Positions 1-64,000 of a stretch of 64,000 nucleotides of DNA are shown here, one piece after another. How positions within the stretch are numbered: the stretch's first letter is position 1; the number at the start of each line of letters is the position of its first letter. A model generated the notes under the pieces. It ran no database searches. It saw only the letters and a program-made list of their open reading frames with translations, and had not been told where the DNA came from. The position numbers and the translations under genes are program-made. The stretch lies in contig JAOZGC010000002.1 of NCBI GenBank assembly GCA_027491915.1, forward strand, positions 567,344 through 631,343, in the 5' to 3' direction. The stretch is from Thermoproteota archaeon (GTDB lineage Archaea; Korarchaeota; Korarchaeia; Korarchaeales; Korarchaeaceae).

Positions 1-1635
1 CGGGTCGACGCCGAGCCTCCTGAGCCTGTGGCTTATGGTGTAGTAGGCCATGTATATGGTGGAGTCGCTGAGGCTCTCTATCACCCACCTGGGGTCCATG
101 GGCAGCCTGGTGCCTAGCCCCCTGCTCCTGGCGCAGGCCTTCTCCCTGACCCACTCGATGACGTCCTGGAACTCCCCCCTGAGGGCCTCCGGCAGGATGC
201 GCATCCTGGAGAGGAGCCTCCTGGCGTCCTCCTTCCATCCCGGGTTGGAGTAGTCTATGAACCACTGGTCCTCCACCACCTTGACCACGACCTCGGCCCC
301 GCACCTGCAGTAGACTGGCCTGTTGGCCACCTCGTAGAACCGGAAGGCCTTCCCCGCGGCCTCCAGGTCCCTCCTCACCTCCTCCTTCGCCTCGGAGACC
401 GGCAGGCCAGCGTACCTCCCGACGTTCTCCCTCATCACCCCGGAGTGGTACTCCGCCCTGTAGACCTCCTTGGTGGCCTCCTCCGCCTCCGGATCAGACT
501 GGTCCTCTATTCCCCTGGACTCGACCGCGTCCCGGGCCGGGAGCTCAGAGTACCCCTCCACCCTGATTATGGAGATCGGCTCGATCCCCGCCAGGATGGA
601 CGGATCGATTCCCAGGCCCCTCAGGGGATCGGGGTTCCTCTTGAGGTCCCTCAGGGCCAGGTAGTCGTAGGGGGCGTGTCCCGGGACCGACATGACCAGG
701 CCCGTCCCGTAGTCCGGGTCCACGAACCGGGCGGGGAGCACGGGGACCCTCTCCCCGGTGGCCGGGTTCTCGGCCCACCTCCCTACCAGCTCCGCCCCCC
801 CGATCCTGCCCACCTCCCTCGCGTCGAACCCCTGGAACCCGAGCTTCAGCAGGCCCCTGTCGCTGACCACCCACCTCTCCCCCCCGACCTGGGCCACGGC
901 GTACTCCACGTCCGGGTTGACCCAGAGGTTCGTCACCCCGTAGACCGTCTCGGGCCTGAACGTGGCCACCGGGAACACGGTCCCGTCCTCCAGCCGGAAC
1001 TTGATCACCGTCACCTCCTCTATCTCCGGCTCCACGTCCCCCTTGGTGTCGTGCTGGCCCACAGCCATGTCGTCCCTGGGGCACCACCCGACCGGGTGCC
1101 TCCCCTTCACCAGGTAACCCCTGGACGCGAGCCTGCGGAACTGCCACTCTATGAACCGGTTGTACGCCGGGTCTATGGTGGTGAACTCCCTCCTCCAGTC
1201 TATCGAGTATCCCATGAGCCTCATGCCCTCCTTTATCTCCTCGTGGAAGTACCTGGCCAGCCTCAGCGGGTCGGTGAACTCCCTTATCTTATCCTCCGGC
1301 ACCCCGTAAACTTCCCTGAACAGCCTGATGAGCTCCTCCTCACCGTCCTGGATCCTCTCGGCCATGGCCAGTATGGGCGTCCCGGTGTAGTGGAAGGCCA
1401 TGGGGAGGAGGACGTTGTACCCCCTCATCCTCTTGTACCGGGCGTAGGCGTCGGTTATCCCGTAGGTCCTGCCGTGCCCCACGTGCTGCGGGGAGTTCGG
1501 GTATGGGTAGGCGACGGTCAGGTAGAACTTGGGCCTGGTCGGGTCCGGGTCGGCCTCGAATATCCCGGCCTCCGCCCACCTCCTCTGCCACTTCCGCTCT
1601 ATCTCCCTGAGGGACTCGAGGAACTCCTCGGACAA
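1..1635 (-). CDS. leuS: Leucyl-tRNA synthetase, archaeal type, 5' part (3' end outside window)
   Basis: Charges tRNA-Leu with leucine in the cytosol. 545 codons are visible on the minus strand and the frame is still open at base 1. The N-terminal region carries the class I HIGH-type signature as HVGH within PYPNSPQHVGHGRTY (about residues 41-55). The CP1 editing domain is recognised by TFRPETVYGVTNLW, and a later QWFIDY motif is also present. The KMSKS loop lies beyond the window. I chose TTG at 1635 because a TATA box (CTATATTTG on the minus strand, 1663-1671) sits about 30 nt upstream and there is no ATG or GTG between them, so the transcript is likely almost leaderless. Family assignment is secure; only the start is inferred. 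Confidence 0.96.
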   Translation of the reverse strand, partial: MSEEFLESLREIERKWQRRWAEAGIFEADPDPTRPKFYLTVAYPYPNSPQHVGHGRTYGITDAYARYKRMRGYNVLLPMAFHYTGTPILAMAERIQDGEEELIRLFREVYGVPEDKIREFTDPLRLARYFHEEIKEGMRLMGYSIDWRREFTTIDPAYNRFIEWQFRRLASRGYLVKGRHPVGWCPRDDMAVGQHDTKGDVEPEIEEVTVIKFRLEDGTVFPVATFRPETVYGVTNLWVNPDVEYAVAQVGGERWVVSDRGLLKLGFQGFDAREVGRIGGAELVGRWAENPATGERVPVLPARFVDPDYGTGLVMSVPGHAPYDYLALRDLKRNPDPLRGLGIDPSILAGIEPISIIRVEGYSELPARDAVESRGIEDQSDPEAEEATKEVYRAEYHSGVMRENVGRYAGLPVSEAKEEVRRDLEAAGKAFRFYEVANRPVYCRCGAEVVVKVVEDQWFIDYSNPGWKEDARRLLSRMRILPEALRGEFQDVIEWVREKACARSRGLGTRLPMDPRWVIESLSDSTIYMAYYTISHRLRRLGVDP

Positions 1636-1790
1636 GGCGGGTCCGGCGCCGGGCGTCTCGGGCAAATATAGATGTTCCGCCCGACCGGCGGCGTTTTATT
1701 GCGCCGCGCCGCAGGGGGCGAGGCGGGATGAGGAGGTCTGCCTACTGATCCGTGATGACTTTGCCGAGTCCCGACCGCTCCCGCGATGCG

Positions 1791-1822
1791 GGGCCCTTAT
1801 AAGGGCCCTATCCGGATAGGGC
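1791..1822. promoter_or_regulatory. Paired perfect palindromes (candidate operator)
   Basis: Two 18-bp perfect inverted repeats share the bases GCCC at 1805-1808. The centre of the first is TTATAA, a TATA-like element. No recognised gene starts about 27 nt away on either strand, so the role (operator, RNA hairpin or terminator) is open. Confidence 0.4.
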
Positions 1823-2110
1823 GAGGCGCGAACGCCTCTCCCCCCGGGGGGTTTCGTCCCGGGTGTCCGTCCGTGCCCGCCACCCCACGGGACCTGGGTG
1901 GGGGCCCACTCGGGGACGAGCCCCCCTGGGATGCCCATCTGGGGTCCAGATCTCGGCGTCGGATACCTGAGGGGGGGAATGGGCGTCCAGAAACTGCTGG
2001 ACCTTTCGGTGAAGGCCGCCGGAGTTCGCCATCTCGGATCTCCTCGATTGGGCGCACCTTCCACCCCACCCCGGTGCGGCGCGCGGCGCGTATCCGCCCC
2101 CCCGATAGAT

Positions 2111-2129
2111 GGGAAATCTTAAAATTCCC
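2111..2129 (+). promoter_or_regulatory. vapB promoter with GGGAA/TTCCC inverted repeat around TATA
   Basis: GGGAA (2111-2115) and TTCCC (2125-2129) flank an AT-rich CTTAAAA (2118-2124) centred about 26 nt before the antitoxin start. An inverted repeat embracing the TATA box fits autorepression by an AbrB-type VapB, alone or with VapC. That regulation is inferred from the family. Confidence 0.55.
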
Positions 2130-2145
2130 ACCAACTCGAGATGGG

Positions 2146-2394
2146 ATGATGAGTTTCGCGGTCGAGGTGGATGGGAGGGGGAGGGTCACGATCCCCAAGA
2201 GGTTGAGGGACTCCCTCAGGATCGGTCGGAAGGTCAGGATGAAGGTTGAGGGTCGCAGAATAATAATAGAGCCGATTGAGGATCCGCTGGACGAGCTGAC
2301 CGACCTCGTGAGGGGGTCCAAGCTCAGCTCCGACAGGGCGGGGGAGATAGGGCGCGCGGCCTCGGAGCAGCTCCTCAGGGAGGCTCGGCGATGA
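2146..2394 (+). CDS. vapB: VapB-type antitoxin, AbrB/SpoVT swapped-hairpin family
   Basis: Antitoxin of about 82 residues. The N-terminal 45 residues have the AbrB swapped-hairpin pattern (VEVDGRGRVTIPKRLRDSL), which binds DNA as a dimer. The charged C-terminal part would wrap the toxin. Two consecutive ATGs (2146, 2149) are possible; both are within leaderless range of the TATA element at 2118-2124. The stop overlaps the toxin start (ATGA at 2391-2394), so the two are translationally coupled. The same frame is open for 120 codons upstream, but that extension is Pro/Gly/Arg-rich and unlike a real protein. Confidence 0.88.
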   Translation: MMSFAVEVDGRGRVTIPKRLRDSLRIGRKVRMKVEGRRIIIEPIEDPLDELTDLVRGSKLSSDRAGEIGRAASEQLLREARR

Positions 2395-2798
2395 GGTGGA
2401 TGGTGGAAACCGATATAATCTTGTCCGCGATATGCAGGGGGGATCCAAACCACGATCTCTCCAGAGAGGTCCTCAGGGGACTCAGGAGGGCCTTCCTATC
2501 TCCGTACTCCCTGATGGAACTGGATCTCCTCATGAGATCGGGTAATCTGGAGGTGGAGAGTTACGAAGAGTTCTGGAGTTCCTTCGATGAGTTCATGAGG
2601 CAGTACGGCATTAAGCTGACACCCTCCAAGCCATTGCACTTCTCTGAGGCTGAGAGGGTGAGGAATACCCATGGCCTGTCCTACTTCGACAGCCTCCACG
2701 CCGCCGCGGCGATCCACGAGGGCGTGACGCTGATCAGCTACGATGGGTCCTACTCCAGAGTCGACGGGCTCAGGCACGTCCACCCCAAGGAACTTTAG
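2391..2798 (+). CDS. vapC: VapC-type PIN-domain ribonuclease toxin
   Basis: A 135-residue single PIN domain that would cleave RNA with Mg2+/Mn2+. Acidic active-site candidates are Asp in METDIIL near the N-terminus, Glu in SLMELD (about residue 43), Asp in SYFDSLHAA (about residue 100) and Asp in LISYD (about residue 117), the usual quartet. The ATG overlaps the antitoxin stop by one base. The toxin-antitoxin assignment rests on this order and overlap plus both domains. Confidence 0.88.
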   Translation: MRWMVETDIILSAICRGDPNHDLSREVLRGLRRAFLSPYSLMELDLLMRSGNLEVESYEEFWSSFDEFMRQYGIKLTPSKPLHFSEAERVRNTHGLSYFDSLHAAAAIHEGVTLISYDGSYSRVDGLRHVHPKEL

Positions 2799-3470
2799 GG
2801 CTGTTATCGGAGGACGCTCAACAGCCTTCCATTCGAAGTCGATGCCGGACTGGATCGAGACTACGTCGCCTGGAATGATGGTCCGCGGTGTTCGCCCGCC
2901 CGCTCCTCCCTCCGTCCCCCCGCCAGCACCCTCCGACCATCCGTGGCCCGCTCTAACTAGTCCCTTGCTCCCTGGGAACACCCAGAAGAGAAGAAGGGGG
3001 AAGGAAGGCCTCTCCCCTATCGTCACCTTTCTACATGCGATATCCGGGAGGGCGATCCGGCCACGTCCCGCGTTATGGGCTGGCCGGCTGTAGGACCTCA
3101 GAAACAGGGTGAGGACTCTCTGGGAGCAGATAATGGCTCTGGACTCTCATAGAGACCATCAGATCGGCCAGTATTACGTACCTGATGACTTCCCCCGCGT
3201 AAAGCTTCCTGTTGGCCAGCGGGGGAGCGGGGAGGTATGGAGTGCCAGTCGTCAGCTCTGGAGACACGGGGATGAGATGGTAGCCGGGGGATTCGCCCTG
3301 GAGAGGGCCGAGGTAATCGGGGATGATCGAAGTGATGCCCTACCTCGGCGGGTCCGCGAGGAACGCGGTTCAGTTCGGTGCCTGGGGGACTCCGACATAC
3401 CCTCTCGCTGAGCCACGGGATCGCCGCGGCCAGCAGGGGAAGGGACGGGTGGAGGGGGCCGTCCTGGCGA

Positions 3471-3508
3471 GAGTCGACGAGATGCTGAGGAGTCGACGAG
3501 ATGCTGGG
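3471..3508. repeat. Tandem duplication, 2 x 19 bp
   Basis: GAGTCGACGAGATGCTG followed by AG or GG occurs twice head to tail. It looks like slippage in a non-coding or decaying stretch. Confidence 0.75.
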
Positions 3509-3680
3509 GTTGGGCAGGAGGGCCAGGCTCCCGGTGGCCAGGCTGGAGGAGATGGTAGGTGGTCAGGGTCAACTCTGGGCCGGGGCGCTCGGCGCGGGCC
3601 CGGGCGCGTCGATCCTACCTGCAGCCTCTGGTTCGGCGGCGTAGCGGCCGCGGCCGTCGGGGTCGCGTCCCGCATACCGG

Positions 3681-3690
3681 TTTAAATTCC
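3681..3690 (+). promoter_or_regulatory. TATA box upstream of the Gly-rich Fe-S gene
   Basis: TTTAAATT centred 27-28 nt before ATG 3712, which is exact leaderless spacing and marks that ATG as the start. Confidence 0.7.
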
Positions 3691-3711
3691 CGCCCGGCCG
3701 CCGACCCAGAC

Positions 3712-4208
3712 ATGCACCGCGGGAGGGGCAGGGGCAGGGGGAGGCGCGGCGGCAGGGGGTGGGCCTGGAGGGCCGGCCGCCGCCAGGATGGGGGATGGGG
3801 ACGGGGAGAGGGCCAGGCCCTGGGCCGGGGATGGGCCGCGGTCCCGGACCAGGGACCTCCGGCCTCGGCAGGGGTTTTGGCCGCGGCTGGGGTCTGGGCC
3901 GGGGCCGCGGGACGGGCTGGCCCGGGGGCGCGGGCCCCCCGGACCGGTCGGCTCTCATCCCCCGGGTCGGGCCGCCTCCCTCTACCCCCGTCGGGCCCGC
4001 CCCGGGGCAGGTCCACCCGACTCGGACCGAAGCGAGCAAGGTGGAGGCCATCTACGATCTTCTCCCAAAGTTGGACTGCAGGGCGTGCGGTTTCTCCGGT
4101 TGTAGGGAATGCGCCGAGGCCATGGTCTCGGGCAGGGCCCCGCCGGACGCTTGCAGGGTGGCCGGAGATCGGGTGGCGCTCAGGATAAGGGAGATCCTGG
4201 GGGGCTAG
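3712..4208 (+). CDS. Gly/Arg-rich protein with C-terminal 4Fe-4S domain, apparent frameshift
   Basis: The C-terminal 50 residues contain LDCRACGFSGCRECAEAM and a further Cys in DACRVAGDRV. This is the four-cysteine Fe-S domain found in RnfB, the acetyl-CoA decarbonylase gamma subunit and small archaeal proteins near MinD/NifX genes. The N-terminal half is a low-complexity Gly-Arg-Pro tract. ATG 3712 has a perfectly spaced TATA box, but its frame (MHRGRGRGRGRRGG...) is not that of the Fe-S domain. One missing base, most likely in a G run near 3752-3760, would join them: 497 nt plus one gives 166 codons. Otherwise translation starts at GTG 3759. Function is unknown; a role in Fe-S cluster handling is a guess from the domain. 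Confidence 0.65.
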
Positions 4209-4287
4209 CCGAGGGTCTGGTCGGATCGGGTTGGGCGGGAGGGAGGGGGGACCGCCGCGTCCCCGCCGGATCCCGGACCGCCACCCG

Positions 4288-6483
4288 TCACCTGCCCCTG
4301 CGCCAGATCGCGGCCGCGAGGGCGGCGAGGGCCGCGGCGACCGCCAGCAGGAGCAGGAGGAACGTCCTGTCCTCCCACCAGGCCCCGCCGGGAGGCGGCC
4401 CCTCCTCGACTCCCCCGGATGGGGCGGCCCCGCCGCCTCCCGCCCCCGCCCCGGTCACGTGCAGGTTGATGGTCTCGGCGTCCTCCGCCCCGTCGGCCGA
4501 GGCCCTGACCACGACTAGGTAGTCCCCCGGGGAGCCGGCCGCGAGGTAGACGACGGCCCTCTGCCCGGGCCTGACCTGGGCGGGGGTGACGTTCCACTCG
4601 ACCCCGGGCGGCGCCTCCACGGTCAGGGACACGGAGGGCGCCTCCCCCCGGACGACCTCGGCGGCGGCCCAGGTCCTCACGGGCCTCCCGACTTCGGAGG
4701 AGAGGTTACCCTCCCCCAGCCTCAGGTCTATCCGGACCTCGCCCCCGTGGGGCTGCTGGCCCCCGCCGCCCCCTCCCGCCGCGGCCGACACGTGGAGGGT
4801 GACCGCGGCCTGCCTGACCAGGGAGCCGCTGGTCCCGACCACCTGCACCTCGTAGTCGCCTGGCGGGGTGTCCCCTGTCGGCATGACCCTGAGGTACGCC
4901 GTCCCCCCGGGGGACAGCGGGCTCCCGTGCACCAGGTGGAGGGATCCCGGCGGGGCGCCCGCCACCGACAGCTCGACCTCCCCGGAGAAGTCTCCCACCG
5001 CCTCCAGGTGGACCTCGAACGTGGCGGCCCTCCCCTGGACGGTCGTCGCCTCCGTCGGGTCGGGGATCAGGGCGAAGTCGCCCTGTCCCGCGGGGGGCTG
5101 CCCTCCTCCTGGAGGCTGCTGCCCTCCCCCTCCCCCTCCCCCGCCTCCGCCCCCGCCGCCGGCCTGCTGCTGGGGCGGCTGCAGGACCATGATCCAGGCC
5201 GACGCCGAGTCCTCCAGCCCGCCCCCCTGGCCGATCACCGTGACCAGGTAGTTCCCCGGCTCAGCCCAGTCTGGGACCCCCACCGTCAGCTGGGCCTCGG
5301 CCCCCTCCCCCGGGACGGCGGCCTCGGGGCTCACTGAGATGGACGCCCCGACGGGACCGCCGGACGCCGAGAAGTGGACCTCCTCGGAGAATCCGAAGTG
5401 CGGGACGGCGTCAACCGAGAGGGAGGCCTCCTCCCCCGGGTGGACCGACACCAGGGGCGGACTGAGGAAGACGGAGAACGTCGGAGGGTACTCGGGCTGG
5501 GCGCCTGGGGGAGGCTGGAACCCCCCGGGTCCTGGGATCGGCACCTCCTCGGGCGGGGGGCCGGCCGGCGGCCCGGGATCCGCCGGCAGAAGGTCGCTCA
5601 CGTCGGGCACCTGGCCGGGGGGTATGTTGGGCAGGGGGAAGACGTTCTCGCCCTCCCCCTGGTCCTCCGGCGGTATTCCCGGGATCTGACCCATCCAGGA
5701 CGGTATGGAGGGGATCCCCGGGATCAATGGGATGGGAGGAGGCTGCTCGCCCCCTCCTCCGCCCGCCCCGCCCCCGTACTCCACGTACAGGGTCGGCGAC
5801 TGCCCCATCTCCTTCGAGCGGAGTATGACCTCGCACCCCATCTCCGGCTCCCAGTCGTACCCCCACCAGTCCGAGTCCGGCGCCAGGGCCAGCCTCACCT
5901 CACCCCCGGCCGACACCTCCCCCTTCAGCTCGTCCGTCAGGTCCAGGACCAGGGGGCTCTTTCCCTCCGGGGTGACGTAGAAGGATCCCAGGTCGTGGAG
6001 GTGATCCCAGGGATCCCAGGCCTCGCCGGGGGACAGCTCCTCCCAGGTCACCCCGTGCTCCGAGAATTCTACGTCGACCCTGGACACGGCGAACCTGCAC
6101 AGCTCCGAGGGCGGCCCGGGCACCGCGTCGTATATGCCCTGGAGGGGGAGGATCAGCAGGACCTTGGAGACCACGCCCTGGGACTCGATCCCGGTCAGGT
6201 CGAACTTCAGGAGGGTTATCGAGTCCCACCTCTCCAGGTAGACCATGCACGGCCCGCCGTCCTGACAGGCCGGCTCGCCGTAGTCGAAGAAGTAGCCCGC
6301 GGTCAGGAGCTCGTCGTCCCCCCAGTTCTGGGACGAGTAGGCCGGGTGCTCGTAGATCGACACGTCGGCGGCGGCGTAGGAGTACACCTTGACCACGTCG
6401 CCGGGAGAGGCGGCCGCCGGGGCGGCCGCCAGGATCAGGACCAGGATCGGGATGGCCGCCGGGAGGAGGACCTTCCTCTTCAT
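4288..6483 (-). CDS. Secreted, membrane-anchored protein with DNRLRE-like and beta-sandwich domains
   Basis: About 731 residues. Residues 1-26 form a signal peptide. A DNRLRE-type carbohydrate-binding-like domain follows (about 30-235; SITLLKFDLTGI and TLYVEYGG are typical strands). Then come Gly/Pro-rich linkers including runs of glycine, three Ig-like modules with FSEEVHFSASG, FSGEVELSVAG and VSLTVEAPPGV strands, and a C-terminal transmembrane helix followed by WRRGR. It is thus an outward-facing cell-surface protein. ATG 6483 is favoured over TTG 6486 because TTATAAG on the minus strand (6504-6511) lies 26 nt upstream. It is divergent from the sensor-like gene at 6595, only 111 nt apart, so joint control is plausible. 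Confidence 0.8.
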   Translation of the reverse strand: MKRKVLLPAAIPILVLILAAAPAAASPGDVVKVYSYAAADVSIYEHPAYSSQNWGDDELLTAGYFFDYGEPACQDGGPCMVYLERWDSITLLKFDLTGIESQGVVSKVLLILPLQGIYDAVPGPPSELCRFAVSRVDVEFSEHGVTWEELSPGEAWDPWDHLHDLGSFYVTPEGKSPLVLDLTDELKGEVSAGGEVRLALAPDSDWWGYDWEPEMGCEVILRSKEMGQSPTLYVEYGGGAGGGGGEQPPPIPLIPGIPSIPSWMGQIPGIPPEDQGEGENVFPLPNIPPGQVPDVSDLLPADPGPPAGPPPEEVPIPGPGGFQPPPGAQPEYPPTFSVFLSPPLVSVHPGEEASLSVDAVPHFGFSEEVHFSASGGPVGASISVSPEAAVPGEGAEAQLTVGVPDWAEPGNYLVTVIGQGGGLEDSASAWIMVLQPPQQQAGGGGGGGGGGGGGQQPPGGGQPPAGQGDFALIPDPTEATTVQGRAATFEVHLEAVGDFSGEVELSVAGAPPGSLHLVHGSPLSPGGTAYLRVMPTGDTPPGDYEVQVVGTSGSLVRQAAVTLHVSAAAGGGGGGQQPHGGEVRIDLRLGEGNLSSEVGRPVRTWAAAEVVRGEAPSVSLTVEAPPGVEWNVTPAQVRPGQRAVVYLAAGSPGDYLVVVRASADGAEDAETINLHVTGAGAGGGGAAPSGGVEEGPPPGGAWWEDRTFLLLLLAVAAALAALAAAIWRRGR

Positions 6484-6499
6484 CAACTCGAGCGACTCC

Positions 6500-6575
6500 C
6501 CTTGCTTATAACCTCCGGCGGCTCATCCCCCCGTCCCACCCCCCGCCCCCCTCCGACCCGAAAAGGATTAACCCC
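6500..6575. promoter_or_regulatory. Divergent promoter region
   Basis: Minus-strand TATA (TTATAAG, 6504-6511) for the secreted protein and plus-strand AAAAGGATTAA (6561-6571) about 28 nt before GTG 6595. The two core promoters are about 55 nt apart. Confidence 0.6.
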
Positions 6576-6594
6576 CGGGCGGCCGCCCGCCCCG

Positions 6595-8658
6595 GTGGGG
6601 AAGGTGAGGCTCGCCCCCCTGGTGGTCCCCCTGCTGATCCCCCTCATCGCGGCGGCCCGACCCGCGGCCCCGTCGGCCCAGGGCCTGACGGTGGTGGAGA
6701 GGCTCTGGGTCAAGCCCCTGTGGGGTTCCGTCGGGGGGCTGGGGTGGACGCCCGACGGATCGGCCCTGGTAGCTGGCACGGGCACGGGATCCGTCTTCTC
6801 GATCTCCCCCGAGGGGGTCGGCCTGTGGACCAGGGGGGTCGGATCCACCGTCACCGCCCTCTCCCTTTCCGGCGGGACAATCCTGGTCGGCACCGATTCG
6901 GGGATCCTGGCGGCCTACGACGAGTCCGGCGGGATATCCTGGTCCGCGGACCTGGGGATCCCCGTCTACTCCCTCGTCCCCGTCCCCGGGGGCTGGATCG
7001 CCGCCGCAGGCGGGGACCTCCTGTACGCGCGGAACGGCTCGGTCGCCCCGGTCGGCGTCAACCTCAGCTTCCCCCCCAGGATCGTCTCCGGGTGCGGCGG
7101 GAGGCTCGTCGCCGCGGGCCCGGGGGCGGCGGCGATCATCGACCTCCCCAACATGACCGTCTCCCTCACCGTGGACCTGCCCGGGGCGGCCTCCTCCCTG
7201 GCCTGCGGCCCCTCTGGGGTGGCCCTCGGGGACGATGAGGGGATGCTGACGGTGGTGGAGGGCAACTCAACCCTGTCCTTCGACCTGGGAGTCGGGATCG
7301 AGGCGCTCTCCTGGTCGCCGGGGGACCTCCTGGCCGCCGGCCTGGCGGACGGGAGGGTGGTGGTCCTGACCCCGACCGGGGAGGTCGTCTGGAACTCCAC
7401 GTCGCCGTCCCCGGTGACTACCCTGGCTTGGGACCCGTCAGGATCCCTCCTGGCCGTCGGGACCTCCTCGGGGTGGTTCTACGTGTACACCGGCGCCGGG
7501 ACCGAGTCCCACCGGGTCGACCTCGGGGACCGGGTGTGCTCCCTCTCCTGGTCGCCGGACGGATCCCTCCTGGCCGTCGGGACCTGGGACGTTCACCTCT
7601 TCGCCGTCTCCAGGCCGGGGTTCAGGCTGGAGGTCTCTCCCTCCCCAGACGGCTCCGCCCTGGAGGTGTTGGTGTCCGTCTCCCCTCCCCTGCCCTCGCC
7701 GCTGGAGGCGGTCGTCTCTGCCGTCGAGGGGGGTGTGGAGGTGGCCCGGGGACCCGTCCTGATATCGGGGGGCGGCGGGACCGCCGGGCTGAACCTGACC
7801 CTCCCGCCCGGGGATCACGCGCTGGCGGTCAGGCTCCTGGTGTCGGGGAAGGAGGCTGCCTCCCGGGTCGTGGAGGTCTCCGTCCCACCCTCCGTCTCCG
7901 GGGCCGCCTCCTGGTCTCGGGGGCGGCTCCGCGTTAACCTGACGGTGGTCGGCGGCCCCCTATCCGGGAGGCTCGAGGTCTCCGAGTCCGGCCGGACCCT
8001 GGCGAGGGTGGACCTCAACCTGCCCGAGGGAAACTCCCCTCTGGAGGTCCCCCTGGAACTACCCCCGGGGGATCACCGGCTCTCGGTGGCGGTCACCGGC
8101 AGGTGGGGCGGGCTGTGGGAGGGGGAGGTGTCGGCCGCCGTCAGGGGTTTCTCGGTTCTGGCCTCCCCCTCCGGGGAGGGGGGCGCGCTGTCCGTCACGG
8201 TGTCGGCGGACCCTCCCCCGTCCCCCGGCGAGACCCTGAACCTGACCCTGAGGCTCTCCGAGGGTGGGGTGGAGGTGTGGGTCGGTCGGGTCTCCCTCTC
8301 CGGTCCTTCCTCCCACCTGGAGGTCCCCCTGGAACTACCCCCCGGGGATCACTCGATCCTGGTCGAGGCGGTCTCCGGCGGGGAGGTGGTCGCCTCTACC
8401 AGGGTCGAGATCCGCGCGCCCGGCGGCCCCCAGATCCTCCCCTACGCGGGCCTGGTCGCGGCGGCCGCGGTCGGGGCGGCCGCCTTCAGACTCAGGAGGA
8501 GATCGACCGACGCCGAACTCAAGTTAAGGATCCTGGAGGAGGCCCTCTCCGGGCGGGACCTCACCCCGGAGCTGGTCGCCTCGAGGCTCGGGATCTCCAG
8601 ATCCAGGGCCGCGAGGCTCCTGGAGGAGCTCAGGGAGGAGGGATCCCTGGAGGGGTGA
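6595..8658 (+). CDS. Membrane-spanning regulator: extracellular beta-propeller, one TM helix, cytoplasmic winged helix
   Basis: About 687 residues. Residues 4-28 form a signal peptide or anchor. Residues 35-340 are a WD40/PQQ-like propeller (repeats such as LSWSPDGSLLAVGTW and LAWDPSGSLLAVGTS). Residues 340-600 hold three similar beta-sandwich modules, each with a strand like LELPPGDH. A transmembrane helix (ILPYAGLVAAAAVGAAAF) precedes a 60-residue winged helix at the C-terminus (LTPELVASRLGISRSRAARL). The domain order implies an outside sensor joined directly to a DNA-binding domain. GTG 6595 is chosen from TATA spacing; GTG 6604 is possible. Nucleotides 8041-8076 and 8317-8352 are near-identical, showing recent duplication of the third module. 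Ligand unknown. Confidence 0.82.
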   Translation: MGKVRLAPLVVPLLIPLIAAARPAAPSAQGLTVVERLWVKPLWGSVGGLGWTPDGSALVAGTGTGSVFSISPEGVGLWTRGVGSTVTALSLSGGTILVGTDSGILAAYDESGGISWSADLGIPVYSLVPVPGGWIAAAGGDLLYARNGSVAPVGVNLSFPPRIVSGCGGRLVAAGPGAAAIIDLPNMTVSLTVDLPGAASSLACGPSGVALGDDEGMLTVVEGNSTLSFDLGVGIEALSWSPGDLLAAGLADGRVVVLTPTGEVVWNSTSPSPVTTLAWDPSGSLLAVGTSSGWFYVYTGAGTESHRVDLGDRVCSLSWSPDGSLLAVGTWDVHLFAVSRPGFRLEVSPSPDGSALEVLVSVSPPLPSPLEAVVSAVEGGVEVARGPVLISGGGGTAGLNLTLPPGDHALAVRLLVSGKEAASRVVEVSVPPSVSGAASWSRGRLRVNLTVVGGPLSGRLEVSESGRTLARVDLNLPEGNSPLEVPLELPPGDHRLSVAVTGRWGGLWEGEVSAAVRGFSVLASPSGEGGALSVTVSADPPPSPGETLNLTLRLSEGGVEVWVGRVSLSGPSSHLEVPLELPPGDHSILVEAVSGGEVVASTRVEIRAPGGPQILPYAGLVAAAAVGAAAFRLRRRSTDAELKLRILEEALSGRDLTPELVASRLGISRSRAARLLEELREEGSLEG
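8041..8352 (+). repeat. Near-identical 36-bp repeats marking a module duplication
   Basis: The copies at 8041-8076 and 8317-8352 differ at one base. They encode LEVPLELPPGDH in successive beta-sandwich modules of the same protein. Confidence 0.85.
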
Positions 8659-8682
8659 GGTACCGGCAGCCGAAGTCCGGTC

Positions 8683-8688
8683 GGAGGT
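8683..8688 (+). promoter_or_regulatory. Shine-Dalgarno GGAGGT before the coiled-coil protein
   Basis: GGAGGT ends 7 nt before ATG 8696, with no TATA box in the 37-nt gap. The gene is therefore read from the upstream transcript with a classical ribosome binding site, unlike the leaderless first genes. Confidence 0.7.
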
Positions 8689-8695
8689 AGTCCGG

Positions 8696-9151
8696 ATGAC
8701 CTACAGGCTACCCAGGACCGTCAGGATCCTGCTCGAGGATTACAGGGCCAGGCTCAGCGAGTGCGAGTCCCGGGCCTCCGAGCTCGCGGAGAGGGTCGCC
8801 GAGCTGGAGGCCAGGCTGAGGGACCTGGAGGCGGCGGCCTCCCCGGGGGGCGAGCCCGGCCCGGCGGACCGGGGGGCGGACCTGGTCCGGGACCGAGACC
8901 AGGACCGGGACCTGGAGGTGGAGAGGCTCAGGGCCAGGGTCGAGGAGCTGACCAGGAGGCTGGAGGAGCTGGAGTCCCTGGACATGGGCAAGTTGGAGGA
9001 GGATCTGCTGAGGCACCTGGCCGCCTCTGGGGGATGGTTCGACCTGCAGAAGGCCAGCGAGGAGCTTGGAGTCTCGCCCAGGGCCGTCATGGCCGCCGCC
9101 AGGTCCCTGGCCTCCAAGGGGGCCCTGATCCTGGTGGAGAGGGAGGGCTGA
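8696..9151 (+). CDS. Coiled-coil protein with C-terminal winged helix
   Basis: A 151-residue soluble protein. Residues 15-55 and 75-100 have heptad-rich, strongly charged helices (coiled coil). Residues 105-150 form a small winged-helix-like domain (FDLQKASEELGVSPRAVMAA). It has a good Shine-Dalgarno and its TGA overlaps the ATG of the next gene, so the pair is translationally coupled. Likely a DNA-binding or scaffold partner of the metalloprotease-like protein. Exact function unknown. Confidence 0.75.
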   Translation: MTYRLPRTVRILLEDYRARLSECESRASELAERVAELEARLRDLEAAASPGGEPGPADRGADLVRDRDQDRDLEVERLRARVEELTRRLEELESLDMGKLEEDLLRHLAASGGWFDLQKASEELGVSPRAVMAAARSLASKGALILVEREG

Positions 9152-10467
9152 TGGACCCGCCGGGGGACCCGCGCGAGTTCGTGAGGAGGCTGCCCCTGAT
9201 GGCCGGCTGCCCCCCCAGGGTGAGGGCCGGGCTGCTGGCGGAGATGGGGGAAGAGAGGGCCGCCCCCTCCTCGGGCCACGCCCTGCCCCCGGAGGTCGTG
9301 CTGACCCCCATGGCCTACTTCCTCTACGAGTTCCTGAAGGAGGCCGCCAGGGTGATCCAGGAGGAGGCCGGGGAGAGCCTGGGCGGCGCCCTGGGGAGGA
9401 GGGCCTTCGAGAGGGTGCGCAGGAGGCTGGCGGGCAGGGTGCCCCGGGGGGCGATGCCCACCCAGGAGGAGGCGGTCCAGATAGCCGCCCTCTACCTGAG
9501 GCCCGCCTCCGTACCTCCCCCTCCCTCCCCCTCGGCCAGGAGGGTCAGGACCTCGGACGACCTGGCATCCGGCAGGTGGGCCGTCAGGGTTTTCCGGCCG
9601 GGCACCGTCGAGGCGGCCGCGGCCAGGCTCCTGCTGCTGTCCAGGGTGTCCGGCCTCTCCCGCCGGGAGCTGGGGGAGCTCTCCTCCCTGATCCTGGGGC
9701 TGGCCCGGGAGAGGCTGGGCGTGGACCCCGGGGACTACCCGGTCTCCTTCGACCGCCTCGCCCCCGCGGCCTCCGCCCACCCGTCCGGCGGGGCGGTGAT
9801 CCCCTACGACCCGGATTCGGCCATCCCGGACGCCGGGAGGCTCGCGGCCCACCTGGCGCACGAGGCGGCGGGCCACGGCTTCTTCTACAGGAAGACCGCG
9901 GCCGGCCGGATCCTGTCCAGGCTCGCCGCGGCCGAGGCCTCCGCCTCCGGGGTGGAGGCCGCCGAGGCCTCCGACAGGCTCAGGATCTTCGGGTGGACCA
10001 CCGTGGTGGTGGACGAGGGGTTCGCCCTCTGGGTCGAGCTGGCCGTCCTCAGGGAGCTGAGGCCGGTGCTGGGGGAGGCCATCCTCGAGGAGGAGATGAT
10101 GAGGTACCTCCTGCCCGACTCCGATCCCTACGGTCGGACCGACTCGGAGTACTTCGAGCGGGTCTACGGGAGGGCCGTCAACCCCTACAAGGAGGGGTAC
10201 TCGGCCCTCTTCGACCTGGAGAGGATCTGGGGGAGGAGGTGCGCCGTGGAGGCCGTCAGGGTGGCGGCCGGGATCGCGGACTACGGGCCCGAGGGCAGGG
10301 GGGTGGCCGATCTGAGGGAGCTGGTGTCTTCCCACCCGGAGTTCTGCCCGGATCAGAGGCTGATGGCCGTCAGGGCCGCGGCCCTGGACGACCCCGGGGC
10401 CGCCAGGCCCAACGGCCCGGGCGCCTTCAGGGAATTCGCCCGGCGGGCCCTGTCCCGCCTGGGGTAG
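9151..10467 (+). CDS. Putative zinc metalloprotease with HEXXGH motif
   Basis: 438 residues, no signal peptide and no transmembrane helix, so cytoplasmic. The central motif LAHEAAGHGFFY (about residue 240) has the HEXXGH spacing known from the dipeptidyl peptidase III family (M49) rather than HEXXH. About 45 residues on, VVVDEGFALWVE supplies a Glu that could be the third zinc ligand. These are what I see; the overall sequence is not recognisably M49, so substrate and family are open. ATG 9151 overlaps the upstream stop. The context (sensor with inner winged helix, coiled-coil/winged-helix partner) suggests a regulatory protease, but that is inference. Confidence 0.6.
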   Translation: MDPPGDPREFVRRLPLMAGCPPRVRAGLLAEMGEERAAPSSGHALPPEVVLTPMAYFLYEFLKEAARVIQEEAGESLGGALGRRAFERVRRRLAGRVPRGAMPTQEEAVQIAALYLRPASVPPPPSPSARRVRTSDDLASGRWAVRVFRPGTVEAAAARLLLLSRVSGLSRRELGELSSLILGLARERLGVDPGDYPVSFDRLAPAASAHPSGGAVIPYDPDSAIPDAGRLAAHLAHEAAGHGFFYRKTAAGRILSRLAAAEASASGVEAAEASDRLRIFGWTTVVVDEGFALWVELAVLRELRPVLGEAILEEEMMRYLLPDSDPYGRTDSEYFERVYGRAVNPYKEGYSALFDLERIWGRRCAVEAVRVAAGIADYGPEGRGVADLRELVSSHPEFCPDQRLMAVRAAALDDPGAARPNGPGAFREFARRALSRLG

Positions 10468-10490
10468 GTCCTCCGGCCCCAGGGCGGCAA

Positions 10491-10499
10491 CTATATTTA
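10491..10499 (+). promoter_or_regulatory. TATA box for the KaiC/GvpD-like gene
   Basis: CTATATTTA centred about 26 nt before GTG 10521, giving a leaderless start. Confidence 0.7.
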
Positions 10500-10520
10500 C
10501 CGGGGACGCGGGAGATCTGT

Positions 10521-11909
10521 GTGGCGGGTTCCGGCTCTATAGGAGAGGATGATAGACTGCCCGATTTCCTGAGGGAATTCTTCGGCCTCCCCTGGACCAA
10601 GGTGGCCGTGATAAGGGGGGGACCCGGAACCGGGAAGACCGCCCTGGCCCTGACCATCTCGGAGTGGCTGGTCGAGACCGGCCGTGAGGTGATATACTCC
10701 AGCTCCGACGTGTCGGAGGAGAGGCTGGCGGGCCAGTTCCCATGGATACGGGACCTCCTCGGATCCGGCCTCTCGGTGAGGGCGGGGCCGGTCCGGGCCA
10801 GGGAGCCGCGCCACCTTCCACTGATATTCTACGAACACGTCGAGGAGGCCCCGGACGCCATAGTCATAGACTCCTGGAACTCCTTCACCTACGAGCTGGA
10901 CGAGAGGGACGCCCTCAGGGCCGCCAGGTCGGTCAGCGAGATGACCAGGAAGTACGGCGGGAAGGTCGTGCTCATAGAGGAGGGGGACGGCTGGTCCCCC
11001 CTGGACTACGTGGCGGACGTCCTGATCGGGCTGGACAGGACCCTCCTGGGCGGGAGGGTGATGCGGAAGGTGACCCTGGAGAAGGTCAGGGGGCTCGGGG
11101 TCTCCTGGGCCAGATCCCCCTTCACCCTGGCCGGGGGGAGGTTCAGGATCCTGAGGCCCCGGAGCTTCTCCCCGCCCCCCAGGGGGGAGAGGGAGCCCTT
11201 CCCCCCGGCCGACCTATCCCGGGATCGCCTGCCGCCCGGGGTCGCCGGGATGGACGAGATCCTGGGGGGAGGGTGGAGGAGGGGGACGGTCAACCTGATC
11301 AAGCTCGGGCCCGGGGCCGGGGTGGCCTACATGCCCCTGCTGGCCAACCCCATAATGGCCTTCCTCAACGGGGGAGGGGCGTACGTGAGCATCCTCTCTG
11401 GCAGGTTCAGCCCAGAGTCGGTGGTGGACGTCCTCCTGGGCGGGTACGTGCCCGACGTGGAGGACAGGGTGGCCTTCGCCTTCCCGGGGAGGTACCGCTA
11501 CTCCGGCCGCCTGAGGGTGCTCTCCCCCGAGGGCGAGAGCGCCGAGGAGTTCCTCATAGTCCTGGACGAGGCCGAGGAGGCGATGAGGGCCAGGTCCGGC
11601 GACGGGAGCATAATCTGGTTCGTGGGGCTGGACAGCCTCGAGTGGTCCCTGGGCATGGAGGGGGCCCTGAGGGCCTTCCGCGCGATATCCATCAAGACCA
11701 GGACCAGGGGGGACCTGTGCTTCGCGGTCTCCAGGGAGGACCAGCTCCTGCCCGGGTACGTGGCCGACTCGGCCGACACCCTCTGGGAGATCTCGTCGGA
11801 GGAGGGGGTCCCCATACTCTACGGCCTCAACCCCCACACCGGGGCCTTCGGCGTGGAGGCGGACTACTCCGGCCCGCTGCCCAGGGCCGAGGTGATCCCC
11901 ATACTCTGA
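10521..11909 (+). CDS. KaiC/GvpD-like RecA-fold ATPase with degenerate second P-loop
   Basis: About 462 residues with two RecA-type halves. The N-terminal half has a clean Walker A (RGGPGTGKTALAL, about residues 33-45) and a Walker B-like AIVIDSWNSF. The second half opens like KaiC domains (GVAGMDEILGGGWRRGTVN), but the P-loop reads KLGPGAGVAYMPL and lacks the Lys-Thr pair, so it probably does not hydrolyse ATP. The layout recalls GvpD and archaeal KaiC-like regulators. No gas-vesicle genes are nearby, so a general regulatory or signalling ATPase is more likely. GTG 10521 is chosen from the TATA box at 10491-10499. It converges with the flavodiiron gene, stop to stop. Confidence 0.75.
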   Translation: MAGSGSIGEDDRLPDFLREFFGLPWTKVAVIRGGPGTGKTALALTISEWLVETGREVIYSSSDVSEERLAGQFPWIRDLLGSGLSVRAGPVRAREPRHLPLIFYEHVEEAPDAIVIDSWNSFTYELDERDALRAARSVSEMTRKYGGKVVLIEEGDGWSPLDYVADVLIGLDRTLLGGRVMRKVTLEKVRGLGVSWARSPFTLAGGRFRILRPRSFSPPPRGEREPFPPADLSRDRLPPGVAGMDEILGGGWRRGTVNLIKLGPGAGVAYMPLLANPIMAFLNGGGAYVSILSGRFSPESVVDVLLGGYVPDVEDRVAFAFPGRYRYSGRLRVLSPEGESAEEFLIVLDEAEEAMRARSGDGSIIWFVGLDSLEWSLGMEGALRAFRAISIKTRTRGDLCFAVSREDQLLPGYVADSADTLWEISSEEGVPILYGLNPHTGAFGVEADYSGPLPRAEVIPIL

Positions 11910-13100
11910 TCACCGGAGGAACCTCTCCCGGGCCTCCGCCGCCAGCCTCCTGCCCAACTCCCCGGCCTCCGCCAGCTCCCCCTCCGAGGGGGATCCCCTC
12001 ACCTCCAGGGAGGCCACCACCGGCAGGCCCGCCGACTCCAGCCTCTCCCTGGCCACCCTGACCCCGCCGCCGGCCCAGCCGTGGACCCCGACCACGGCGG
12101 CCACCTTGTTCTTGGGCCTGTACTCCTCCAGCAGGTCCAGGTAGAAGGTTATCCCCAGGAAGGGGCGCCCGTTGTGGGTGCTGGTGGCGATCAGCAGGGC
12201 CGCGGCGTCCAGGGTCTCGGCCAGGAGGTCGTCCGGATCCCAGGAGGCCGAGTCCGCGACCGTGACCTCCAGCCCTCCCTCGGCCAGGCCCCCCGCGGCC
12301 GCCCGGGCCAGGGCCTCGGTCCTCCCGTACTGGCTGCCAACCACCACCAGGGCCCGGGCCAGGGGCCTCCAGGAGGCCCACCTCTCGTAGAGGTCCAGGA
12401 TCTCCCCCACCTCCCTGTGGAGGGCCCCGTGGGACGGGGCCAGGATCCGGGGCCCCAGCTCCCTGACCCTGGAGACAGCCCGGCCCACCATAGCCGGGTA
12501 TATGCCGAGTATCGACGCGTAGTAGTCCCTAAGCTCGAAGGACTCGGGATCCTCGTCGTAGAACTCCGCCTCGGACGCCCCGTGGGACCCGAAGAGGTCG
12601 CACGTGAACAGGACTCCCTCCTCCGGCAGGTGGGTCATCATGGTCTCCGGCCAGTGGACGAAGGGGGCCGCGACGAACCTGAGGGTCCTCCCGCCCAGGT
12701 CCACCGAGTCCCCGTCCCCCACCTCCCTGAACCTGCCGGAGGGGAGACCCGCCAGCTTCTCCCCTATCTCCAGCGCCCTCTTGGTCCCCAGCAGGGCGGC
12801 CCCGGGGGCCCTCTCCAGGACCCTGGCCAGGGTCCCCGAGTGGTCCGGCTCCACGTGCTGCGCGACCACGTGGGTTATCTCCGCCGGGTCGACCTCGGAC
12901 TCCAGAGCATCCCAGAACGGGTCCGAGACCCTCTCGTCGGCTCCGTCTATCAGGGCCGTTCCCTCGGATCCCCTCACCAGGTAGAAGTTGTAGGAGGTCC
13001 CCCTGGGGATCGGCCAGAAGTTCTCAAACCTCTCGAAGGCGTCGTTCAGTATCCTGAACGCGGTGATCCCCGGGGCCAGCTCGAACTTGACGTACCTCAA
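11910..13100 (-). CDS. Flavodiiron protein (A-type; oxygen or NO reductase)
   Basis: About 396 residues. The N-terminal MBL-fold diiron domain has the ligand set HVEPDH, the later His in FVHWPETMMTH, Asp in CDLFGSHG and His in APSHGALH. The C-terminal flavodoxin domain begins with ALVVVGSQYGRTEALARA, and STHNGRPFLG binds FMN. It reduces O2 to water (or NO to N2O) using rubredoxin or F420H2. A rubredoxin is encoded at 53975. TTG 13100 is preferred over an in-frame TTG at 13136 because GGTTTTCC (minus, 13125-13132) is spaced for a leaderless start there. Divergent from sfsA. Confidence 0.92.
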   Translation of the reverse strand: MRYVKFELAPGITAFRILNDAFERFENFWPIPRGTSYNFYLVRGSEGTALIDGADERVSDPFWDALESEVDPAEITHVVAQHVEPDHSGTLARVLERAPGAALLGTKRALEIGEKLAGLPSGRFREVGDGDSVDLGGRTLRFVAAPFVHWPETMMTHLPEEGVLFTCDLFGSHGASEAEFYDEDPESFELRDYYASILGIYPAMVGRAVSRVRELGPRILAPSHGALHREVGEILDLYERWASWRPLARALVVVGSQYGRTEALARAAAGGLAEGGLEVTVADSASWDPDDLLAETLDAAALLIATSTHNGRPFLGITFYLDLLEEYRPKNKVAAVVGVHGWAGGGVRVARERLESAGLPVVASLEVRGSPSEGELAEAGELGRRLAAEARERFLR

Positions 13101-13124
13101 CCCGCCGCACCCCGGCCCGCCTCC

Positions 13125-13144
13125 GGAAAACCTCAAAAAGTTCT
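13125..13144. promoter_or_regulatory. Compact bidirectional promoter between flavodiiron gene and sfsA
   Basis: A 20-bp AT-rich patch holds both TATA elements: GGTTTTCC on the minus strand (27 nt before TTG 13100) and CTCAAAAAG on the plus strand (about 27 nt before TTG 13163). The two start codons are only 62 nt apart. Confidence 0.6.
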
Positions 13145-13162
13145 CCCTCGCGGACCGGCGGG

Positions 13163-13852
13163 TTGATCGTCCGGGGCACGCTGAGGTTCGGCCGGTTCAG
13201 GGAGAGGCTCAACAGGTTCGCGGTCTCGCTGGACGACCTCTCGGGCCGCAGGAGGAGGTGCCACCTCAGGGACCCTGGGAGGCTGTCCGAGCTCCTGCTG
13301 CCGGGCGCCGGGATCCTCTTCCTGGAGAGGAGGTCCCCGGGCAGGTCCACCGACTGCGAGGTCCTGGCCGTCTGGGACGGGGTCCTCTGGACGGTGGTGA
13401 ACTCCGGCCTCCACTCGGGCCTGGCCGAGGAGCTGATATCATCCGGGAGGGCGCGGCCCATACCGGCGGCCCCCCTGAGGAGAGAGGTCAGGTTCCGGGA
13501 CAGCCGCCTGGATTTCCTTGTGTCCTCCGACCCGCCGTGGCTCGTGGAGGTGAAGGGCTGCACCCTGGTCAGGGACGGGCTGGCCCTCTTCCCGGACGCG
13601 CCGACCGAGAGGGGGACCAGGCACGTCTCGGCCCTGGAGGCCGCCCTGGGGGAGGGCTACCGGGCGGCCGTCCTCTTCCTGGTGATGAGGCCCGACGCCC
13701 GGGCCCTGGTCCCGAACCGGGAGGCCGACCCGAGGTTCGCCGAGGCCCTGATCTCGGCGGCCGACGCCGGGGTGGAGACCCTGGCCCACACCTTCAGGCT
13801 CTCCGGGAGGGTCGTGGAGCCCGTCGAGCCCATACCCGTGCTGCTGGGGTGA
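13163..13852 (+). CDS. sfsA: SfsA family DNA/RNA-binding protein, putative nuclease
   Basis: 229 residues, the family's normal length. Recognised by the N-terminal OB-like part (HLRDPGRLSELLLPGA) and the restriction-endonuclease-like core with Asp in RLDFLV and Glu-Val-Lys in PWLVEVKGCTLV, followed by FPDAPTERGTRHVSAL and YRAAVLFLVMRPDA. Nucleic-acid binding is known; the cellular role is not settled. The TTG start fits the bidirectional promoter. Confidence 0.95.
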   Translation: MIVRGTLRFGRFRERLNRFAVSLDDLSGRRRRCHLRDPGRLSELLLPGAGILFLERRSPGRSTDCEVLAVWDGVLWTVVNSGLHSGLAEELISSGRARPIPAAPLRREVRFRDSRLDFLVSSDPPWLVEVKGCTLVRDGLALFPDAPTERGTRHVSALEAALGEGYRAAVLFLVMRPDARALVPNREADPRFAEALISAADAGVETLAHTFRLSGRVVEPVEPIPVLLG

Positions 13853-13937
13853 GCCCGCGCCAGCCCCGAGTGGCCGCGCCTCGGGATCCGGGCCCGAGAC
13901 CGTCCCCCTTTAAAATACCACGATCCCCGGGGAACCC

Positions 13938-14234
13938 GTGGGCGTCTCCTACCTGGTCGACCTCTCCGCCGGGCGCGACTGGCTGGACCTGGTCTCCGAG
14001 TTCCGCAGGGAGCTGGAGTCCAGGCTCGGCCCCAGGCTCAGGAGGGTGGTCGCCAGGGGATCCCCGGACGACCTGGTCTACGACAGCAACGTCTTCGTCT
14101 TCGTGGACAGGGTGGACGGGGACGTCCTCAGGGCCGTCGCGGCCGCTGCCCTTGAGGTCCAGGAGAGGCTCGGGGCCGAGGGCCTGAACCCCATGACCGT
14201 GGAGGAGGGGGAGGTTGAGCCTCGACAAGGCTAG
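13938..14234 (+). CDS. Degenerate MNT nucleotidyltransferase-like protein (antitoxin candidate)
   Basis: 98 residues. The core VVARGSPDDLVYDSNVFVFV keeps the GS of the nucleotidyltransferase fold, but the usual DxD is DSN, so catalysis is doubtful. GTG 13938 has TATA CTTTAAAATA (13908-13917) 26 nt upstream. The 3' end overlaps the HEPN gene by 20 nt. MNT/HEPN pairs are toxin-antitoxin systems in archaea; here the role is inferred from pairing. Confidence 0.7.
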   Translation: MGVSYLVDLSAGRDWLDLVSEFRRELESRLGPRLRRVVARGSPDDLVYDSNVFVFVDRVDGDVLRAVAAAALEVQERLGAEGLNPMTVEEGEVEPRQG

Positions 14235-14592
14235 GCTCCTCCTGATCCAGGCCGAGAGGGACCTGGAGATCGGGTGCTTCGACAAGGCCGCCAGCGCGGC
14301 CTACATGGCGGCCAGGATGGCCGCCGAGGTCCTCCTCAGGTCCCTGGGTCAGAGGGGGATCCCGAGGAGGGACGACAAGCTGGCGAGGGCCGTCGCCAAC
14401 CTTGGGATGAGGCCCGAGGCGGAGGAGCTGATGAGGCTCTACGAGGTCAGGAAGAGGGCCGACTACTCCAGATACCCCGTGGACGCGGCCTCCGCGTCGG
14501 ACTGCGTCCGCGCGGCCGGGCGCCTGGTGGAATCCTTCGTCTCCAGGGTGACCCGGGGCGCCGGCGGTCGACCGGGGGGCGGGAGAACCTGA
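14215..14592 (+). CDS. HEPN-domain protein, UPF0332-like (toxin candidate)
   Basis: 125 residues, all-helical. It has the HEPN opening (LLLIQAERDLEIGCFDKAASAAYMAARMAAE) in two pieces and the RKRADYSRYP stretch typical of UPF0332-type HEPN proteins. No clear RxxxxH ribonuclease motif is visible. TTG 14215 lies inside the upstream MNT gene, giving tight translational coupling. The Gly/Arg-rich last 12 residues look non-essential. Confidence 0.78.
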   Translation: MSLDKARLLLIQAERDLEIGCFDKAASAAYMAARMAAEVLLRSLGQRGIPRRDDKLARAVANLGMRPEAEELMRLYEVRKRADYSRYPVDAASASDCVRAAGRLVESFVSRVTRGAGGRPGGGRT

Positions 14593-14944
14593 TCGGGCGG
14601 ATTCCCCTCGGCCAGCCCTCGGCCCGCATCTGGGGGGTCAGCCCGACCCCTCCTCTCCCCCCTCGGCCCATTCCCCACCCCTGGGGGTCACGGGGTCCCG
14701 GAAGCCTCCGCCCCTGATCCGGAGGTCCCCGTCGGCCAGAGGGGGACCACCTGCTCCCCGACGTGGGCCTCGACGGCCTCGGACCGCACGCGGCCGTGCT
14801 GCGTCCCCCACCTGATGGAGACGCACGCGGCCGACAGCGGGTGGCGCCTGAGGGGATCAGGAGGGGATCAGAAAGAGAAGGGGGAAGAAGATAAGGGAAG
14901 GGAAGGGAAGGAAGGGGGCCGGGGGCGGTGCGGCGGCCGGCCGG
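14593..14944. other. Intergenic interval with possible gene fragment and T/C-rich terminator tract
   Basis: Between the HEPN gene and the 3' end of cydA'. On the minus strand 14688-14846 is open for 53 codons with plausible protein composition (CVSIRWGTQHGRVRSEAVEA) but no start codon, so it may be a remnant. Bases 14862-14920 are pyrimidine-rich on the minus strand immediately after the cydA' stop and could terminate that operon. Confidence 0.4.
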
Positions 14945-16129
14945 TCAGCCCCCCTCCCCCTCGCCCTTCACCATGAAGTAGAAGAGGGCGGCCACGGCAG
15001 CCAGCAGCGGCACCAGCATGGCGGCGGTGATCCAGTAGAGCTCCGGCAGGTTGGCCAGGGAGTTCACGTTCTCCGCGGATATGGCCTGCACTATGGGCTC
15101 CGGCAGCGCCGCGGCCAGGTCCGGCCTGGCCACGAAGTAGGGGAGCTGGCTGAACATGTTGAGGAGCTCCCCGGATACGACCGTTGCCAGGGCCGCCGGC
15201 CCAGCCACCTTGGCCCACCTGAGGGCCGACGGGTCCACCGCCCCGCCAGCCAGGAGGGGCCTCCTCAGCAGGTAGGCGGCGGCCGCCAGCTGGACGGCCA
15301 CCAGCGCCATCTTGAGTATGAAGAGCCAGCTGTAGTCCGACTGGGCCGCCATCCCCATCAGGGAACCGATCACGTTGGCGAACTTGAAGGGGGTCGTCCA
15401 CCACAGTCCCGCCAGGTACCAGACGCCCAGCGGCACCATGATCACCACGGCGATGGCGCCGTACTTCGCCGCCGTCGAGGCCAGCTCCGCGTACCTCCTC
15501 CTGGCCTCCCCCTCCACCTCGGTCAGGCGCCAGGCGTAGGCAGACGCCAGGACCAGCGCGCCCACGGCCAGGCCGCCCACGACGCTCTTCAGGTACAGGG
15601 GGGCGAAGCTGGGGTTGGCGAGGGCCTCCGCCACGTCCAAGTAGGGCTTGGGCTCCAGGTGCAGTCCCTCTGGCGAGTTCAAGAAGGCGAAGACCGCCCT
15701 GAACCCCAGGGGGACGAGGAACCCCGTGAGGGCCATCGCGGCCCCTATGGCGGCGTGCAGCCCGGAGGATATCTTGTCCCACAGGTACCAGTAGCCCACT
15801 ATGGAAAGGAACCTGAGGGCTATGGCCATTATGGCCAGCCCGAACGGCACCCAGGTCAGGTGCCCCGCCAGTCCTATGAACTGGGGGTAGAAGCTCAGGA
15901 GGGCCACCGTGAAGGCGGTGCCGAACACCCCGGCTATGGCGTAGGTCCCGGCGTAGTACCTCATCAGGGTCTTGGACCTCTCGACCAGGAACCCGTCCCC
16001 CTTCTTCTCCCCGGTCCACTTCATCAGCGGTATGGCGGTGCTGAGCCCTATGTCCAGGTTGACCAGGGCTATGTGGACCCCGAAGACGAAGGGTATCAGG
16101 AACTCCACGGGCAGGGGTATGCCGGGCAT
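14945..16129 (-). CDS. Cytochrome bd-type oxidase second subunit, CydA' (CydA paralogue)
   Basis: 394 residues, about nine hydrophobic helices. It begins four nt after the CydA stop. It is a diverged CydA-type subunit (FVFGVHIALVNLDIGLST at the N-terminus, STAAKYGAIAVV and GELLNMFSQLPYF later), not CydB. It lacks the conserved CydA Q-loop and GRKPW motif. CydAA' bd oxidases without CydB are known from archaea. It probably dimerises with CydA in the cytoplasmic membrane; whether the pair reduces O2 with quinol or does something related depends on residues I cannot fully judge. Confidence 0.82.
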   Translation of the reverse strand: MPGIPLPVEFLIPFVFGVHIALVNLDIGLSTAIPLMKWTGEKKGDGFLVERSKTLMRYYAGTYAIAGVFGTAFTVALLSFYPQFIGLAGHLTWVPFGLAIMAIALRFLSIVGYWYLWDKISSGLHAAIGAAMALTGFLVPLGFRAVFAFLNSPEGLHLEPKPYLDVAEALANPSFAPLYLKSVVGGLAVGALVLASAYAWRLTEVEGEARRRYAELASTAAKYGAIAVVIMVPLGVWYLAGLWWTTPFKFANVIGSLMGMAAQSDYSWLFILKMALVAVQLAAAAYLLRRPLLAGGAVDPSALRWAKVAGPAALATVVSGELLNMFSQLPYFVARPDLAAALPEPIVQAISAENVNSLANLPELYWITAAMLVPLLAAVAALFYFMVKGEGEGG

Positions 16130-16133
16130 GCCA

Positions 16134-17726
16134 TCACCTCCTCCTCCACAGGAACACGTAGACGGCGGCCAGCAGCAGGGCCAGCATCAGGGCCAGGTAG
16201 AGGGCCACGGCCGCCAGCTGCCAGGCGGGCGGCGGGTTTATCGTCAGCTCCGTCTGGACGTCCATTATCCCGTAGATGGCCCAGGGCTTCCTCCCGAGCT
16301 CCCTGGTTCCCCACCCGAGGAAGCTCGTCACGTGGGCTATAGCCGGGGAGATCGCGGTCAGCCAGAGGATCCAATTGGCCTTCGAGCCGCGCCACGCCGA
16401 GATCGCCAGGAGCAGTCCTATCAGCCCCAGCAGGACGCCCAGGCCTATCTTCACGTAGTACATGTAGTGGACCAGCAGGGGTGGCCTGTAGTCCGGGTCT
16501 ATGTCGTCGTAGTTGGGTATCTTGGCGTCCGGGCTCCCGTACGACAGGGCGGGCATCACGCCCCTGATCAGGCCGCCGAGCCCCAGGGAGTCGGGCAGGC
16601 TGACTATTTGGGAGCTGGTTCCCTCCATGGCCGCGAACTTCTCCGGGTTGTGCTTGGCGACGGCGGATCCCATGGCGTGGCCCAGGGCGGTCCCCTGCAG
16701 GGCGATGGCCACCAGCGCGAACGTCGACGCGAACTTGAGGGCCTTCCTGAAGTACTCGGAGTCGGGATCCTCGGCGGAGGACCTCAGGATCCTCAGGGCG
16801 TAGGCCCCGGCCACCGTGAAGGAGGACACGGTGACGGCCGCGCCGAGGGCGTGCATCAGGGTCGCCAGGTATCCCCCGGACATGAAGGTTATCTGGAAGA
16901 TCCCGGCCCTCTCGATGGTGTGGGCAACTATCTGGTCGAGGACGGCCTTGAGCGGGACCGATCCTATGGCCTGGGCGGCCTCGGGGGTGGCCACGGCCGC
17001 CAGGGTGCTCTCCGCCACGGTCTTGCCCGAGAAGGCCTCGGCCATCAGGGTCCTCACCAGGCCGGACGGTATGGCCACGGTGACGTCCCCTGCCCCGGAG
17101 CCCAGGATCCTGATGCCGACGGCCGACAGCTTGTTGGGATCGAGGGCCTGGGCTATCTGGGTTGGGACGTAGAGCAGGACGTCTGGGGGGGCCCAGGACC
17201 CGGTGGACGGGTCGTAGTTGGCCACGACGTTGGCCGGCGACTGCATGAAGGAGTTGACGCTCAGGATCATGGAGGCCGAGTACCAGGCGCCCGCCATGGC
17301 CAGCAGCCCGACGACCAGGTGGACCTTGGGGGACATCCTCCGCTCCGCGTAGTAGTAGAGGTAGATGAAGGCCCCCTCCATTATGAAGGCGAAGATCTCC
17401 ATGTAGAGGGGGAAGTAGATGTACCTGCCCGCGGCCTCGGTCAGGTTCGGCCACAGCAGCACCAGGCCGAACTCTGAGGCGGTCCCGGTGGCGGCGCCGA
17501 CGGCGAAGACGGCCACGAATCCCTTGGCCAGGGTTCTGGAGAGCCTCTTCCAGTCTTCATCCCCGCTCCTCAGCCACAGGGCCTCGGCGACCACGGCCAG
17601 CAGCGGGAGGCCCAGGACGTACTGCAGGATGAACCAGTGGACCTCTATCCCGACCATGGAGAGGAGCCTCTCGCCGCCGGCCGGGTACCCGGCCAGCCAC
17701 TGGGAGATCAGATCCAGACCCGGCAA
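16134..17726 (-). CDS. cydA: Cytochrome bd-type quinol oxidase subunit I (CydA)
   Basis: 530 residues with about nine membrane helices. Recognised by an early His (VHWFILQYVLGLPLL), GTASEFGLVLLWPNL, FAFIMEGAFIYLYYY, GTALGHAMGSAVAKHNP and GRKPWAIYGIM, which correspond to heme-ligand regions and the C-terminal quinol-oxidase signature. A long periplasmic insertion (about residues 175-255) is rich in small residues. TTG 17726 fits the minus-strand TATA at 17751-17759. Operon with CydA'; no CydB, CydX or CydDC in the window. Confidence 0.9.
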   Translation of the reverse strand: MPGLDLISQWLAGYPAGGERLLSMVGIEVHWFILQYVLGLPLLAVVAEALWLRSGDEDWKRLSRTLAKGFVAVFAVGAATGTASEFGLVLLWPNLTEAAGRYIYFPLYMEIFAFIMEGAFIYLYYYAERRMSPKVHLVVGLLAMAGAWYSASMILSVNSFMQSPANVVANYDPSTGSWAPPDVLLYVPTQIAQALDPNKLSAVGIRILGSGAGDVTVAIPSGLVRTLMAEAFSGKTVAESTLAAVATPEAAQAIGSVPLKAVLDQIVAHTIERAGIFQITFMSGGYLATLMHALGAAVTVSSFTVAGAYALRILRSSAEDPDSEYFRKALKFASTFALVAIALQGTALGHAMGSAVAKHNPEKFAAMEGTSSQIVSLPDSLGLGGLIRGVMPALSYGSPDAKIPNYDDIDPDYRPPLLVHYMYYVKIGLGVLLGLIGLLLAISAWRGSKANWILWLTAISPAIAHVTSFLGWGTRELGRKPWAIYGIMDVQTELTINPPPAWQLAAVALYLALMLALLLAAVYVFLWRRR

Positions 17727-17750
17727 TTTAGGTCTTCGCCCCGACTTCCG

Positions 17751-17766
17751 GAACTAAACTTAAATC
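17751..17766. promoter_or_regulatory. Overlapping divergent TATA elements for cydAA' and the CxxC protein
   Basis: GAACTAAACTTAAATC contains AGTTTAGTT on the minus strand (27 nt before TTG 17726) and ACTTAAAT on the plus strand (27 nt before ATG 17788). Confidence 0.65.
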
Positions 17767-17787
17767 TCTCGTTCGGGGATCGAACCT

Positions 17788-18162
17788 ATGCCCGGACCGG
17801 GAGGACGGGCGCGCCGCGGGTCCCCCGGCTTCGGTGGGGGGTCACGGCCGGGGACGTTCCCGATCGATGCGATCCTCAGGGCCGTGGAGAGGTTCAACTC
17901 GCTCAGGAGCCCGGAGGCCACGGCCTGGTTGGTCGGGGTTGGCGGGGAGGGGAGGGTGCTGGTCAGGGTGAGCGGCCCCTTCTGCGCCTCCTGCGGCCTC
18001 TACGACTACTTCGACGACCTGGCCCTGGAGATAGAGGACATGCTCGGCGAGGAGGTGAGGCCCGAGTCGGTCGAGGAGGAGGGGGGCGACTCCTTCCTGG
18101 TGACCCTCTCGATAGGCCGCCGGGGTCGGGACCGGGCCGGGGGCGGGGAGGGAGAAGGGTAG
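17788..18162 (+). CDS. Small uncharacterised protein with a CxxC motif
   Basis: 124 residues. The middle (about 35-105) is a compact alpha/beta unit with VSGPFCASCGLYDYFDDLA, whose CxxC could bind metal or a cluster, somewhat like NifU C-terminal domains, but I do not claim that family. The first 25 and last 15 residues are Gly/Arg-rich. Its promoter overlaps that of the bd oxidase, so co-regulation is likely. Confidence 0.65.
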   Translation: MPGPGGRARRGSPGFGGGSRPGTFPIDAILRAVERFNSLRSPEATAWLVGVGGEGRVLVRVSGPFCASCGLYDYFDDLALEIEDMLGEEVRPESVEEEGGDSFLVTLSIGRRGRDRAGGGEGEG

Positions 18163-18232
18163 CTGACCAGCAGGCGCAGGCGCAGGCGACCAACCGGCGT
18201 CCTCTCGGGGCCCCGCGCCCCCGAACCGATCT

Positions 18233-18730
18233 TCAGGGTCTTGGTCTCAACCTGAAGACGCACGAGTCCCCGCCGTGGGCTATGGTCTGGATCTCCTCGG
18301 AGCACCACCTGCCCCCCATGAGGGAGGCCGCGAGGGACTCCAGGAAGCTGGCCGTTATCCTGCAGAAGAGGGGGTGCTCCGCGGCCCAGGGCATGAAGTG
18401 GCACTCCGATATGCGGACGATCATCCCGTCTCCATCGGGGCTGGCCTTTATCTCGGGCCCTCCCCTCTCCCTTATGAGCCCCGCCAGGTCACGGAAGGCC
18501 TCCCCGGGATCCCTGCCGACCACCTCGGAGGGATCCACCCTGAGGACCGTCATGAGGTTCCGCGCGGCGTTCCTGCCTATCCCGTAGCTCAAGACCTGCC
18601 TAATGAGACCCTCCCCGCCGATCGAGTCCAGGGCGGCGACGATCTCCTTCAGTAGGGAGGAGCAGTGTTCCATGCAGATGGAGTGCTCCCCCTCAGGCCC
18701 GACCCCGCCCAATTCACGGGTCGCCCCCAC
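18233..18730 (-). CDS. V4R-domain protein
   Basis: 165 residues. The C-terminal 100 residues match the V4R (4-vinyl reductase / small-molecule binding) pattern: ISECHFMPWAAEHPLFCRI, FLESLAASLMGGRWCSEE, then AHGGDSCVFRL. Conserved Cys and His positions may bind metal. V4R domains are ligand- or metal-binding and often attach to regulators; here it is alone. GTG 18730 is chosen because the AT-rich element 18749-18763 is centred 27 nt upstream; an in-frame ATG at 18673 is the alternative. It follows the radical SAM gene on the same strand. Confidence 0.7.
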   Translation of the reverse strand: MGATRELGGVGPEGEHSICMEHCSSLLKEIVAALDSIGGEGLIRQVLSYGIGRNAARNLMTVLRVDPSEVVGRDPGEAFRDLAGLIRERGGPEIKASPDGDGMIVRISECHFMPWAAEHPLFCRITASFLESLAASLMGGRWCSEEIQTIAHGGDSCVFRLRPRP

Positions 18731-18748
18731 CAGCCGATCGGCGCCACG

Positions 18749-18770
18749 ACTTAACCATTAAGTTAACCAT
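18749..18770 (-). promoter_or_regulatory. V4R gene promoter with palindrome and direct repeat
   Basis: ACTTAACCATTAAGT (18749-18763) is an inverted repeat with a 3-base centre, and TTAACCAT repeats directly at 18751 and 18763. The element overlaps the stop codon of the radical SAM gene and sits where the V4R TATA box should be, so a regulator bound here would block transcription. Confidence 0.5.
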
Positions 18771-20259
18771 CTGCACCCTGGCCCTTGAGGTGGGAGGGGG
18801 TCCTGACCCACGTCGCCGATCCCCCCGCCGCCGGGGCAACCTCCACCGCGGGGCACCCGGGATCCGGCCCGAGCACGCTCCCGTGGTAGGCGTAGGCCCT
18901 GGCCCTGCACCCGCCGCACACGTACCTGTACGGGCAGGAGGAGCAGGCGTAGTCCGGGGAATCTCTCCCCCTGAGGACCTCGAGGACGGGGCTCTCCCTC
19001 CAGATCCTCTCGAAGCCGTCCCTCAACACGTTGCCGACGACCACCGGGAGGAAGACGCAGGGTTGGACGTCCCCGTTGTGCTCCACGGAGCAGTAGATCC
19101 TCCCGGCGCCGCACCCCCCCAGGAGCTCCGCCAGGGCAACGGCCTGGGAGCCCCCTCCAGCCGGGACGGGGAGGTCGGCGAAGTGGGTCGGGACCACCCT
19201 GTTCCTGCCCCCCATCTCAACCTCGCCGAGGGCTATCACGGCGTAGCTGGGGGAGGTGGAGAAGACCTGGAGCCCGTTGTCCTCGACCAGCTTCCCGTAG
19301 AGGAACTCCAGCAGGTGCCCCCTCTCGGCCGCCGAGAGGTCCGCGTCCGCCATCCCGGCCCCCCTGCCGGTGGGCACGAAGTTGAACACCACCAGCCTGT
19401 CGGCCCCCAGCTCGAGCGCCAGGTCGACCATGTCCCCGATCTCCCTGTAGTTGTGCTTGGTCGCCGTCGTCGCTATGCCCACCTCCATCCCCGCGGCCTT
19501 CGCGTTCCTTATGCCCCTGACCGCGGCCTCCCAGGCTCCGGGGACCCCCCTGAACCTGTCGTGGGCCTCCGGGTTCGGGGAGTCGAGGCTGACCTCCACG
19601 TACCTGACCCCCACCTCCCTCAGCCTGCGGGCCACCGACCGGGTCAGGAGGGTCCCGTTGGTGGCGACGCTCACGTAGAATCCCCTCCTGGCGGCCTCCG
19701 CGGCCACGGGCCAGAAGTCCGGGCTGGCCAGCGGCTCTCCCCCCGAGAAGGCCAGGGCGGGGACCCCCGCCTCGTCCAGCTGCCTCAGGACCTCCATCTT
19801 CTCCCCCAGACTCAGCTCGTCCGGGGCCGGTTCCGGGCCGGCGCCGGCGTAGCAGTGCTGGCACCTCAGGTTGCACCTCTTTGTGAAGTCCCAGACCACC
19901 AGCAGGGGGGCCAGGAATCTCTGGGGCCTCGTCAGCCCGTACTCCGCCAGGCTCCCCATCAGGTTGGCCACCCCCCTCCTGACGTAGGGGAGGGAGAGGG
20001 CCTCCCTGACGGTCGGCTCCTCCACCCCCAGCTTCGAGGCTGCCCTGTCAATCATCTTCGAGATCAGCGCGGCCGCCAGGGACTCCCTCACCCCCTCGGG
20101 CTCCCTCACCCCGGCGTACACCTCGAGCGCGGCCTCCAATCCCTTCTGAGACGGGAGCAGCCTCAGCGCGAGCGAGATCAGCCTGGCGTCCAGCGCCCTC
20201 CTCAGCCCGGCCACCAGCCCGGCCGGCCCGCCGGAGACTCGGGATCCCGCCGGCATCAT
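18763..20259 (-). CDS. Radical SAM/SPASM enzyme
   Basis: About 498 residues. Residues 1-120 are a helical N-terminal domain. The radical SAM core starts at LLVVWDFTKRCNLRCQHCYA (CxxxCxxC for the SAM-binding 4Fe-4S), with FSGGEPLASPDF and VSLDSPNPEAHDRFRG following. The C-terminal SPASM region has CGAGRIYCSVEHNGDVQPC and CSSCPYRYVCGGCRARAYAY, enough cysteines for auxiliary clusters. Such enzymes mature peptides or heme-like cofactors; the substrate here is unknown. Two ATGs (20259, 20256); 20259 fits TATA GTATATACC 26 nt upstream. Divergent from a winged-helix regulator that probably controls it. Confidence 0.88.
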   Translation of the reverse strand: MMPAGSRVSGGPAGLVAGLRRALDARLISLALRLLPSQKGLEAALEVYAGVREPEGVRESLAAALISKMIDRAASKLGVEEPTVREALSLPYVRRGVANLMGSLAEYGLTRPQRFLAPLLVVWDFTKRCNLRCQHCYAGAGPEPAPDELSLGEKMEVLRQLDEAGVPALAFSGGEPLASPDFWPVAAEAARRGFYVSVATNGTLLTRSVARRLREVGVRYVEVSLDSPNPEAHDRFRGVPGAWEAAVRGIRNAKAAGMEVGIATTATKHNYREIGDMVDLALELGADRLVVFNFVPTGRGAGMADADLSAAERGHLLEFLYGKLVEDNGLQVFSTSPSYAVIALGEVEMGGRNRVVPTHFADLPVPAGGGSQAVALAELLGGCGAGRIYCSVEHNGDVQPCVFLPVVVGNVLRDGFERIWRESPVLEVLRGRDSPDYACSSCPYRYVCGGCRARAYAYHGSVLGPDPGCPAVEVAPAAGGSATWVRTPSHLKGQGADG

Positions 20260-20288
20260 ACCGGTATGCTTATGTACTGGTATATACC
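20257..20288. promoter_or_regulatory. Shared divergent operator/promoter with two palindromes
   Basis: CATACCGGTATG (20257-20268, 12-bp perfect palindrome) covers the radical SAM start. GGTATATACC (20279-20288, 10-bp palindrome) is its TATA box. Between them CTTATGTA can serve as TATA for the regulator starting at GTG 20299. This is a typical place for the regulator to bind and repress both genes. Confidence 0.6.
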
Positions 20289-20298
20289 CATATCGGTC

Positions 20299-20745
20299 GT
20301 GCTCGAGCGCCTGTCCGACCACCACCTGAGGATACTGGACGCCCTCCTCGCCTCCGAGTCGGGCCTCTCCTTCAACAGGCTGGTCGACTCGCTCAGGGGG
20401 AGAGTTTCCAGGTCCGTGATATCCAGGGAGGTGAGGAGGCTCGTGGAGGAGGGGCTGATCAGGACCGAGAGGGACGCGCGCCACAGGCAGAGGATCCTCT
20501 ACAGGCTGGACGGCCGGATCAGGGAGCTGGCGGTCAGGATCCTGGGGAACGTCGGCCGCGCCGGCCGGGCCGGGATGGGGGTGGAGGAGGCCGTCGAGAG
20601 GATCTCCGGGTTGATCAGGAGGTACGGCGAGGTCTCCAGGGGGCTGCGGGACGGGCTGATCGCGGCCTACCTGAGGCACCGCGTGCTGGAGGAGGTGAGG
20701 GAGATCCTGCTGGCGTGGGGTCCCCTGCCCCCCTCGAATGGGTAA
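20299..20745 (+). CDS. Winged-helix transcriptional regulator
   Basis: About 148 residues. Residues 3-75 form a winged helix (LRILDALLASESGLSFNRL, then a recognition helix VISREVRRLVEEGLI and the wing RTERDARHRQRILYRL). The rest is helical, perhaps for dimerisation. GTG 20299 fits TATA-like CTTATGTA; in-frame ATGs at 20266 and 20272 are possible but have no upstream AT-rich element. Divergent from the radical SAM enzyme with palindromes between them, so it likely regulates that operon and itself. Confidence 0.75.
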   Translation: MLERLSDHHLRILDALLASESGLSFNRLVDSLRGRVSRSVISREVRRLVEEGLIRTERDARHRQRILYRLDGRIRELAVRILGNVGRAGRAGMGVEEAVERISGLIRRYGEVSRGLRDGLIAAYLRHRVLEEVREILLAWGPLPPSNG

Positions 20746-20816
20746 TATTTGAGGCCCGCCCGGCCCCGCGGGCGCCGCGCCCGGCGCCGCGCCCGGCGGG
20801 CACCCGGTCCGGGGAT

Positions 20817-20822
20817 CGGTGA
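20817..20822 (+). promoter_or_regulatory. Shine-Dalgarno GGTGAG before the large methyltransferase
   Basis: GGTGAG ends 6 nt before TTG 20829, and the nearest TATA-like element (TAATATTT, 20743-20750) is about 80 nt upstream. This gene therefore has a leader, and the ribosome binding site supports the TTG start. Confidence 0.5.
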
Positions 20823-20828
20823 GGCGGG

Positions 20829-22655
20829 TTGGGGGAGCTGAGGCTGTTCTTCAAGATCAAGCACGACGTCCAGAACGACTCCGAGATCCCGCTGGCCAGG
20901 GCGGAGCTGGAGTCGATCCTGGGGGAGGGGGTGACCGAGGTCGTCAACCCGGTCGACCTCATGGCCGGCGGCGGCCCGCTCGGCCCCCTCCTCACACCGG
21001 GGCCGCCCAGGCTCCAGGACTGGATCACCCGGCACGCGTACCCGGGCAGGGTCCAGGGATTCTACGCCGAGGTGGGGTGGAGAAGAGACCTCTCCGACCT
21101 GCTGAGGCTCTCCTACTTCCGGGAGATCTACGCGGCCGCCAGCTCCGACGAGATCCCCCCAGGCTCCGTCGGCGGGCTCATGCCCGGGATCCTGGCTAGG
21201 CCCGATCCCTCCGGCCCCCGAGAGCAGGATCTGGCCCCCTTCGCCAGGATATTCCTCCTGGACGGGCTCTGGGTCCTCAGGATCGTCCCCTTCCAGGCCA
21301 TGTACGAGTTCTCTGACTTCGTGATCAGGCTGGCCAACTCCCCCCGGGACGTGGAGAGGATGTTCGAGGCCGGGATAGAGCACCTCCGGCGCGGGATCTA
21401 CAGGCCCTACTCCGCCGAGTCATCCCGCCTATTCAAGACCATAGAGGACTTCATGGACGACCGCAGGGCCCCCCAGCTCTACCTGACCCACTGGTTCTTT
21501 GGGATACACGGGAAATTCTTCCCGCGGATGATCAGGGCCGCCATGAACGCCGTGGGCCTGAGGGAGGGGGACCTGGTCCTGGACCCCTTCGCCGGATGCG
21601 GGACCCTGAACGTGGAGGCGTCCCTGATGGGGATCAGGTCCGTCGGGGTGGAGGTTAACCCCCTCCTGGCCGAGGTGAGCAGGGTGAAGGTCCGGGCCCT
21701 GTCCATGGATCCGGAGGAGGTCGGGCGGGCGGTGAGGGAGATGGAGTCGGCCCTCTCCGGGTCGGACTGGTTGAGCTTGGAACTGGCGGCCGAGCTGGGG
21801 GCCAGGCTGCCCGAGAAGCTCAGGTCTAGGGTGAGGCCCGACTCTCTGGCCGCCGTGGCCTCGATACTGGAGGCGGCCGAGGGGGCGGGGGATCCTGACC
21901 TCCGGGCCCTCCTCAGGGTCCCCCTCATGTACTGGATGAGGAGCATGCTCACCAAGCAGGATCCGGACAGGGTTCGCAGGACGTACCTGGACCACCTCCG
22001 CCGCATGCACCACGCCCTCCTCTTCCTGGAGCTGTTCAGGGACAGGGTGGCCCCCCTAGAACCGGCGCCCGCGAAGGTGCTGGTCGGGGACTCCACGGAC
22101 CTGGCGGGCGCGCTGGGGGCCGGGGCCGCCGGCGAGCTGCGCGAGGGGTTCGACGCGGCGGTTACCAGCCCGCCCTACATGACCGCCATAGACTACGTCG
22201 GGGAGCAGCTATACGCCCTCTACGTCCTCGGGTTCACCAGAGACCACCTGGAGATAGACAGGAGGACCTTGGGATCCAAGAGGGCCGTCGACGACGCCCC
22301 AGGGCCGGAGGAGGCCGGGCTTCCCGAGTCCGTCGTCCGCCTCGTCGGGGAGATCGCCTCCAGCAGGAGGAGGCACGCCTCCGCCCTCCTGAAGTACTTC
22401 TCCGGGATCCTGAGGTCCATGGAGGGGCTGGCCAGGGTGATGAAGCCCGGGGGTCACGTTGTCTGGGTGATAGGGAGGCGGCAGGTCATGAGGATCGGTG
22501 GCAGGAGAGTGGAGGTCCCCGTGGCAGAGCTGATGACCGAGCTGGGGTGGCGCGCGGGGCTGAGGAGGGTCGGGACCGTCCACGTGGAGCTGGCCAAGTC
22601 CTCGGAGAGGGGAGCCATCCCGACCGAGAGCCTGATATTCTTCGAGGTACCCTGA
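20829..22655 (+). CDS. Large SAM-dependent methyltransferase of the DNA-methylase type (SPPY motif)
   Basis: 608 residues. The SAM-binding motif is LVLDPFAGCGTLNVEA (about residue 252) and the catalytic motif is TSPPYMTAIDY (about residue 443), the SPPY signature of amino-methylating DNA methylases (N4-cytosine type). A long helical insertion with paired acidic stretches separates them. The first 220 residues match no family I recognise and could be a target-recognition or THUMP-like part. The archaeal tRNA enzyme Trm11/TrmG10 has DPPY instead, so RNA is a less likely substrate. No restriction endonuclease lies beside it, making it an orphan. Confidence 0.75.
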   Translation: MGELRLFFKIKHDVQNDSEIPLARAELESILGEGVTEVVNPVDLMAGGGPLGPLLTPGPPRLQDWITRHAYPGRVQGFYAEVGWRRDLSDLLRLSYFREIYAAASSDEIPPGSVGGLMPGILARPDPSGPREQDLAPFARIFLLDGLWVLRIVPFQAMYEFSDFVIRLANSPRDVERMFEAGIEHLRRGIYRPYSAESSRLFKTIEDFMDDRRAPQLYLTHWFFGIHGKFFPRMIRAAMNAVGLREGDLVLDPFAGCGTLNVEASLMGIRSVGVEVNPLLAEVSRVKVRALSMDPEEVGRAVREMESALSGSDWLSLELAAELGARLPEKLRSRVRPDSLAAVASILEAAEGAGDPDLRALLRVPLMYWMRSMLTKQDPDRVRRTYLDHLRRMHHALLFLELFRDRVAPLEPAPAKVLVGDSTDLAGALGAGAAGELREGFDAAVTSPPYMTAIDYVGEQLYALYVLGFTRDHLEIDRRTLGSKRAVDDAPGPEEAGLPESVVRLVGEIASSRRRHASALLKYFSGILRSMEGLARVMKPGGHVVWVIGRRQVMRIGGRRVEVPVAELMTELGWRAGLRRVGTVHVELAKSSERGAIPTESLIFFEVP

Positions 22656-22752
22656 TCCTTTCGGATCCGAACCTGGCCGGGTCGGCCGCGGGAGGCCGCC
22701 GGTCGCCTGACCGGTGACGCCCCCAGGACCCGCCGCGGGGACCGGCGGACGC

Positions 22753-22763
22753 GACTTTATAAC
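22753..22763 (+). promoter_or_regulatory. TATA box for HEPN/MNT pair
   Basis: GACTTTATAAC centred about 28 nt before ATG 22787. Confidence 0.65.
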
Positions 22764-22786
22764 GTCCGCCTCCCGACGTCGCCGGG

Positions 22787-23170
22787 ATGAGGGAGGAGGC
22801 CAGGCGACTGTGGCGGCAGGCCCTGGAGGACCTGGAGACGGCCAAGGTCTTGTTGAACTCCGGCAGGTACTACGCCGCGGCCTTCTTCTCGCATCAGGCC
22901 GCCAAGAAATCTTTGAAGGCCGTCCACGTGGAGCTTAGGCGGGAGATCCCACCCAGGACCCACAACCTGGTGGAGCTGGGTAGGGTCCTCGAGGTGGGAG
23001 ACCTGATGGAGGATCTGATGGAGCTCAACCCGGAATACACGGTCTCCAGGTATCCGGACGCCGCCAACGGCGTCCCGGCGGAGATGTACAGCGAGTCCAT
23101 CGCCCGCAGGCAGGTGGAGAGGGCCGAGAGGGTGGTGAGGAGGTGCGGGGAGATCCTAAAGGCGTCTTGA
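22787..23170 (+). CDS. HEPN-domain protein (toxin candidate)
   Basis: 127 residues. HEPN core: LWRQALEDLETAKVLL, YYAAAFFSHQAAKKSLKAV, then THNLVELG and the VSRYPDAANG stretch common in archaeal HEPN proteins paired with MNT. The last codons overlap the MNT start (TTGA at 23167-23170). A leaderless first gene of a two-gene operon. Ribonuclease or structural activity is not shown by the sequence. Confidence 0.85.
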   Translation: MREEARRLWRQALEDLETAKVLLNSGRYYAAAFFSHQAAKKSLKAVHVELRREIPPRTHNLVELGRVLEVGDLMEDLMELNPEYTVSRYPDAANGVPAEMYSESIARRQVERAERVVRRCGEILKAS

Positions 23171-23511
23171 GCAGGCTGGCCTCGTCCCTCAGATCTTGGG
23201 ATCCCTCCGTCCGCCTGATACTATTCGGCTCCCGGGCCCGCGGGGACGAACTGGTGGACTCGGACTACGACCTGATCGTGATCTCTGAGAGGTTCTCCGG
23301 GATTCCCTTCCCACGGAGGGCGGTCGAGGTATGGAGGGTTCTCCTGAGGTCCGGAGTCCTCGGCGACTTCGAGTTCCTCTGCTACACCCCGAGGGAGTTC
23401 GAGAGGAAGGCCCGCGAGATAGGGGTGGTCTCCCTGGCCGCCCGGGAGGGGGTGAAAGTCGACCCCCGCCGGCGGGGGGGGACGGGGATCGATCGGGCTG
23501 CCGGGCCCTAG
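23167..23511 (+). CDS. MNT-type minimal nucleotidyltransferase (antitoxin candidate)
   Basis: About 114 residues, with the intact motif LFGSRARGDELVDSDYDLIV (GS plus DxD), so it should transfer nucleotides. MNT antitoxins of HEPN systems can modify the toxin with AMP; that is family knowledge. I start at TTG 23167 because it overlaps the HEPN stop. The frame is also open from GTG 23143. Confidence 0.85.
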   Translation: MSRLASSLRSWDPSVRLILFGSRARGDELVDSDYDLIVISERFSGIPFPRRAVEVWRVLLRSGVLGDFEFLCYTPREFERKAREIGVVSLAAREGVKVDPRRRGGTGIDRAAGP

Positions 23512-23566
23512 TGGGCTCGACCGGAACTGCCGTCCCCGGGATACCCTGACTCGACCCGAACCGTCC

Positions 23567-24181
23567 CTATCCGCGCCCAACCGGCCACCCCGACCCGCGG
23601 GCCGCGCAGGGCGTCTCCCAGTCGTTCAGCCTGCAGACCTCGTCCAGCCCCAGCCTCGGCCTCTGCCTGCCCTCACCGGCCGGCCTCCCCACCGGCAGCA
23701 CGACCTGCAGGATCAGGTCGTCAGGCGCGCCCGCGGCCGCCGCCACGGCCGCCGGGTCCGACGGCGTGTAGGTGACCGTGCCCAGGCCGGCCTCCTCCAG
23801 GGCCAGCAGTATGTAGCCCACGGCCAGCCAGGTGGACTGGATCGAGTAGGGGGCGCCCGACTTTGAGAACACCAGCACCAAGACGGGCGCCTCCTCCAGG
23901 AAGGGCTTCTCCGGCCCGAAGCCCATGGACAGGAGCCACTCCCTCAGCCCGCCGGAGACCCGGGAGTAGAACCTCCTCTCCCCCTCCTCCGCGGCCCTCC
24001 TGATCCTCGCCTTCACCTCGGGATCCGTCACGATCAGGAACCTCCAGGGCTGGGAGTTGGCCCCGGACGGGGCGTGCCTCGCCGCGTCCAGCGCCTTGAG
24101 AACGTCCCCGAGGCTCACCCCCTCTCCCGAGAACTCCCTGACGGTTCTCCTCCTGGCGGCCAGTTCCAGCACCGAGGGCAT
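23567..24181 (-). CDS. Nitroreductase-family flavoprotein
   Basis: 204 residues. The family pattern is clear: ARRRTVREFSGEGVS near the N-terminus, HAPSGANSQPWRFLIVTD for FMN contact, WLAVGYILLALEEAGLGTV in the middle. Reduces an organic substrate with NAD(P)H and FMN; the substrate is unknown. Leaderless ATG 24181 has TATA CTATAAAAG (minus, 24203-24211) 26 nt upstream. Confidence 0.9.
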   Translation of the reverse strand: MPSVLELAARRRTVREFSGEGVSLGDVLKALDAARHAPSGANSQPWRFLIVTDPEVKARIRRAAEEGERRFYSRVSGGLREWLLSMGFGPEKPFLEEAPVLVLVFSKSGAPYSIQSTWLAVGYILLALEEAGLGTVTYTPSDPAAVAAAAGAPDDLILQVVLPVGRPAGEGRQRPRLGLDEVCRLNDWETPCAARGSGWPVGRG

Positions 24182-24303
24182 CCCGGGGGGACGCGCCGCC
24201 CGCTTTTATAGCCGCCCGGGCCCGGCGGCCGGGCCGCCGGCCGCCCCGATCCCGACTCCGGGGACCGGGCGCCCTTAATATGGGGGCCCTCCCCTGGACC
24301 CGG

Positions 24304-26178
24304 ATGGTCGGGGAGGAGGGACCAGGGGGGATATCGGAGAACAGGAGACTGGTGCTCGCGCTGCTCCTGGCGGTCCTGTCCGTCGGGGCGGCCACCGGGG
24401 TGCAGAGGACCGTCCTGTCTCTCTACTCCAGCGGCCTGGTGGGGGGTCCAGGCGGCCCGCTCGCCTACCTCCTGATATACCTCCCCATACTGAGCTTCGG
24501 CCTCCTGAAGGGGACCGTGGACCTGGCCGGGGGATGGCTCTCGGACAGGCTCGGCAGGAGGTGGGCGGCCGTCCTGGGGAGCGGGATCTACCTGGCCGGC
24601 GCCGCCGCCGTGGTCTGCGGCCGGGGTCTGGAGACGCTGGTGGCGGCCAACCTGCTGATAGGGGGAGGGGAGGGCATGCTCATGGCGGCGGCCATGATAG
24701 CCCTCTCGGACGTCGGGACCCCGGGAGAGCAGGCCTTCGGCTTTGGCCTGATGGAGGGGGCCGTCTACGGGGGGTACGGGGTGGGCTCCGTCCTGGCAGG
24801 GTACGTAGCCAGCCTCAGGGGGTACCACGACGCCTTCTGGATCTCCCTCCTGGCGGCCGCCGCGGCGTTCGCCGCCGCGGCCGGGGCGTCGGACACCAGG
24901 TCGGCCGCCTGGAGGAAAAGGGCCGGATCGGGGCCGCGATCGGGATCCGGGGCCGACATGACCACCTTGGAGGTCTACAGGAGGTGCCTGAGGAGTTGGA
25001 CGCTGAGGGCCGCCTACTTCCTGGGTCACCTGGCCAAGTTCTCCGACGCCCTGATCTGGGGAGCCTTCCCGCTGTACCTGGCCTCCCTGGGATTCGGGGA
25101 GGATACGATAGGGTGGGTTCAGGGGGCGGCAACCTTCTCCTGGGCGGCATCCATGCCCCTGGCCGGCAGGCTCTCGGACAGGCTGGGCAGGAAGGTCCCG
25201 GCGGCCGCCGGCCTGGGACTCAAGGCCCTGGGGATAGCCGGGGTCTACTACGGCGCCGGCGCCCCGGCGGTCATCGCGTCCGCCGCAGCCATAGGGGTAG
25301 GGGTCGGCATGTACTACCCGATAATGCCGGCCATCTCCGCCGACGTGGTCCCCTCCGGGGTGAGGGGCAGGGCCTTGGGCCTGTACAGGTCCCTGAGGGA
25401 CTACGGGTACTTCACCGGCGCCCTGGCCCTGGCCCTGATGTCCTCCCTCGGCATGGGGTACGCCTTCCTCCTGACCGTGGCCCTGCTGGGGGCGGGCGTG
25501 CTCGTGGTTGCCCTGGGTGTCAAGGAGACCAGACCCTACTGGCCCGCCTACGAGCAGGCCGTCAGGCACGCCGAGACGGTCTTCTCCTCCGTCAGGACCC
25601 TGAGGAAGATGGTTGAGGCCCACGCCTCCGGGGACAGGGGGGAGGTGGAGAGGCTGGCCCCCTCTGTCAAGGAGCTGGAGGCCGAGGCCGACGGGATAAG
25701 GCTGGTGGTCGACAGGATACTGTGGCTCAGCCCCTTGAAGGGGCAGGATAAGGCCGATTTCGCCAGGCTCGTCGCAAGGATGGATAGGATAGCGGCCTAC
25801 GCCCTCGGTTCGTCCCGGAGGCTCGTCCTCATAGATCCGGCACGCCTGTCGGACGGGATCAGGGAGCTCCTAGTGAAATTCGTCAGGGGGCTGGAGCTGG
25901 AGGTGGAGACCCTGGTCGGGTCCCTCAGGACCATGGGGGTCGACCTGGAGGGCTCCATCGACTCGATAGAGAGGGTTGGGGAGATAGAGAGCGAGCTGGA
26001 CTCCGTCCACGGGGAGGCCATGGAGGAGCTGGACGAGCACGGGGAGAGGCTGGACGTCCTTACCCTCCTCAACCTCAGGGACCTGATAGAGTTCATGGAG
26101 TACGCCGCCGACGTGGCTGAGGACGCCGCCGACGTCATGAGGGTCATAGTGTTCAAGCACAGCGCCTGGTCGGCCTAG
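24304..26178 (+). CDS. MFS transporter fused to a C-terminal PhoU-like domain
   Basis: About 624 residues. Residues 12-400 are a 12-helix MFS permease with the two signature loops GWLSDRLGRRWA and GRLSDRLGRKVP. Residues 410-620 form a helical bundle of PhoU/Pit-accessory type with heptad-like charged helices (LRTLRKMVEAHASGD, FARLVARMDRIAAYALGSSR, LRDLIEFMEYAADVAEDAADV). PhoU-like proteins usually act on phosphate transporters, so this may be a self-regulated phosphate or organophosphate permease; the substrate is inferred. ATG 24304 matches TATA CTTAATATG (24273-24281) at 27 nt; an ATG at 24280 lies inside the TATA box. It overlaps the convergent regulator by 26 nt. Confidence 0.85.
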   Translation: MVGEEGPGGISENRRLVLALLLAVLSVGAATGVQRTVLSLYSSGLVGGPGGPLAYLLIYLPILSFGLLKGTVDLAGGWLSDRLGRRWAAVLGSGIYLAGAAAVVCGRGLETLVAANLLIGGGEGMLMAAAMIALSDVGTPGEQAFGFGLMEGAVYGGYGVGSVLAGYVASLRGYHDAFWISLLAAAAAFAAAAGASDTRSAAWRKRAGSGPRSGSGADMTTLEVYRRCLRSWTLRAAYFLGHLAKFSDALIWGAFPLYLASLGFGEDTIGWVQGAATFSWAASMPLAGRLSDRLGRKVPAAAGLGLKALGIAGVYYGAGAPAVIASAAAIGVGVGMYYPIMPAISADVVPSGVRGRALGLYRSLRDYGYFTGALALALMSSLGMGYAFLLTVALLGAGVLVVALGVKETRPYWPAYEQAVRHAETVFSSVRTLRKMVEAHASGDRGEVERLAPSVKELEAEADGIRLVVDRILWLSPLKGQDKADFARLVARMDRIAAYALGSSRRLVLIDPARLSDGIRELLVKFVRGLELEVETLVGSLRTMGVDLEGSIDSIERVGEIESELDSVHGEAMEELDEHGERLDVLTLLNLRDLIEFMEYAADVAEDAADVMRVIVFKHSAWSA

Positions 26179-27361
26179 ACTCGGGGGGCCGCCGACGTCC
26201 GGCGGTCCCGGACGGTCCGGGCGCCTCACCGGCGGGCGGCAGTGAGACCACCCTCCTCCTGCCGACCCTCTCGGAGACCACCAGGCCGAACCTCTCCAGG
26301 AGGTCGACGTTCCTCTTGACGGTCTCCGTCGACAGACCCAGCCTGGAGGCCAGCCCCCTGATGGAGGCCGGACCCTCCCCGGCCAGGGACTCGAGTATCC
26401 TCCTCCTGGTCCTGCTCCTGACGGCAGCCCTTAGCAGGGCCCCCTCCCTCCCCCCGGGGGGGAAGAACATCTTCTCCCCGACCAGGTCCTCCGAGGATAG
26501 GAGGCCCTCTCTCTCCAGCACGGAGAGGTGGTAGGCGAGGGTGGACCTGGGCAGCCCGAGCCTGGAGCTCAGCTCCCCCAGGCTGGCAGCCCCGGCGTCC
26601 CTTATCAGGGCGAAGAGCACGGCGCGCGTGGGGTGGGCCAGGGGGCCTGCCTCCGGTTCCCGCCCAGCCTCCTCCCCCGGTCCCAGCTCCCCCATCCCGA
26701 GGCCGGCGAGCAGCGCGGCGGCCCCTCCCAGCCCCAGCCCGGCCGCCAGGGGGGCCATCCCCCCTCCGACCGGGGAGACCGAGTCCAGCACCCCCCTGAC
26801 CAGGCAGGCCGCGCCGGCCGGATCCTCCGAGAGCCACTCGGTCAGGTTGGCGGCGATCAGAACGATCTCAGGCCTTCCGCCCACCGACAGTACCGCGGGA
26901 AACCCGTTCTCGTAGACGTAGAGCAGCCTGACCCCGTCCGCCGCCACCTCGTACCTCTCCACCCCAGCGGGGACCGGCACCTCCATCAGCCTGCCCGGGA
27001 CCTCCCCCCACGGGATGGCTGTCCCCGGGGCCCGATAGACCCCGAGGACCTCTACGTGGGATCCGCTCGGGATCAGAACCGTTCCGACCTCGGCCAGGAC
27101 CATCCTCGCCCCCTCCGGGATTCCGCTCAGGCCGGAGAAGGTGACGACCAGGTCTCCGCCGGGAGATGCGGTCCAGACCACGCCGCAGGTCCCGTTCGAA
27201 TATCTCAGGGCCTCCAAGATGCCCCGAGGCGGCGACGCCAGGAGAGCCCTCCTGGTCCCCCCGCCCGGCGGCCAGGACCGACCGACGGCCGCCGATAAGG
27301 CCGCCGCGGCGAGGGCGGTCAGCACCGCGCAGGCGGCGATCCTCCTCCCCCTCCCCCCCAT
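26153..27361 (-). CDS. Membrane-anchored regulator with two cytoplasmic winged helices
   Basis: 402 residues. A signal-anchor (about 7-27) and an outside domain (30-200, beta-rich) precede a second hydrophobic segment (APLAAGLGLGGAAALLAGL, about 206-224). Inside come two winged helices: residues 245-300 (LSSRLGLPRSTLAYHLSVL, ArsR/IclR-like) and 310-370 (LASRLGLSTETVKRNVDLLE). Thus a one-component membrane regulator sensing outside. ATG 27361 has CGTAAATCG (minus, 27386-27394) 27 nt upstream, so it has its own promoter after the surface operon. Its 3' end overlaps the MFS gene tail to tail. Confidence 0.82.
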   Translation of the reverse strand: MGGRGRRIAACAVLTALAAAALSAAVGRSWPPGGGTRRALLASPPRGILEALRYSNGTCGVVWTASPGGDLVVTFSGLSGIPEGARMVLAEVGTVLIPSGSHVEVLGVYRAPGTAIPWGEVPGRLMEVPVPAGVERYEVAADGVRLLYVYENGFPAVLSVGGRPEIVLIAANLTEWLSEDPAGAACLVRGVLDSVSPVGGGMAPLAAGLGLGGAAALLAGLGMGELGPGEEAGREPEAGPLAHPTRAVLFALIRDAGAASLGELSSRLGLPRSTLAYHLSVLEREGLLSSEDLVGEKMFFPPGGREGALLRAAVRSRTRRRILESLAGEGPASIRGLASRLGLSTETVKRNVDLLERFGLVVSERVGRRRVVSLPPAGEAPGPSGTAGRRRPPESRPTRRCA

Positions 27362-27419
27362 GCTCGCCGCCGGACGGGCGGGTCATCGATTTACGCTTTC
27401 CCGACCGGGCCGGGTCCAC

Positions 27420-27881
27420 TCACTCCCAGGTGATCCCCCGTATGACCACCAGACCCTCCCTCTCAAGCCTGAGCAGGGCGGCCGTTATCTCGAACACGCT
27501 AACCCCCCACTCCTCTGCCAGCTGGGCGGGGGTGAAGACCGCGTGCTCCGCCAGGTAGCCCAGGAGCCTGAGCTCCAGCTCCCCCAGGTCGCCCGCCTCG
27601 GCGGCCGCGGAGGTGACCCCAACCATCAGCCTGTACCTGGTGGGCACCGACGGGAGGACCTCGGAGTGGTAGCTCGACAGGCCGGCGAAGACGCCGGCGA
27701 GCGCGGCCAGAGCGGCGGAGACGACCACCTGGACCTCGCTCAGCCAGGACGAGAGGACCGCCACAACCATGAGGGACAGGGCCGAGACGGCCAGCCCCAT
27801 CTCCAGCGCCGCGGCCGTCCTCCTCCTCTTCCTCCTCCTGAGGGCCTCGTCCAACCCCAGGATTCCCCCTCTCCTCATCAA
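27420..27881 (-). CDS. Small two-TM protein with C-terminal winged helix
   Basis: 153 residues. A basic N-terminus (RRRKRRR) is followed by two helices (about 28-48 and 52-72), a linker with a periplasmic or cytoplasmic loop, and a winged helix at 95-153 (LRLLGYLAEHAVFTPAQLAEE, VFEITAALLRLEREGL). It begins two nt after the stop of the 3204-residue surface protein, so it is translated with it. TTG 27881 or ATG 27878 is the start. Probably a membrane-tethered DNA-binding partner of the surface operon. Confidence 0.75.
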   Translation of the reverse strand: MMRRGGILGLDEALRRRKRRRTAAALEMGLAVSALSLMVVAVLSSWLSEVQVVVSAALAALAGVFAGLSSYHSEVLPSVPTRYRLMVGVTSAAAEAGDLGELELRLLGYLAEHAVFTPAQLAEEWGVSVFEITAALLRLEREGLVVIRGITWE

Positions 27882-27883
27882 GG

Positions 27884-30800
27884 CTATCGCCTCCCTCCTC
27901 CCGGGAGGAGGGGTATCAGGATCACCTCAAAACCCATGTCCGCGGCGAGGGCGGCCCCCCTGGCGTCCGACAGGGCCACCCCGCGGACCCCGACCTCTGC
28001 GGCGGCCAGCAGGCCGGCCGCCAACTCCAATCCCATGCCCGTCCCCCTCGCGAGCGCGAGGGCCTCCACGAACCTACCCTCGTCCAAGCCTATCACCTCG
28101 ACCTCCCCCCCGACGAGGAGTCTCTCCACCATCGGAGCCACGGCCGGGTCTCCCATCGCCACGGACAGCGTGGCCTCGGACACGGCCGCCCTGAACCCCC
28201 CCGTGAGCTCCTCCAGGCCGCCGCCCGAGAGCGCGGCGAACCTCAGGGAGCCGTAGTCGAGGAGGGTCAGCCTGCCCCCCCTTCTCCTCCTTATGGCCAG
28301 CATCAGGAGGGCCGCGGCCGGCAGGGCGAGCGGACCCTCGAACGAGGCCGCCGCCAGGGAGGACCTGGGTATGGTGACGACGCTGGAGGCCCTCAACCCG
28401 TAGGGCGGCAGCTCGGCCACGTTGATCACGTCCCCGGTAAGCCCGGCCGATGCCCTGGCCCTGAAGGAGACCACCATGACCTCGCCCCCGCCCACGCGGG
28501 CCTCCACCCTGACGACCCCGCCGGAGGCCGAGGCCGCCCTGACGAGCGCCCCCTCCACCGAGAGCGAGCCCGGCACGACCCTGACACCGCCCGGGAGATT
28601 GTCGACCAGGGTCACGTCCGCGGCCCCGTCGCTGCGGACCGTCACGACGTACGATATGGCCCCGCCGCCGAGGTAGCTCCCCGCCTTGCTCAGGCTCACG
28701 TTGGGTGGCGGGGGGAGGACCCTCAAGGCGCAGTCGGCCGACAGGTTCCCCGCCGTCACCGAGTTCACTACCTCCCCGCCCGCCCCCCCGACGACGACGG
28801 CCTGGAAGGAGGCCCTGAAGGCCTCTCCCGGGGAGAGCGGCCCCACCCTCCACCTGAGCGTCCCCGAGGAGTACTCAGCTTCCGGGGAGGCCGTCCCGGC
28901 CACGTACCTCAGGTCGGCCGGCAGCCTGTCCTCCACGACGACCTCCCCGGAGGGTCCGTCCCCGGAGTTCTCCAAGGAGATGGTGAAGGTGACCGCGCTC
29001 CCCAGCGCCACACCGCCGGCCGGGCAGGTCTTCCTCAGGGTGAGCCTCGGGGCTGCCGTGACGTTCGGCCCGCGCGCCGGCCCGGGGGGGTAACCGCCCA
29101 CTATCCTCACGGCGGCCCTGGCCACCTCTTCCCCGCCGTAAACCACCGTGTTGTAGACCACGTCCGTCCCCCTGGGCCTGGCCACCGCCTCGGCCTCGAA
29201 CTCGACGTCCGCCGCCTCCCCCGGGTCGAGCGGCGGGAGGCTCCAGGTGAGGGAGCCCCCATCCCGGGCGGGCTCGGCCGGGACGCCGTCGACGGAACCC
29301 GACCCCCCGACGTACCTGAGCTCCGGCGGCAGCCTGTCGGTCAGGACGACGCCGGAGACCCTGGTCTCCCCGACGTTCTCCACGACTATCCTGAACCCGA
29401 CCCTATCCCCGACCCCTATAGTCCCGGGACGGGCCTCCTTCGTGAACCTGAGCTCCGGCGGCCGGGGCCTGACTCCCGGCCGGGGACAGGCCAGGTCCGG
29501 CTCCACGACCTCCGCCCCTACCAGCCCTCCTCCCCTCAGCGGGATCTGGGAGCCGGAAGGGTGGAATGTCACCGTGAAGTTGACCGAGGCGTAGTACCGC
29601 GGGAGGTCCGGGGCCGCCGGGTCAGGCCACCAGGATCCCACCCACTCCCCCCCGGGGGGGACCGGGGCGCCCGGGCTCTCGCACCGGACGAGCCTGGATC
29701 CCGCCCCCCCGGGGGGTCCCCCCTCCCAGACGCAGACCCCGTCCAGCTCGTAGTCCAGCCCGGAGGCCAGGTTCTCGAAGGAGGGCCTGACCAAGTACCC
29801 GGACTCGGTTCTGTTCTTCTCCACGCCCGCCGCGGCCGGCCCGACCGCCCTAAGGGAGGTCACCCTGCCCAGTATGGAGGCCCAGTCCCTCTCGTAGTAG
29901 AGGATGGCCGCCGGCAGCCGGGCGGACGCGGTCAGGGTGGCCCTCCCCCTCAGGGTCGCCGAGCAGGACTGCCCCGCCGAGACCGAACCGATCGTCCAGT
30001 TGAGGACCCCGCCGTCGATCGATACGGATCCGCAGCTGGCCGACGCCGACGTCGGCCTCAGCCAGCCCGGGATCTCCTTGGTGAGGCGGACCCCCCGGAG
30101 GTCGCGTGAGAAGTCCAGCCTTATCTCCACCCTGACCACCCCGGGGGACCCGCAGGCGGCGGAGTAGGACGTCGACTCTGAGGCGGACGCCGGGAAGTCC
30201 GCCAGCGACGGGTCCGCCTCGTACCTCCACCTCACCCTCCCCCCGGGCGGGAGCTGCGGGACGTGCAGCGGGGGGGCGGCGGTCGAGTTCGAGGGGATCG
30301 GGTAGTCCGGGTAGATCGAGTAGCCCGACGGGTCCAGGTCCACCCACACGTCGTAAACCGGATCCGGGCTCGGGTTGGAGACCGTCAGGAGACCCCAGAG
30401 CCTCGACACCTCCGCGGTGCCGTTGGGATAGAGAGTGGCCTCGACGAACTCCCGGGCCGACAGGTTGATCCCGCCCGGCGGGTCCAGGCCAACCTCGAGC
30501 GCCTCCGACAGCTCGTAGTCGGAGGAGCCGCAGGCGGCCGACCCCATCGTGTACCTGACCAGCGCGCTGTCGTCCGCCGATCCGGCCGGGCCCAGGTCCA
30601 CCCTCCACCAGTAGACTCCCCCCGAGCTGCCGGCGTGCGGGGGGTCCTCCCAGGTGAGGCCCATCCCGTCGGGGATCTCGTCGTAAACCAGGATCCCGAC
30701 GGCCGGATTATAGGCCCAGTTCGTCACGTTCAGGGTCACGTTGTACTCGCAGGGGGACGCCGGCTCGATGGACTTCCTCACCGTCAGGTTGAGGGAGAGC

Positions 30801-33800
30801 CTCCCCACCCTGACGTCGGGGCCGAACTCCGAGGTCCCGTTGCCCGGGAGGCTGGCCGTGGCCGTGACCAGGTCCCCCTCCTCCACCGTCACCGCCGCCC
30901 CGGACAGGTTTATCCACCCGGAGAAGTTGCCCGCGGGATCGACCGTCAGGTTCCCCAGGTAGATCCACCCCTCGCCGTAGAGCTCGCCCGTCCCCGGGTA
31001 GTAGTTGCCGGCCAGGTCGTCCCCGCCGACCGACGAGTTAACCAGGAAGACCTCCACCCTGGCGCCCGCGAAGTTCGGGGATCCCGCGCCGGCCCCCTCC
31101 GAGTTCAGGAACCCCCTCACGTAGAGCAGGTCCCCCTCCAGGCCGGCCACCGATATGACCGGGTAGTCCACCCCCCAGTCGGCCGCCGAGGAGTTGAGGA
31201 GCCCGTCGTTCTCGGTGACCCCGTCCCCGTCCCCGTCCGAGTTCGGGTCGGCCGACCCGGCGTCCAGGTCTATCCCGAGGCCCGAGTTGTTGTAGAAAGA
31301 GTTCTCCGATATCGTCACGTTCGCCGCGGGGGACTTCACCGTCAGACCGGAGCCGGCGTTGCCGGCGATCACGTTCCCGCGGACGATCACCCCACCCGAG
31401 AAGTTGGGGAAGAAGACGACGCCCACGTCCTCCGGGCTCGGGGCGCCGCCGGAGAAGCCGTTGTGCCTGACCGTGTTCTCCTCCAGGGAGCCGCCCACCC
31501 TGCCCAGCACCTCCATCCCCGCGCCCACCTGGTCCTCGACCAGGTTCCACCTGACCGTCAGGTTCCTTATCTCCCCGCCGTAGGCTATGGCCAGGATCCC
31601 GTCGTAGGTGCTGGTCTGCCCGCTCGTCGGGGCGCCCACGACGTTCTCCTCTATCGTCACGTCCGAGGCCAGCTGCGCGGACGAGGTCTCCACCCTTATC
31701 CCCGAGTTGTCGACCCTGACGTAGTTGTGTCTCACCATCGCCCCGCTGGTGGACCCCAGGATCCCTATACCGTAGTACGCCCCGGTCGGGGTCGGATCCG
31801 AGCCGTTGGCCATCATCCCCACCAGGTTGTCCTGGACCGCCAGGTTGTCCGCCCCGACCCCCCTCACGGTCCCCCCGTAGAGGGCCAGCCGGGATATCCC
31901 GCAGCGCGCGCCGGTCACCTCCAGGGCGACCGAGTTCCACCCGTCCACCTCGACCTCCGGCCTGTCGAACGGCCGCACGTGGTGGCCCCAGACGCCCACG
32001 TCCCACCCTGAACCCATCCAACCCGGGTTCGAGTCCCTGACCGTTCCGTTCGGCCAGAACACCGTCCCGTTCAGGGAGGTGTCGTCGTCCGATATCTGTG
32101 GGAGCGGTCCCATCGTGGAATTCAGGGCGATGTTCCACCACGCGCCCGAGGCGTCTCCGGAGTTGGGAGGAGTCGCCATGACGAACCAGCTCCTGTCCGC
32201 CCCCGATATGGCATTTGCGTTTTGGAGGAACTGCCTCAGGGTTCCCTGGGCTGTCCTCGGCGCCGACGGATCCTGATCGGAGTCCGCCGGGTTGACCACC
32301 AGGTCGAAGCTGAACCCGAAGTCCAGGCTCTCCCCCCGGTACTTCCCGGCTTCCACCCGGGAGAAGTGCTCGCACGGGCTTCCGGGCCTCCAGAGCATTA
32401 GGTCGTCCACGTAGTACTCCCATCCGCCGTGGACGACCACCCGGTCGAACTCCCCGTAGGCGGAGTCCGTCGCCCTCACCTCGGCCAGCACGTGGCCTGA
32501 CTGGTCGAGGACCTGAAAGGCCAGGGTGTGGTTCTCGAAGAAGATCATCCTCCAGAAGTACCAGGAGTCCTCCGGGGGATCCCAGCTGACCGTGGCCGAT
32601 ATCCTGGTCGGGGAGCCGTCGGTCCTCCTGTCTATCCAGATCTTCCCGGTGTTGTGGTTCACGGCGAAGGTGTAGCCGTCGAAAGACCCGTTTTCGAGCC
32701 CTATCCTGTCTATCGGTCCTCCAGACCAACCGCTCGGCCTGTACACGTATCCCTGGAGTATGTAGCCCCAGCCCACCGTCTCCCCGAGGAGCTTATATCC
32801 GCCGTTGGGGTCGTTGTGCAGGGTCTTCTTCAGGCTGTACCTGCCCCCGTGGGCCTGCTCGGAGGATCGCACCACCACGCCGGAGAGGTAGTTGTTCCAC
32901 CCTGACCAGACCTCGAAGTCGTCCCTGAAGGGGACGGTCAGGCTGCAGGCGTCGCTGACGGTCGGATCGGCGCCCCCGAACTTCTCCTCCCCGGAGTGGG
33001 CCGTCCCGTTCCAGCCGACCTGATAGGTCTGCTCCGCCCAAGTCTCATCCCATGATCTGCCGGGGTTCAGCCCCCTGGGCGACGTGAGGCTCCTGGAATC
33101 CACGGCCACCAGGTAGGTGCGGTTCCCGGCCAGGAAGGAGTATCTCCCGGAGGCTGACGTGGACGTCACGTCCACCAGCGCGTCCATGTAGGGGTCGAGC
33201 TCCCCGTCCCCGTCGTCCAGGAAGAGGCCGACCCTGGCCCCGCCTATGGGGGAGTCGGCGGGCCCGTACCCCGACGCGAGGGGCCAGGAGTCCTCGAACA
33301 CGACGCCCGTCAGGTTGGCCCTGACCTCGAAGGGGGCCTCGCCGACGTTGAAGAAGTCCGTGTAGTTCACCCCGGTCGGCCTCCCGGGGATGTGTATCAG
33401 GCCGTCGTACCTCGGCCCCAGGAGAGAGGAGGTGGAGTCGTTGGCCAGCACCACGACCCTCCACACCCCGAGGGGGGCCCCGGGCGGTATGTCGTAGACG
33501 TCCGAGTTCGTGAACTCCCCGTCGTTCGCGGCCGGGTCCCCGTGGGTTCCGTCGTCGTACAGGGGGGCCGAGGCCACGAGGTTACCGGACGGGTCGTAGA
33601 CCCTGCAGACCACCGACTCCGGGGCGGCGTCCACGGCCGCCCTGACCTCCAGGGGGCCGTAGGTCTCCACCCCCCGGGGCGCGGTCACGTTGACCCCGAA
33701 CCCCTCCACCATATCCGCCTCGACCACCGCCGTCGAGTTCGCCCAGGTCAGGTTGTCCACGTAGGCCCACGTCTTGTAGAGGTCGTCGGAGAAGGTGTGG

Positions 33801-36800
33801 ACGGTGAAGTTGATCCTGACCAGCTCCCCCTCGTAGGCGGAGAGGTCGTACGAGGCGGACAGCCACCCGGAATCGTTGAACCTCCCGTAGCCGTTCCCGG
33901 GATTCGGGTTGTACGGCGCCAGGATGGTGTCCAGCAGGCTGTTGTCCGTGGCGTTCCTCAGGGTGACGGTCAGGTAGTCGTAGTTCTCCGAGTCCCACGA
34001 CTCCACCCTGTACCAGAAGTGGATCTCGCCCCCCCCTTTGGGGACCATGATGTCGTAGGAGGCCCACGTGTCCTCGCCCGCCGAGGTGTAATCCTCGGTC
34101 GCGTTCACCCTGTACCCCACCACCACCGAGTACCCCCCGAACAGGGGCAGCCCGTCGTCCGCGACCTGAGACGGGGTCCCGTAGGAAGAGTTGGCCAACA
34201 CCAGGTAGGGGCCGGGCGGGCTCGCCTCCACGATGGACTCTATCCCGGCGGGGCTCTCGCCCCAGGACCACCCGGTCAGGGTGCCCGAGTCGGCCCCGCT
34301 GTTCAGGGTGTTCAGCTGGGACTTGGCCCCGTTCTCGAGCACGTCGAAGTAGACGTAGAAGGTGGATGTGGACGGGAGATCTTTCGGCAGGAGGAACTTC
34401 ACCAGCCCGGAGCTTGGGCCCGTCGGGATGTACTCCTGTCGGGGGACCAGCGCCCCGCTCGGGTCCACCACCCTGACCGAGTTGTTGTCGAAGGTCCCCG
34501 AAACGTTGAGCCTGGACAGAAGGGACCCAAAGTCGACCGAGGCCAGGACGGTGTGCCACGCCGTCAGGGCGGGGACCTTCAGCGGCACCCTGTAGTGCCA
34601 GTCCTCCCCCCGATCCGGTCCGTCGGGATCCCACCACGGGGGGACCCCGTACAGGACGTAGTAGTACTGGTTGGGATCGTCGTAGAACACGACCTCGTCT
34701 CCCGCCTGATACCACTCGTCCACCCGGCGCGTCGAGTTGTTCCCCACCGCCAGGACCCCGCGGCATTCGGCCCCGGGGGGGAGGCGGACCTCGACCCTGC
34801 GCCAGGCTGCGGCCGACTTCCCCCCAACCTCAACCAGCAGCCTCCCGGCGCCGGCCGATCTCACCCTCGGCGCCGGGGCCGGCTCCGGGAGGGGGGAGGA
34901 GGGCCTCTCGATGAAGACGGTGCCGCTCGAGTTGATGAGGACCTCCCCCCGCCCGATCTCGATTTCCCTCCCGCCCGAGATGAGGCGGCCGCCGACCCAC
35001 TCCCCCCCCAGGCGGAGGACGCCGGGCTCCTCCACCTCCAGCACCTTGACCGACCAGAGCGACTCCGTCCCCTCGGCCTCCAGCCCCGCGATCTCGTTTA
35101 CCCTCGCCTCCCCCCAGCCCCCGCGGGTTGGGGCGGCCCCCGGGGTTCCGACCCGGGCCGGACCGGGCGCCGCCAGGACGAGTTCCACCCTACCGTCGGC
35201 CGACCCGTCCGGATCGGAGGGGCCCCCGTCCTCCACGGCGATGGAGACCGTATCCCCCGCCGGCCCGACGGCGGCCCTGACGGCCGGGAGGAGGGTGCGG
35301 GGGTCCAGCGCCGCGAGGCCGGCGGGCGCCGACAGGTTTGCGGAGAAGCCCGGGTCCCCCTCCAGGGAGACCCTCACCAGGGTCCACCCCTCCCACCTCC
35401 CCTCGCCGGGGGACAACCCCCCAGGCGAGAGGCACGCCCCGGCCGCCTCGACCGTCAGGTTCCCCACAGAAACCTCTGATCCGCACCCGGCCGTCACGTG
35501 CACCTCCACCACCTTGGAGGCCGTCAGGTTCCCGCGGGCCGCGCGGATCTCCAGCTCGTAGTCCCCGGGGTCTAGCCTCCCGAGGTCTATCCGGACCGAC
35601 CCCTCCGCCTTGACGGAGCCCTCCCTCACCGGCCCGCCGCCCCCCCGGAGAGTGAAGTTCAGGGTGGCGTTCGCCGGCCGCCCGTCCTCCAGTACCCCTA
35701 TCTCGACCTCGACCTCGCCGGCCGGCAGCCAGAGCTCCCCCCCGACCTGGAGGCTCAGGCCCCCCTCCGGGGCGCCGCCGGGGATCGAGACGGGGACCTC
35801 CTCCTCGGCCCCGAGCCCCATCCACTCGGCGGAAGCGACGACCACGTAGTCGCCCGGGGGGAGGTCGGGCAGCCTCACCAGGGCCTCTCCCCCCTCGGTC
35901 TCCGACGAGAGGGACAGGTTCTCCCCCCCGACCCCGGGGACAGTCACGGTCACGTTGGCCCCGTCCAGCGGGCCGGAGGCGACGCCGGCGACCGATATCC
36001 TCAGGGCGCCGTCGACCGCCGTCGCGTTGAGCGAGATCACGTCCACGAGGAATTCCGCCGACGCCTCCTCCTCCACCCCGGAGACGTTGGCCCTAACCTC
36101 CACCGAGTACAGGCCCAGCTCCACGGACGAGTTCAGAGGCACCTCGCACGCCCACCCTCGCCCCATGGGTCTAGGCCTCAGGGTTCTCTCCAATCCCCCC
36201 GGCAGCCTGAGAGTCACCTCGGGCGCCCCCGAAATCTCGCCCGACGATCCCACCGTGATGCTGACGGTGTCCCCCGGAGAGTAGGCCCCCCTATCGGTCT
36301 CAACCCACACCAGGCCCGACGGGGCGGTGAGGCTAACCGAGACCTCCCCGTATACCCCGGCGGTGCTCGAGATTCGGATCGAGACGCTGTACTCCCCGGG
36401 AGACCAGGGCTCGAAGTTCAGGTGGCACGACCCCCCGGAAACCTCCCCCCGGACGGACGAGTTCCTCCCGTCCGGCCCTCTTATCAGGGCTGTGGCGTTC
36501 CCGTCGACCGGGGACCCGTTCACCCCGTCCGAGACCGTCAGGTTCACCAGGCAGACTCCCGCCCGGCACCCAGCCCTTGCCCTCACGTCCAGGACGTCCA
36601 CCTCGAACGCGGCCGACGCCTCCAATCCGCCGGCCTCGGCCGTCGCCCGGTACTCCCCCAGCGGGGTGGGGGTGCCCGGGAGGAAGATCCCGCGCCACCA
36701 GGTCTCGTTGATGGCCTCCACCTCCACCCGGAGGGTGGTCCCGGTCGGATCTGTCACCTCCAGGGACGGCTCCCCCCTCCCGTTCCAGGCCACCCAGATG

Positions 36801-37498
36801 GTCACCCCCTCCCCCGGTCGGTGGACCCCCCCTCCCTCCACCCGGAGCCAGAGCGCCTGGGGGAGGTCCGCCGAGGCCGCCCCCTCCAGGGGCCCCGACT
36901 CGGCCCTGACCTCCACGGCCGACGATCCCGGGGGTATGGAGAACTCTGCCTTTCCCTCAGAGGCAGCGGCGATCTCCAGTCCGGCCGGGAGGACCACCAG
37001 GGTCAGGTTGGCCGGGATCTCCCGGCCGGAGACAGCCGAGGTCGTCCTGATCCTGATCGTGAGGTTCTCGGCGTAGGGCGAGGGATCCACATCTACCTCG
37101 ACCGCGTCGAGCGTGAGCTCGGTCGAGGCCAGGACGCCCCCCCCGGGGGACCTGACCTCCAGCCGGTAGGGGCCGGGGTCGAGCCCGGAGGTGTCAATCT
37201 CGAACTCCACCCCGGAAGGGGTCCGCCTCACCCCGGAGACCGGGGACCCCGGGAAAGCCTCGATCCTTCCACCGGGGTCGGCCCCGACCAGGGGCTCCGT
37301 CCACCCGGTCGGGGCGATCAGGAGCACCTCCCACGGTCCGGGGACTGTGCACTCCACCCGCACCTCCTCCCCGAGGCCGTGCAGCCCCCCGCCCTCGACC
37401 CTTACGCCGGGCCCGCCGGGCAGCCCGGAGGCCCGGCCCGAGGCGCCAACCGCAAGGAAGATCAGGGCGAGCGGGATCACGGGGGAGGTCCTGGACAC
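27884..37498 (-). CDS. Giant multidomain surface protein with TM helix and PIN-like cytoplasmic tail
   Basis: 3204 residues, uninterrupted. A signal peptide (1-24) is followed by repeated beta-sandwich modules of macroglobulin/Ig type to about 880 (each with a strand like YSPGDTVSITV). A DUF2341-like domain near 966-1050 contains WHYRVPLKVPAL and FYVYFDVLENG. After it come further jelly-roll and SdrD-like modules (GGARVGLFLDDGDGELD), a lectin-like domain at about 1513-1710, and a right-handed beta-helix at about 1850-2100. Near 2690-3030 there are three DUF11-type repeats (GVVLTDRLPPELRYVGGS, EVVVEDRLPADLRYVAGT). A TM helix (about 3050-3070, LALPAAALLMLAI) is followed by RRRRGG and a 129-residue cytoplasmic tail that resembles a PIN domain. 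GTG 37498 is 6 nt after the upstream stop. Many N-glycosylation sequons. Likely adhesin or sensor; function inferred. Confidence 0.85.
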   Translation of the reverse strand: MSRTSPVIPLALIFLAVGASGRASGLPGGPGVRVEGGGLHGLGEEVRVECTVPGPWEVLLIAPTGWTEPLVGADPGGRIEAFPGSPVSGVRRTPSGVEFEIDTSGLDPGPYRLEVRSPGGGVLASTELTLDAVEVDVDPSPYAENLTIRIRTTSAVSGREIPANLTLVVLPAGLEIAAASEGKAEFSIPPGSSAVEVRAESGPLEGAASADLPQALWLRVEGGGVHRPGEGVTIWVAWNGRGEPSLEVTDPTGTTLRVEVEAINETWWRGIFLPGTPTPLGEYRATAEAGGLEASAAFEVDVLDVRARAGCRAGVCLVNLTVSDGVNGSPVDGNATALIRGPDGRNSSVRGEVSGGSCHLNFEPWSPGEYSVSIRISSTAGVYGEVSVSLTAPSGLVWVETDRGAYSPGDTVSITVGSSGEISGAPEVTLRLPGGLERTLRPRPMGRGWACEVPLNSSVELGLYSVEVRANVSGVEEEASAEFLVDVISLNATAVDGALRISVAGVASGPLDGANVTVTVPGVGGENLSLSSETEGGEALVRLPDLPPGDYVVVASAEWMGLGAEEEVPVSIPGGAPEGGLSLQVGGELWLPAGEVEVEIGVLEDGRPANATLNFTLRGGGGPVREGSVKAEGSVRIDLGRLDPGDYELEIRAARGNLTASKVVEVHVTAGCGSEVSVGNLTVEAAGACLSPGGLSPGEGRWEGWTLVRVSLEGDPGFSANLSAPAGLAALDPRTLLPAVRAAVGPAGDTVSIAVEDGGPSDPDGSADGRVELVLAAPGPARVGTPGAAPTRGGWGEARVNEIAGLEAEGTESLWSVKVLEVEEPGVLRLGGEWVGGRLISGGREIEIGRGEVLINSSGTVFIERPSSPLPEPAPAPRVRSAGAGRLLVEVGGKSAAAWRRVEVRLPPGAECRGVLAVGNNSTRRVDEWYQAGDEVVFYDDPNQYYYVLYGVPPWWDPDGPDRGEDWHYRVPLKVPALTAWHTVLASVDFGSLLSRLNVSGTFDNNSVRVVDPSGALVPRQEYIPTGPSSGLVKFLLPKDLPSTSTFYVYFDVLENGAKSQLNTLNSGADSGTLTGWSWGESPAGIESIVEASPPGPYLVLANSSYGTPSQVADDGLPLFGGYSVVVGYRVNATEDYTSAGEDTWASYDIMVPKGGGEIHFWYRVESWDSENYDYLTVTLRNATDNSLLDTILAPYNPNPGNGYGRFNDSGWLSASYDLSAYEGELVRINFTVHTFSDDLYKTWAYVDNLTWANSTAVVEADMVEGFGVNVTAPRGVETYGPLEVRAAVDAAPESVVCRVYDPSGNLVASAPLYDDGTHGDPAANDGEFTNSDVYDIPPGAPLGVWRVVVLANDSTSSLLGPRYDGLIHIPGRPTGVNYTDFFNVGEAPFEVRANLTGVVFEDSWPLASGYGPADSPIGGARVGLFLDDGDGELDPYMDALVDVTSTSASGRYSFLAGNRTYLVAVDSRSLTSPRGLNPGRSWDETWAEQTYQVGWNGTAHSGEEKFGGADPTVSDACSLTVPFRDDFEVWSGWNNYLSGVVVRSSEQAHGGRYSLKKTLHNDPNGGYKLLGETVGWGYILQGYVYRPSGWSGGPIDRIGLENGSFDGYTFAVNHNTGKIWIDRRTDGSPTRISATVSWDPPEDSWYFWRMIFFENHTLAFQVLDQSGHVLAEVRATDSAYGEFDRVVVHGGWEYYVDDLMLWRPGSPCEHFSRVEAGKYRGESLDFGFSFDLVVNPADSDQDPSAPRTAQGTLRQFLQNANAISGADRSWFVMATPPNSGDASGAWWNIALNSTMGPLPQISDDDTSLNGTVFWPNGTVRDSNPGWMGSGWDVGVWGHHVRPFDRPEVEVDGWNSVALEVTGARCGISRLALYGGTVRGVGADNLAVQDNLVGMMANGSDPTPTGAYYGIGILGSTSGAMVRHNYVRVDNSGIRVETSSAQLASDVTIEENVVGAPTSGQTSTYDGILAIAYGGEIRNLTVRWNLVEDQVGAGMEVLGRVGGSLEENTVRHNGFSGGAPSPEDVGVVFFPNFSGGVIVRGNVIAGNAGSGLTVKSPAANVTISENSFYNNSGLGIDLDAGSADPNSDGDGDGVTENDGLLNSSAADWGVDYPVISVAGLEGDLLYVRGFLNSEGAGAGSPNFAGARVEVFLVNSSVGGDDLAGNYYPGTGELYGEGWIYLGNLTVDPAGNFSGWINLSGAAVTVEEGDLVTATASLPGNGTSEFGPDVRVGRLSLNLTVRKSIEPASPCEYNVTLNVTNWAYNPAVGILVYDEIPDGMGLTWEDPPHAGSSGGVYWWRVDLGPAGSADDSALVRYTMGSAACGSSDYELSEALEVGLDPPGGINLSAREFVEATLYPNGTAEVSRLWGLLTVSNPSPDPVYDVWVDLDPSGYSIYPDYPIPSNSTAAPPLHVPQLPPGGRVRWRYEADPSLADFPASASESTSYSAACGSPGVVRVEIRLDFSRDLRGVRLTKEIPGWLRPTSASASCGSVSIDGGVLNWTIGSVSAGQSCSATLRGRATLTASARLPAAILYYERDWASILGRVTSLRAVGPAAAGVEKNRTESGYLVRPSFENLASGLDYELDGVCVWEGGPPGGAGSRLVRCESPGAPVPPGGEWVGSWWPDPAAPDLPRYYASVNFTVTFHPSGSQIPLRGGGLVGAEVVEPDLACPRPGVRPRPPELRFTKEARPGTIGVGDRVGFRIVVENVGETRVSGVVLTDRLPPELRYVGGSGSVDGVPAEPARDGGSLTWSLPPLDPGEAADVEFEAEAVARPRGTDVVYNTVVYGGEEVARAAVRIVGGYPPGPARGPNVTAAPRLTLRKTCPAGGVALGSAVTFTISLENSGDGPSGEVVVEDRLPADLRYVAGTASPEAEYSSGTLRWRVGPLSPGEAFRASFQAVVVGGAGGEVVNSVTAGNLSADCALRVLPPPPNVSLSKAGSYLGGGAISYVVTVRSDGAADVTLVDNLPGGVRVVPGSLSVEGALVRAASASGGVVRVEARVGGGEVMVVSFRARASAGLTGDVINVAELPPYGLRASSVVTIPRSSLAAASFEGPLALPAAALLMLAIRRRRGGRLTLLDYGSLRFAALSGGGLEELTGGFRAAVSEATLSVAMGDPAVAPMVERLLVGGEVEVIGLDEGRFVEALALARGTGMGLELAAGLLAAAEVGVRGVALSDARGAALAADMGFEVILIPLLPGGGRR

Positions 37499-37504
37499 CG
37501 GGGC

Positions 37505-38299
37505 TCACCCAACCCCCCGGGAGGGGCCGCCGCGACCGGTCCTAGACCTGAGGATGGTCGCGATCCCCGCCGCCGCGACCGCCGCGGCCGCGGATCCCCA
37601 GAGCGCGGCGTAACCGGGCACCGGAAGCCTCGGCAGCGGGAGCCTGCTGGTCTCCACCCGGACGTCCAGGGTCCGCCCCGGCCCCAGGCCGGAGAGGGGC
37701 CAGCCGTCCCCCTCGGGTGGGGGATCGGCGTAGGTTATGACCTCGCCCTCGGGTGGGGTGATCAGGAGGCGACCCCCCTCCACCTCGGAGGACAGGGGGC
37801 CCAGGGTCAGCCGCGACTCCTCGAACAGCACCCCCCTGGTCGAGACGCCCCCCACCTCGAACCGGATCTCGAACCGCTCGCTCTCCCCGGGCCTGAGGGG
37901 CTGCCACATGGAGCACCTGATGATCAGTGTGTCCCCCTCCCTCATGGCCACCACCTCGAGCTCGGCGCCCCTGGTTGGGTCCCTCCCCTCCAGTCCCTCC
38001 ACCGAGAGGTTCCCTCCGCCCCTGGGGGCCAGCCTAAGGATCACATATCCGGGGACCACCGGCACCTCCCCGTCGTTCCTCAGGACTCCGGCCACCCTGA
38101 ACCCGGCCGAGCCCGAGTCGCTCAGGCTGACGTCAACGTCCAGCCTCTCGAAGACTATCGGGTTCTCGGCCTGGGCCGCCGCGCCGCGGACCCCGGGGGA
38201 CGCGAGGGCCAGGGCGATCGCGAGGATGAGAAAGAGACCGGGCGGCGGGATCGGTCCGACCCGGATCCCCCGCCCGAGCGGGCGCGTATGGACCCTCAC
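37505..38299 (-). CDS. Exported single-TM protein of the surface operon
   Basis: 264 residues. A signal peptide (about 18-41, LFLILAIALALASPGVRG) leads to two beta-rich domains (45-225) with strands such as ELEVVAMREGDTLIIRC, then a C-terminal TM helix (AALWGSAAAAVAAAGIATIL) and a short basic tail. GTG 38299 overlaps the upstream TGA (GTGA), and the next gene starts 6 nt after its stop, so it is an inner member of the operon. No family recognised. Confidence 0.75.
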   Translation of the reverse strand: MRVHTRPLGRGIRVGPIPPPGLFLILAIALALASPGVRGAAAQAENPIVFERLDVDVSLSDSGSAGFRVAGVLRNDGEVPVVPGYVILRLAPRGGGNLSVEGLEGRDPTRGAELEVVAMREGDTLIIRCSMWQPLRPGESERFEIRFEVGGVSTRGVLFEESRLTLGPLSSEVEGGRLLITPPEGEVITYADPPPEGDGWPLSGLGPGRTLDVRVETSRLPLPRLPVPGYAALWGSAAAAVAAAGIATILRSRTGRGGPSRGVG

Positions 38300-40455
38300 C
38301 CTCGGCGCGACCTCCACCGCAGAAGGAGCGCCTCCAGCGCGGCCGCCGCCAGGACCACCGCCGCCACCAGCGGCTCCGGCGTGGACGCCCCCAGCGCCAC
38401 GCCGGCGCTCGGGGTGATCACGGCCGAGGCGTCGAGGGTGTTCCTGGGGTCGACGCCGACCACGTAGACGTCGGACACGTTGTAGTCTCCCGACCCCTGG
38501 AGGCAGTAGTGGACCACCACCGGGTTGTAGATCGGCATGTTGAGGTTGGGGTACAGGCCCTGGGCGGATATCACCACCTTTCCGCCCCCGGATATCCCGT
38601 CCTGGACCCAGGAGACCGTGAAGTTGGTCTCGCCCGGCTGGCCGTCGTAGACCGTGAAGGTGGACCCCTCCGCCCTGTCGGTCCCGTTGACGTTGACCGT
38701 TGAGTCGTCCACGGGGTACACGTGCAGGTGGACCGTCGTCCCGTTGGCCAGCACCACCGGCTCGTCCCTGGCGTTCCCGCTCCCGGTGCCGGCGAACCAG
38801 TCGGAGAATCCCCTCTGGGGCGCCGGTATCGGGTAGCTCTTCCAGACGTACCCGGAGGAGTAGCCGGTCGGGTTGGTCTTCAGGCTGTAGTCCGGCGGGC
38901 TGCCGCCCGGATCGGCGTCCTGGGCCAGCATCGAGAGGGGCCTGAATATCATGTTCCCCTCGGTGGCCGCCGGGTTGGCGGCGAATCCGGCGGGCACGAG
39001 GTCGTAGAACTCCACGTAGGGGGTCGGCCACTCGCCCACGTTGTGGAGCTCCACCGTCACGCACACCACGTTGCTGGTGCCGTTCCCCCTGACCTCCTTC
39101 CTGGCCTTGACCAGGTATCCCCTGACTGCCCAGATCTTCTCCCTGACCACGTAGACCGAGTAACCGGACGAGTTCTCCCCGTTGATCGATCCAGTGTAGT
39201 TCCACCAGCCGTTGACCTCATCCCTCTGTATCCTGAACCTGAAGCTGGCCCACACCTTGGGCACCCCGGAGTAGGTGAAGTTATAGGGGGAGGAGGGGTG
39301 CCGGTAGGATGTGGAGGCCTCGCCCGGGCCCACCGAGGCCAGCGGGGAGCCGCTGGAGGTCTGGTTGGTCCCTGATATGAGCCCGGTCCCCGGATCCCTG
39401 CCGGTGGTGGCCCAGACGCTGGCCCTGACCACCTCGTAGTCGAAGGTCCCGCTCGTGTCGTAGAACACGGCGGCCTCGGTCCAGCTGTCAGCCTTCTTGG
39501 TCCCCTGCTCCTTCTGCGTCTCCAGATCAGCCCTGCCGACGGAGTACACGTAGCCGACGTAGTTCCCGGTCAGGGTCCCCCCGTAGTGGAACTGGACGAA
39601 GATGGTGCCCATCCCTATCTTCTGGGTGCTCCCGCCCACCTCGGACAGGTCAGGCGTCCCCTGGATCTTGGCGTTCCTCAGGTGTACCGGGCTGCCCGCC
39701 GTCACGGTGAACCAGTTGTCCGGCCAGCTCCCATCCCCCGTCCAGTACAGCGACTTGCCGTCCGCCGAGAGCGACGTCCCCCCCGCGTCCGGGGTCCCGC
39801 CGTCCGTGAACACGGGGTTGTTGGCGGCGTTGGCCCACCCGTCGCCGGCCTTGTTGTCCGCCGGGAGGACCTTCCTGACCCTGACGCTGACCGAGGGCAG
39901 CGTGGTGTCGATGGTCAGATTGAGGCTTATCTGCTGGCTCTGCCCGTCCACTATCTTCTCCGGGTAGATGGACTCGCTGACCTCTATGGGGGGGCAGGCG
40001 GACATCCTCGACCCGTTGACCACGTACCGCAGGACCACCCTGTCCCCGGGGCGGAGCTCCGTTATGTGCACCCAGGTCATGGCGGCAGGGTCACCGTATC
40101 CGGCGGCCGGGTAGGTGTTGATCACCCAGTTGGGCGCCGACTCCTGGGTCACCGAGGCGTAGGAGGGGCTCTCCTCCACAGTCAGGGCGGTTATGTAGTA
40201 GCCAGAGGGCACCCCGCCCAGGTAGAGCGGCACCCACAGGTCGGACGCGACCTCCGGCGCGCCGTTCTTTATGGTCACGTTCCCGGTCACGTTCCACGGA
40301 CCGCAGAGGGAGTGCACCCCGTCCGTCTCGACGGTCGCGTTGACGGACTCCGTCAGGTATATGCTCAGGGGGGCGTCCGGGTTTGCCGCGACCCTCAGGA
40401 CGTAGGCCGAGGAGGAGAGGAGGAGGGACAGGACGGCGAATCCCAGGATTCGCAT
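38296..40455 (-). CDS. Large glycosylation-site-rich surface protein, first gene of the operon
   Basis: About 719 residues: signal peptide (1-25), long beta-rich ectodomain, C-terminal TM helix (EPLVAAVVLAAAALEALLL) and WRSRRG. It has more than a dozen N-x-S/T sequons and slightly fewer GC-rich codons than its neighbours, as expected of an abundant S-layer-like or stalk protein. Two subdomains end in strands recalling DUF11 (VVCVTVELHNVGEWPTPYVE). ATG 40455 is preferred: CTAAAG-type AT-rich sequence (minus, 40486-40496) is spaced for it and the signal peptide then starts MRILGF. TTG 40482 is the longer option. Confidence 0.72.
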   Translation of the reverse strand: MRILGFAVLSLLLSSSAYVLRVAANPDAPLSIYLTESVNATVETDGVHSLCGPWNVTGNVTIKNGAPEVASDLWVPLYLGGVPSGYYITALTVEESPSYASVTQESAPNWVINTYPAAGYGDPAAMTWVHITELRPGDRVVLRYVVNGSRMSACPPIEVSESIYPEKIVDGQSQQISLNLTIDTTLPSVSVRVRKVLPADNKAGDGWANAANNPVFTDGGTPDAGGTSLSADGKSLYWTGDGSWPDNWFTVTAGSPVHLRNAKIQGTPDLSEVGGSTQKIGMGTIFVQFHYGGTLTGNYVGYVYSVGRADLETQKEQGTKKADSWTEAAVFYDTSGTFDYEVVRASVWATTGRDPGTGLISGTNQTSSGSPLASVGPGEASTSYRHPSSPYNFTYSGVPKVWASFRFRIQRDEVNGWWNYTGSINGENSSGYSVYVVREKIWAVRGYLVKARKEVRGNGTSNVVCVTVELHNVGEWPTPYVEFYDLVPAGFAANPAATEGNMIFRPLSMLAQDADPGGSPPDYSLKTNPTGYSSGYVWKSYPIPAPQRGFSDWFAGTGSGNARDEPVVLANGTTVHLHVYPVDDSTVNVNGTDRAEGSTFTVYDGQPGETNFTVSWVQDGISGGGKVVISAQGLYPNLNMPIYNPVVVHYCLQGSGDYNVSDVYVVGVDPRNTLDASAVITPSAGVALGASTPEPLVAAVVLAAAALEALLLRWRSRRG

Positions 40456-40575
40456 CCCTCGCAATCCTACCACCTTATTCAAGCTTTAGATTTGACTTTC
40501 TCGCCGATACGGCCACGGTCAAGCGAGTTTGAGATCCTAATAAACCCTGTAGCCGCGGATCCAAACGCCGGGACC

Positions 40576-41472
40576 TCACCTGCTCACGAAGCGGACCCGC
40601 GCGGCCGGCACCCCCGCGGCGGCCAGCCTCTCCCCTATCACCCACCTCAGCCGGTCGTCTATCTCGTAGCCGACCGAGTTCCGGCCCAGCTCGGCCGCGA
40701 CGGCGGAGGTGGTCCCGGTCCCCAGGAACGGGTCGGGCACCGTGTGCCCCAGCACGGAGAACATCCTTATGAGCCTCCTGGGGATCTCGGCCGGGAAGGC
40801 CGCCGTCCCCCTTCCCAGGTCCGGGCGCGCCTGCCTCTCCCCCCTGACCTCCCATATCTGGGAGAACCACTCGTCCCTCTCACTCCTGGTGTAGGAGCTG
40901 GCGAGCCGCCTCCCGTCTCCCCGGGGGAACCTCCTGGGGCCGCCCTTCCTGAACACCAGGATGAACTCCACGTCCAGCGTCACGTACGCTTTTGGGGGTA
41001 GGAACCCGGAGCCCAGGAAGGCGTTGGGCCTGTTGGTCGGCTTCTTCCAGAGGATGTAGGGGAGGGGGGTCAGCCCGACGCCCCCCAGGTCCTCGGCGAC
41101 CCTGGCGTGGTTGAGGAATATCCTGAAGGACCCCCCATCCTGCGGGCCGCGTCCCCCACGTTGACGCAGGCTATCCCCCCGGGGACCAGCACCCTGGCCA
41201 CCTCCTCCCACACCGGGAGCAGGGTCCTGTGCATCTCGTCGTAGGCCCTCCTAACCAACTCGCCGGTCACTCCCCCGGCCGACTCGCCCTCCAGCTTGCC
41301 CAGGATGCAATCGACCTCCGGATTGAGCCCGCGGATACAGGTCGTCCCACATCTCCACCATGGGGTAGGGCGGCGAGGTCACCACCAGGTGGACCGTCTC
41401 GTCCCCCAGCTCCGGCATCCTCCGGGAGTCGCCGAACACCACCAGGTGCGAGGTCTCCAGGTCCACCGCCAC
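40576..41472 (-). pseudogene. N4-cytosine-type DNA methyltransferase interrupted by two frameshifts
   Basis: The pieces together make a normal beta-class DNA methylase. The first frame holds VTSPPYPMVEMWDDL (SPPY catalytic motif). The middle frame holds RRAYDEMHRTLLPVWEEVAR and VPGGIACVNVGDAAR. The last frame holds SFRIFLNHARVAEDLG, PLPYILWKKPTN and DPFLGTGTTSAVAAEL (SAM motif). One extra base at 41337 moves out of frame, and one missing G in the six-base run 41131-41136 moves back. The length is 299 codons once both are corrected. Start GTG 41472. Either a decaying gene or two base-calling errors. No restriction partner beside it. Confidence 0.85.
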
Positions 41473-41610
41473 CCTCCTTCCCTCCCCTCACCCCCGGTCC
41501 GGGCCGGGTCTGGTCTGGTCACCCCCCGAACGATCCGGCGAGCCCTCGCCCCCGCCCGGATCGGCGCGCCGGGATCCCCGGTCGGGCCGCCCCACCCGGG
41601 TCGGGGACAA

Positions 41611-41626
41611 CGGATATTTAGTTTAG
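41611..41626 (+). promoter_or_regulatory. TATA box for HAD hydrolase gene
   Basis: GGATATTTAG centred about 30 nt before ATG 41647; next to it GTTTAGG. Confidence 0.6.
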
Positions 41627-41646
41627 GCCCGCCCCCCGCCGCCCGG

Positions 41647-42315
41647 ATGAGGCTGGTCATACTGGACCTGGACCAGACCATCCTGGACACCCTCCCCAGG
41701 TTCCACAGCGTGTTCAACGAGGTTCTCGAGGAGGTGGGCGGGCGGCCCCTGCCGTGGGGGGATTTCCTAGGGCTCTACTCGGCCGACGACCTGGACTCCG
41801 CCATCCCGGGCGGCGTGGACCCGGCCTTCTTCTGGAGGGAGTTCGCCTCCAGGTACTCCTCCAGGAGGCACCCCGGCGACGCCCCCATCGCGGGGGCCCG
41901 GGAGGCCATAGCCTCGCTGGCCTCCATGGGGATCTCCCTGGCCGTCGCCACCGGGAGGAGGTGCGACCCGGAGGAAGTCCGCGGGGAGCTGGAGGAGTTC
42001 GGCCTGGCGGACGGGATATCCGCCTTCTACTCCCTGGGTCAGCTGGAGCCCGAGTCCGGGATATGGGACAGGGACCGCCTGATATCCGCGGCCCTGGCCG
42101 ACTTCGGGGTGCCGCCGCGGGAGGCCGCCTTCGTCGGGGACTACTGGGTCGACGTCAGGTCGGCCAAGAGGGCCGGGGTCACGGCGATAGCTGTGCTCAC
42201 CGGACTGGAACCGGAGGAGAGGCTCAGGGCGGCCGGGGCCGATCACATCATAGGCGGGATATGGGAGCTCCCGGACTTGATCCGGGAACTGGCGGGCCGC
42301 CCGCCCCGGACCTGA
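41647..42315 (+). CDS. HAD-superfamily hydrolase, phosphoglycolate phosphatase-like
   Basis: 222 residues. Motif I is ILDLDQTILDT (nucleophile and acid Asp), motif II AVATGRR (Thr), motif III Lys is less clear, motif IV FVGDYWVDVRSAKRAG (Asp pair). A helical cap (about 20-80) indicates a type C1 HAD such as phosphoglycolate or nucleotide phosphatase. Substrate unknown. Leaderless ATG. It sits just before sufCB but has its own promoter, as they do. Confidence 0.88.
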   Translation: MRLVILDLDQTILDTLPRFHSVFNEVLEEVGGRPLPWGDFLGLYSADDLDSAIPGGVDPAFFWREFASRYSSRRHPGDAPIAGAREAIASLASMGISLAVATGRRCDPEEVRGELEEFGLADGISAFYSLGQLEPESGIWDRDRLISAALADFGVPPREAAFVGDYWVDVRSAKRAGVTAIAVLTGLEPEERLRAAGADHIIGGIWELPDLIRELAGRPPRT

Positions 42316-42331
42316 TTTAACATCGTTATAT

Positions 42332-42342
42332 CTTTTTATAAG
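42332..42342 (+). promoter_or_regulatory. TATA box for sufCB, in a T-rich gap
   Basis: TTTTTATAAGG is centred 27 nt before ATG 42364. The preceding T-rich stretch (42315-42335) may also terminate the HAD transcript. Confidence 0.75.
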
Positions 42343-42363
42343 GGTCGGCCGGGCGGGGGCCCG

Positions 42364-43125
42364 ATGCTGGAGGTAAGCGGCCTGAGAGCTGAGGTGGACG
42401 GCAGGGAGGTGGTCCGCGGCGCCAGCCTCACCCTGGGGGAGGGGGAGGTGGCCCTCCTGCTGGGCCCCAACGGGTCCGGGAAGTCCTCCCTCATACAGAC
42501 GCTGCTGGGCAATCCCAGGTACGAGGTGACCGGCGGGAGAATATCCCTGGACGGGAGGGACCTGACCGGTGCCCCGCCCGACGAGAGGGCGGCCGCCGGG
42601 CTGGGGGCGGTCTTCCAGATGCCTCCGAGTATAAGGGGGATCACCCTGAGGTCCCTCCTCAGGAAGCTGGCCGAGAGGTTCGGCTCGGACTACGGGGAGC
42701 TGGAGGATCTGGCCGGGGAGATGGGGGCGGCCCACCTCCTGGACCGGGACCTGCACGTCGGGTTCAGCGGGGGGGAGATGAAGAGGGCGGAGGTCCTCCT
42801 GCTCATGGCGCAGAGACCCAAGGTGTCCCTCCTGGACGAGCCGGACTCGGGGGTCGACCTGGAGAGCCTGCCGGTGATCGGGAGGGCGATAGCCGCGTTC
42901 CTGGAGGGGGACGGCCCGAAGGCGTTCCAGAGGAGGTCCGCCCTGGTGGTGACCCACACCGGCCACATAGCCAGGTACCTGAGGGCCTCCAGGGCGTTCG
43001 TCATGATCGACGGGACGATAAGGTGCTTTGGCGACGCGACCGCGGTCCTGGAGGACGTGGAGAGACTGGGCTTCGAGGGGTGCGCCAGGTGCCTGAGGGG
43101 GGAGCTGGTGGAGGATGGATGCTGA
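42364..43125 (+). CDS. sufC: Fe-S cluster assembly ATPase SufC
   Basis: 253 residues. ABC ATPase of SufC type: Walker A LLGPNGSGKSSLIQTLLG, Q-loop VFQMPPSIRG, signature VGFSGGEMKRAEVLLL (FSGGE as in SufC), Walker B VSLLDEPDSGVDLE, switch His in VVTHTGHI. It binds SufB to drive cluster assembly on the scaffold. The last 11 nt overlap sufB, so it is translationally coupled. A minimal SufBC system with no SufD or SufS nearby is normal for many archaea. Confidence 0.96.
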   Translation: MLEVSGLRAEVDGREVVRGASLTLGEGEVALLLGPNGSGKSSLIQTLLGNPRYEVTGGRISLDGRDLTGAPPDERAAAGLGAVFQMPPSIRGITLRSLLRKLAERFGSDYGELEDLAGEMGAAHLLDRDLHVGFSGGEMKRAEVLLLMAQRPKVSLLDEPDSGVDLESLPVIGRAIAAFLEGDGPKAFQRRSALVVTHTGHIARYLRASRAFVMIDGTIRCFGDATAVLEDVERLGFEGCARCLRGELVEDGC

Positions 43126-44326
43126 GATCTCGGCCGACATCAGGAGGAGGGCCGAGGAGGCCCTGGACAGGCCGTCCCCCAGGGGACCAGACCTGGACGT
43201 GAGGTCGTTCCCCCCGGCCAGCCCGGCCGTGCCCCTGGAGGAGCTGATATCGCGCGGGAGCCTCCTGAGGAGGGTCGGCATAGACCCCCTGGGGGCCTCC
43301 AGGTCCGGCTCCTACCTCCAGGCCGACGAGGGCCAGGCCATCGCCTCCTCGGGGACCCCGGGCCTGAGGGTCTCGACTCTCTCCCAGGCCCTGGAGTCGG
43401 GTGAGGCCGATCCGTACTACTGGAGGGCCGTCCCGGTGGACAGGGACAAGTACACGGCCGCGGCCGAGCTATTCGGCGGGAGGGTGGGGTACTTCTTCGT
43501 CGCGGAGGCGGGGGCCAGGATAGAGAGGCCGGTCCAGTCCTGCTTCCTCATGACCACCCCCGGGTCGCTGCAGGCTCCCCACAACATAATAGTGGTCGAG
43601 GAGGGGGCGGAGCTCCACGTCGTGGCCGGCTGCCTGACCATGATGGGGAGGCCCGGGCTCCACGCGGGGGTCTCAGAGTTCTACGTCAAGAGGGGCGGCA
43701 GGCTCACCTACACCATGATACACTCCTGGTCGGAGGAGACCCACGTCAGGCCCAGGACCGGGGTGATCGTGGAGGAGGGCGGGGAGTACGTCAGCCACTA
43801 CGTCAACATGACGCCGGTGGCCAGCCTCCAGACCGACCCGGTCGTCAGGCTGGTGGGGGAGGGTGCCAGGGCCCACCTGTCCTCCGTGATAGTGGCCCCC
43901 GGGAGGTCGGTCATGGACGTCGGCGGGACCGCCGTCCTGGGGGCCCCGGGGACCTCGGCGGAGATAGTCTCCAGGATAGTCGCCAAGGACGGGGCGGACG
44001 TCGCCAACAGGGCCCTCATAAGGGCGGAGGCGCCCGGCTCCAGGGGGCACGTGGAGTGCAACGGGCTCCTACTCTCGGACGACTCCAGGATCGCGACGAT
44101 TCCCGTGCTGGACGCCGCCGTCAGGGACGTGGAGCTGACCCACGAGGCGGCCGTCGGGAAGCTGGACGAGGAGCAGATCTTCTACCTCATGTCCCGCGGG
44201 TTCCACGAGGAGGAGGCCGTCGGCATGCTGGTGAGGGGGTTCATGAGCGTCAGGCTGGAGGGCCTGCCCGAGGAACTCAGTAGGCAGATAGAGTCGGCCA
44301 TATCCATGGCCGCGGCCGGGCTGTGA
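43115..44326 (+). CDS. sufB: Fe-S cluster scaffold SufB
   Basis: 403 residues, shorter than bacterial SufB but normal for archaeal SufB/SufD proteins. Beta-helix core strands include FFVAEAGARIERPVQSCFLM, PHNIIVVEEGAELHVVAGC and HVECNGLLLSDDSRIATIP. The C-terminal HEAAVGKLDEEQIFYLMSRG is a family hallmark. Assembles and delivers Fe-S clusters with SufC. ATG 43115 overlaps the sufC end. The gene ends 16 nt from the convergent MNT gene. Confidence 0.96.
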   Translation: MDAEISADIRRRAEEALDRPSPRGPDLDVRSFPPASPAVPLEELISRGSLLRRVGIDPLGASRSGSYLQADEGQAIASSGTPGLRVSTLSQALESGEADPYYWRAVPVDRDKYTAAAELFGGRVGYFFVAEAGARIERPVQSCFLMTTPGSLQAPHNIIVVEEGAELHVVAGCLTMMGRPGLHAGVSEFYVKRGGRLTYTMIHSWSEETHVRPRTGVIVEEGGEYVSHYVNMTPVASLQTDPVVRLVGEGARAHLSSVIVAPGRSVMDVGGTAVLGAPGTSAEIVSRIVAKDGADVANRALIRAEAPGSRGHVECNGLLLSDDSRIATIPVLDAAVRDVELTHEAAVGKLDEEQIFYLMSRGFHEEEAVGMLVRGFMSVRLEGLPEELSRQIESAISMAAAGL

Positions 44327-44342
44327 GGTCCCTCCTCGCCGC

Positions 44343-44732
44343 TCACCGCTTCCCCCGGCCGCCCGTCCTCCCCCGGGCCGCCTCGACGACCCCGAGGTCG
44401 TCCACCAGCGCCACCCCCCTGGCCACCTCCTCGGCGAACCTGGGGGCCTTCTCCAGCAGCCGCGCGAGGTCCCCGGGCCTGAGGGGCATGGGCTCTATCC
44501 CCGGCCTCAGCTCGGCGGAGATCAGGTCGAACCTCCTCAGGGGATTCTCCGGCAGCCTGGGGGACACTATCAGAACGTCTATGTCGCTCCACTCGTTGAA
44601 GTCGCCCCTGGCCGTGGACCCTATGACTATCACGGAGGCCGGCCTGATCGAGGGGTACACGGCCTCGGCGAACTCCCTGGCCAGCCTCAGCCTGAGCTCC
44701 CTCTCCCTCCTCCTCCTCTCAAGGATCTCCAC
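44343..44732 (-). CDS. MNT-type nucleotidyltransferase (antitoxin candidate)
   Basis: 129 residues, intact motif VIVIGSTARGDFNEWSDIDV with GS and DxD. GTG 44732 lies inside the end of the HEPN gene (46-nt overlap), a common arrangement for these pairs. Probable antitoxin that adenylylates or binds the HEPN partner; this is inferred. Confidence 0.85.
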   Translation of the reverse strand: MEILERRRRERELRLRLAREFAEAVYPSIRPASVIVIGSTARGDFNEWSDIDVLIVSPRLPENPLRRFDLISAELRPGIEPMPLRPGDLARLLEKAPRFAEEVARGVALVDDLGVVEAARGRTGGRGKR

Positions 44733-45108
44733 AGGGACTCCACGTAACCCATCACGGCCCTCGCATAAAAGATGGACTCCTCCGCCTCGGACCTGGTGTA
44801 GTACTCGTGGGGGCCCCCTCGCTCCACATGTCGGCGTACCTCGGGGCGGTGTAGAACTTGTCCAGCCTGGCGCAGGCCTCCCTTATCTCCGGCGGCGGGT
44901 CGCCCACCTCGGCCAGGAGGCGGGTCAGGCTGTGGCCGAAAGCCGGCCGTCCCACTCCCCACAGGTAGGCCTTCAGGGCGAACTCGGCCGCCTGCTGGGC
45001 CTTGAAGCAGGCCCAGTTGTAGTAGCCAGCCTCCAGGTCTCCCTCGGCCGACCTGAGGGTGTGCCTCGCGCTGGACATCCAGCGCTCGAACTCGCCGGAG
45101 TCGAGCAT
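44687..45108 (-). pseudogene. HEPN-domain protein with a single-base frameshift
   Basis: The first frame covers LDSGEFERWMSSARHTLRSA, YYNWACFKAQQAAEFALKA and the APRYADMWSEGAP stretch. The second continues HEYYTRSEAEESIFYARAVM and GYVESLW. One missing base in the five-base run 44809-44813 (minus strand C run) separates them; with it restored the gene is 141 codons. The domain and the position before MNT are typical. Either a truncated toxin or a sequencing error. Confidence 0.82.
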
Positions 45109-45135
45109 CCGCCCCGCGCCCGCCGGGTCGGGAAC

Positions 45136-45145
45136 CTATATTTAC
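45136..45145 (+). promoter_or_regulatory. TATA box for the CPA2 antiporter
   Basis: CCTATATTTA centred 27 nt before ATG 45167. Confidence 0.75.
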
Positions 45146-45166
45146 CCCGCGCCCGGGCGGCCCGCG

Positions 45167-46873
45167 ATGGTGGTCGGGGGGGCGGGTTTCTCGGTCGACC
45201 TCGGGACCGTGGCCTTCCTGGCAGTGGCGGCCGGGTTGGCGGCAGTCTACGGGCTGAGGAAGGCGATCGTCGTCCTGCCGGGCCTCATGCTCGCGGCCCT
45301 GCTCGCCAGGACGGCCGGCCTCCCGGGTTTCCAGCCCCTCTTCGCCTTCTCGTCCCTGGCCACCGCCCTCCTGGTCTTCATAGCCGGGCTGGAGCTCGAC
45401 GTCCGCCTCCTGGGGAAGGAGAAGGAGAGGGTCCTCCTCCTGTTCTTCTTCGAGATGCTGATCCTGCTCAGCATGCTCAACGTCCTCAGGGCCCTGCTGG
45501 ACCTCCCCCTGGCCCTGGCGCTGACCGCCGTCATGCTCGCCTCCAACGAGGCCTTCGTCCTGGAGGCGGCCAGGGGCAGCGCCGAGCTGGGCCAGTTCGG
45601 GATAACCATATCCGTGCTGGAGGACTCGGCCGCCGTCTTCCTACTCTCCGTGGGGTTCTTCACCTCCAAGGGGGCCGTCCTCTCTGGTCCTGAGCTGTAC
45701 GACCTGCTCGTGAGGGCAATGCTCCTGCTGGGCCTGGCCCTGGCCCTCGGGGGGGCCTTCAACGGGGTCCTCAGGAGGACCGACTCGGTGGACGCCGGGG
45801 TCCTGGTGATGCTGGTCTACGTGCTGCTCATGTCCTCCGCCGCCGGGCTGGCCGGCCTGCCGGAGGCCCTGGTCCTCTTCCTGGGCGGGGTCGGGCTCGC
45901 CGTCCGCGGCGTCCCCGAGCGGACCGCCGAGGCCATGAGGGGCTACATGACCCTCGCCCTCATGGGGTTCGTCCTCTACCTCCCCTACAGGCTCCCTCCC
46001 CCCTCGCCGGGCGAGGCCCTGGGGGCCGCGGCCCTGGGGGCCGCCATGGCCCTGGCGGCCTTCGCCCTGAGGGGGACGGTGCTCTGGGTCTCCTCGCTGC
46101 TGGCCGGGCTGGACCTCAGGTCCTCGACAACCCTGGCCCTCAGCCTGGCCAACACCGGGGAGTTCGGCCTGCTGGTGGTCTCCACCCTGGCCGAGGAGGG
46201 AATGATAGGGACCCAGGTTGCCCTGGCGGCCATGTTCGCCTACGCCATCAACTTGACGCTGGTTTCGGCCGTGGTCAGGAGGATAGACGCGGCCAGGAAC
46301 CTGGTGCTGGCCGCCATACCCGACCCCCTGGAGGAGAGGATCGACGACCTGACCCGGGACATAGACAGGTTCGTGGTCTCCGCCCTCAAGGACGAGAAGT
46401 TCAAGGGCCACCTCTACGAGATGGCCGCCGTGGCCGCGGTGGTCTACCTCATAACGGCCGCCATGGAGGCCCTCCAAAACCCCATCACCAACTACGCCTT
46501 CTCCGTGGTCCTCCTGGGGGCCTTCGTCCTGACCGTCTACACCGCCCTGGAGAGGATGAGCAGGGACCTGGAGGTGGTCGGCTCCTCCCCCTACTCCCTG
46601 ATCTCGATGGCCATCAGGTTCTCCGTCCTCTACGTCGTCATGGCCCCGCTGCTCCACTCCCTGCAGAGGGCCCTGTCGGGAGGCCTCCTGGTCAGCATGT
46701 CCCACCCCATGACCCTGTTCCTGGTGTTCGCCACGGCCGCTGGGCTGGACAGGGGGCTGGATCGCCTGTCGGCCCTGGCGGCCTCCAGGGGGAGGACCCA
46801 GGCCGGCCGCGCCGGGCCGGGGGAGGCGCGCCCCGGGGTCCGCGCCGACCGGCTTGGGGGACCGCCAAGTTAA
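45167..46873 (+). CDS. CPA2-family Na+(K+)/H+ antiporter with extra membrane domain
   Basis: About 568 residues. Residues 10-400 are a KefB/NapA-type antiporter with about 12 helices, carrying FIAGLELDVRLLGKE and the unwound-helix region LEDSAAVFLLS. LANTGEFGLLVVSTLAEEGM is characteristic of CPA2 exchangers. After a charged linker (EERIDDLTRDIDRFV) come four further helices (about 430-550), not part of the usual exchanger. No RCK/TrkA domain. It extrudes Na+ or K+ for protons; the ion is not decidable here. Leaderless ATG. Confidence 0.85.
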   Translation: MVVGGAGFSVDLGTVAFLAVAAGLAAVYGLRKAIVVLPGLMLAALLARTAGLPGFQPLFAFSSLATALLVFIAGLELDVRLLGKEKERVLLLFFFEMLILLSMLNVLRALLDLPLALALTAVMLASNEAFVLEAARGSAELGQFGITISVLEDSAAVFLLSVGFFTSKGAVLSGPELYDLLVRAMLLLGLALALGGAFNGVLRRTDSVDAGVLVMLVYVLLMSSAAGLAGLPEALVLFLGGVGLAVRGVPERTAEAMRGYMTLALMGFVLYLPYRLPPPSPGEALGAAALGAAMALAAFALRGTVLWVSSLLAGLDLRSSTTLALSLANTGEFGLLVVSTLAEEGMIGTQVALAAMFAYAINLTLVSAVVRRIDAARNLVLAAIPDPLEERIDDLTRDIDRFVVSALKDEKFKGHLYEMAAVAAVVYLITAAMEALQNPITNYAFSVVLLGAFVLTVYTALERMSRDLEVVGSSPYSLISMAIRFSVLYVVMAPLLHSLQRALSGGLLVSMSHPMTLFLVFATAAGLDRGLDRLSALAASRGRTQAGRAGPGEARPGVRADRLGGPPS

Positions 46874-46877
46874 TATC
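46869..46877 (+). promoter_or_regulatory. TATA box for the DUF5678/aspartic protease pair
   Basis: GTTAATATC centred about 28 nt before GTG 46901. Confidence 0.7.
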
Positions 46878-46900
46878 CCCGGGTCGCCCCAACCACCCGG

Positions 46901-47302
46901 GTGAACTGGTTGACCCTGGTGGTCAAGAGGGTGAGCGAGGCCAAGCTGAGGGAGCTCAGGGCGGAGGCCGCGAGACGCGGCATAACCCTGTCCAAGGCGG
47001 TCGAGGAGGCCATAGACCTATGGCTCACCCTGTCTCGGAGATCTCGACTTGACGAGGAGGAGGCCGCAAACAACAAGGAGTACGAGAGGCTCAGGAGCTC
47101 CGGGGAGCTGGACCGCGCCCGGGGGAGGTACGTGGTCATAGCAGGGGGCAGGCTGCTGGGGTACTTCGACACCCTGGAGGGGGCCTCCAGGGCGATCGCC
47201 GAGTCGGGCGCCAGGAAGGCGCTCGTCTTCAGGCCCGGGGTCGACGACCGGGAGGCGGATCTGGAGTGGGCGGGAGGATCTATGAGGCGACTGAGTGCCT
47301 GA
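46901..47302 (+). CDS. Ribbon-helix-helix-like N-terminus with DUF5678 domain
   Basis: 133 residues. Residues 5-45 look like an RHH/CopG-type fold (RVSEAKLRELRAEAARRG). Residues 75-110 match DUF5678 (GRYVVIAGGRLLGYFDTLEG), a small beta-alpha unit found beside clan AA aspartic proteases. The 3' end overlaps the protease gene by 37 nt. The pair likely works as a module of substrate or adaptor plus protease, by analogy only. Confidence 0.75.
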   Translation: MNWLTLVVKRVSEAKLRELRAEAARRGITLSKAVEEAIDLWLTLSRRSRLDEEEAANNKEYERLRSSGELDRARGRYVVIAGGRLLGYFDTLEGASRAIAESGARKALVFRPGVDDREADLEWAGGSMRRLSA

Positions 47303-47730
47303 GGTACTCCCCATCCGCCGTCCCGGCCCCGACCATCGGGTTGACCCTGAGGGACCTGTCGGGGCGGTCGGCCGTCGGCGGGGAGTTCCAGGTGGACACA
47401 GGGTTCGAGGGGGACGTTCTGGTCCCCTGGGACGAGTACGTCCACTTTCAGACGGCCGAACTTCCGGAAGATCTCTGGAGGAGGTACAGGACGGTCTCCG
47501 GGATCGTCGTGGGCATGAGGTGCGCCAGGGCCCTGGCCGAGGTGGGGGGAGGGGTCCACGAGGTCCTGGTGGAGACCCCCCTGCTGGGGGAGGGGAGGAG
47601 GCTCGTCGGGAGGGGGCTGCTCCGCAGGCTGAGGCTGGCCCTGGACGGGCCGGACCTGACCTCCTGTCTGCTCTCGAGGAGGACCCCGGCCGGCCGCGCC
47701 GGATCGGTCGGGGGACCGCCCCGGGGGTGA
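47266..47730 (+). CDS. Clan AA (retropepsin-like) aspartic protease
   Basis: About 154 residues. The catalytic motif is FQVDTGFEGDVLVPWDEY (DTG followed by the flap region), with a second hydrophobic-Gly strand LLGEGRRLVGRGLLR near the C-terminus. This is a single-domain, retropepsin-sized protease that should dimerise to be active. The last 20 residues are Gly/Arg/Pro-rich. Translated from within the DUF5678 gene. Role unknown. Confidence 0.8.
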   Translation: MGGRIYEATECLRYSPSAVPAPTIGLTLRDLSGRSAVGGEFQVDTGFEGDVLVPWDEYVHFQTAELPEDLWRRYRTVSGIVVGMRCARALAEVGGGVHEVLVETPLLGEGRRLVGRGLLRRLRLALDGPDLTSCLLSRRTPAGRAGSVGGPPRG

Positions 47731-47818
47731 CGCCGCCCCCCGGGGTCTCGATCGCGGGGCCCGACCCCCCGGCCCGGCGGGGGGCGGCCGACCCGCGGTT
47801 CCGGGCGTCGCGGTCCGT

Positions 47819-48625
47819 CTAGTCGGCGGCCGGGGATTCGGACGTCCCCCACCTCCCCCGGATCCCCCCGCGCCTCCGCCACCCCCGGGACGAGAACCCG
47901 ACGACCATGCCCACGTGCCCGTCCCCGTAGACCCCCGGTAGCCTCCTCGCCAGGACCGACCTGGCCCGATCCCCCGAGCAGTGCACGGGGAACACCGCCC
48001 CCAGGCCCAGCCTCTCCACGGCGGCGGCCACCCCCTCCAGCCTGCCCGCGCCGGCGGACGCCAGGTGGAACCCGCCCACGGCGGCGTAGACCCTCCCGGC
48101 GAGGTCGGCGGCCCTCTCCATCATCTCCTCGATCCCCGGGTGGGCGCACCCCGTCAGCAGCACGGACCCCAGCCCCCCCGCCGAGACGACGAGCCCGTGC
48201 TCGCTGGGCGGGCCCCGCATGCTCCCGGTGGTCGTCACCCCCGGGGCCAGCGCCGTCGGGTCCCCCAGGGTGATGGGCTCCAGCCCGAGTCCCTCGATCC
48301 ACCTGACCACGCCCGGGCTGATCCCGCCCGGCAGGTATACCTTAGTCCCCGGGGCGACCTCGGCGACGCGGGGCAGGCCGCCCGCGTGGTCCCAGTGTCC
48401 GTGGGAGACGACCGCGAAGTCGACGTCCGAGAGGTCCGCGCCGAGGGCTCCCGCGTTGCGCCCCAGGATCCGGGGATCGGGCCCCGAGTCGAAGAGGATC
48501 TTCAGGCTCCCGACCTTCACCAGAGCGGAGAATCCCCAGGCGGCCTTCAGGCCCCTCCCTCCCGGGTTGTTGTCCACGAGTATCGCGACCACGACCTCGT
48601 CCCCGGACCCGATCTCCCCGGACAA
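47819..48625 (-). CDS. MBL-fold metallohydrolase
   Basis: 268 residues. Zinc-binding motif VVSHGHWDHAGGLPRV (HxHxDH), then LLTGCAHPGIEEMM and VFPVHCSGDRA for further ligands. This order (TGCAHPG) is shared with MBL proteins annotated as 7,8-dihydropterin-related synthases and with archaeal MBL hydrolases of that group; the true substrate is unknown. TTG 48625, with a T-rich TATA (CTTTTTACCC, minus, 48673-48683) about 53 nt upstream, leaves a short leader. Confidence 0.88.
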   Translation of the reverse strand: MSGEIGSGDEVVVAILVDNNPGGRGLKAAWGFSALVKVGSLKILFDSGPDPRILGRNAGALGADLSDVDFAVVSHGHWDHAGGLPRVAEVAPGTKVYLPGGISPGVVRWIEGLGLEPITLGDPTALAPGVTTTGSMRGPPSEHGLVVSAGGLGSVLLTGCAHPGIEEMMERAADLAGRVYAAVGGFHLASAGAGRLEGVAAAVERLGLGAVFPVHCSGDRARSVLARRLPGVYGDGHVGMVVGFSSRGWRRRGGIRGRWGTSESPAAD

Positions 48626-49067
48626 CGCCTTCCCTTCCCCCGGCCGGGACGCCGCCGCGGCCGGCGCGGCCCGGGTAAAAAGGTTCCCGCCGCGCCCGTG
48701 GGACCGGGCCCGCGGGGGCGCGCCCGACCGCCATCCCCGGGAGGATCGACCGGCCCACGGGGAGTTTCCTCCGGGGAAAACGCACGCCCGGGCTGAGCCT
48801 TTCGGGCGACCCCCCGCGTCGCGGCCTTTGGGAACGTCGGCGGGGGTGCCGGCGATCAGGCCCCACCTACCCGCGCCTCGCCTCGCGGAGGCGGCGGCCG
48901 CGGCCTACCTGATATACGCCGGGGGGAAGGTCCGGTCCCGGTTCCGGGTCGGGGGATGAGTCGAAGTCCGAGTCCGACTCAAGCTCATCCTCGGTATCGG
49001 GCTGGGCCTCTCAGCAACCGTCGGGGGATGAATCGAAGTCCGAGTCCGACTCAAGCCCCCACCCGCC
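48626..49067. other. Intergenic region containing a 37-bp repeat pair
   Basis: No convincing gene, although 48847-48959 (plus) is open and ends in EAAAAAYLIYAGGKVRSRF, which might be a short peptide. The main feature is the repeat pair described separately. Confidence 0.4.
48948..49056. repeat. Two 37-bp repeats with a 35-bp spacer
   Basis: GTCGGGGGATGA(G/A)TCGAAGTCC... runs 48948-48984 and 49020-49056 with one mismatch. Each unit contains a partial palindrome (GAGTCG...CGACTC in the first copy). Repeat and spacer lengths are those of a CRISPR unit, but there are only two repeats, no cas genes, no leader and no usual archaeal repeat end. A duplicated coding tail or remnant array are both possible. 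Confidence 0.6.
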
Positions 49068-50046
49068 CTAGCCTCCCCGATCTGGCGGTGGATTTACCTC
49101 TCTGGTGTCACTCGACGTGTCCCAGTCCGTCCAGTAGCCCAGCGGCACGTACCTCTCCACCTCCCGCATCCACGCCTTGTAGCGGCCGCCCAGAGACGTC
49201 ATGTTGAGCGTCTCGACCCTGGTCCCCCCGCCGCCGTACCACCCGGACTCCGGCCACCTTCTCCAAAGTATCGGCTGCTCGGGATGGTCGATCGACTTCA
49301 GCCTACCCTCGAACCACACCTCGCAGTGGGGATCCACCTTCGCCTCGTACCTGCCCACCGCATAGGGCCGGTCGTTCAACACCGTGGCATTCGGCTCCAC
49401 CGGCGCAGGCCAGACCGTGAACCCCCTCGTCTCCCAACCTTGGGGGGAGACCCCGGCCAACCACCTCCCGGGTGGGTCCCCCCATCCCTATGTGATGGGT
49501 GAGGACGTAGTGGGCGAACTCGTACTCGCGGCCCCGTACTCGAAGGTGAGGGTCCCTGCCCTGCGTACCGCTTCCCGCTGACCTCGGCGGCGCCCCCCTC
49601 GGTCCCTATGATCAGGGTCCAGTCCGCCCCCTCCACGGCCGAGGCGCACTCGTCGCACAATCCCGGCTCCGCGCAGTAGGCGAAGTGGAAGGTCACGTCG
49701 TCCCCTTGGTCACGCCCCCGGCCGGCGTCACCCAGCTCCTGGTGCAGCTGAAACCGCCGCCCCCGCACGGGCGCAGGTAGACGTCCTCCCAGGTCCCCTC
49801 GGGTACGTCAACCCGGGCGTGGTCGGAGCCGCAGTCCGCGTCGGCCTCCACCTCGTGTTGCCCGGGCTCGGTCGGTATCCGCAGGTCCGATCCCCTTCCC
49901 ACCTGGGAGCCGTCCAGCAGTATGAGGGCGTCCTCGGGGCCGCCTCCGCTCTCCCTGACGTGGACCACCACTCCCTGGTCCCCCTCCCCCTCCCCCGCCT
50001 TCCCCCGCCGCGGCCCAGGCAGGCGGGTGGGACGGCCACCCCCCAA
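49068..50046 (-). pseudogene. Secreted protein remnant with three frameshifts, PEGA-like segment first
   Basis: Four frames join into one plausible protein. Segment 1 has GVVVHVRESGGGPEDALIL and IPTEPGQHEVEADADCG, resembling a PEGA-type domain. Segment 2 has DVTFHFAYCAEPGLCDECAS and WTLIIGTEGG. Segment 3 has REYEFAHYVLTHHIG. Segment 4 has GWETRGFTVWPAPVEPNATV, WFEGRLKSIDHPEQPILWRR and WYGGGGTRVETLNM, ending in PPPDRGG. The joins are a missing base in 49702-49705, an extra base in 49559-49561 and an extra base near 49485; correcting them gives 326 codons. No start or signal peptide is clear. The family is not recognised. Probably decayed, or a badly called stretch. Confidence 0.65.
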
Positions 50047-50426
50047 ACCCGATCGGACCGATCGGCCAACTCCTCCGCGGCGACCCGACGGGCGGAGGGG
50101 AGGAGGTCAGACCGCCGCCGGGGACGGCGCGCGAGTTGGAGGGCGTCGCCCGACGAGAATCCCTTGTAGCCCCCCTTCCGGGGGCAATCCCCCCAATTTG
50201 GCCAATAACTCCACCGGAGTTTCCTCCTAGGATTCGAAATCATCTCCGCATTCCTTGGGCAGGGGGACCTCCGCGGAGTCCTCCTCCCGACGACCCCCCC
50301 GTACCGCCCCACCCTCGCGTCGGCACGCGGATCTCGGAGGGGGTGAGAGTTCCCAGGAGTTCCCCGACCATCGACCCGGACCTCTCCCCGGTCCGGTTCC
50401 AATATCTGGTGGTCGGTCGGGAATCC

Positions 50427-50467
50427 GGGGACGGGACGGGTCGGGACGGGTCGGGTCGGGAGGGGGG
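50427..50467 (+). repeat. Array of eight G-tracts spaced by one or two bases (G-quadruplex candidate)
   Basis: GGG runs alternate with AC or TC spacers (50427-50460), then a last G6 run at 50462-50467. This pattern can fold into a G-quadruplex. It ends about 40 nt before the TATA-like element of the AEP gene. Confidence 0.65.
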
Positions 50468-50505
50468 TCCGCCGACCCGACGGCCGGCCCCGGTCCCCCG
50501 CTGGG

Positions 50506-50514
50506 GTTTTATCC
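50506..50514 (+). promoter_or_regulatory. TATA-like element for AEP primase-like gene
   Basis: GTTTTATCC centred about 30 nt before ATG 50541. Confidence 0.6.
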
Positions 50515-50540
50515 TGCTGGCCCCCCGGGTCGGGGGCCCC

Positions 50541-52007
50541 ATGTCTGTTGATCCGAGGGAGTACTACTCGAGGCCCGAGGTGGCCTCCGAGGCCGCCGAG
50601 TACCTCAGGGGAAGGTGGGTGGCCCTGGAGGGACCGCCGAGGGGGAAGGGGAGGGCCTTCTTCAGGTACTCCGGGGGCGCCCCTCTCAGGGTCGACTCCC
50701 CGGAAGACCTCGGGAGGCTGGTGGCCAGGTTCTCGTTTGCCCGGGTCCGATCGATCTACGGGACGGCCAACGTCTACCGGAGGCTGGAGTCCAGGGGAGA
50801 TCCGGACGATCCGTCCAACGTCGCGGCCTCCACCCCGGTGTGGGACGTGGACAACGAGCCGGAGAGGTGGGGGCAGACCCTGGAGGCCGCCAGGGTCCTG
50901 GTGGACGAGCTGGAGAGGGCCGGGGTGACCAAGTCCGTCTACCTGATCTGGTCCGGCAGGGGGTGTCACGTCAGGGTGAGCGAGCGGGCCTTCTCCCCTG
51001 AGCTCCTGTCCGAGGTGAACCCCCTGGACGCCTCATACGCCGTGGTGGCCCTGGTGCTGAGGAGGGCCTCGGAGAGGATAGCAGAGGTGGCCAGGTCGGT
51101 CCCGGCCTCGGCCGGGAGGGCGCTGGCGGTCGAGAACGAGATGGACGCCAAGAGGGTCTTCACGGCCCCGCTGTCCCTGCACAGGGAGCTGGACAGGGCG
51201 GCCGTCTGCTTCGGCCCCGACGAGATCGACTCCTTCGACCCGACGTGGGCCGACCCCCACGACCCGGTCCACTCCCCGCGCTGGAGGAGCTTCGAGAGGG
51301 GGGAGGCGGACCACCTGGCCAGGGAGGCCCTGGCGGAGGTGGGGGGATACTGGGGGAGGACCGGCGGGGTGAGGGCGAGGGTCGGGTCCGGGGCGGGCGC
51401 GGCCCGGGAGGCAGGGTCGGGGGTCGGGAGGGGGGCGGCCCCCGCGCGGAGGCCCGCCGGACGCGGGAGGGTCGGGAGGTTCCAGGTCATGGCCCTCCTC
51501 CAGGCCGCCAGGTTCTTCGTCCTGAGGGGGGACCTGGAGAGGGCCAAGTCCTTCGGCCTCAACAGGGCCATATTCTACGCCTGGGCCAAGAGGAGGGGGG
51601 TCAGGGCTAGGGCCGGCGCCGGCCGGGCGGCCGTCACCGGCCGGGCGGCCGTCAGGGGGGCTGGCGGGAGGCAGGCCGCCCTCCCGCTGGCTGAAGGGGG
51701 TCGTGGGGCGGAGGGGGAGGGGAGGGAGAGGACCCCCCGGGCGGAGAGCCTGGGAGACGAGGTGGCCTACGTGGGGGAGGGCGGCCTCTTCACGATAGGG
51801 GGAGACGTCCAGAGGCCGGAGGACTTCGACAGGCAAGTGGCCAGGAGGATAGAATCCCTCATCCCGTTCGATAGGGCGTGGGAGGCCGCCGTCTCCTACG
51901 TCTCGCGATTCCCCAGGGAGGTGCTGGAGAGCCAGAGGGCCTTCTACGAGATGGTCTACAAGCCGGTCAGGGACTCCTTCCTCCGGGAGCTGGTGGGGCG
52001 CGGGTAG
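50541..52007 (+). CDS. Archaeo-eukaryotic primase (AEP) superfamily protein
   Basis: 488 residues. The AEP catalytic set is visible: DxD in VWDVDNEP (Asp102, Asp104), SxH in IWSGRGCHVRV (Ser138, His143), and a downstream RVFTAPLSLHRE (about 210-222) typical of AEP proteins. Residues 270-330 are a low-complexity Gly/Arg/Ala linker; the C-terminal 120 residues are helical with no recognised domain. Could be an additional primase or repair polymerase outside the PriSL complex; no large subunit is nearby. ATG 50541 has a TATA-like element upstream. It overlaps the convergent MNT gene by 52 nt. Confidence 0.8.
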   Translation: MSVDPREYYSRPEVASEAAEYLRGRWVALEGPPRGKGRAFFRYSGGAPLRVDSPEDLGRLVARFSFARVRSIYGTANVYRRLESRGDPDDPSNVAASTPVWDVDNEPERWGQTLEAARVLVDELERAGVTKSVYLIWSGRGCHVRVSERAFSPELLSEVNPLDASYAVVALVLRRASERIAEVARSVPASAGRALAVENEMDAKRVFTAPLSLHRELDRAAVCFGPDEIDSFDPTWADPHDPVHSPRWRSFERGEADHLAREALAEVGGYWGRTGGVRARVGSGAGAAREAGSGVGRGAAPARRPAGRGRVGRFQVMALLQAARFFVLRGDLERAKSFGLNRAIFYAWAKRRGVRARAGAGRAAVTGRAAVRGAGGRQAALPLAEGGRGAEGEGRERTPRAESLGDEVAYVGEGGLFTIGGDVQRPEDFDRQVARRIESLIPFDRAWEAAVSYVSRFPREVLESQRAFYEMVYKPVRDSFLRELVGRG

Positions 52008-52429
52008 GGGCGGGCTCCCAACCTCGCCAGCCCCTCCAGCTCCTCGAGGGCCGCCTTTATCAGGTCGGACCTGGCGATCCCCCTCTGGACGAGCAAGAGC
52101 CCGTCATACAGGGCGACCAGCCTGACCTCGGGCGCGGCCCGCTCCAGGGGGGTGAGGTCCACCGGGACCCCAACGGCCCCCTCCAGCCCCCCCTCCAGCT
52201 CGAGGATCTCGGGCAGGTCGAGCCTGGGGGCGGCGTACACAGCGACGTCCACGTCCCTCACGAACCTCCTCCGCAGGATGGAACCGAAGAGCACGGCCAA
52301 CCTGATCCTCTCGCGGGACTCGAGCTCCTCCCTGATCTCGCCAGCCACCTCACGGACGTCGACCTCGTAGTACCTCGGGGCCAACCCGCGTACTCCTCCC
52401 CGACCCTGCTCAGGAACTTTCTGAGGCAC
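51956..52429 (-). CDS. MNT-type nucleotidyltransferase (antitoxin of HepT)
   Basis: 157 residues at most. The motif is VLFGSILRRRFVRDVDVAVY (GS and DxD). A shorter start at a TTG near 52384 (LAPRYYEVDVREVAGEI) is likely, since the extra N-terminal residues are Gly/Arg-rich and overlap the HepT frame. Pairs with the DUF86 protein upstream; it should modify or neutralise it. Confidence 0.78.
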   Translation of the reverse strand: MPQKVPEQGRGGVRGLAPRYYEVDVREVAGEIREELESRERIRLAVLFGSILRRRFVRDVDVAVYAAPRLDLPEILELEGGLEGAVGVPVDLTPLERAAPEVRLVALYDGLLLVQRGIARSDLIKAALEELEGLARLGARPYPRPTSSRRKESLTGL

Positions 52430-52771
52430 TTAAAGTCCTTCCTCACGCTCTCGTAGATCTCCGAGTCAGACACGTCCCAGTACCCGTGGACCAAGATGTT
52501 CCTGAGCCCGACCAACGCCTCCAGATCCGCCGAGCACTCGGCCGCGATCCGATCGGCGACTAATCTCACAGCCTCCCTGTAGGTTCTCGGCCGCCTCCCG
52601 AGCGCCTCCACCGACAGGTGGGCGCAGAGCCCGATCAGGGACTCCGCGAGGACTATGAGCTGGTACCTGATCGCAGCCCTGTCCACGGCATTTAGTTCGG
52701 CGTACGGCCTGGAGGAGATCTTCTCTACCTCGGCGGCCGCCTCCAGGGCGTCGGGATATCTTGGAGAGCAC
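52258..52771 (-). pseudogene. DUF86/HepT-type HEPN protein with frameshift near the start
   Basis: The body has the canonical HepT ribonuclease motif RNILVHGY (RxxxxHxY, within VGLRNILVHGYWDVSDSEIY) and upstream helices SSRPYAELNAVDRAA and YQLIVLAESLIG. The first codons, VLSKI from GTG 52771, are in another frame. One extra base at 52756 splits them; removing it gives 171 codons. The C-terminus runs on into the MNT gene for about 170 nt, longer than usual, which hints at another lost stop. GTG 52686 would give a protein without the first helix. Confidence 0.75.
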
Positions 52772-52879
52772 GGCTTCCCTATCTACCGGCGCCTCCCCTC
52801 GGAGGGAGGGGACCGCCTTGATGCTTCCGGGGTCCCCGCGGAGGGCCGCCCCGGCCGGAACCGCCCCACGCCCCCAGCC

Positions 52880-52889
52880 CTTAAAATGT
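52880..52889 (+). promoter_or_regulatory. TATA box for the small membrane protein
   Basis: CTTAAAATGT centred 27-28 nt before ATG 52912. Confidence 0.7.
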
Positions 52890-52911
52890 CCCGCCCCGCT
52901 TCGAACCCGCC

Positions 52912-53496
52912 ATGGATCTCCGCCGACGCCTCCAAGGGGGGCTGGCCTTCCTCCGACCCAACCCGGTCAAGCTCGCCCTGTTCCTGTTCCTAGCCTTCGT
53001 CTGCGTCGCCGGGGCGGTGGAGAGCTACGCCTTCGTGGACGGCGAGGATCTGGGGATACCCCCGCCTCCCCTGTACGAGGAGCTCAGGGGGACCGGCTTC
53101 TGGGTCCCGTGGGTCCTGCTCTCCGCCCCGGTCTGGGTGCTGGGCGCCGCGGTCTGCTCCCCCCTGGGCGACCTCTGCGGCGCCCTCTCCCCCCTCCTAC
53201 CGTCCCTGGGCCCGGTCAGATTCCCACTGGCCTCCGTCCTCTACTCCTACGCGCTGGCGGCGTGGGCGGTTCACTCCGCGTCCGAGTTCTCCCCCCCGAG
53301 GGGGTTCTGGTCGATCGCCGGGCTGGCCTCGGCCCTGGCCGCGGCCCTGGTGTCCGGCCTCCCCGCCGTCCCCGCCTACCCGGAGATACTCCCCATGGCC
53401 GCCTCGGGGTGGGCCTCAGCCACCGTCGTGTTCGCCACCTACTGCGTCGCCGGATACGGCCTCTGGGAGGCCCTCCTCCGGGGGCGAAGGGGGTAG
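52912..53496 (+). CDS. Multi-pass membrane protein of unknown function
   Basis: 194 residues with about five membrane helices (24-42, 66-90, 100-125, 132-150, 160-188). No catalytic motif and no family recognised. Its stop is 60 nt before the superoxide reductase start, which has its own promoter. Leaderless. Confidence 0.72.
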   Translation: MDLRRRLQGGLAFLRPNPVKLALFLFLAFVCVAGAVESYAFVDGEDLGIPPPPLYEELRGTGFWVPWVLLSAPVWVLGAAVCSPLGDLCGALSPLLPSLGPVRFPLASVLYSYALAAWAVHSASEFSPPRGFWSIAGLASALAAALVSGLPAVPAYPEILPMAASGWASATVVFATYCVAGYGLWEALLRGRRG

Positions 53497-53518
53497 GACG
53501 GGGTCGGGGAACCCAAAG

Positions 53519-53527
53519 GTTAATATC
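53519..53527 (+). promoter_or_regulatory. TATA box for the superoxide reductase/rubredoxin pair
   Basis: GTTAATATC is centred about 34 nt before TTG 53557, the same sequence as the element before the DUF5678 gene. Confidence 0.65.
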
Positions 53528-53556
53528 TTGCACCGGGAGGTTCCCGGGGGGATCGC

Positions 53557-53940
53557 TTGGCGGAGAGGTTCGGGGAACTGATAAGGCCCCCCGAGGCCGA
53601 GGAGGGGAGGGAGAAGCACGTCCCGGTCGTGGAGGCCCCAGCCAGGGTCCGGGCCGGGGAGGAGTTCGAGGTCAGGGTGGCGGTCGGGACCGAGGTGCCC
53701 CACCCCAACACGGTGGAGCACCACATAAAGTGGATCCAGGTCTTCGTCGAGGAGGAGGGCAGGCCCTACAACCCGATCCACGTGGCCACCTTCGACCTGG
53801 GACCGTCCTACGGGGAGCCGAAGGTCTCCTTCAGGCTGAAGCTGAAGAAGAGCTCCAAGATCTGGGCCCTGAGCTACTGCAACCTGCACGGCCTCTGGGA
53901 GGGGTCGAGGCGGGTGGAGGTGGAGGAGGCCTCCCCCTGA
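53557..53940 (+). CDS. Superoxide reductase (neelaredoxin-type, 1Fe)
   Basis: 127 residues. The Fe(His)4(Cys) ligand set is visible: His in [10 protein letters not shown] (with the preceding Glu/Lys that assist catalysis), His in [15 protein letters not shown], then Cys and His in [11 protein letters not shown]. No N-terminal desulforedoxin domain, so class II. Reduces superoxide to peroxide without making O2. The partner rubredoxin is 34 nt downstream in the same direction. Confidence 0.95.
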
Positions 53941-53974
53941 CCCCGCGGGGCGGGGTCATTCCCGGGGCGGCGGG

Positions 53975-54154
53975 ATGGAGGGGGTGACGCCGTTGGCGAG
54001 GTGGAGGTGCCAGGTCTGCGGCTACGTCCTCGACGAGGAGAGGGGGGACCCGGCCCACGGGATACCCCCGGGTACGAGGTTCGAGGACCTGCCCGAAGAC
54101 TGGGTCTGCCCCATATGCGGGGCCTCCAAGGACCTGTTCGAGAGGATAGGGTGA
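53975..54154 (+). CDS. Rubredoxin
   Basis: 59 residues with the two rubredoxin knuckles: [15 protein letters not shown] and [13 protein letters not shown]. Binds one iron and carries electrons to superoxide reductase and flavodiiron protein. It starts 34 nt after the superoxide reductase stop, with no separate TATA box, so it is cotranscribed. Confidence 0.95.
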
Positions 54155-54172
54155 CCCGACCCGGGGCGGCCA

Positions 54173-54180
54173 CTTTTTAA
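54173..54180 (+). promoter_or_regulatory. TATA box for the Lrp/AsnC regulator
   Basis: CTTTTTAA centred about 27 nt before ATG 54203, inside the gap after rubredoxin. Confidence 0.65.
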
Positions 54181-54202
54181 GCGGTCCCCCGGGTGGGGCG
54201 CG

Positions 54203-54661
54203 ATGAGGGTAGCGACCTCCCTGAGGGAGGTTCTGGACGAGAAGGACGTCCGGATACTGGAGATCCTGGTGCGGGACGGGAGGGCCTCGCTCAGGGAGAT
54301 AGCCAAGAGGTTGGGGATAAGCGACGTGGCCGTCAGGAAGAGGATAAGGAAGCTCGAGTCGGCCGGGGTGATAATGGGCTACACCGCCGTGGTGGACCCG
54401 TCCCACCTGGGGTACCCGGTCGTGTCCCTCACCGGGGTGGACGCCGAGCCCGGGGACCTCCTCAGGCTGGCCATGGAGCTCTCCCACCGGGATTACGTCA
54501 GGGCCGCCTGGATCACGGCCGGGGACCACGCCCTCATGCTGGAGATATGGGCCAGGGACGAGGCGGAGATGGAGAGGATAGTGGCCGAGATCTCCGCCAT
54601 GAGGGGTGTGAGCAGGGTCTGCCCCGCGGTGGTGACCAAGACCCTGAAGATCAGGTGCTGA
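54203..54661 (+). CDS. Lrp/AsnC-family transcriptional regulator
   Basis: 152 residues. Winged-helix N-terminus (DVRILEILVRDGRASLREIA, then DVAVRKRIRKLESAGVIMGY) and C-terminal RAM domain (VVSLTGVDAEPGDLLRLAM, ITAGDHALMLEIWARDEAEM) that binds amino acids or effectors. It follows the superoxide reductase/rubredoxin operon but has its own promoter; target genes are not shown by the sequence. Confidence 0.93.
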   Translation: MRVATSLREVLDEKDVRILEILVRDGRASLREIAKRLGISDVAVRKRIRKLESAGVIMGYTAVVDPSHLGYPVVSLTGVDAEPGDLLRLAMELSHRDYVRAAWITAGDHALMLEIWARDEAEMERIVAEISAMRGVSRVCPAVVTKTLKIRC

Positions 54662-54674
54662 GCCGGCCCCCGGC

Positions 54675-57600
54675 TCAGGGAGGGGGTCGGGCCAGGACGA
54701 CCTCCACCTCCCCGGGGTCGACCGACCCGTCGCCGTCCGAGTCCTCCCATCCCAGCAGGGTGAGCCCGGGCGGGAGCCCGCCTCCCCCGGACAGTCGGCC
54801 CAGCGCCCAGAGCAGCCCGGCCCTGGTGCCGTACCTGGTCACCCCTGCCACCCTGGCCAGGGTCAGGTTGCCGCACCCCTGGACCCAGACCGCGGCGTAG
54901 TCCTCCCGGCCGAAGCGGGCCCAGAGGGTCTCGTTCCCGAACCTGAGCCCCGAGTAGGTCCCGCCGGCCCCGGCCCGGACGAACTCCACGTCAGCCCCCT
55001 CCCAGGCCGCCGGGTTCACCTCGGGGCCGCCCACCGCCACGACGGTCCCGGCGAGGCCGGGTTCCGTCCCACCCTCGCCCGATATCTCCGGGTTCATCTC
55101 CAGGTCCACCAGGGACGGCGCCCAGAAGTAGGCGCCGCCGGCGGTGCCCCCCGGGGCCGGCCCCGGGGAGGTTATCACCAGGTAGAAGGTTCTCGGGACC
55201 TCCTCCTCCCCCGGAGAGGGGCGCAGGGACTGGGAGTCGAAGTCCAGCACCCAGGATCCCGGGGGGATCGACACGGTACCCCCGGCGGCCCCGACGTCCA
55301 CCACCGAGTAGAACCGGCACGCCCCGGCCGACCCTCCCTCGACGAGAGTCCCCCCGGGGGCGGAGATCTCGCCGGCGCTGCCGGCCAGGATCCCTGCCAG
55401 GTCCCCCGCCGAGACCCTCTCCCCGGCCTCCAGGGGGTCAGTCTCCCACCCCCCCTCGTCCAAGACCCCGAGGGACCCCACCACCAGCAGCGTCCCGCCG
55501 AACTCCGAGAGGGCGAACCTGGCCTCCCTGTCCAGGACCTCCACGTCGGGCGCCACCAGCACGTCGTACTCGGCCAGGTCCCCCGGAGAGGCGTAGTCCA
55601 GCGGGACGACGTCGAACTGGACGCCGGATGAGGCCAGCTCCCTGACGACGTCCCTGAAGGCCCTCAGGTGCCTGGACTCCCCCGGGTCGTAGGGCCCCCA
55701 GGCCTCGCCGGTCAGGTCCAGGCTCCTGGACGAGAACAGGACCCCGACGTCCGCCTCGTCCTCCCCGACCGCGTCCAGGGCCGAGACCAGGCGGAAGGCC
55801 CTCTCCCTGAACCCGGCCCCCACCGTGCCGGTCATGAGGCCGTCGTTGTTGGTCTCGAAGAAGCTGCCCGAGGTGGCCAGTATCAGCCCCAGCTGCCTGG
55901 CCGCCTCCCCCTCCGAGGTCCCGTAGTTCAGGAACCACAGGGGCTTCCCCCGGCTGGCGGCCTCCGAGTACTTCAGCATGGCCAGGAAGTGGGACCAGTT
56001 CTCCAGGTCCCCGAACCCCAGCCCCGACTCCCCCGGGGGGGAGACCTCCGCCACCTGGAGGACCCTGGGATCCCCACCGAAGAGGGCCGGGTCGTATCCC
56101 AGCTCGGTTATCTCGTGGTCGCAGGCGGAGCTCTCCACCACCAGGACCCCGCCCGCCTCCCAGACCGAGTCGGCCACGGCCGACACGAAGTCGGCCACGG
56201 CCCACCTCCTCCACTCGAGCCAGTCCCTGAAGGCCGGGTCCGACAGGTTGGCCTCGGGGGGCGGGTCCTCCCAGTACCTCTCCTCGAAGTCCCGGGCCCC
56301 CCACCTGGAGGCGTCGGGCCAGAGATCCGACATCTCCTCGGTCATCCAGGTGGGCATGTGGGGGACGTCCAGCCAGACGCCGTCGGCCCCGCCCTCGGAC
56401 ACCAGCCTGGCGGCCCTGTCGGTCACGAACCCGCGGTGCGGGGAGAAGGGGGACATCTCGGCCACGGTCTCCTCCGGGGACAGCCACGGGACGTCTATGT
56501 TCTCCCCGCTGACCACCAGGGGCCTCCCGTCCAGGGACACCTGGAACCACCCCCTGGCCTCCGCCGGCGGGGGTTCCCCGGGTCCCCAGTCCACCTCCAG
56601 GGCCGGGACGTAGACGACGACCCTCCCCCCCAGCGAGTGGACCAGGGAGGTGACGTTCCGCACGAACCCCAGGGTCTCCTCGAACTCCCTCTCGTCGTAC
56701 ATCCTGCGGGCCGACCCGATCCCGACGTCCAGCTCTATCACGCTGGCCCCCTCTTCCAGCGCCTCCCCTATCCGGGAGGCGACCCCGGCCCATTCCTCCC
56801 CCGGCTCCGCGTAGACCGACACCACGGTCGCCCCGGTGAGCCAGCCCGGGTACCCCCCGTACCTCCTGAGCCTCCACGCCCGCTCGAACTCTGCCAGGGC
56901 CGACCTGACCTCGTCCCACAGGCCCATCTCCTCCATCAGCTCGTAGTTGAAGATGTAGAGGCCGTCGGCCCCGGCCGAGGCGAGCCACCTGGCCCTCCTC
57001 CTGACGAAGAGGCCCGGGTCGTCCGACTCGTTGGCCCCGAACAGGTAGGTGGACGCCACCACCCTCTCGGCCCCCGCCCTTATGGCCGCCATGACGGCCC
57101 TCTTGTGGACCCTCCAGTCCCAGTGCGAGGAGACCATGACGTACAGGGTCCCGGCTACGTCGGCCAGCGCGTGGTAGTCCTCCCCGTAGGTCTCCAGCGG
57201 CCACCATATCAGCAGGTGGGGCCTCACCTCCAGCCCCGGGTTCACCTCCCTGCCGGCCTCGGCCACCAGCCTGACCAGCTCGGTGACCTGCTCGGCCCTC
57301 CAATCCACCCACCTCTCCCAGAGGTCAGGGTCGGACTCTATGGCCTCGGCCCACTCCCTGGGACCCGATCCCGGCACCTCAACCCCGGTGTCGCTCTCGA
57401 ATGCCGACACCGTGAACTCGTCGTAGCTGGTGTAGAGGGTCCTGTCCTCGCCCTCGTCGTAGTAGTCGCTGAACTGGAAGTTGTCGTTCAGGTCTATCCC
57501 GTCGAACCCCATCTCGGCCAGCTCCCTGGCGATCCCCCTGAGGGCCCGGACGCACTCGCCCTCCCTGACGACCCTGGCCGGGGAAACTATGGAGTGGAAG

Positions 57601-58052
57601 TAGTCGTCGGAGTAGTAGTCGGCCGGGCGGCCGTCCGAGTAGACGGCGATCCAGTCCGGGTGCTCGGAGAGCCACACCCCGTGGGGCAGGTTCACCCAGG
57701 CGTAGATCCTCATGCCCAGGGACTTGGCCTCCCTCACCATGCCCCGCAGGTACCCCTCCGGCGGCCAGCCCTCCTCCTCCCTCGGGATGTAGTCCGAGTC
57801 GTAGAGGGCGCCGTCGTCGTCCACCGCCGTCACCAGCACCGAGTTGAACCCCATATCCCTGAGCCTAGAGAGGACTGCCCTGGGGTCGCAGTCCCCGGGC
57901 TCCGGGCAGGGCTCGTACACGCCGAGCTCCGGCTCCGATCCTCCCCCCGAACCGGCGTCCGCCCGGCCGGCGGCCCCGGTGAGGAGGACCGGGACCAGGA
58001 TCAGCGCGGCCAGGGCGGCCGCCGGCAGTGCGGCCGACACCCGCGCGGGCAC
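54675..58052 (-). CDS. Secreted glycoside-hydrolase-like protein with two TIM-barrel halves
   Basis: 1125 residues. A signal peptide (about 8-30) is followed by a GHL10/DUF4015-type barrel (about 40-390) carrying MGFNSVLVTAVDDDGALYDS, MRIYAWVNLPHG and FDGIDLNDNFQFSDYY, with acidic residues at strand ends. A second barrel (about 410-790) includes VIELDVGIGSARRMYD and ADGVWLDVPHMPTWMTEE. A Rossmann-like domain follows (about 800-880, VGVLFSSRSLDL, YDVLVAPDVEVL). The end has beta-rich parts and a Ca-binding-like loop DSDGDGSVDPGEVEV. No membrane anchor. Substrate unknown; presumably a polysaccharide. GTG 58052 has TTTTAA (minus) 26 nt upstream. Confidence 0.8.
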   Translation of the reverse strand: MPARVSAALPAAALAALILVPVLLTGAAGRADAGSGGGSEPELGVYEPCPEPGDCDPRAVLSRLRDMGFNSVLVTAVDDDGALYDSDYIPREEEGWPPEGYLRGMVREAKSLGMRIYAWVNLPHGVWLSEHPDWIAVYSDGRPADYYSDDYFHSIVSPARVVREGECVRALRGIARELAEMGFDGIDLNDNFQFSDYYDEGEDRTLYTSYDEFTVSAFESDTGVEVPGSGPREWAEAIESDPDLWERWVDWRAEQVTELVRLVAEAGREVNPGLEVRPHLLIWWPLETYGEDYHALADVAGTLYVMVSSHWDWRVHKRAVMAAIRAGAERVVASTYLFGANESDDPGLFVRRRARWLASAGADGLYIFNYELMEEMGLWDEVRSALAEFERAWRLRRYGGYPGWLTGATVVSVYAEPGEEWAGVASRIGEALEEGASVIELDVGIGSARRMYDEREFEETLGFVRNVTSLVHSLGGRVVVYVPALEVDWGPGEPPPAEARGWFQVSLDGRPLVVSGENIDVPWLSPEETVAEMSPFSPHRGFVTDRAARLVSEGGADGVWLDVPHMPTWMTEEMSDLWPDASRWGARDFEERYWEDPPPEANLSDPAFRDWLEWRRWAVADFVSAVADSVWEAGGVLVVESSACDHEITELGYDPALFGGDPRVLQVAEVSPPGESGLGFGDLENWSHFLAMLKYSEAASRGKPLWFLNYGTSEGEAARQLGLILATSGSFFETNNDGLMTGTVGAGFRERAFRLVSALDAVGEDEADVGVLFSSRSLDLTGEAWGPYDPGESRHLRAFRDVVRELASSGVQFDVVPLDYASPGDLAEYDVLVAPDVEVLDREARFALSEFGGTLLVVGSLGVLDEGGWETDPLEAGERVSAGDLAGILAGSAGEISAPGGTLVEGGSAGACRFYSVVDVGAAGGTVSIPPGSWVLDFDSQSLRPSPGEEEVPRTFYLVITSPGPAPGGTAGGAYFWAPSLVDLEMNPEISGEGGTEPGLAGTVVAVGGPEVNPAAWEGADVEFVRAGAGGTYSGLRFGNETLWARFGREDYAAVWVQGCGNLTLARVAGVTRYGTRAGLLWALGRLSGGGGLPPGLTLLGWEDSDGDGSVDPGEVEVVLARPPP

Positions 58053-58110
58053 GGCGGCCCGGCCCGGCCCTACCTTTTAACCCCCCGGCGCGAGTTAGGT
58101 CAACCTAAAA

Positions 58111-58119
58111 GAATATAAC
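58111..58119 (+). promoter_or_regulatory. TATA box for the MIP18/ATPase operon
   Basis: GAATATAAC centred about 29 nt before GTG 58145. Upstream TTTTAA (58075-58080) on the opposite strand serves the secreted protein. Confidence 0.7.
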
Positions 58120-58144
58120 GGGGTGATCCGCCCGGCCGGTCGGG

Positions 58145-58528
58145 GTGGTCGCGGCGCCGCTCTCCGAGGCGGAGAGGGAGGAGTTGAGGAGGAGGGTGGT
58201 GGGGGCCCTCAGGGAGACCTACGACCCGGAGATCCCGGTCAACGTGTACGACCTGGGCCTGGTCTACGGGCTGGAGGTGGATCTCGAGGGGAACGTCCGG
58301 GTCGACATGACCCTGACCTCCCCCACCTGCCCGGTGGCCGAGACCGTGGCGGCGGCCGCCAGGGCGGCCATCATGGAGGCGGTGGGCCCTGGGAGGAGGG
58401 TGGAGGTCAACCTGGTCTGGGACCCGCCGTGGACCCCCGAGAGGGTCACCCCGGAGGGGAGGGATAGGCTCCGGGAGATATACGGGTACGACTTCGTCGG
58501 GGAGTGGCTCAGGAGGGTCAGGAGATAG
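58145..58528 (+). CDS. MIP18/SufT-like Fe-S assembly protein (DUF59)
   Basis: 127 residues. YDPEIPVNVYDLGLVYGL and TLTSPTCPVAETVAAAAR (with the conserved Cys) are the family's marks. These proteins help insert Fe-S clusters into target proteins in the cytosol. First gene of a cluster with Panacea-like protein, two MinD/ferredoxin ATPases and a NifX-type protein. Start GTG 58145 fits the TATA box. Confidence 0.92.
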   Translation: MVAAPLSEAEREELRRRVVGALRETYDPEIPVNVYDLGLVYGLEVDLEGNVRVDMTLTSPTCPVAETVAAAARAAIMEAVGPGRRVEVNLVWDPPWTPERVTPEGRDRLREIYGYDFVGEWLRRVRR

Positions 58529-58560
58529 TAGGTAGTGAGGTTGAGGAGGGGGGAACCGAC

Positions 58561-58977
58561 TTGGGTGTGTCGAAGCGGGATCGGGACGTCGTCGCCCGCT
58601 TGATCTGGAGGCTCGGGTGCGCCAGCCCGTTCAGGATATCCAGGATCCTCCTGCTGGCCGAGTGGGCCGCGGAGGAGAGGACCGGCCGTCGCCTGACGGG
58701 GCTGACCTACGCCGGGGCCAGCTTCGGCTTCTACGTGGAGGAGCTCCCGTCCATCGCGGAGTCGCTGGAGGCCGAGGGGTGCCTGAAGAGGGACGAGGAG
58801 CGCAGGTGTCTCAGGTACTCCTGCGATCCGCCGGAGCTCCCGCCCGACGTCGCGGACCTGCTGGAGGAGGTCTCGAGGGGGGCGGAGCGGCTGGACGACC
58901 TGAGCCTGAACAGGGCCGTGATAGGGGACCCGAGGTACCCCAGGTGGGTCGCGGGCGCGGGGGGAGGCGGGCGTTGA
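58561..58977 (+). CDS. Panacea/SocA-like domain protein
   Basis: About 138 residues. The region ISRILLLAEWAAEERTGRR, then LTYAGASFGFYVEELP, recalls the Panacea (SocA/DUF4065) antitoxin domain, although it may be an unrelated family specific to this cluster. TTG 58561 is my choice; the frame is open from 58504 inside the previous gene and GTG 58567 is also possible. Its stop overlaps the next start (TTGA at 58974-58977), so it belongs to the ATPase operon. A toxin-antitoxin role is not supported by neighbours. Confidence 0.55.
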   Translation: MGVSKRDRDVVARLIWRLGCASPFRISRILLLAEWAAEERTGRRLTGLTYAGASFGFYVEELPSIAESLEAEGCLKRDEERRCLRYSCDPPELPPDVADLLEEVSRGAERLDDLSLNRAVIGDPRYPRWVAGAGGGGR

Positions 58978-59846
58978 TAGTCTCGGTCTCCGGCGGGAAG
59001 GGCGGGACCGGGAAGTCCACGGTGGCCGTGAACCTGGCGGCCCTCCTGTCCAGGGGGAGGAGGCTGGTGCTGGCCGACCTGGACGTCGAGGACCCCAACG
59101 ATCACATCCTCCTGGGCGTGGGCCTGGAGAGGGAGGAGCCCGTGAACGTCATGCTGCCCTTCGTCGACTACCGGAGGTGCACCAAGTGCGGGGTCTGCGG
59201 GAAGGTCTGCGACACCGGGGCCATGCTGATCTCCCCGCAGGGCGTCCCCTTCCTGATACCCAGGCTGTGCAGCGGGTGCAGGGCCTGCTACTTCGCCTGC
59301 CCCGAGGGGGCGATAGTCGAGGGTGGGCGGACCATAGCCTACACCTACCTGACGGACGTCTCCCTGGACGGCGCCGAGTTCGAGCTGGTGACCGGCTCCC
59401 TCAGGGAGGGGGAGGAGCACACCCCTCCCGCGGTCCTGGCGGCCAAGGAGAGGGCCCTCTCGCTGGACGCCGACGTCCACCTGATCGACACCTCCGCCGG
59501 GACCGGGAACTCCGTGGCGACCGCCGTGGACGGGTCGGACCTCCTGATAGCCGTGACCGAGCCCACCCCCCTGGGCCTCCACGACCTGGGGCTGATCCTC
59601 AGGGTGGCCGAGGAGCTGGGGATCGAGAGCTGGGTGGTCATCAACAGGGCCGGCCTGGGCCCCGAGGACGGGCACGTCAGGCTGGCCGAGGAGCGCGGGG
59701 CCAGGGTGGCCGCCAGGATCCCCTACTCCAGGGAGGTGGTGGAGTCCTACGTCGGGGGGTCCCCGATAGTGCTCAGCAGGCCCGGGTCGGAGGCGGCCAG
59801 GGCCCTGGCCGGGCTGGCCGCCATGGTCGAGGAGGTGATGGGATGA
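58974..59846 (+). CDS. MinD-family ATPase with inserted ferredoxin domain (first copy)
   Basis: About 290 residues. Deviant Walker A VSGGKGGTGKSTVAVNL; then between the P-loop and Walker B an inserted 2[4Fe-4S] ferredoxin: CTKCGVCGKVCDTGAM and LCSGCRACYFACPEGAI. After it LIDTSAGTGNSVATAV and VVINRAGLG. This domain plan is the Mrp/NBP35-like 'MinD P-loop with ferredoxin' group, linked to Fe-S or nitrogenase-like systems. TTG 58974 overlaps the upstream stop; the stop overlaps the next ATG. The two ATPases probably act as a heterodimer. Confidence 0.9.
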   Translation: MIVSVSGGKGGTGKSTVAVNLAALLSRGRRLVLADLDVEDPNDHILLGVGLEREEPVNVMLPFVDYRRCTKCGVCGKVCDTGAMLISPQGVPFLIPRLCSGCRACYFACPEGAIVEGGRTIAYTYLTDVSLDGAEFELVTGSLREGEEHTPPAVLAAKERALSLDADVHLIDTSAGTGNSVATAVDGSDLLIAVTEPTPLGLHDLGLILRVAEELGIESWVVINRAGLGPEDGHVRLAEERGARVAARIPYSREVVESYVGGSPIVLSRPGSEAARALAGLAAMVEEVMG

Positions 59847-60814
59847 TGATAGAGGTGGCAGTGGCCAGCGGGAAGGGGGGGGTCGGCAAGTCGACCTTCG
59901 CGGCCGCCCTGGCGGTGACCCTGGCCCGCAGGGGGAGGAGGATCGTGGCCGTGGACGCCGACGCGGACGCGCCCAACCTGCACCTCGTCCTCGGGACCGG
60001 GGAGAGGTGGGACTGGGAGGAGCCCTACTCCGACGCCATGGTGGCGGAGATAGTCCCGGAGAGGTGCACCGGCTGCGGCGTCTGCCGCGAGGTCTGCCCC
60101 TACGGGGCGGTCTACGTGGAGGACGGGAGTTACCGCATAAACCGGGTGATATGCGAGGGCTGCCTCACGTGCACGCTGGCCTGCCCGGAGAAGGGGGCCA
60201 TAAGGAGGAGGAGGGTGGAGTCGGGCAGGATAATGGGGGTCTCCACGCCCTACGGTTTCCCCCTGGTGTCGGCCAGCCTCAACCCCGGGAGGCCGAACTC
60301 CGGCAAGCTGGTCACCGAGGAGAAGGCCAGGGCCCGGAGGATGGGGCCCGAGATCGTGGTGGTCGACTCGGCCGCCGGGATAGGGTGCCAGGTGGTGTCC
60401 AGCCTGGCCGGGGCCGACGCCGCCTTCCTGGTGGTGGAGCCGACGCCCGCCAGCTTCGGCGCGCTGAGGAGGGTGCTCAAGCTCACCAGGCACTTCTCCC
60501 AGCCGGCCGGCGTCCTGATAAACAAGGTCGACATGAACCCCGGCTTCGCCGACGAGATAAGGGAGTTCGCCCGGGGGGAGAACCTGGACCTGGTGGGCGA
60601 GGTCCCCTACGACGACGCCGTCCCCAGGAGCATGGCCCTGATGAGGCCCGTCTTCGAGGTCTTCCCGGACAGCCCCGCCTCCAAGGCCCTGATCGAGGCG
60701 GCCGAGAGGGTCGCCGACATCCTGGAGGACTGGGAGGGGTGGTACGCGCGGTTCAGGCCCAGGAGGCCGGAGCACTACGTCCCCATCATCATAAAGCCCG
60801 AGGGGTTCGGGTGA
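59843..60814 (+). CDS. MinD-family ATPase with inserted ferredoxin domain (second copy)
   Basis: About 323 residues. Walker A ASGKGGVGKSTFAAALA; inserted ferredoxin CTGCGVCREVCPYGAV and ICEGCLTCTLACPEKGAI; then VVVDSAAGIGCQVVSSL and VLINKVDMNPGFADEI. Paralogue of the preceding gene and coupled to it (ATGA overlap). The C-terminus (ARFRPRRPEHYVPIIIKPEG) is longer than the first copy's. Likely forms a heterodimer with it. Confidence 0.9.
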   Translation: MMIEVAVASGKGGVGKSTFAAALAVTLARRGRRIVAVDADADAPNLHLVLGTGERWDWEEPYSDAMVAEIVPERCTGCGVCREVCPYGAVYVEDGSYRINRVICEGCLTCTLACPEKGAIRRRRVESGRIMGVSTPYGFPLVSASLNPGRPNSGKLVTEEKARARRMGPEIVVVDSAAGIGCQVVSSLAGADAAFLVVEPTPASFGALRRVLKLTRHFSQPAGVLINKVDMNPGFADEIREFARGENLDLVGEVPYDDAVPRSMALMRPVFEVFPDSPASKALIEAAERVADILEDWEGWYARFRPRRPEHYVPIIIKPEGFG

Positions 60815-60821
60815 GGCGCAG

Positions 60822-60830
60822 GTTTTTAAC
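60822..60830 (+). promoter_or_regulatory. TATA-like element for the NifX gene
   Basis: GTTTTTAAC about 35 nt before ATG 60861; a second, GTTAACT, lies at 60834-60840. Confidence 0.5.
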
Positions 60831-60860
60831 GGCGTTAACTCCGGGCGGGGCGGCGGGACC

Positions 60861-61178
60861 ATGAGGGCGGCCTTCATGGTGGAGGAGGACAGGGGGCTCG
60901 ACTCCGTCGTCAGCTCCAGGTTCGGCAGGGCCCCCCTAATCGTGATAGTGGACCTGGAGGGGTCCGAGGTCAGGGGGATCAGGACCGTGGAGAACCCAGG
61001 GGCCAGGGCCGGCTCCGGGGCGGCCATAAGGGCGGTCCAGAAGTTGGTGGACGAGGGGGTCCAAGCGGTGGCGGCCGGCGCCTTCGGGCCCAACGCCATG
61101 ACCGCCCTGGAGGAGGTCGGCATAAGGAGGATCCAGGTCTCCGGCGTGCCCGTGTCGGAGGCCCTGAGGTCCCTGTGA
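60861..61178 (+). CDS. NifX/NafY-type iron-molybdenum cofactor domain protein
   Basis: 105 residues, the dinitrogenase iron-molybdenum cofactor (DiNase) fold: SSRFGRAPLIVIVDLEGSEV, NPGARAGSGAAIRAVQKLV and VAAGAFGPNAMTALEEVG. In archaea without nitrogenase such proteins sit with MinD-ferredoxin ATPases, as here. Presumably binds a metal cluster or cofactor for transfer. No nitrogenase genes in the window. Confidence 0.92.
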   Translation: MRAAFMVEEDRGLDSVVSSRFGRAPLIVIVDLEGSEVRGIRTVENPGARAGSGAAIRAVQKLVDEGVQAVAAGAFGPNAMTALEEVGIRRIQVSGVPVSEALRSL

Positions 61179-61298
61179 CCGGCCGCGCCCCCGCCCGCCG
61201 AGCACCGACCTCACCCCGTCGACGGCCGGGCCCTTGGGTGGGAGGCCTCGGCCCAGAGCATCCGACTGGGGGAAGGTCCCCCTAAGAGAGGTCTAACC

Positions 61299-62684
61299 TC
61301 ACCTCCCCGGCCCGCCCCCGGCGGGGGGGCCATGCTCGAAAACCCCGATCTGCCCCGCCAGCCAGCGGCCCTCCCCGCCGAGGACCTCCTCCCCGTCGTA
61401 CACCACGGTCCCGCGGAGGACGGTGGCCCTCACCCTCCCCCTGAGCCTCCTCCCCAGGAAGGGTCCCTCCGAGTTCCTCGCCAGGAGCCAGTCCGGGTCG
61501 ACGGCCGTCTCCCCCCTGGGATCCACCAGCACCAGGTCCCCGTCCGACCCGGGCGCCAGGGCCCCCTTCCTGGGGTAGAGGCCGAAGACCCGGGCCGGGT
61601 TCTCCGCCAGCAGCTCCACTACCCTGATCAACCCCAGGGAGCCCCTTAGGGCCGCGTCCACCGCCAGGGGGAGCAGGGTCTGGACCCCGGCGAAGCCGGC
61701 GGCGGCCTCCCAGACGTCGCCCTCCCTCTCCTCGGGGGCGTGGGGGGCGTGGTCAGACCCCAGGGTGTCCACGGTCCCGTCGGCGATCCCCCTCCAGAGG
61801 GCGGCCCGGTGTCTCCCTCCCCTGATCGGCGGGTTCACCTTCATCAGGTTCCCCAGCCTCCCGTAGTCCTTCAGGTCCAGGAGGAGGTAGTGGGGGCAGG
61901 TCTCGGCCGTCATCTTCGCCCCCCGGGACCTCGCCCACCTGACGGCCTCCAGGCCCTCCTCCGAGCTCAGGTGGGCCACGTGGACCCTCCCCCCCGTGGC
62001 GGCCGCCAGCAGCCCGACCCTGCGGACCGCCTCCTCCTCGCACAGGGGGGGCCTGGAGTCCGGGTAGTCTGAGGGATCTCGCCTCCCGGCGGACCTGATC
62101 CTCCCGGTGAACAGCTCAACCAACTCCCCGTTCTCCGCGTGGAAGACCACGGGGAAGCCAGACCGGGCCGACTCCTCCAGGATCCGGTAGAGGTCGGCGT
62201 CCCCCGGGGCCGGCAGGCCCCCGGTCGTGGGACCCAGGAAGACCTTGAACCCCAGGACCCCGGCCCCCAGCATCTCCCCGATCCGGCCGACGTTCCCCCC
62301 GTGGAGCACCCCCAGGAGTCCGAAGTCGACGGAGGCCCTGCCGGAGAGCAGGGAGGCCTTCTCCCGGACGGCCTCCCCGGAGTCGACCGGCGGCACGGTG
62401 TTTGGCATCTCCACCACCGTGGTGACCCCGCCCGCCGCGGCCGCCGCGGTCCCCGTTGAGAAGTCCCCCTCCCTCTCCAGCCCCGGCTCCCTCATGTGGA
62501 CGTGGCCGTCGACGGCCCCCGGCATCACCAGGAGGCCGGCGGCGTCCAGCCTCTCCGCGGGGAGGTCCGACAGCCCCCTCCCGACGGCCGCCACCGACCC
62601 CTCCTCTATCAGCACGTCGGCCTCCAGGACGCCCCACGGCAGGACCACCCTGCCGCCCCTGACGACCAGGCTCCCCCCCGGCAT
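61299..62684 (-). CDS. Dihydroorotase/allantoinase-type amidohydrolase
   Basis: 461 residues. Zinc site DGHVHMREPGLEREGDF with the HxH, GFKVFLGPT with the lysine that can be carboxylated, VAHLSSEEG (His), then DTLGSDHAPHAPEERE. This length and order are shared by class I dihydroorotase and allantoinase; the sequence alone does not separate them, and no pyrimidine or purine genes sit nearby. Pyrimidine biosynthesis is the likelier pathway in an archaeon. ATG 62684 lies about 35 nt after the shared AT-rich element at 62716-62725. Confidence 0.88.
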   Translation of the reverse strand: MPGGSLVVRGGRVVLPWGVLEADVLIEEGSVAAVGRGLSDLPAERLDAAGLLVMPGAVDGHVHMREPGLEREGDFSTGTAAAAAGGVTTVVEMPNTVPPVDSGEAVREKASLLSGRASVDFGLLGVLHGGNVGRIGEMLGAGVLGFKVFLGPTTGGLPAPGDADLYRILEESARSGFPVVFHAENGELVELFTGRIRSAGRRDPSDYPDSRPPLCEEEAVRRVGLLAAATGGRVHVAHLSSEEGLEAVRWARSRGAKMTAETCPHYLLLDLKDYGRLGNLMKVNPPIRGGRHRAALWRGIADGTVDTLGSDHAPHAPEEREGDVWEAAAGFAGVQTLLPLAVDAALRGSLGLIRVVELLAENPARVFGLYPRKGALAPGSDGDLVLVDPRGETAVDPDWLLARNSEGPFLGRRLRGRVRATVLRGTVVYDGEEVLGGEGRWLAGQIGVFEHGPPAGGGPGR

Positions 62685-62715
62685 GATCCCGGCCGCGGCC
62701 GGTCGGGACCGACCC

Positions 62716-62725
62716 CATTAAAAGG
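62716..62725. promoter_or_regulatory. AT-rich element shared by amidohydrolase and MNT genes
   Basis: CATTAAAAGG is centred 26 nt before GTG 62746 on the plus strand and about 35 nt before ATG 62684 on the minus strand, so both may use it. Confidence 0.55.
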
Positions 62726-62745
62726 CCCCCCGGGGGGTGGCCGCG

Positions 62746-63036
62746 GTGGGAGCCCTGACCCTCCTCCTGAGGAGGACCGGGTGGACGAGGGAGGCCCTCT
62801 CCTTCGCCTCCAAGCTCAGCGAGGTCCTGGGGGACGACCTGGTCGCCGTCTACGTGGCCCCCTCCCCGGACTCCGCGGTGGACGGGGTCAACGCCCTGGT
62901 GGTGGTCAGGGACCCCGGGAGGGTCGAGCGGAGGGTGGTGGAGGTGGCCTCCGAGTTCGGCGTCTCGCCGGCGGTGGCGGCCGAGGGCGACCCGGAGGCG
63001 AGGTCCCTTGGGGAGGCCTTCAGGCGCGTCTTCTGA
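62746..63036 (+). CDS. Degenerate MNT-like protein (antitoxin candidate)
   Basis: About 96 residues. YVAPSPDSAVDGVNALVVV aligns in shape with the MNT active-site loop of the 13938 gene (GSPDDLVYDSNVFVFV) but has neither GS nor DxD, so it should be inactive. Its pairing with the HEPN gene, not its motif, makes it an MNT candidate. GTG 62746 fits the shared TATA element; GTG 62737 is possible. Confidence 0.55.
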   Translation: MGALTLLLRRTGWTREALSFASKLSEVLGDDLVAVYVAPSPDSAVDGVNALVVVRDPGRVERRVVEVASEFGVSPAVAAEGDPEARSLGEAFRRVF

Positions 63037-63388
63037 GTACGCCGAGAAGGCCGTCAGGATGCTAGAGGCGGCCAGGTTCGATCTGGAGAGTGAGATGTTC
63101 GACAAGGCCGTCAGCGCCGCCTACTTCGCCGTCGAGGCGGCCCTGAACTCCCTGTCCGTCTCGAGGCAGGGGACCGTCCCTTCCGGGTTCAGGAGCAGGC
63201 TGAGGCTCGTGGAGAGGTGGTTCGGAGAGGAGTTCAGGAGGGAGTACGCCCTGCTCCACCACGCCAGGGTCAAGGCGGATCACGGGAGGAGCCTGACCTC
63301 CAGGGAGGCGGCCGAGGACGCCCTGAGGGTCGCGGAGGGGCTGGTGTCCTCCCTGCTGCGGGCCCCCGGGGGCCCGGGGTCCGGCTGA
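63008..63388 (+). CDS. HEPN-domain protein, UPF0332-like (toxin candidate)
   Basis: 126 residues. HEPN core YAEKAVRMLEAARFDLESEM, DKAVSAAYFAVEAALNSLS and the late FRREYALLHHARVKADHGRS similar to UPF0332. TTG 63008 lies inside the MNT-like gene (29-nt overlap). No RxxxxH motif is obvious. A T-rich tract (63400-63408) after the stop probably ends the transcript. Confidence 0.75.
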   Translation: MGRPSGASSEYAEKAVRMLEAARFDLESEMFDKAVSAAYFAVEAALNSLSVSRQGTVPSGFRSRLRLVERWFGEEFRREYALLHHARVKADHGRSLTSREAAEDALRVAEGLVSSLLRAPGGPGSG

Positions 63389-63396
63389 ACGGATCG

Positions 63397-63409
63397 TAAA
63401 ATATTTTTT
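63397..63409 (+). terminator. T-run terminator after HEPN gene
   Basis: AAAATATTTTTTC follows the stop by 8 nt; oligo-T tracts end archaeal transcripts. Confidence 0.5.
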
Positions 63410-63424
63410 CTCTATATGTGCTCA

Positions 63425-63434
63425 CCTTTTTATC
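63425..63434 (+). promoter_or_regulatory. TATA-like element for the last gene
   Basis: CCTTTTTATC centred about 34 nt before ATG 63464. Confidence 0.55.
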
Positions 63435-63463
63435 CTGCCGCCTTCTCCTAGCCGAAGATCTGA

Positions 63464-64000
63464 ATGAATGTCTCAATCAGGCAGGTCGCAGTAGTCTCCG
63501 CCCTGGCGGTCCTCTCCCTGCCGGGACCGGCGGCCGCGCTCTCGGATGGCGGGACTGGGGAGTGGGCAGTGGAGGCCTCCACCCCTCCCCTGGTCCGGAT
63601 AGACATGGACGGGGGATCCTGGTGCGCCCTGACCGCCGACGGGAGGATCCTTTGGGGGGACGCCTCGGGGTTCTCCGAGGTGGACGGGTCGGGCCTCCCG
63701 GCGGGGGCCGAGGTGAGGGACGTGGCCTGCTCCGGCGGGGCCATATTCGCCGCCGGGAGGTACCCCCTCCCCGGGGGAGGTTGGGCCCCCCTCCTGGCGG
63801 CCAGGTCGGGGGGGTCGTGGCAGATAGTCCTGGGCCACGACAACCTGCTCGACGTGGTCGGCTCGTGCTGGGGCTCCCTCGGGAGCGGCGTCCTGGAGTC
63901 GGTCGACGACGGACCCAGCGGTCAGTTCTACGCCGTGGGGTGGGTGGAGGACTGCGGGAACGGGCAGCCCTGCCCCCTCCTGGTGCTGGCCAGGCCGACC
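63464..64000 (+). CDS. Secreted protein, 5' part (runs off the window)
   Basis: 179 codons visible and still open at base 64000. A signal peptide (about 1-26, VAVVSALAVLSLPGPAAAL) is followed by beta-strands with Gly/Ser-rich turns: SWCALTADGRILWGDASGF, DVACSGGAIFAAGRY and VESVDDGPSGQFYAVGW-like segments, which suggest a beta-propeller with some Cys pairs. The family cannot be settled from this part. Confidence 0.7.
   Translation, partial: MNVSIRQVAVVSALAVLSLPGPAAALSDGGTGEWAVEASTPPLVRIDMDGGSWCALTADGRILWGDASGFSEVDGSGLPAGAEVRDVACSGGAIFAAGRYPLPGGGWAPLLAARSGGSWQIVLGHDNLLDVVGSCWGSLGSGVLESVDDGPSGQFYAVGWVEDCGNGQPCPLLVLARPT

Follow-up and report, generated by a model that had tools for sequence, protein, structure and literature searches.

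The stretch of DNA analysed here (the window, 64,000 nucleotides of a korarchaeal contig) holds a gene for a membrane protein of unusual composition, whose chain runs from a signal peptide through a beta-propeller and beta-sandwiches to a transmembrane (TM) segment and a short helix-turn-helix (HTH) domain. We refer to its product as the sensor, to the product of the next gene downstream as the partner, and to that of the third gene by its HExxxH motif. A further gene diverges from the sensor gene on the opposite strand. The features are the following, in window coordinates:

4288 to 6483, minus strand: divergent gene, encoding a signal peptide, Ig/NEW3-like modules and a C-terminal TM anchor; its place next to the sensor gene is not conserved
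6484 to 6594, no strand assigned: divergent intergenic region of 111 nt, containing the palindrome CGGGCGGCCGCCCG at 6576 to 6589
6595 to 8658, plus strand: sensor or receptor gene (signal peptide, eight-bladed propeller, beta-sandwiches, TM segment, wingless HTH), 687 aa
6595 to 6684, plus strand: predicted N-terminal signal peptide, aa 1 to 30 (hydropathy; helix 7 to 21 in the AF2 model, pLDDT below 50)
6685 to 7617, plus strand: WD40-type beta-propeller, modelled as eight-bladed, aa 31 to 341 (Pfam, PDB profile search, AF2, Foldseek, VIA-align)
7618 to 8421, plus strand: membrane-proximal beta-sandwiches, aa 342 to 609 (AF2 secondary structure, pLDDT about 72 to 89)
8431 to 8487, plus strand: single TM segment, aa 613 to 631, followed by RLRRR (hydropathy; absent from the AF2 model)
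8503 to 8655, plus strand: cytoplasmic HTH of three helices, wingless, aa 637 to 687 (AF2, family profiles, C-termini of the relatives)
8696 to 9151, plus strand: partner gene, encoding a coiled coil and a C-terminal domain like a broken winged helix, 151 aa
8978 to 9148, plus strand: the broken-winged-helix-like domain, ending at the first wing strand ALILVE (best PDB match 2XVC)
9151 to 10467, plus strand: third operon gene, whose orphan product carries an HExxxH motif
9859 to 9876, plus strand: the motif itself, HEAAGH (HEYLGH in both relatives)

The sensor reading frame opens with a GTG codon at 6595 and closes with the stop at 8656 to 8658. Its N-terminal hydrophobic segment has a mean hydropathy of 1.83 (19-residue Kyte-Doolittle), and the propeller behind it matches the Pfam family ANAPC4_WD40 with 52.1 bits (cut-off 22.9; 8e-14). 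In an AF2 model built from a two-sequence alignment (mean pLDDT 80), residues 33 to 340 resemble solved propellers at Z 31 to 39 over about 300 residues (50 matches listed), and since the designed eight-bladed proteins Tako8 and Cake8 are found among these at Z 35 to 36, we read the propeller as having eight blades; both the repeat profile and the closed fold of a WD40-type propeller are present. VIA-align with the same model gave propellers throughout, sandwich or HTH structures being absent among the matches listed. Residues 342 to 608 are all-beta and form sandwiches in the model, and the Pfam scan gave no confident family for this region; on our reading they comprise three Ig-like modules, with number and borders taken from the order of the strands. 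The TM segment that follows is borderline in the window protein (mean hydropathy 1.61) and clear in the relatives (1.97 and 2.23), with a segment at the equivalent place in three paralogues (1.81 to 2.58). At least one TM segment, as is required of a transmembrane transcription regulator (TTR), is thus present, if borderline here. A first-pass annotation of the window had proposed an extracellular propeller with beta-sandwich modules, one TM helix and a cytoplasmic winged helix, and had named structure prediction as a check; the model agrees with it in the propeller, the sandwiches and the HTH, but leaves residues 610 to 637 around the membrane unbuilt (pLDDT below 50), so that the single TM helix is upheld by hydropathy, here and in the relatives and paralogues.

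As an independent test of the predicted topology we computed the enrichment of N-x-S/T sequons. Eight of the ten Asn residues of the sensor lie in such sequons, all of them in the ectodomain, a number reached by 0 of 2000 shuffled sequences (shuffled mean 1.5). The sensor of one relative, G005, has six of ten Asn in sequons (5/2000 shuffles), the signal is weaker in the sensor fragment of the other relative, G001 (3/7; 91/2000), and two paralogues hold 7/13 and 8/17. The soluble neighbours that contain any Asn (n=3) have no sequons, and the divergent surface protein shows no enrichment (2/7; 240/2000). These counts support an extracellular position of the propeller and the sandwiches, as the first-pass annotation had it, and the ectodomain is probably N-glycosylated.

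The cytoplasmic tail departs from that annotation in one respect. Three helices are modelled (639 to 650, 658 to 665 and 669 to 682), and the isolated tail lies above the Pfam cut-offs of HTH_24 (23.6 against 21.9) and HTH_IclR (23.4 against 22), placing it in DNA-binding families, as the definition of a TTR also demands; in the full-length scan HTH_24 falls under its cut-off (18.9 against 21.9), and the tails of all three known sensor sequences match this family. The profile of the domain resembles DNA- or RNA-binding HTHs (HTH_24, IclR, MarR, eS25), and 2XVC, the broken winged helix of CdvB, is not listed by it. The chain stops within five residues of helix 3 (C-terminus GSLEG), with no strand modelled after residues 669 to 682, and those of the relatives also end directly after this helix (GALRRCEI and GALEEV), so the beta-hairpin wing is absent from 3/3 sensor sequences. 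A one-base difference just before the stop gives the sensors of G001 and G005 different last residues and reading frames; either frame leaves no room for a wing, and hence the tri-helical HTH stands while the term winged helix does not apply. A frameshift that conceals a wing was considered for the window sequence, where another frame continues past the stop to VRYRQPKSGRR, a stretch that might be taken for a wing, and was rejected: since helix 3 is directly followed by the C-terminus in the two relatives as well, a lost base need not be invoked. The domain is not basic (net charge -3, +2 and -4 in the three genomes), and basic residues are retained in character at the start of helix 3.

Among the 26 genomes of its class, the sensor is full-length or nearly so in three, namely that of the window (G000), G005 (40% identity) and G001, where the copy is interrupted by a contig end; as G001 and G005 belong to one genus, the evidence covers two lineages only. 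Other matches in the class are partial (propeller-only, sandwich-only or HTH-only, the last in short ORFs of G025, G010, G008 and G004) or are paralogues. A query with the TM segment and HTH found six of 61 genomes at E <= 0.01, comprising the three operon genomes, G030, G041 and G033, the match in G033 being an ATPase-like protein of 464 aa. In a wider contig scan, one of 16 loci (L032, which is G005) holds the ortholog, and the 15 others, one of them (L043) a soluble WD40 protein, were judged from their match ranges to be propeller matches. The best conserved parts of the sensor include the HTH (25/51 identical), the propeller (133/305), the first sandwich and the TM segment, with 23/92 in the last sandwich. 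Paralogues with propeller, sandwiches and TM segment and without an HTH exist in G000 (L002) and G005 (L030), where the tails measure 8 to 28 residues; because they share the ectodomain and lack the HTH, the ectodomain has uses that do not involve this domain. These paralogues lie at G000:C4:453648-455675 (L002, L031) and on G005:C4 (L030:6292-8532 and 11309-12667), and in one of them the chain closes with a short tail that is helix-like and similar to HTH helix 1.

The conserved part of the neighbourhood is found downstream. In 3/3 sensor-holding genomes the sensor gene is directly followed by the partner gene and then by the HExxxH gene. In the window the first two are separated by 37 nt and the partner stop overlaps the ATG of the third gene (TGATG), and the junctions in the relatives are likewise overlapping or abutting. 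The partner proteins (150 to 151 aa, about 50% identical) have full-length matches confined to these three of the 26 genomes. Homology of the relatives' partners begins at a CTG codon, with no ATG, GTG or TTG at the conserved start. In G001, sensor and partner share a frame with one TGA between them (L006/L029 near 7407; the equivalent in G005 is L032:10015-10050).

The C-terminal domain of the partner points to a known structure. When its profile was compared with the PDB (177,635 sequences), the best match was 2XVC (E 1.5e-4), followed by PheRS alpha (0.014), and the NCBIfam CdvB model matches the partner in 3/3 members (best E 7.2e-7); when the whole genomes G000, G001 and G005 were scanned with this model, the partner gene alone was matched. 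It shares with the CdvB domain the truncation of the wing, which gives it the form of a CdvB-type broken winged helix, and PheRS_DBD1 is a comparable description, matching about equally well (Pfam, best E 8.5e-6). Likeness to CdvB is confined to this domain: the model aligns with the window partner over its C-terminal positions 213 to 258 of 260 alone, scoring 23.3 bits (at most 25.7 in the genome searches) against a whole-model cut-off of 370, a match to the ESCRT-III core is absent, and no adjoining CdvA was seen by eye. A run of 18 consecutive residues from helix 3 and the strand behind it is the same in 3/3 partners, the coiled coil is identical to that of G005 at 42 of 99 positions, and the domain is again not basic (-2, -2 and -3). 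In each of the three genomes, both HTHs of the operon break off at the wing. An alignment of the sensor HTH with that of the partner covers 48 columns (hhalign probability 85), which may reflect just the common HTH fold. In CdvB itself, the broken winged helix is described as binding the E3B peptide of CdvA, which provides the missing strand (PMC5840170, PMC12909875).

The third protein (439 to 459 aa, 48% identical) keeps its HExxxH motif in 3/3 genomes. At strong E-values the gene occurs in 3/29 genomes of the phylum and in the same 3/394 archaeal genomes, and a short-stretch match (E 0.0024) was found in G286 among the latter. A PDB profile search was empty up to E 5, Pfam gave no match, tblastn against plasmids gave none either, and the AF2 model is poor (pLDDT 41). 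The motif presumably resembles that of HExxxH metallopeptidases of the DPP III or DUF1704/MATCAP type. Similarity to SpoVR (PF04293) is weak (E 0.075, 12.2 of 27 bits, 1/3 members), and a SpoVR search of the class genomes returned none at E <= 1. A match of the N-terminus to encapsulin family 4C (E 0.021, 1/2 members scanned) was dropped; the encapsulin A-domain, as described, has a four-stranded sheet, and the match covers a helix-only stretch of a poor model.

We suggest, with a probability of about 0.45 and thus tentatively, that the sensor is a single-pass archaeal receptor whose wingless HTH works together with the co-translated partner, the HExxxH protein serving as effector. The propeller and sandwiches would face the outside and sense or bind something at the cell surface, and the signal would cross one TM helix to reach the short tri-helical HTH. 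This domain would most likely act with, and probably dock, the coiled-coil partner with its CdvB-like broken winged helix, and the HExxxH protein would then be the effector of the complex; the final output could be transcriptional or of another kind. We favour joint action of HTH and partner because of the synteny, the two truncated wings in adjacent genes, the CdvB precedent and the lack of basic charge. Computation shows the order of the domains, the enrichment in sequons, the missing wing and the three-gene synteny; topology, docking, the direction of the signal and the part played by the third protein are inferred from these.

The closest competitor is a classical transmembrane transcription regulator, in which a tail HTH dimerised by the receptor would bind DNA directly from the membrane, in the manner of ToxR/CadC and archaeal ArnR, at its own promoter, that of the divergent gene or a distant one. 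Such proteins are common, with 1,384 counted in archaea by one census (PMC10269533), and the scores of the isolated tail, together with HTH_24 in all three members, speak for one. The intergenic region, whose length of 111 nt had been given correctly by the first-pass annotation, offers a possible operator: the 14-nt palindrome lies 5 to 18 nt upstream of the sensor GTG, and in 28 of 2000 cases a shuffled version of the region reached the observed count. In 90 nt of sequence upstream of the G005 sensor, however, the palindrome does not appear, the HTH is wingless, the tail is not basic, and what is conserved is the association with another wingless HTH protein. Nor does the divergent gene accompany the sensor. 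In G005, the gene upstream is a same-strand ORF, GNAT-like by eye; in G001, the divergent gene has its full-length homologue on contig C28, the sensor being on C5, where the contig end that cuts the gene hides its upstream side; and homologues without a sensor occur in G021 and G013. Since neither relative shows this gene next to the sensor, we reject its regulation by the sensor as unsupported, the conserved neighbours being the downstream pair. Its product had been called secreted, which was not confirmed, as a predicted C-terminal TM anchor (residues 708 to 726, mean 2.86, followed by WRRGR) makes a membrane-anchored surface protein more likely. Direct DNA binding at some promoter nevertheless keeps about a third of our confidence, because the sensor HTH resembles nucleic-acid-binding HTHs.

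The sensor might instead be a surface structural or adhesion protein of a larger propeller-Ig-TM family, its HTH just a small anchor or oligomerisation bundle that carries no signal. The HTH-less paralogues of G000 and G005 give this idea its plausibility, as they have propeller, sandwiches and TM segment. We consider it unlikely, as the HTH is conserved as well as the propeller and has been kept with the operon in 3/3 genomes.

The receptor-partner reading that we prefer also permits a more specific form, by analogy with CdvA and CdvB: a split-wing switch in which sensor and partner each have a winged helix without its wing and the signal is passed when one completes the fold of the other at the membrane, with the HExxxH protein as effector. 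Taken as a whole this chain of events is improbable, about on a par with a purely structural role; if true, it would give archaea a third route for signals from the cell surface, next to two-component systems and membrane regulators that bind DNA.

Several known systems invite comparison. Bacteria possess regulators of the order Reg_prop, Y_Y_Y, TM and HTH, with an extracellular propeller, a beta-sandwich, one TM segment and a cytoplasmic HTH. The sensor differs from these in its WD40-type propeller, the class of its HTH and its archaeal operon partners, and Reg_prop is absent from it among the matches listed (25 of 32 Pfam families). ToxR/CadC and, in Sulfolobus, ArnR/ArnR1 likewise combine a predicted sensing part and a cytoplasmic-side HTH in one chain of a membrane protein. 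ArnR is described as carrying its HTH at the N-terminus and two TM segments at the C-terminus, along with a HAMP-like and a sensing domain (PMC6396743); in the sensor the order is reversed, the propeller and sandwiches are extracellular, and the HTH is wingless. The haloarchaeal Halo_adaptin ESCRT loci resemble the present one in having a propeller with several Ig-like domains and a protein with coiled coil and winged helix (wH), and differ in that no Vps4 or ESCRT-III was seen beside the genes studied here, where the protein with the propeller also carries a signal peptide and a single TM segment. In the published Halo_adaptin systems, MIT is reported absent and ESCRT-III derived (PMC11188069). 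A module of this kind for membrane sorting, ESCRT- or adaptin-like, as suggested by the pairing in archaeal ESCRT loci of a WD40/PQQ propeller-Ig protein with a coiled-coil-wH protein (Makarova et al. 2024, PMC11188069) and by the CdvB-like partner domain, is very improbable here, given that no Snf7/ESCRT-III match was found in the 26 class genomes (a search of limited sensitivity, the Sulfolobus control also falling below the cut-off of the model) and no MIT in G000, G001 and G005, and that signal peptide and sequons place the propeller outside, a location in which a coat adaptor would not function.

Membrane-bound HTH regulators are already known as a kind, and it is the architecture and the operon that appear new. 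In the open-licence literature, we found no description of an archaeal regulator that joins propeller, TM segment and HTH, and the TTR census (PMC10269533) contains neither "propeller" nor "WD40" in its main text. Studies of archaeal HTH regulators bound to the membrane are still few, and the ArnR paper of 2019 describes its own as the first on the biochemistry of these factors (PMC6396743). A receptor with propeller, TM segment and HTH in a single chain and a fixed pair of partner genes would provide a testable case of how a surface signal can reach the inside of archaea through a chain that includes no histidine kinase, and raises the question whether archaeal membrane HTH domains are more often protein docking modules than DNA binders.

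A further membrane HTH beside a membrane-remodelling protein was noticed in G017 (C2; L088:1432-2566, minus strand), where a PspA-like gene (ESCRT-III superfamily, by eye) lies directly upstream of one for a small two-TM protein whose HTH matches the CdvB wH model. Elsewhere in the window, positions 2143 to 2798 (plus strand) hold an ordinary toxin-antitoxin pair of VapBC-like type, in which the gene of a MazE-type antitoxin precedes that of a PIN-domain protein. A KaiC-like ATPase gene adjoins the operon at 10464 to 11909 (plus strand) and was not found in the surrounding stretches of G005 and G001, and next to it, at 11910 to 13136 on the minus strand, lies a gene for a protein with ODP beta-lactamase and flavodoxin domains, of the flavodiiron type.

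Follow-up and report, generated by a model that had tools for sequence, protein, structure and literature searches.

PIN-fold tails with degenerate active sites on giant archaeal surface proteins, and their linkage to a membrane winged-helix gene

Described systems and the giant surface protein

The nearest described architecture to that reported here belongs to the SPEARE proteins of Nanohaloarchaeota, in which a giant ectodomain is followed by a TM segment near the C-terminus and a cytoplasmic part that is conserved and similar to type III restriction enzymes (PMC6642349). The PIN superfamily, which includes the VapC toxins and Nob1 (e.g. PAE2754, 1v8o, and P. horikoshii Nob1, 2lcq), is represented in VapBC by a small soluble toxin encoded beside a small antitoxin gene. 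In SMG5, a soluble eukaryotic NMD factor with no membrane link, the PIN domain is without catalytic residues and works through partner binding, completing a paralogous nuclease (PMC12923823). Membrane-bound winged-helix regulators that act with an associated membrane protein are known in ToxR/ToxS and TcpP/TcpH (PMC10269533).

The window analysed here, a stretch of 64,000 nucleotides from a korarchaeal host (1.12 Mb, 70% GC), encodes a protein that resembles each of these in part. Its gene (27884-37498, reverse strand) is a single uninterrupted reading frame of 3,204 residues with a GTG start and a TAG stop, the latter included in the coordinates. Hydropathy indicates a signal-like hydrophobic segment at the N-terminus (approximately residues 1-25, 37424-37498) and a sole C-terminal TM segment (approximately residues 3051-3069, 28292-28348), which aligns in homologues together with the basic cluster that follows it. 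The ectodomain between them matches Pfam models for DUF11 repeats, Beta_helix, MG2-like and other non-protease stretches, including a right-handed parallel β-helix region (residues 1932-2085, 31244-31705; PF13229, E 2e-12 for the protein) and five DUF11 stretches, the best at residues 2819-2921 (28736-29044; PF01345, E 1e-36 for the protein; NCBIfam TIGR01451). Behind the TM segment lies a tail of 135 residues (3070-3204, 27887-28291) that starts RRRRGG. A basic cluster after a TM segment marks the cytoplasmic side, according to the positive-inside rule, and the ectodomain holds 63 N-glycosylation sequons and 22 Cys against zero Asn and zero Cys in the tail; both features are in keeping with a cytoplasmic tail.

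The giant thus shares with SPEARE proteins a very large ectodomain, a TM segment near the C-terminus and a nuclease-like cytoplasmic domain. It differs in that its tail has a PIN fold and no restriction-enzyme match in Pfam, in that the laminin-G and serine protease domains found outside in SPEARE are absent from its ectodomain by Pfam, and in that the available text on SPEARE describes no linked winged-helix gene (PMC6642349). Nor does the locus have the form of VapBC, as its PIN-like domain is the C-terminus of a 3204-residue membrane protein and the neighbouring gene encodes a two-TM winged-helix protein.

Third-position GC is nearly equal in the tail (0.90) and the remainder of the giant (0.92), which indicates that the tail is coding and shares its frame with the rest of the protein. 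An assembly or fusion artefact was considered and rejected, given that the fused frame is found in many genomes and that purifying selection acts on its tail. Internal initiation yielding the tail as a separate product was likewise rejected: the only starts within residues 3041-3110 are ATG 3066, inside the TM segment, and GTG 3106, past the first strand and motif I.

Fold and active site of the tail

The preliminary description of this stretch had read, by pattern, a PIN order of strands and helices after the TM helix and RRRRGG, and had suggested modelling the tail against PIN structures, with a different predicted fold counting against the assignment. An AlphaFold2 model of the tail (alignment A1) has a mean pLDDT of 90.7 and a pTM of 0.84, and its predicted order, b1-a-a-b2-a-a-b3-a-a-b4-a-b5, is that of PIN domains. 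In a Foldseek comparison of this model with the PDB nearly all of the first 40 ranks are PIN proteins, with matches to PAE2754 (E 5e-4), PAE0151, AF1683, Nob1 (TM 0.64), VapC15 and VapC20. Profile comparison leads to the same family: with the tail profile P. horikoshii Nob1 (2lcq) is found at E 0.009, hhalign scores this profile at 97.3% against 11 soluble archaeal PIN proteins, and the wider tail profile A5 scores 96.8% against soluble PINs over 120 columns, motif I included. A search with A5 retrieved soluble ORFs of PIN size in many archaea, in register and with E down to 2.5e-13. Structure prediction, Foldseek and profile-profile comparison therefore bear out the proposed order, and the contrary outcome, a fold unlike PIN, did not arise.

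The relationship can be detected only through profiles and structure. Single-sequence searches with the tail (Pfam, PDB phmmer and NCBIfam) gave nothing useful, and none of 13 tails matched the Pfam PIN model, as against all 11 of the soluble comparison proteins that matched PF01850. No Pfam model recognises the tails, which in this respect, and in their TM linkage to a giant ectodomain, differ from the PIN superfamily that they resemble in fold, element order and profile.

The active site was examined by aligning 40 tails with 13 soluble PINs. In the window tail two of the four PIN catalytic acids, the first and the fourth, are present: D3081 at the motif I position (28256-28258) and D3178 at the motif IV position (27965-27967), both of which the preliminary description had placed correctly, in its first Asp strand and its last Asp. 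It had also proposed a Glu helix and a third motif with Glu in place of Asp. The helix, which follows b2, is correct, but its Glu (E3108) lies off the catalytic position, which is occupied by V3113 (28160-28162); the Glu proposed to replace Asp, E3158, immediately precedes L3159 (28022-28024), the residue at the third catalytic position. Alignment and profile comparison agree on the loss of both acids.

This degeneracy is general. None of the 40 tails has the full set of four acids; three are kept in 7, two in 24 and one in 9, and Lys or Arg stands at the catalytic Glu position in 24. In the same alignment all four acids are intact in 11 of the 13 soluble PINs. A tail lacking conserved acidic residues in its homologues had been named as grounds for rejecting the PIN assignment; of these acids only the first Asp is conserved, in 36 of the 40 tails, and the remaining three positions are degenerate, so that an RNA-cutting nuclease is unlikely for most tails. 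Fold prediction and profile place the tail in the PIN superfamily, and judged by its active site it is not a PIN nuclease. Read from sequence, the tail would make an unlikely two-metal nuclease but may still bind metal or RNA, and it is plausible that the conserved Asp pairs with the new Lys in a salt bridge that would stand in structurally for the metal. In being a catalytically degenerate PIN fold the tail resembles the PIN domain of SMG5.

Two further observations concern related sequences. In several orthologues of the giant (L004-L008) the sixth helix is the last element of the tail, the final strands being absent along with the fourth Asp. A soluble PIN-like protein of 156 residues (L073, 305-772, reverse strand, G008:C166), has R and K where the Glu and the third Asp would stand, and may be related to the tails.

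Distribution of the tail in two archaeal phyla

The suggestion that the same tail might be found on other archaeal surface proteins proved correct, with about 30 such proteins in the host phylum and about 20 in a second. Searched with only the tail as query, 61 genomes gave matches at the extreme C-terminus of other large surface proteins in the same organism family, and nearly all matched loci share the TM segment, the basic cluster and a motif of the [VI]xDYxxL type. Profile A1, built from 17 tails, gave 31 strong matches in 20 of 29 host-phylum genomes, amounting to about 30 surface proteins with the tail at their extreme C-terminus; nearly all lie in large surface-type frames of approximately 500 to 3,500 residues, the exception being a frame cut by a contig end. 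A scan of named genomes with profile A2 found seven loci, with the labels Crenarchaeota or Thermoproteota archaeon.

Values of dN/dS for the tail of approximately 0.04-0.4 indicate purifying selection, which argues that the tail is not debris and, together with its recurrence in some 30 surface proteins, that its presence is beyond chance. In a subgroup of 2,546-2,556 residues the tail diverges fast, with 38% identity against 61% for the ectodomain. A separate PIN-tailed family of 1,260-1,320 residues (L119-L124) is encoded by a single gene at the same site, beside a topoisomerase-like gene, in the six genomes examined, and is a candidate for the major surface protein of its genus.

Tail-profile matches beyond the host phylum pointed to another archaeal phylum, of which 29 genomes were covered. 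Its surface proteins include about 20 that terminate in a TM segment, a basic cluster and a related tail; their lengths are roughly 300-3,360 residues, some being truncated at contig ends, and one genome has six of these proteins. Their ectodomains are diverse, with DUF11-like stretches, Cys-repeat modules and Thr-rich linkers. One surface protein of this phylum (L141, 576-3206, forward strand, G401:C234) carries two PIN-like tails in tandem. The model of a second-phylum tail has a pLDDT of 92, and its Foldseek list is mixed (PilT-N/PIN and HARP, plus other Rossmann-like folds), so that the PIN assignment in this phylum depends chiefly on profile similarity to the first-phylum tails, at 97.7% over the whole domain; compared directly with soluble PINs the second-phylum tails score 83%. 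A search of 394 archaeal genomes gave almost no further surface-type frame with the tail.

The linked winged-helix gene and the role of the tail

Five genes on the reverse strand form a conserved cluster, in which that of the giant is the third. The first (38296-40482) encodes a secreted, TM-anchored protein of 728 residues, an S-layer candidate with homologues in 9 loci and no curated Pfam family above cut-off, and the second (37505-38260), directly upstream of the giant, a secreted protein of approximately 251 residues with one C-terminal TM segment and homologues in 10 giant loci; the two genes thus recur upstream of 9-10 other giants. The fourth gene (27420-27881), whose start codon lies 2-5 nt past the giant stop, encodes a conserved neighbour of 153 residues, with a TM hairpin, almost no extracellular part and a C-terminal winged helix similar to MarR_2 (E 7e-5) and GntR, below the curated Pfam cut-offs. 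The fifth (26153-27361) encodes a protein of 402 residues in which an N-terminal ectodomain and a TM segment, read from sequence, precede two winged helices that match Pfam above the cut-offs (HTH_20, 1.5e-19; HTH_24, 2.8e-17). With a DNA-binding domain and a TM segment it qualifies as a transmembrane transcription regulator, and it has homologues in three other loci. The cluster is also found in another family of the host phylum (L107).

Elsewhere in the window, two adjoining small genes (22787-23511, forward strand) appear to make up a toxin-antitoxin pair of known type, one resembling HEPN and the other an MNT-type nucleotidyltransferase (GSRARGDELVDSDYD), and a second, lone MNT-type nucleotidyltransferase (GSTARGDFNEWSDID) is encoded at 44343-44732 on the reverse strand. 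One frame at 24280-26178 on the forward strand encodes an unusual fusion of an MFS transporter with a PhoU-like DUF47 domain (Pfam MFS_1, 8e-35; PhoU_div, 3e-17).

The two-TM winged-helix gene is strictly linked to the tail. Across the whole host phylum its full-length profile strongly matched 15 genes (E ≤ 7e-33), each in a different genome and each directly adjoining a PIN-tailed gene; every other match covered the generic winged helix only. A start codon is found -4 to +6 nt from the giant stop in 13 of 14 measured loci, a spacing that makes translational coupling of the two genes likely. In the subgroup of about 2,550 residues and in G008 (L112-L114, L117, L118) the TM hairpin of the linked protein is preceded by an additional helical domain of approximately 110 residues at the N-terminus.

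The degenerate active site and the linked DNA-binding-like neighbour together suggest that the tail signals or anchors rather than cuts RNA. The preliminary description had held that the tail would couple outside contact to RNA cleavage or signalling; cleavage is unlikely for most tails, that of the window included, and signalling gains support from the strict linkage to a membrane winged-helix gene. We propose that a PIN domain lost its nuclease active site, becoming a pseudo-PIN, and was then reused as a cytoplasmic docking module that would couple the surface complex to a membrane-bound regulator, a reading to which we give about an even chance. Sensing or holding the envelope would fall to the giant ectodomain. 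The tail, for which the co-translated two-TM winged-helix protein is the most likely partner, would make physical contact with this membrane-bound DNA-binding protein and retain or release it, thereby adjusting expression, possibly that of envelope genes; the signal would then run inwards from the surface. Such an arrangement would be similar to ToxR/ToxS and TcpP/TcpH in that a regulator-like winged-helix gene abuts the gene of the presumed associated protein, and would differ in that the latter is a surface protein of 2,500-3,500 residues with a PIN-like tail, and in that regulation is here a proposal from the genes. Against docking it can be said that an operon may merely serve stoichiometry, that seven tails keep three acids, that the tail of the 2,546-2,556-residue subgroup is quick to diverge, and that the winged helix of the partner falls below Pfam cut-offs.

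Docking to the winged-helix protein would in any case not account for every tail. Around the 1,260-1,320-residue PIN-tailed genes a constant neighbour was sought and none was found, unrelated genes flanking them and the two-TM winged-helix gene being absent, and the same search around the second-phylum genes found none either; the general function of the tail therefore cannot depend solely on this partner. It is possible, if rather unlikely, that the tail is a mechanical handle with no part in signalling, a folded domain that stops translocation and anchors the giant, or that tethers surface proteins to a shared scaffold in the cytoplasm. One tail type on unrelated ectodomains in two phyla, often encoded by single genes, would suit this role, as would the retention of the fold while the tail sequence diverges and the tandem tails within one protein; however, a handle would leave the strict linkage to the membrane winged-helix protein unpredicted, and a short basic stretch would be enough for stop-transfer. 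We consider it improbable that the pseudo-PIN tail instead joins an active soluble PIN, or titrates a VapB-type antitoxin, and so controls RNA cleavage indirectly: the SMG5-SMG6 pair, in which a catalytically dead PIN completes an active one, is a precedent (PMC12923823), and the same genomes hold many soluble PIN genes with intact acids, yet none of the soluble PIN genes shows linkage to the tail genes and no partner was found. Least probable, and to be doubted strongly, is an active nuclease switched on by extracellular contact in the manner of IRE1, for which the PIN fold, the two acids of the window tail, the widely kept first Asp and the restriction-enzyme-like cytoplasmic domain reported for SPEARE (PMC6642349) could be cited, but which is at odds with the lack of any four-acid tail, with Lys or Arg at the Glu position in most tails and with the orthologues that have lost the last strands and the fourth Asp.

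In the literature searched on PIN domains with S-layer or archaeal surface proteins we found no description of such a tail, though an earlier one may exist. Returning to the docking module, we suggest tentatively, as something short of probable, that a worn-out PIN domain serves archaea of two or more phyla as a general cytoplasmic tail of giant surface proteins, and that in Korarchaeota-like lineages this tail controls a co-translated membrane winged-helix protein, the two forming an envelope-to-gene signalling pair of an undescribed kind. The tail would be a further instance of a nuclease fold reused for docking, and offers a marker with which to find and classify the surface proteins of uncultivated archaea. 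To our knowledge, almost nothing has been learned of the means by which archaea detect what happens at their surface layer; a common cytoplasmic tail on dozens of uncharacterised giants, with a linked partner in one lineage, would make surface sensing testable with small soluble domains.
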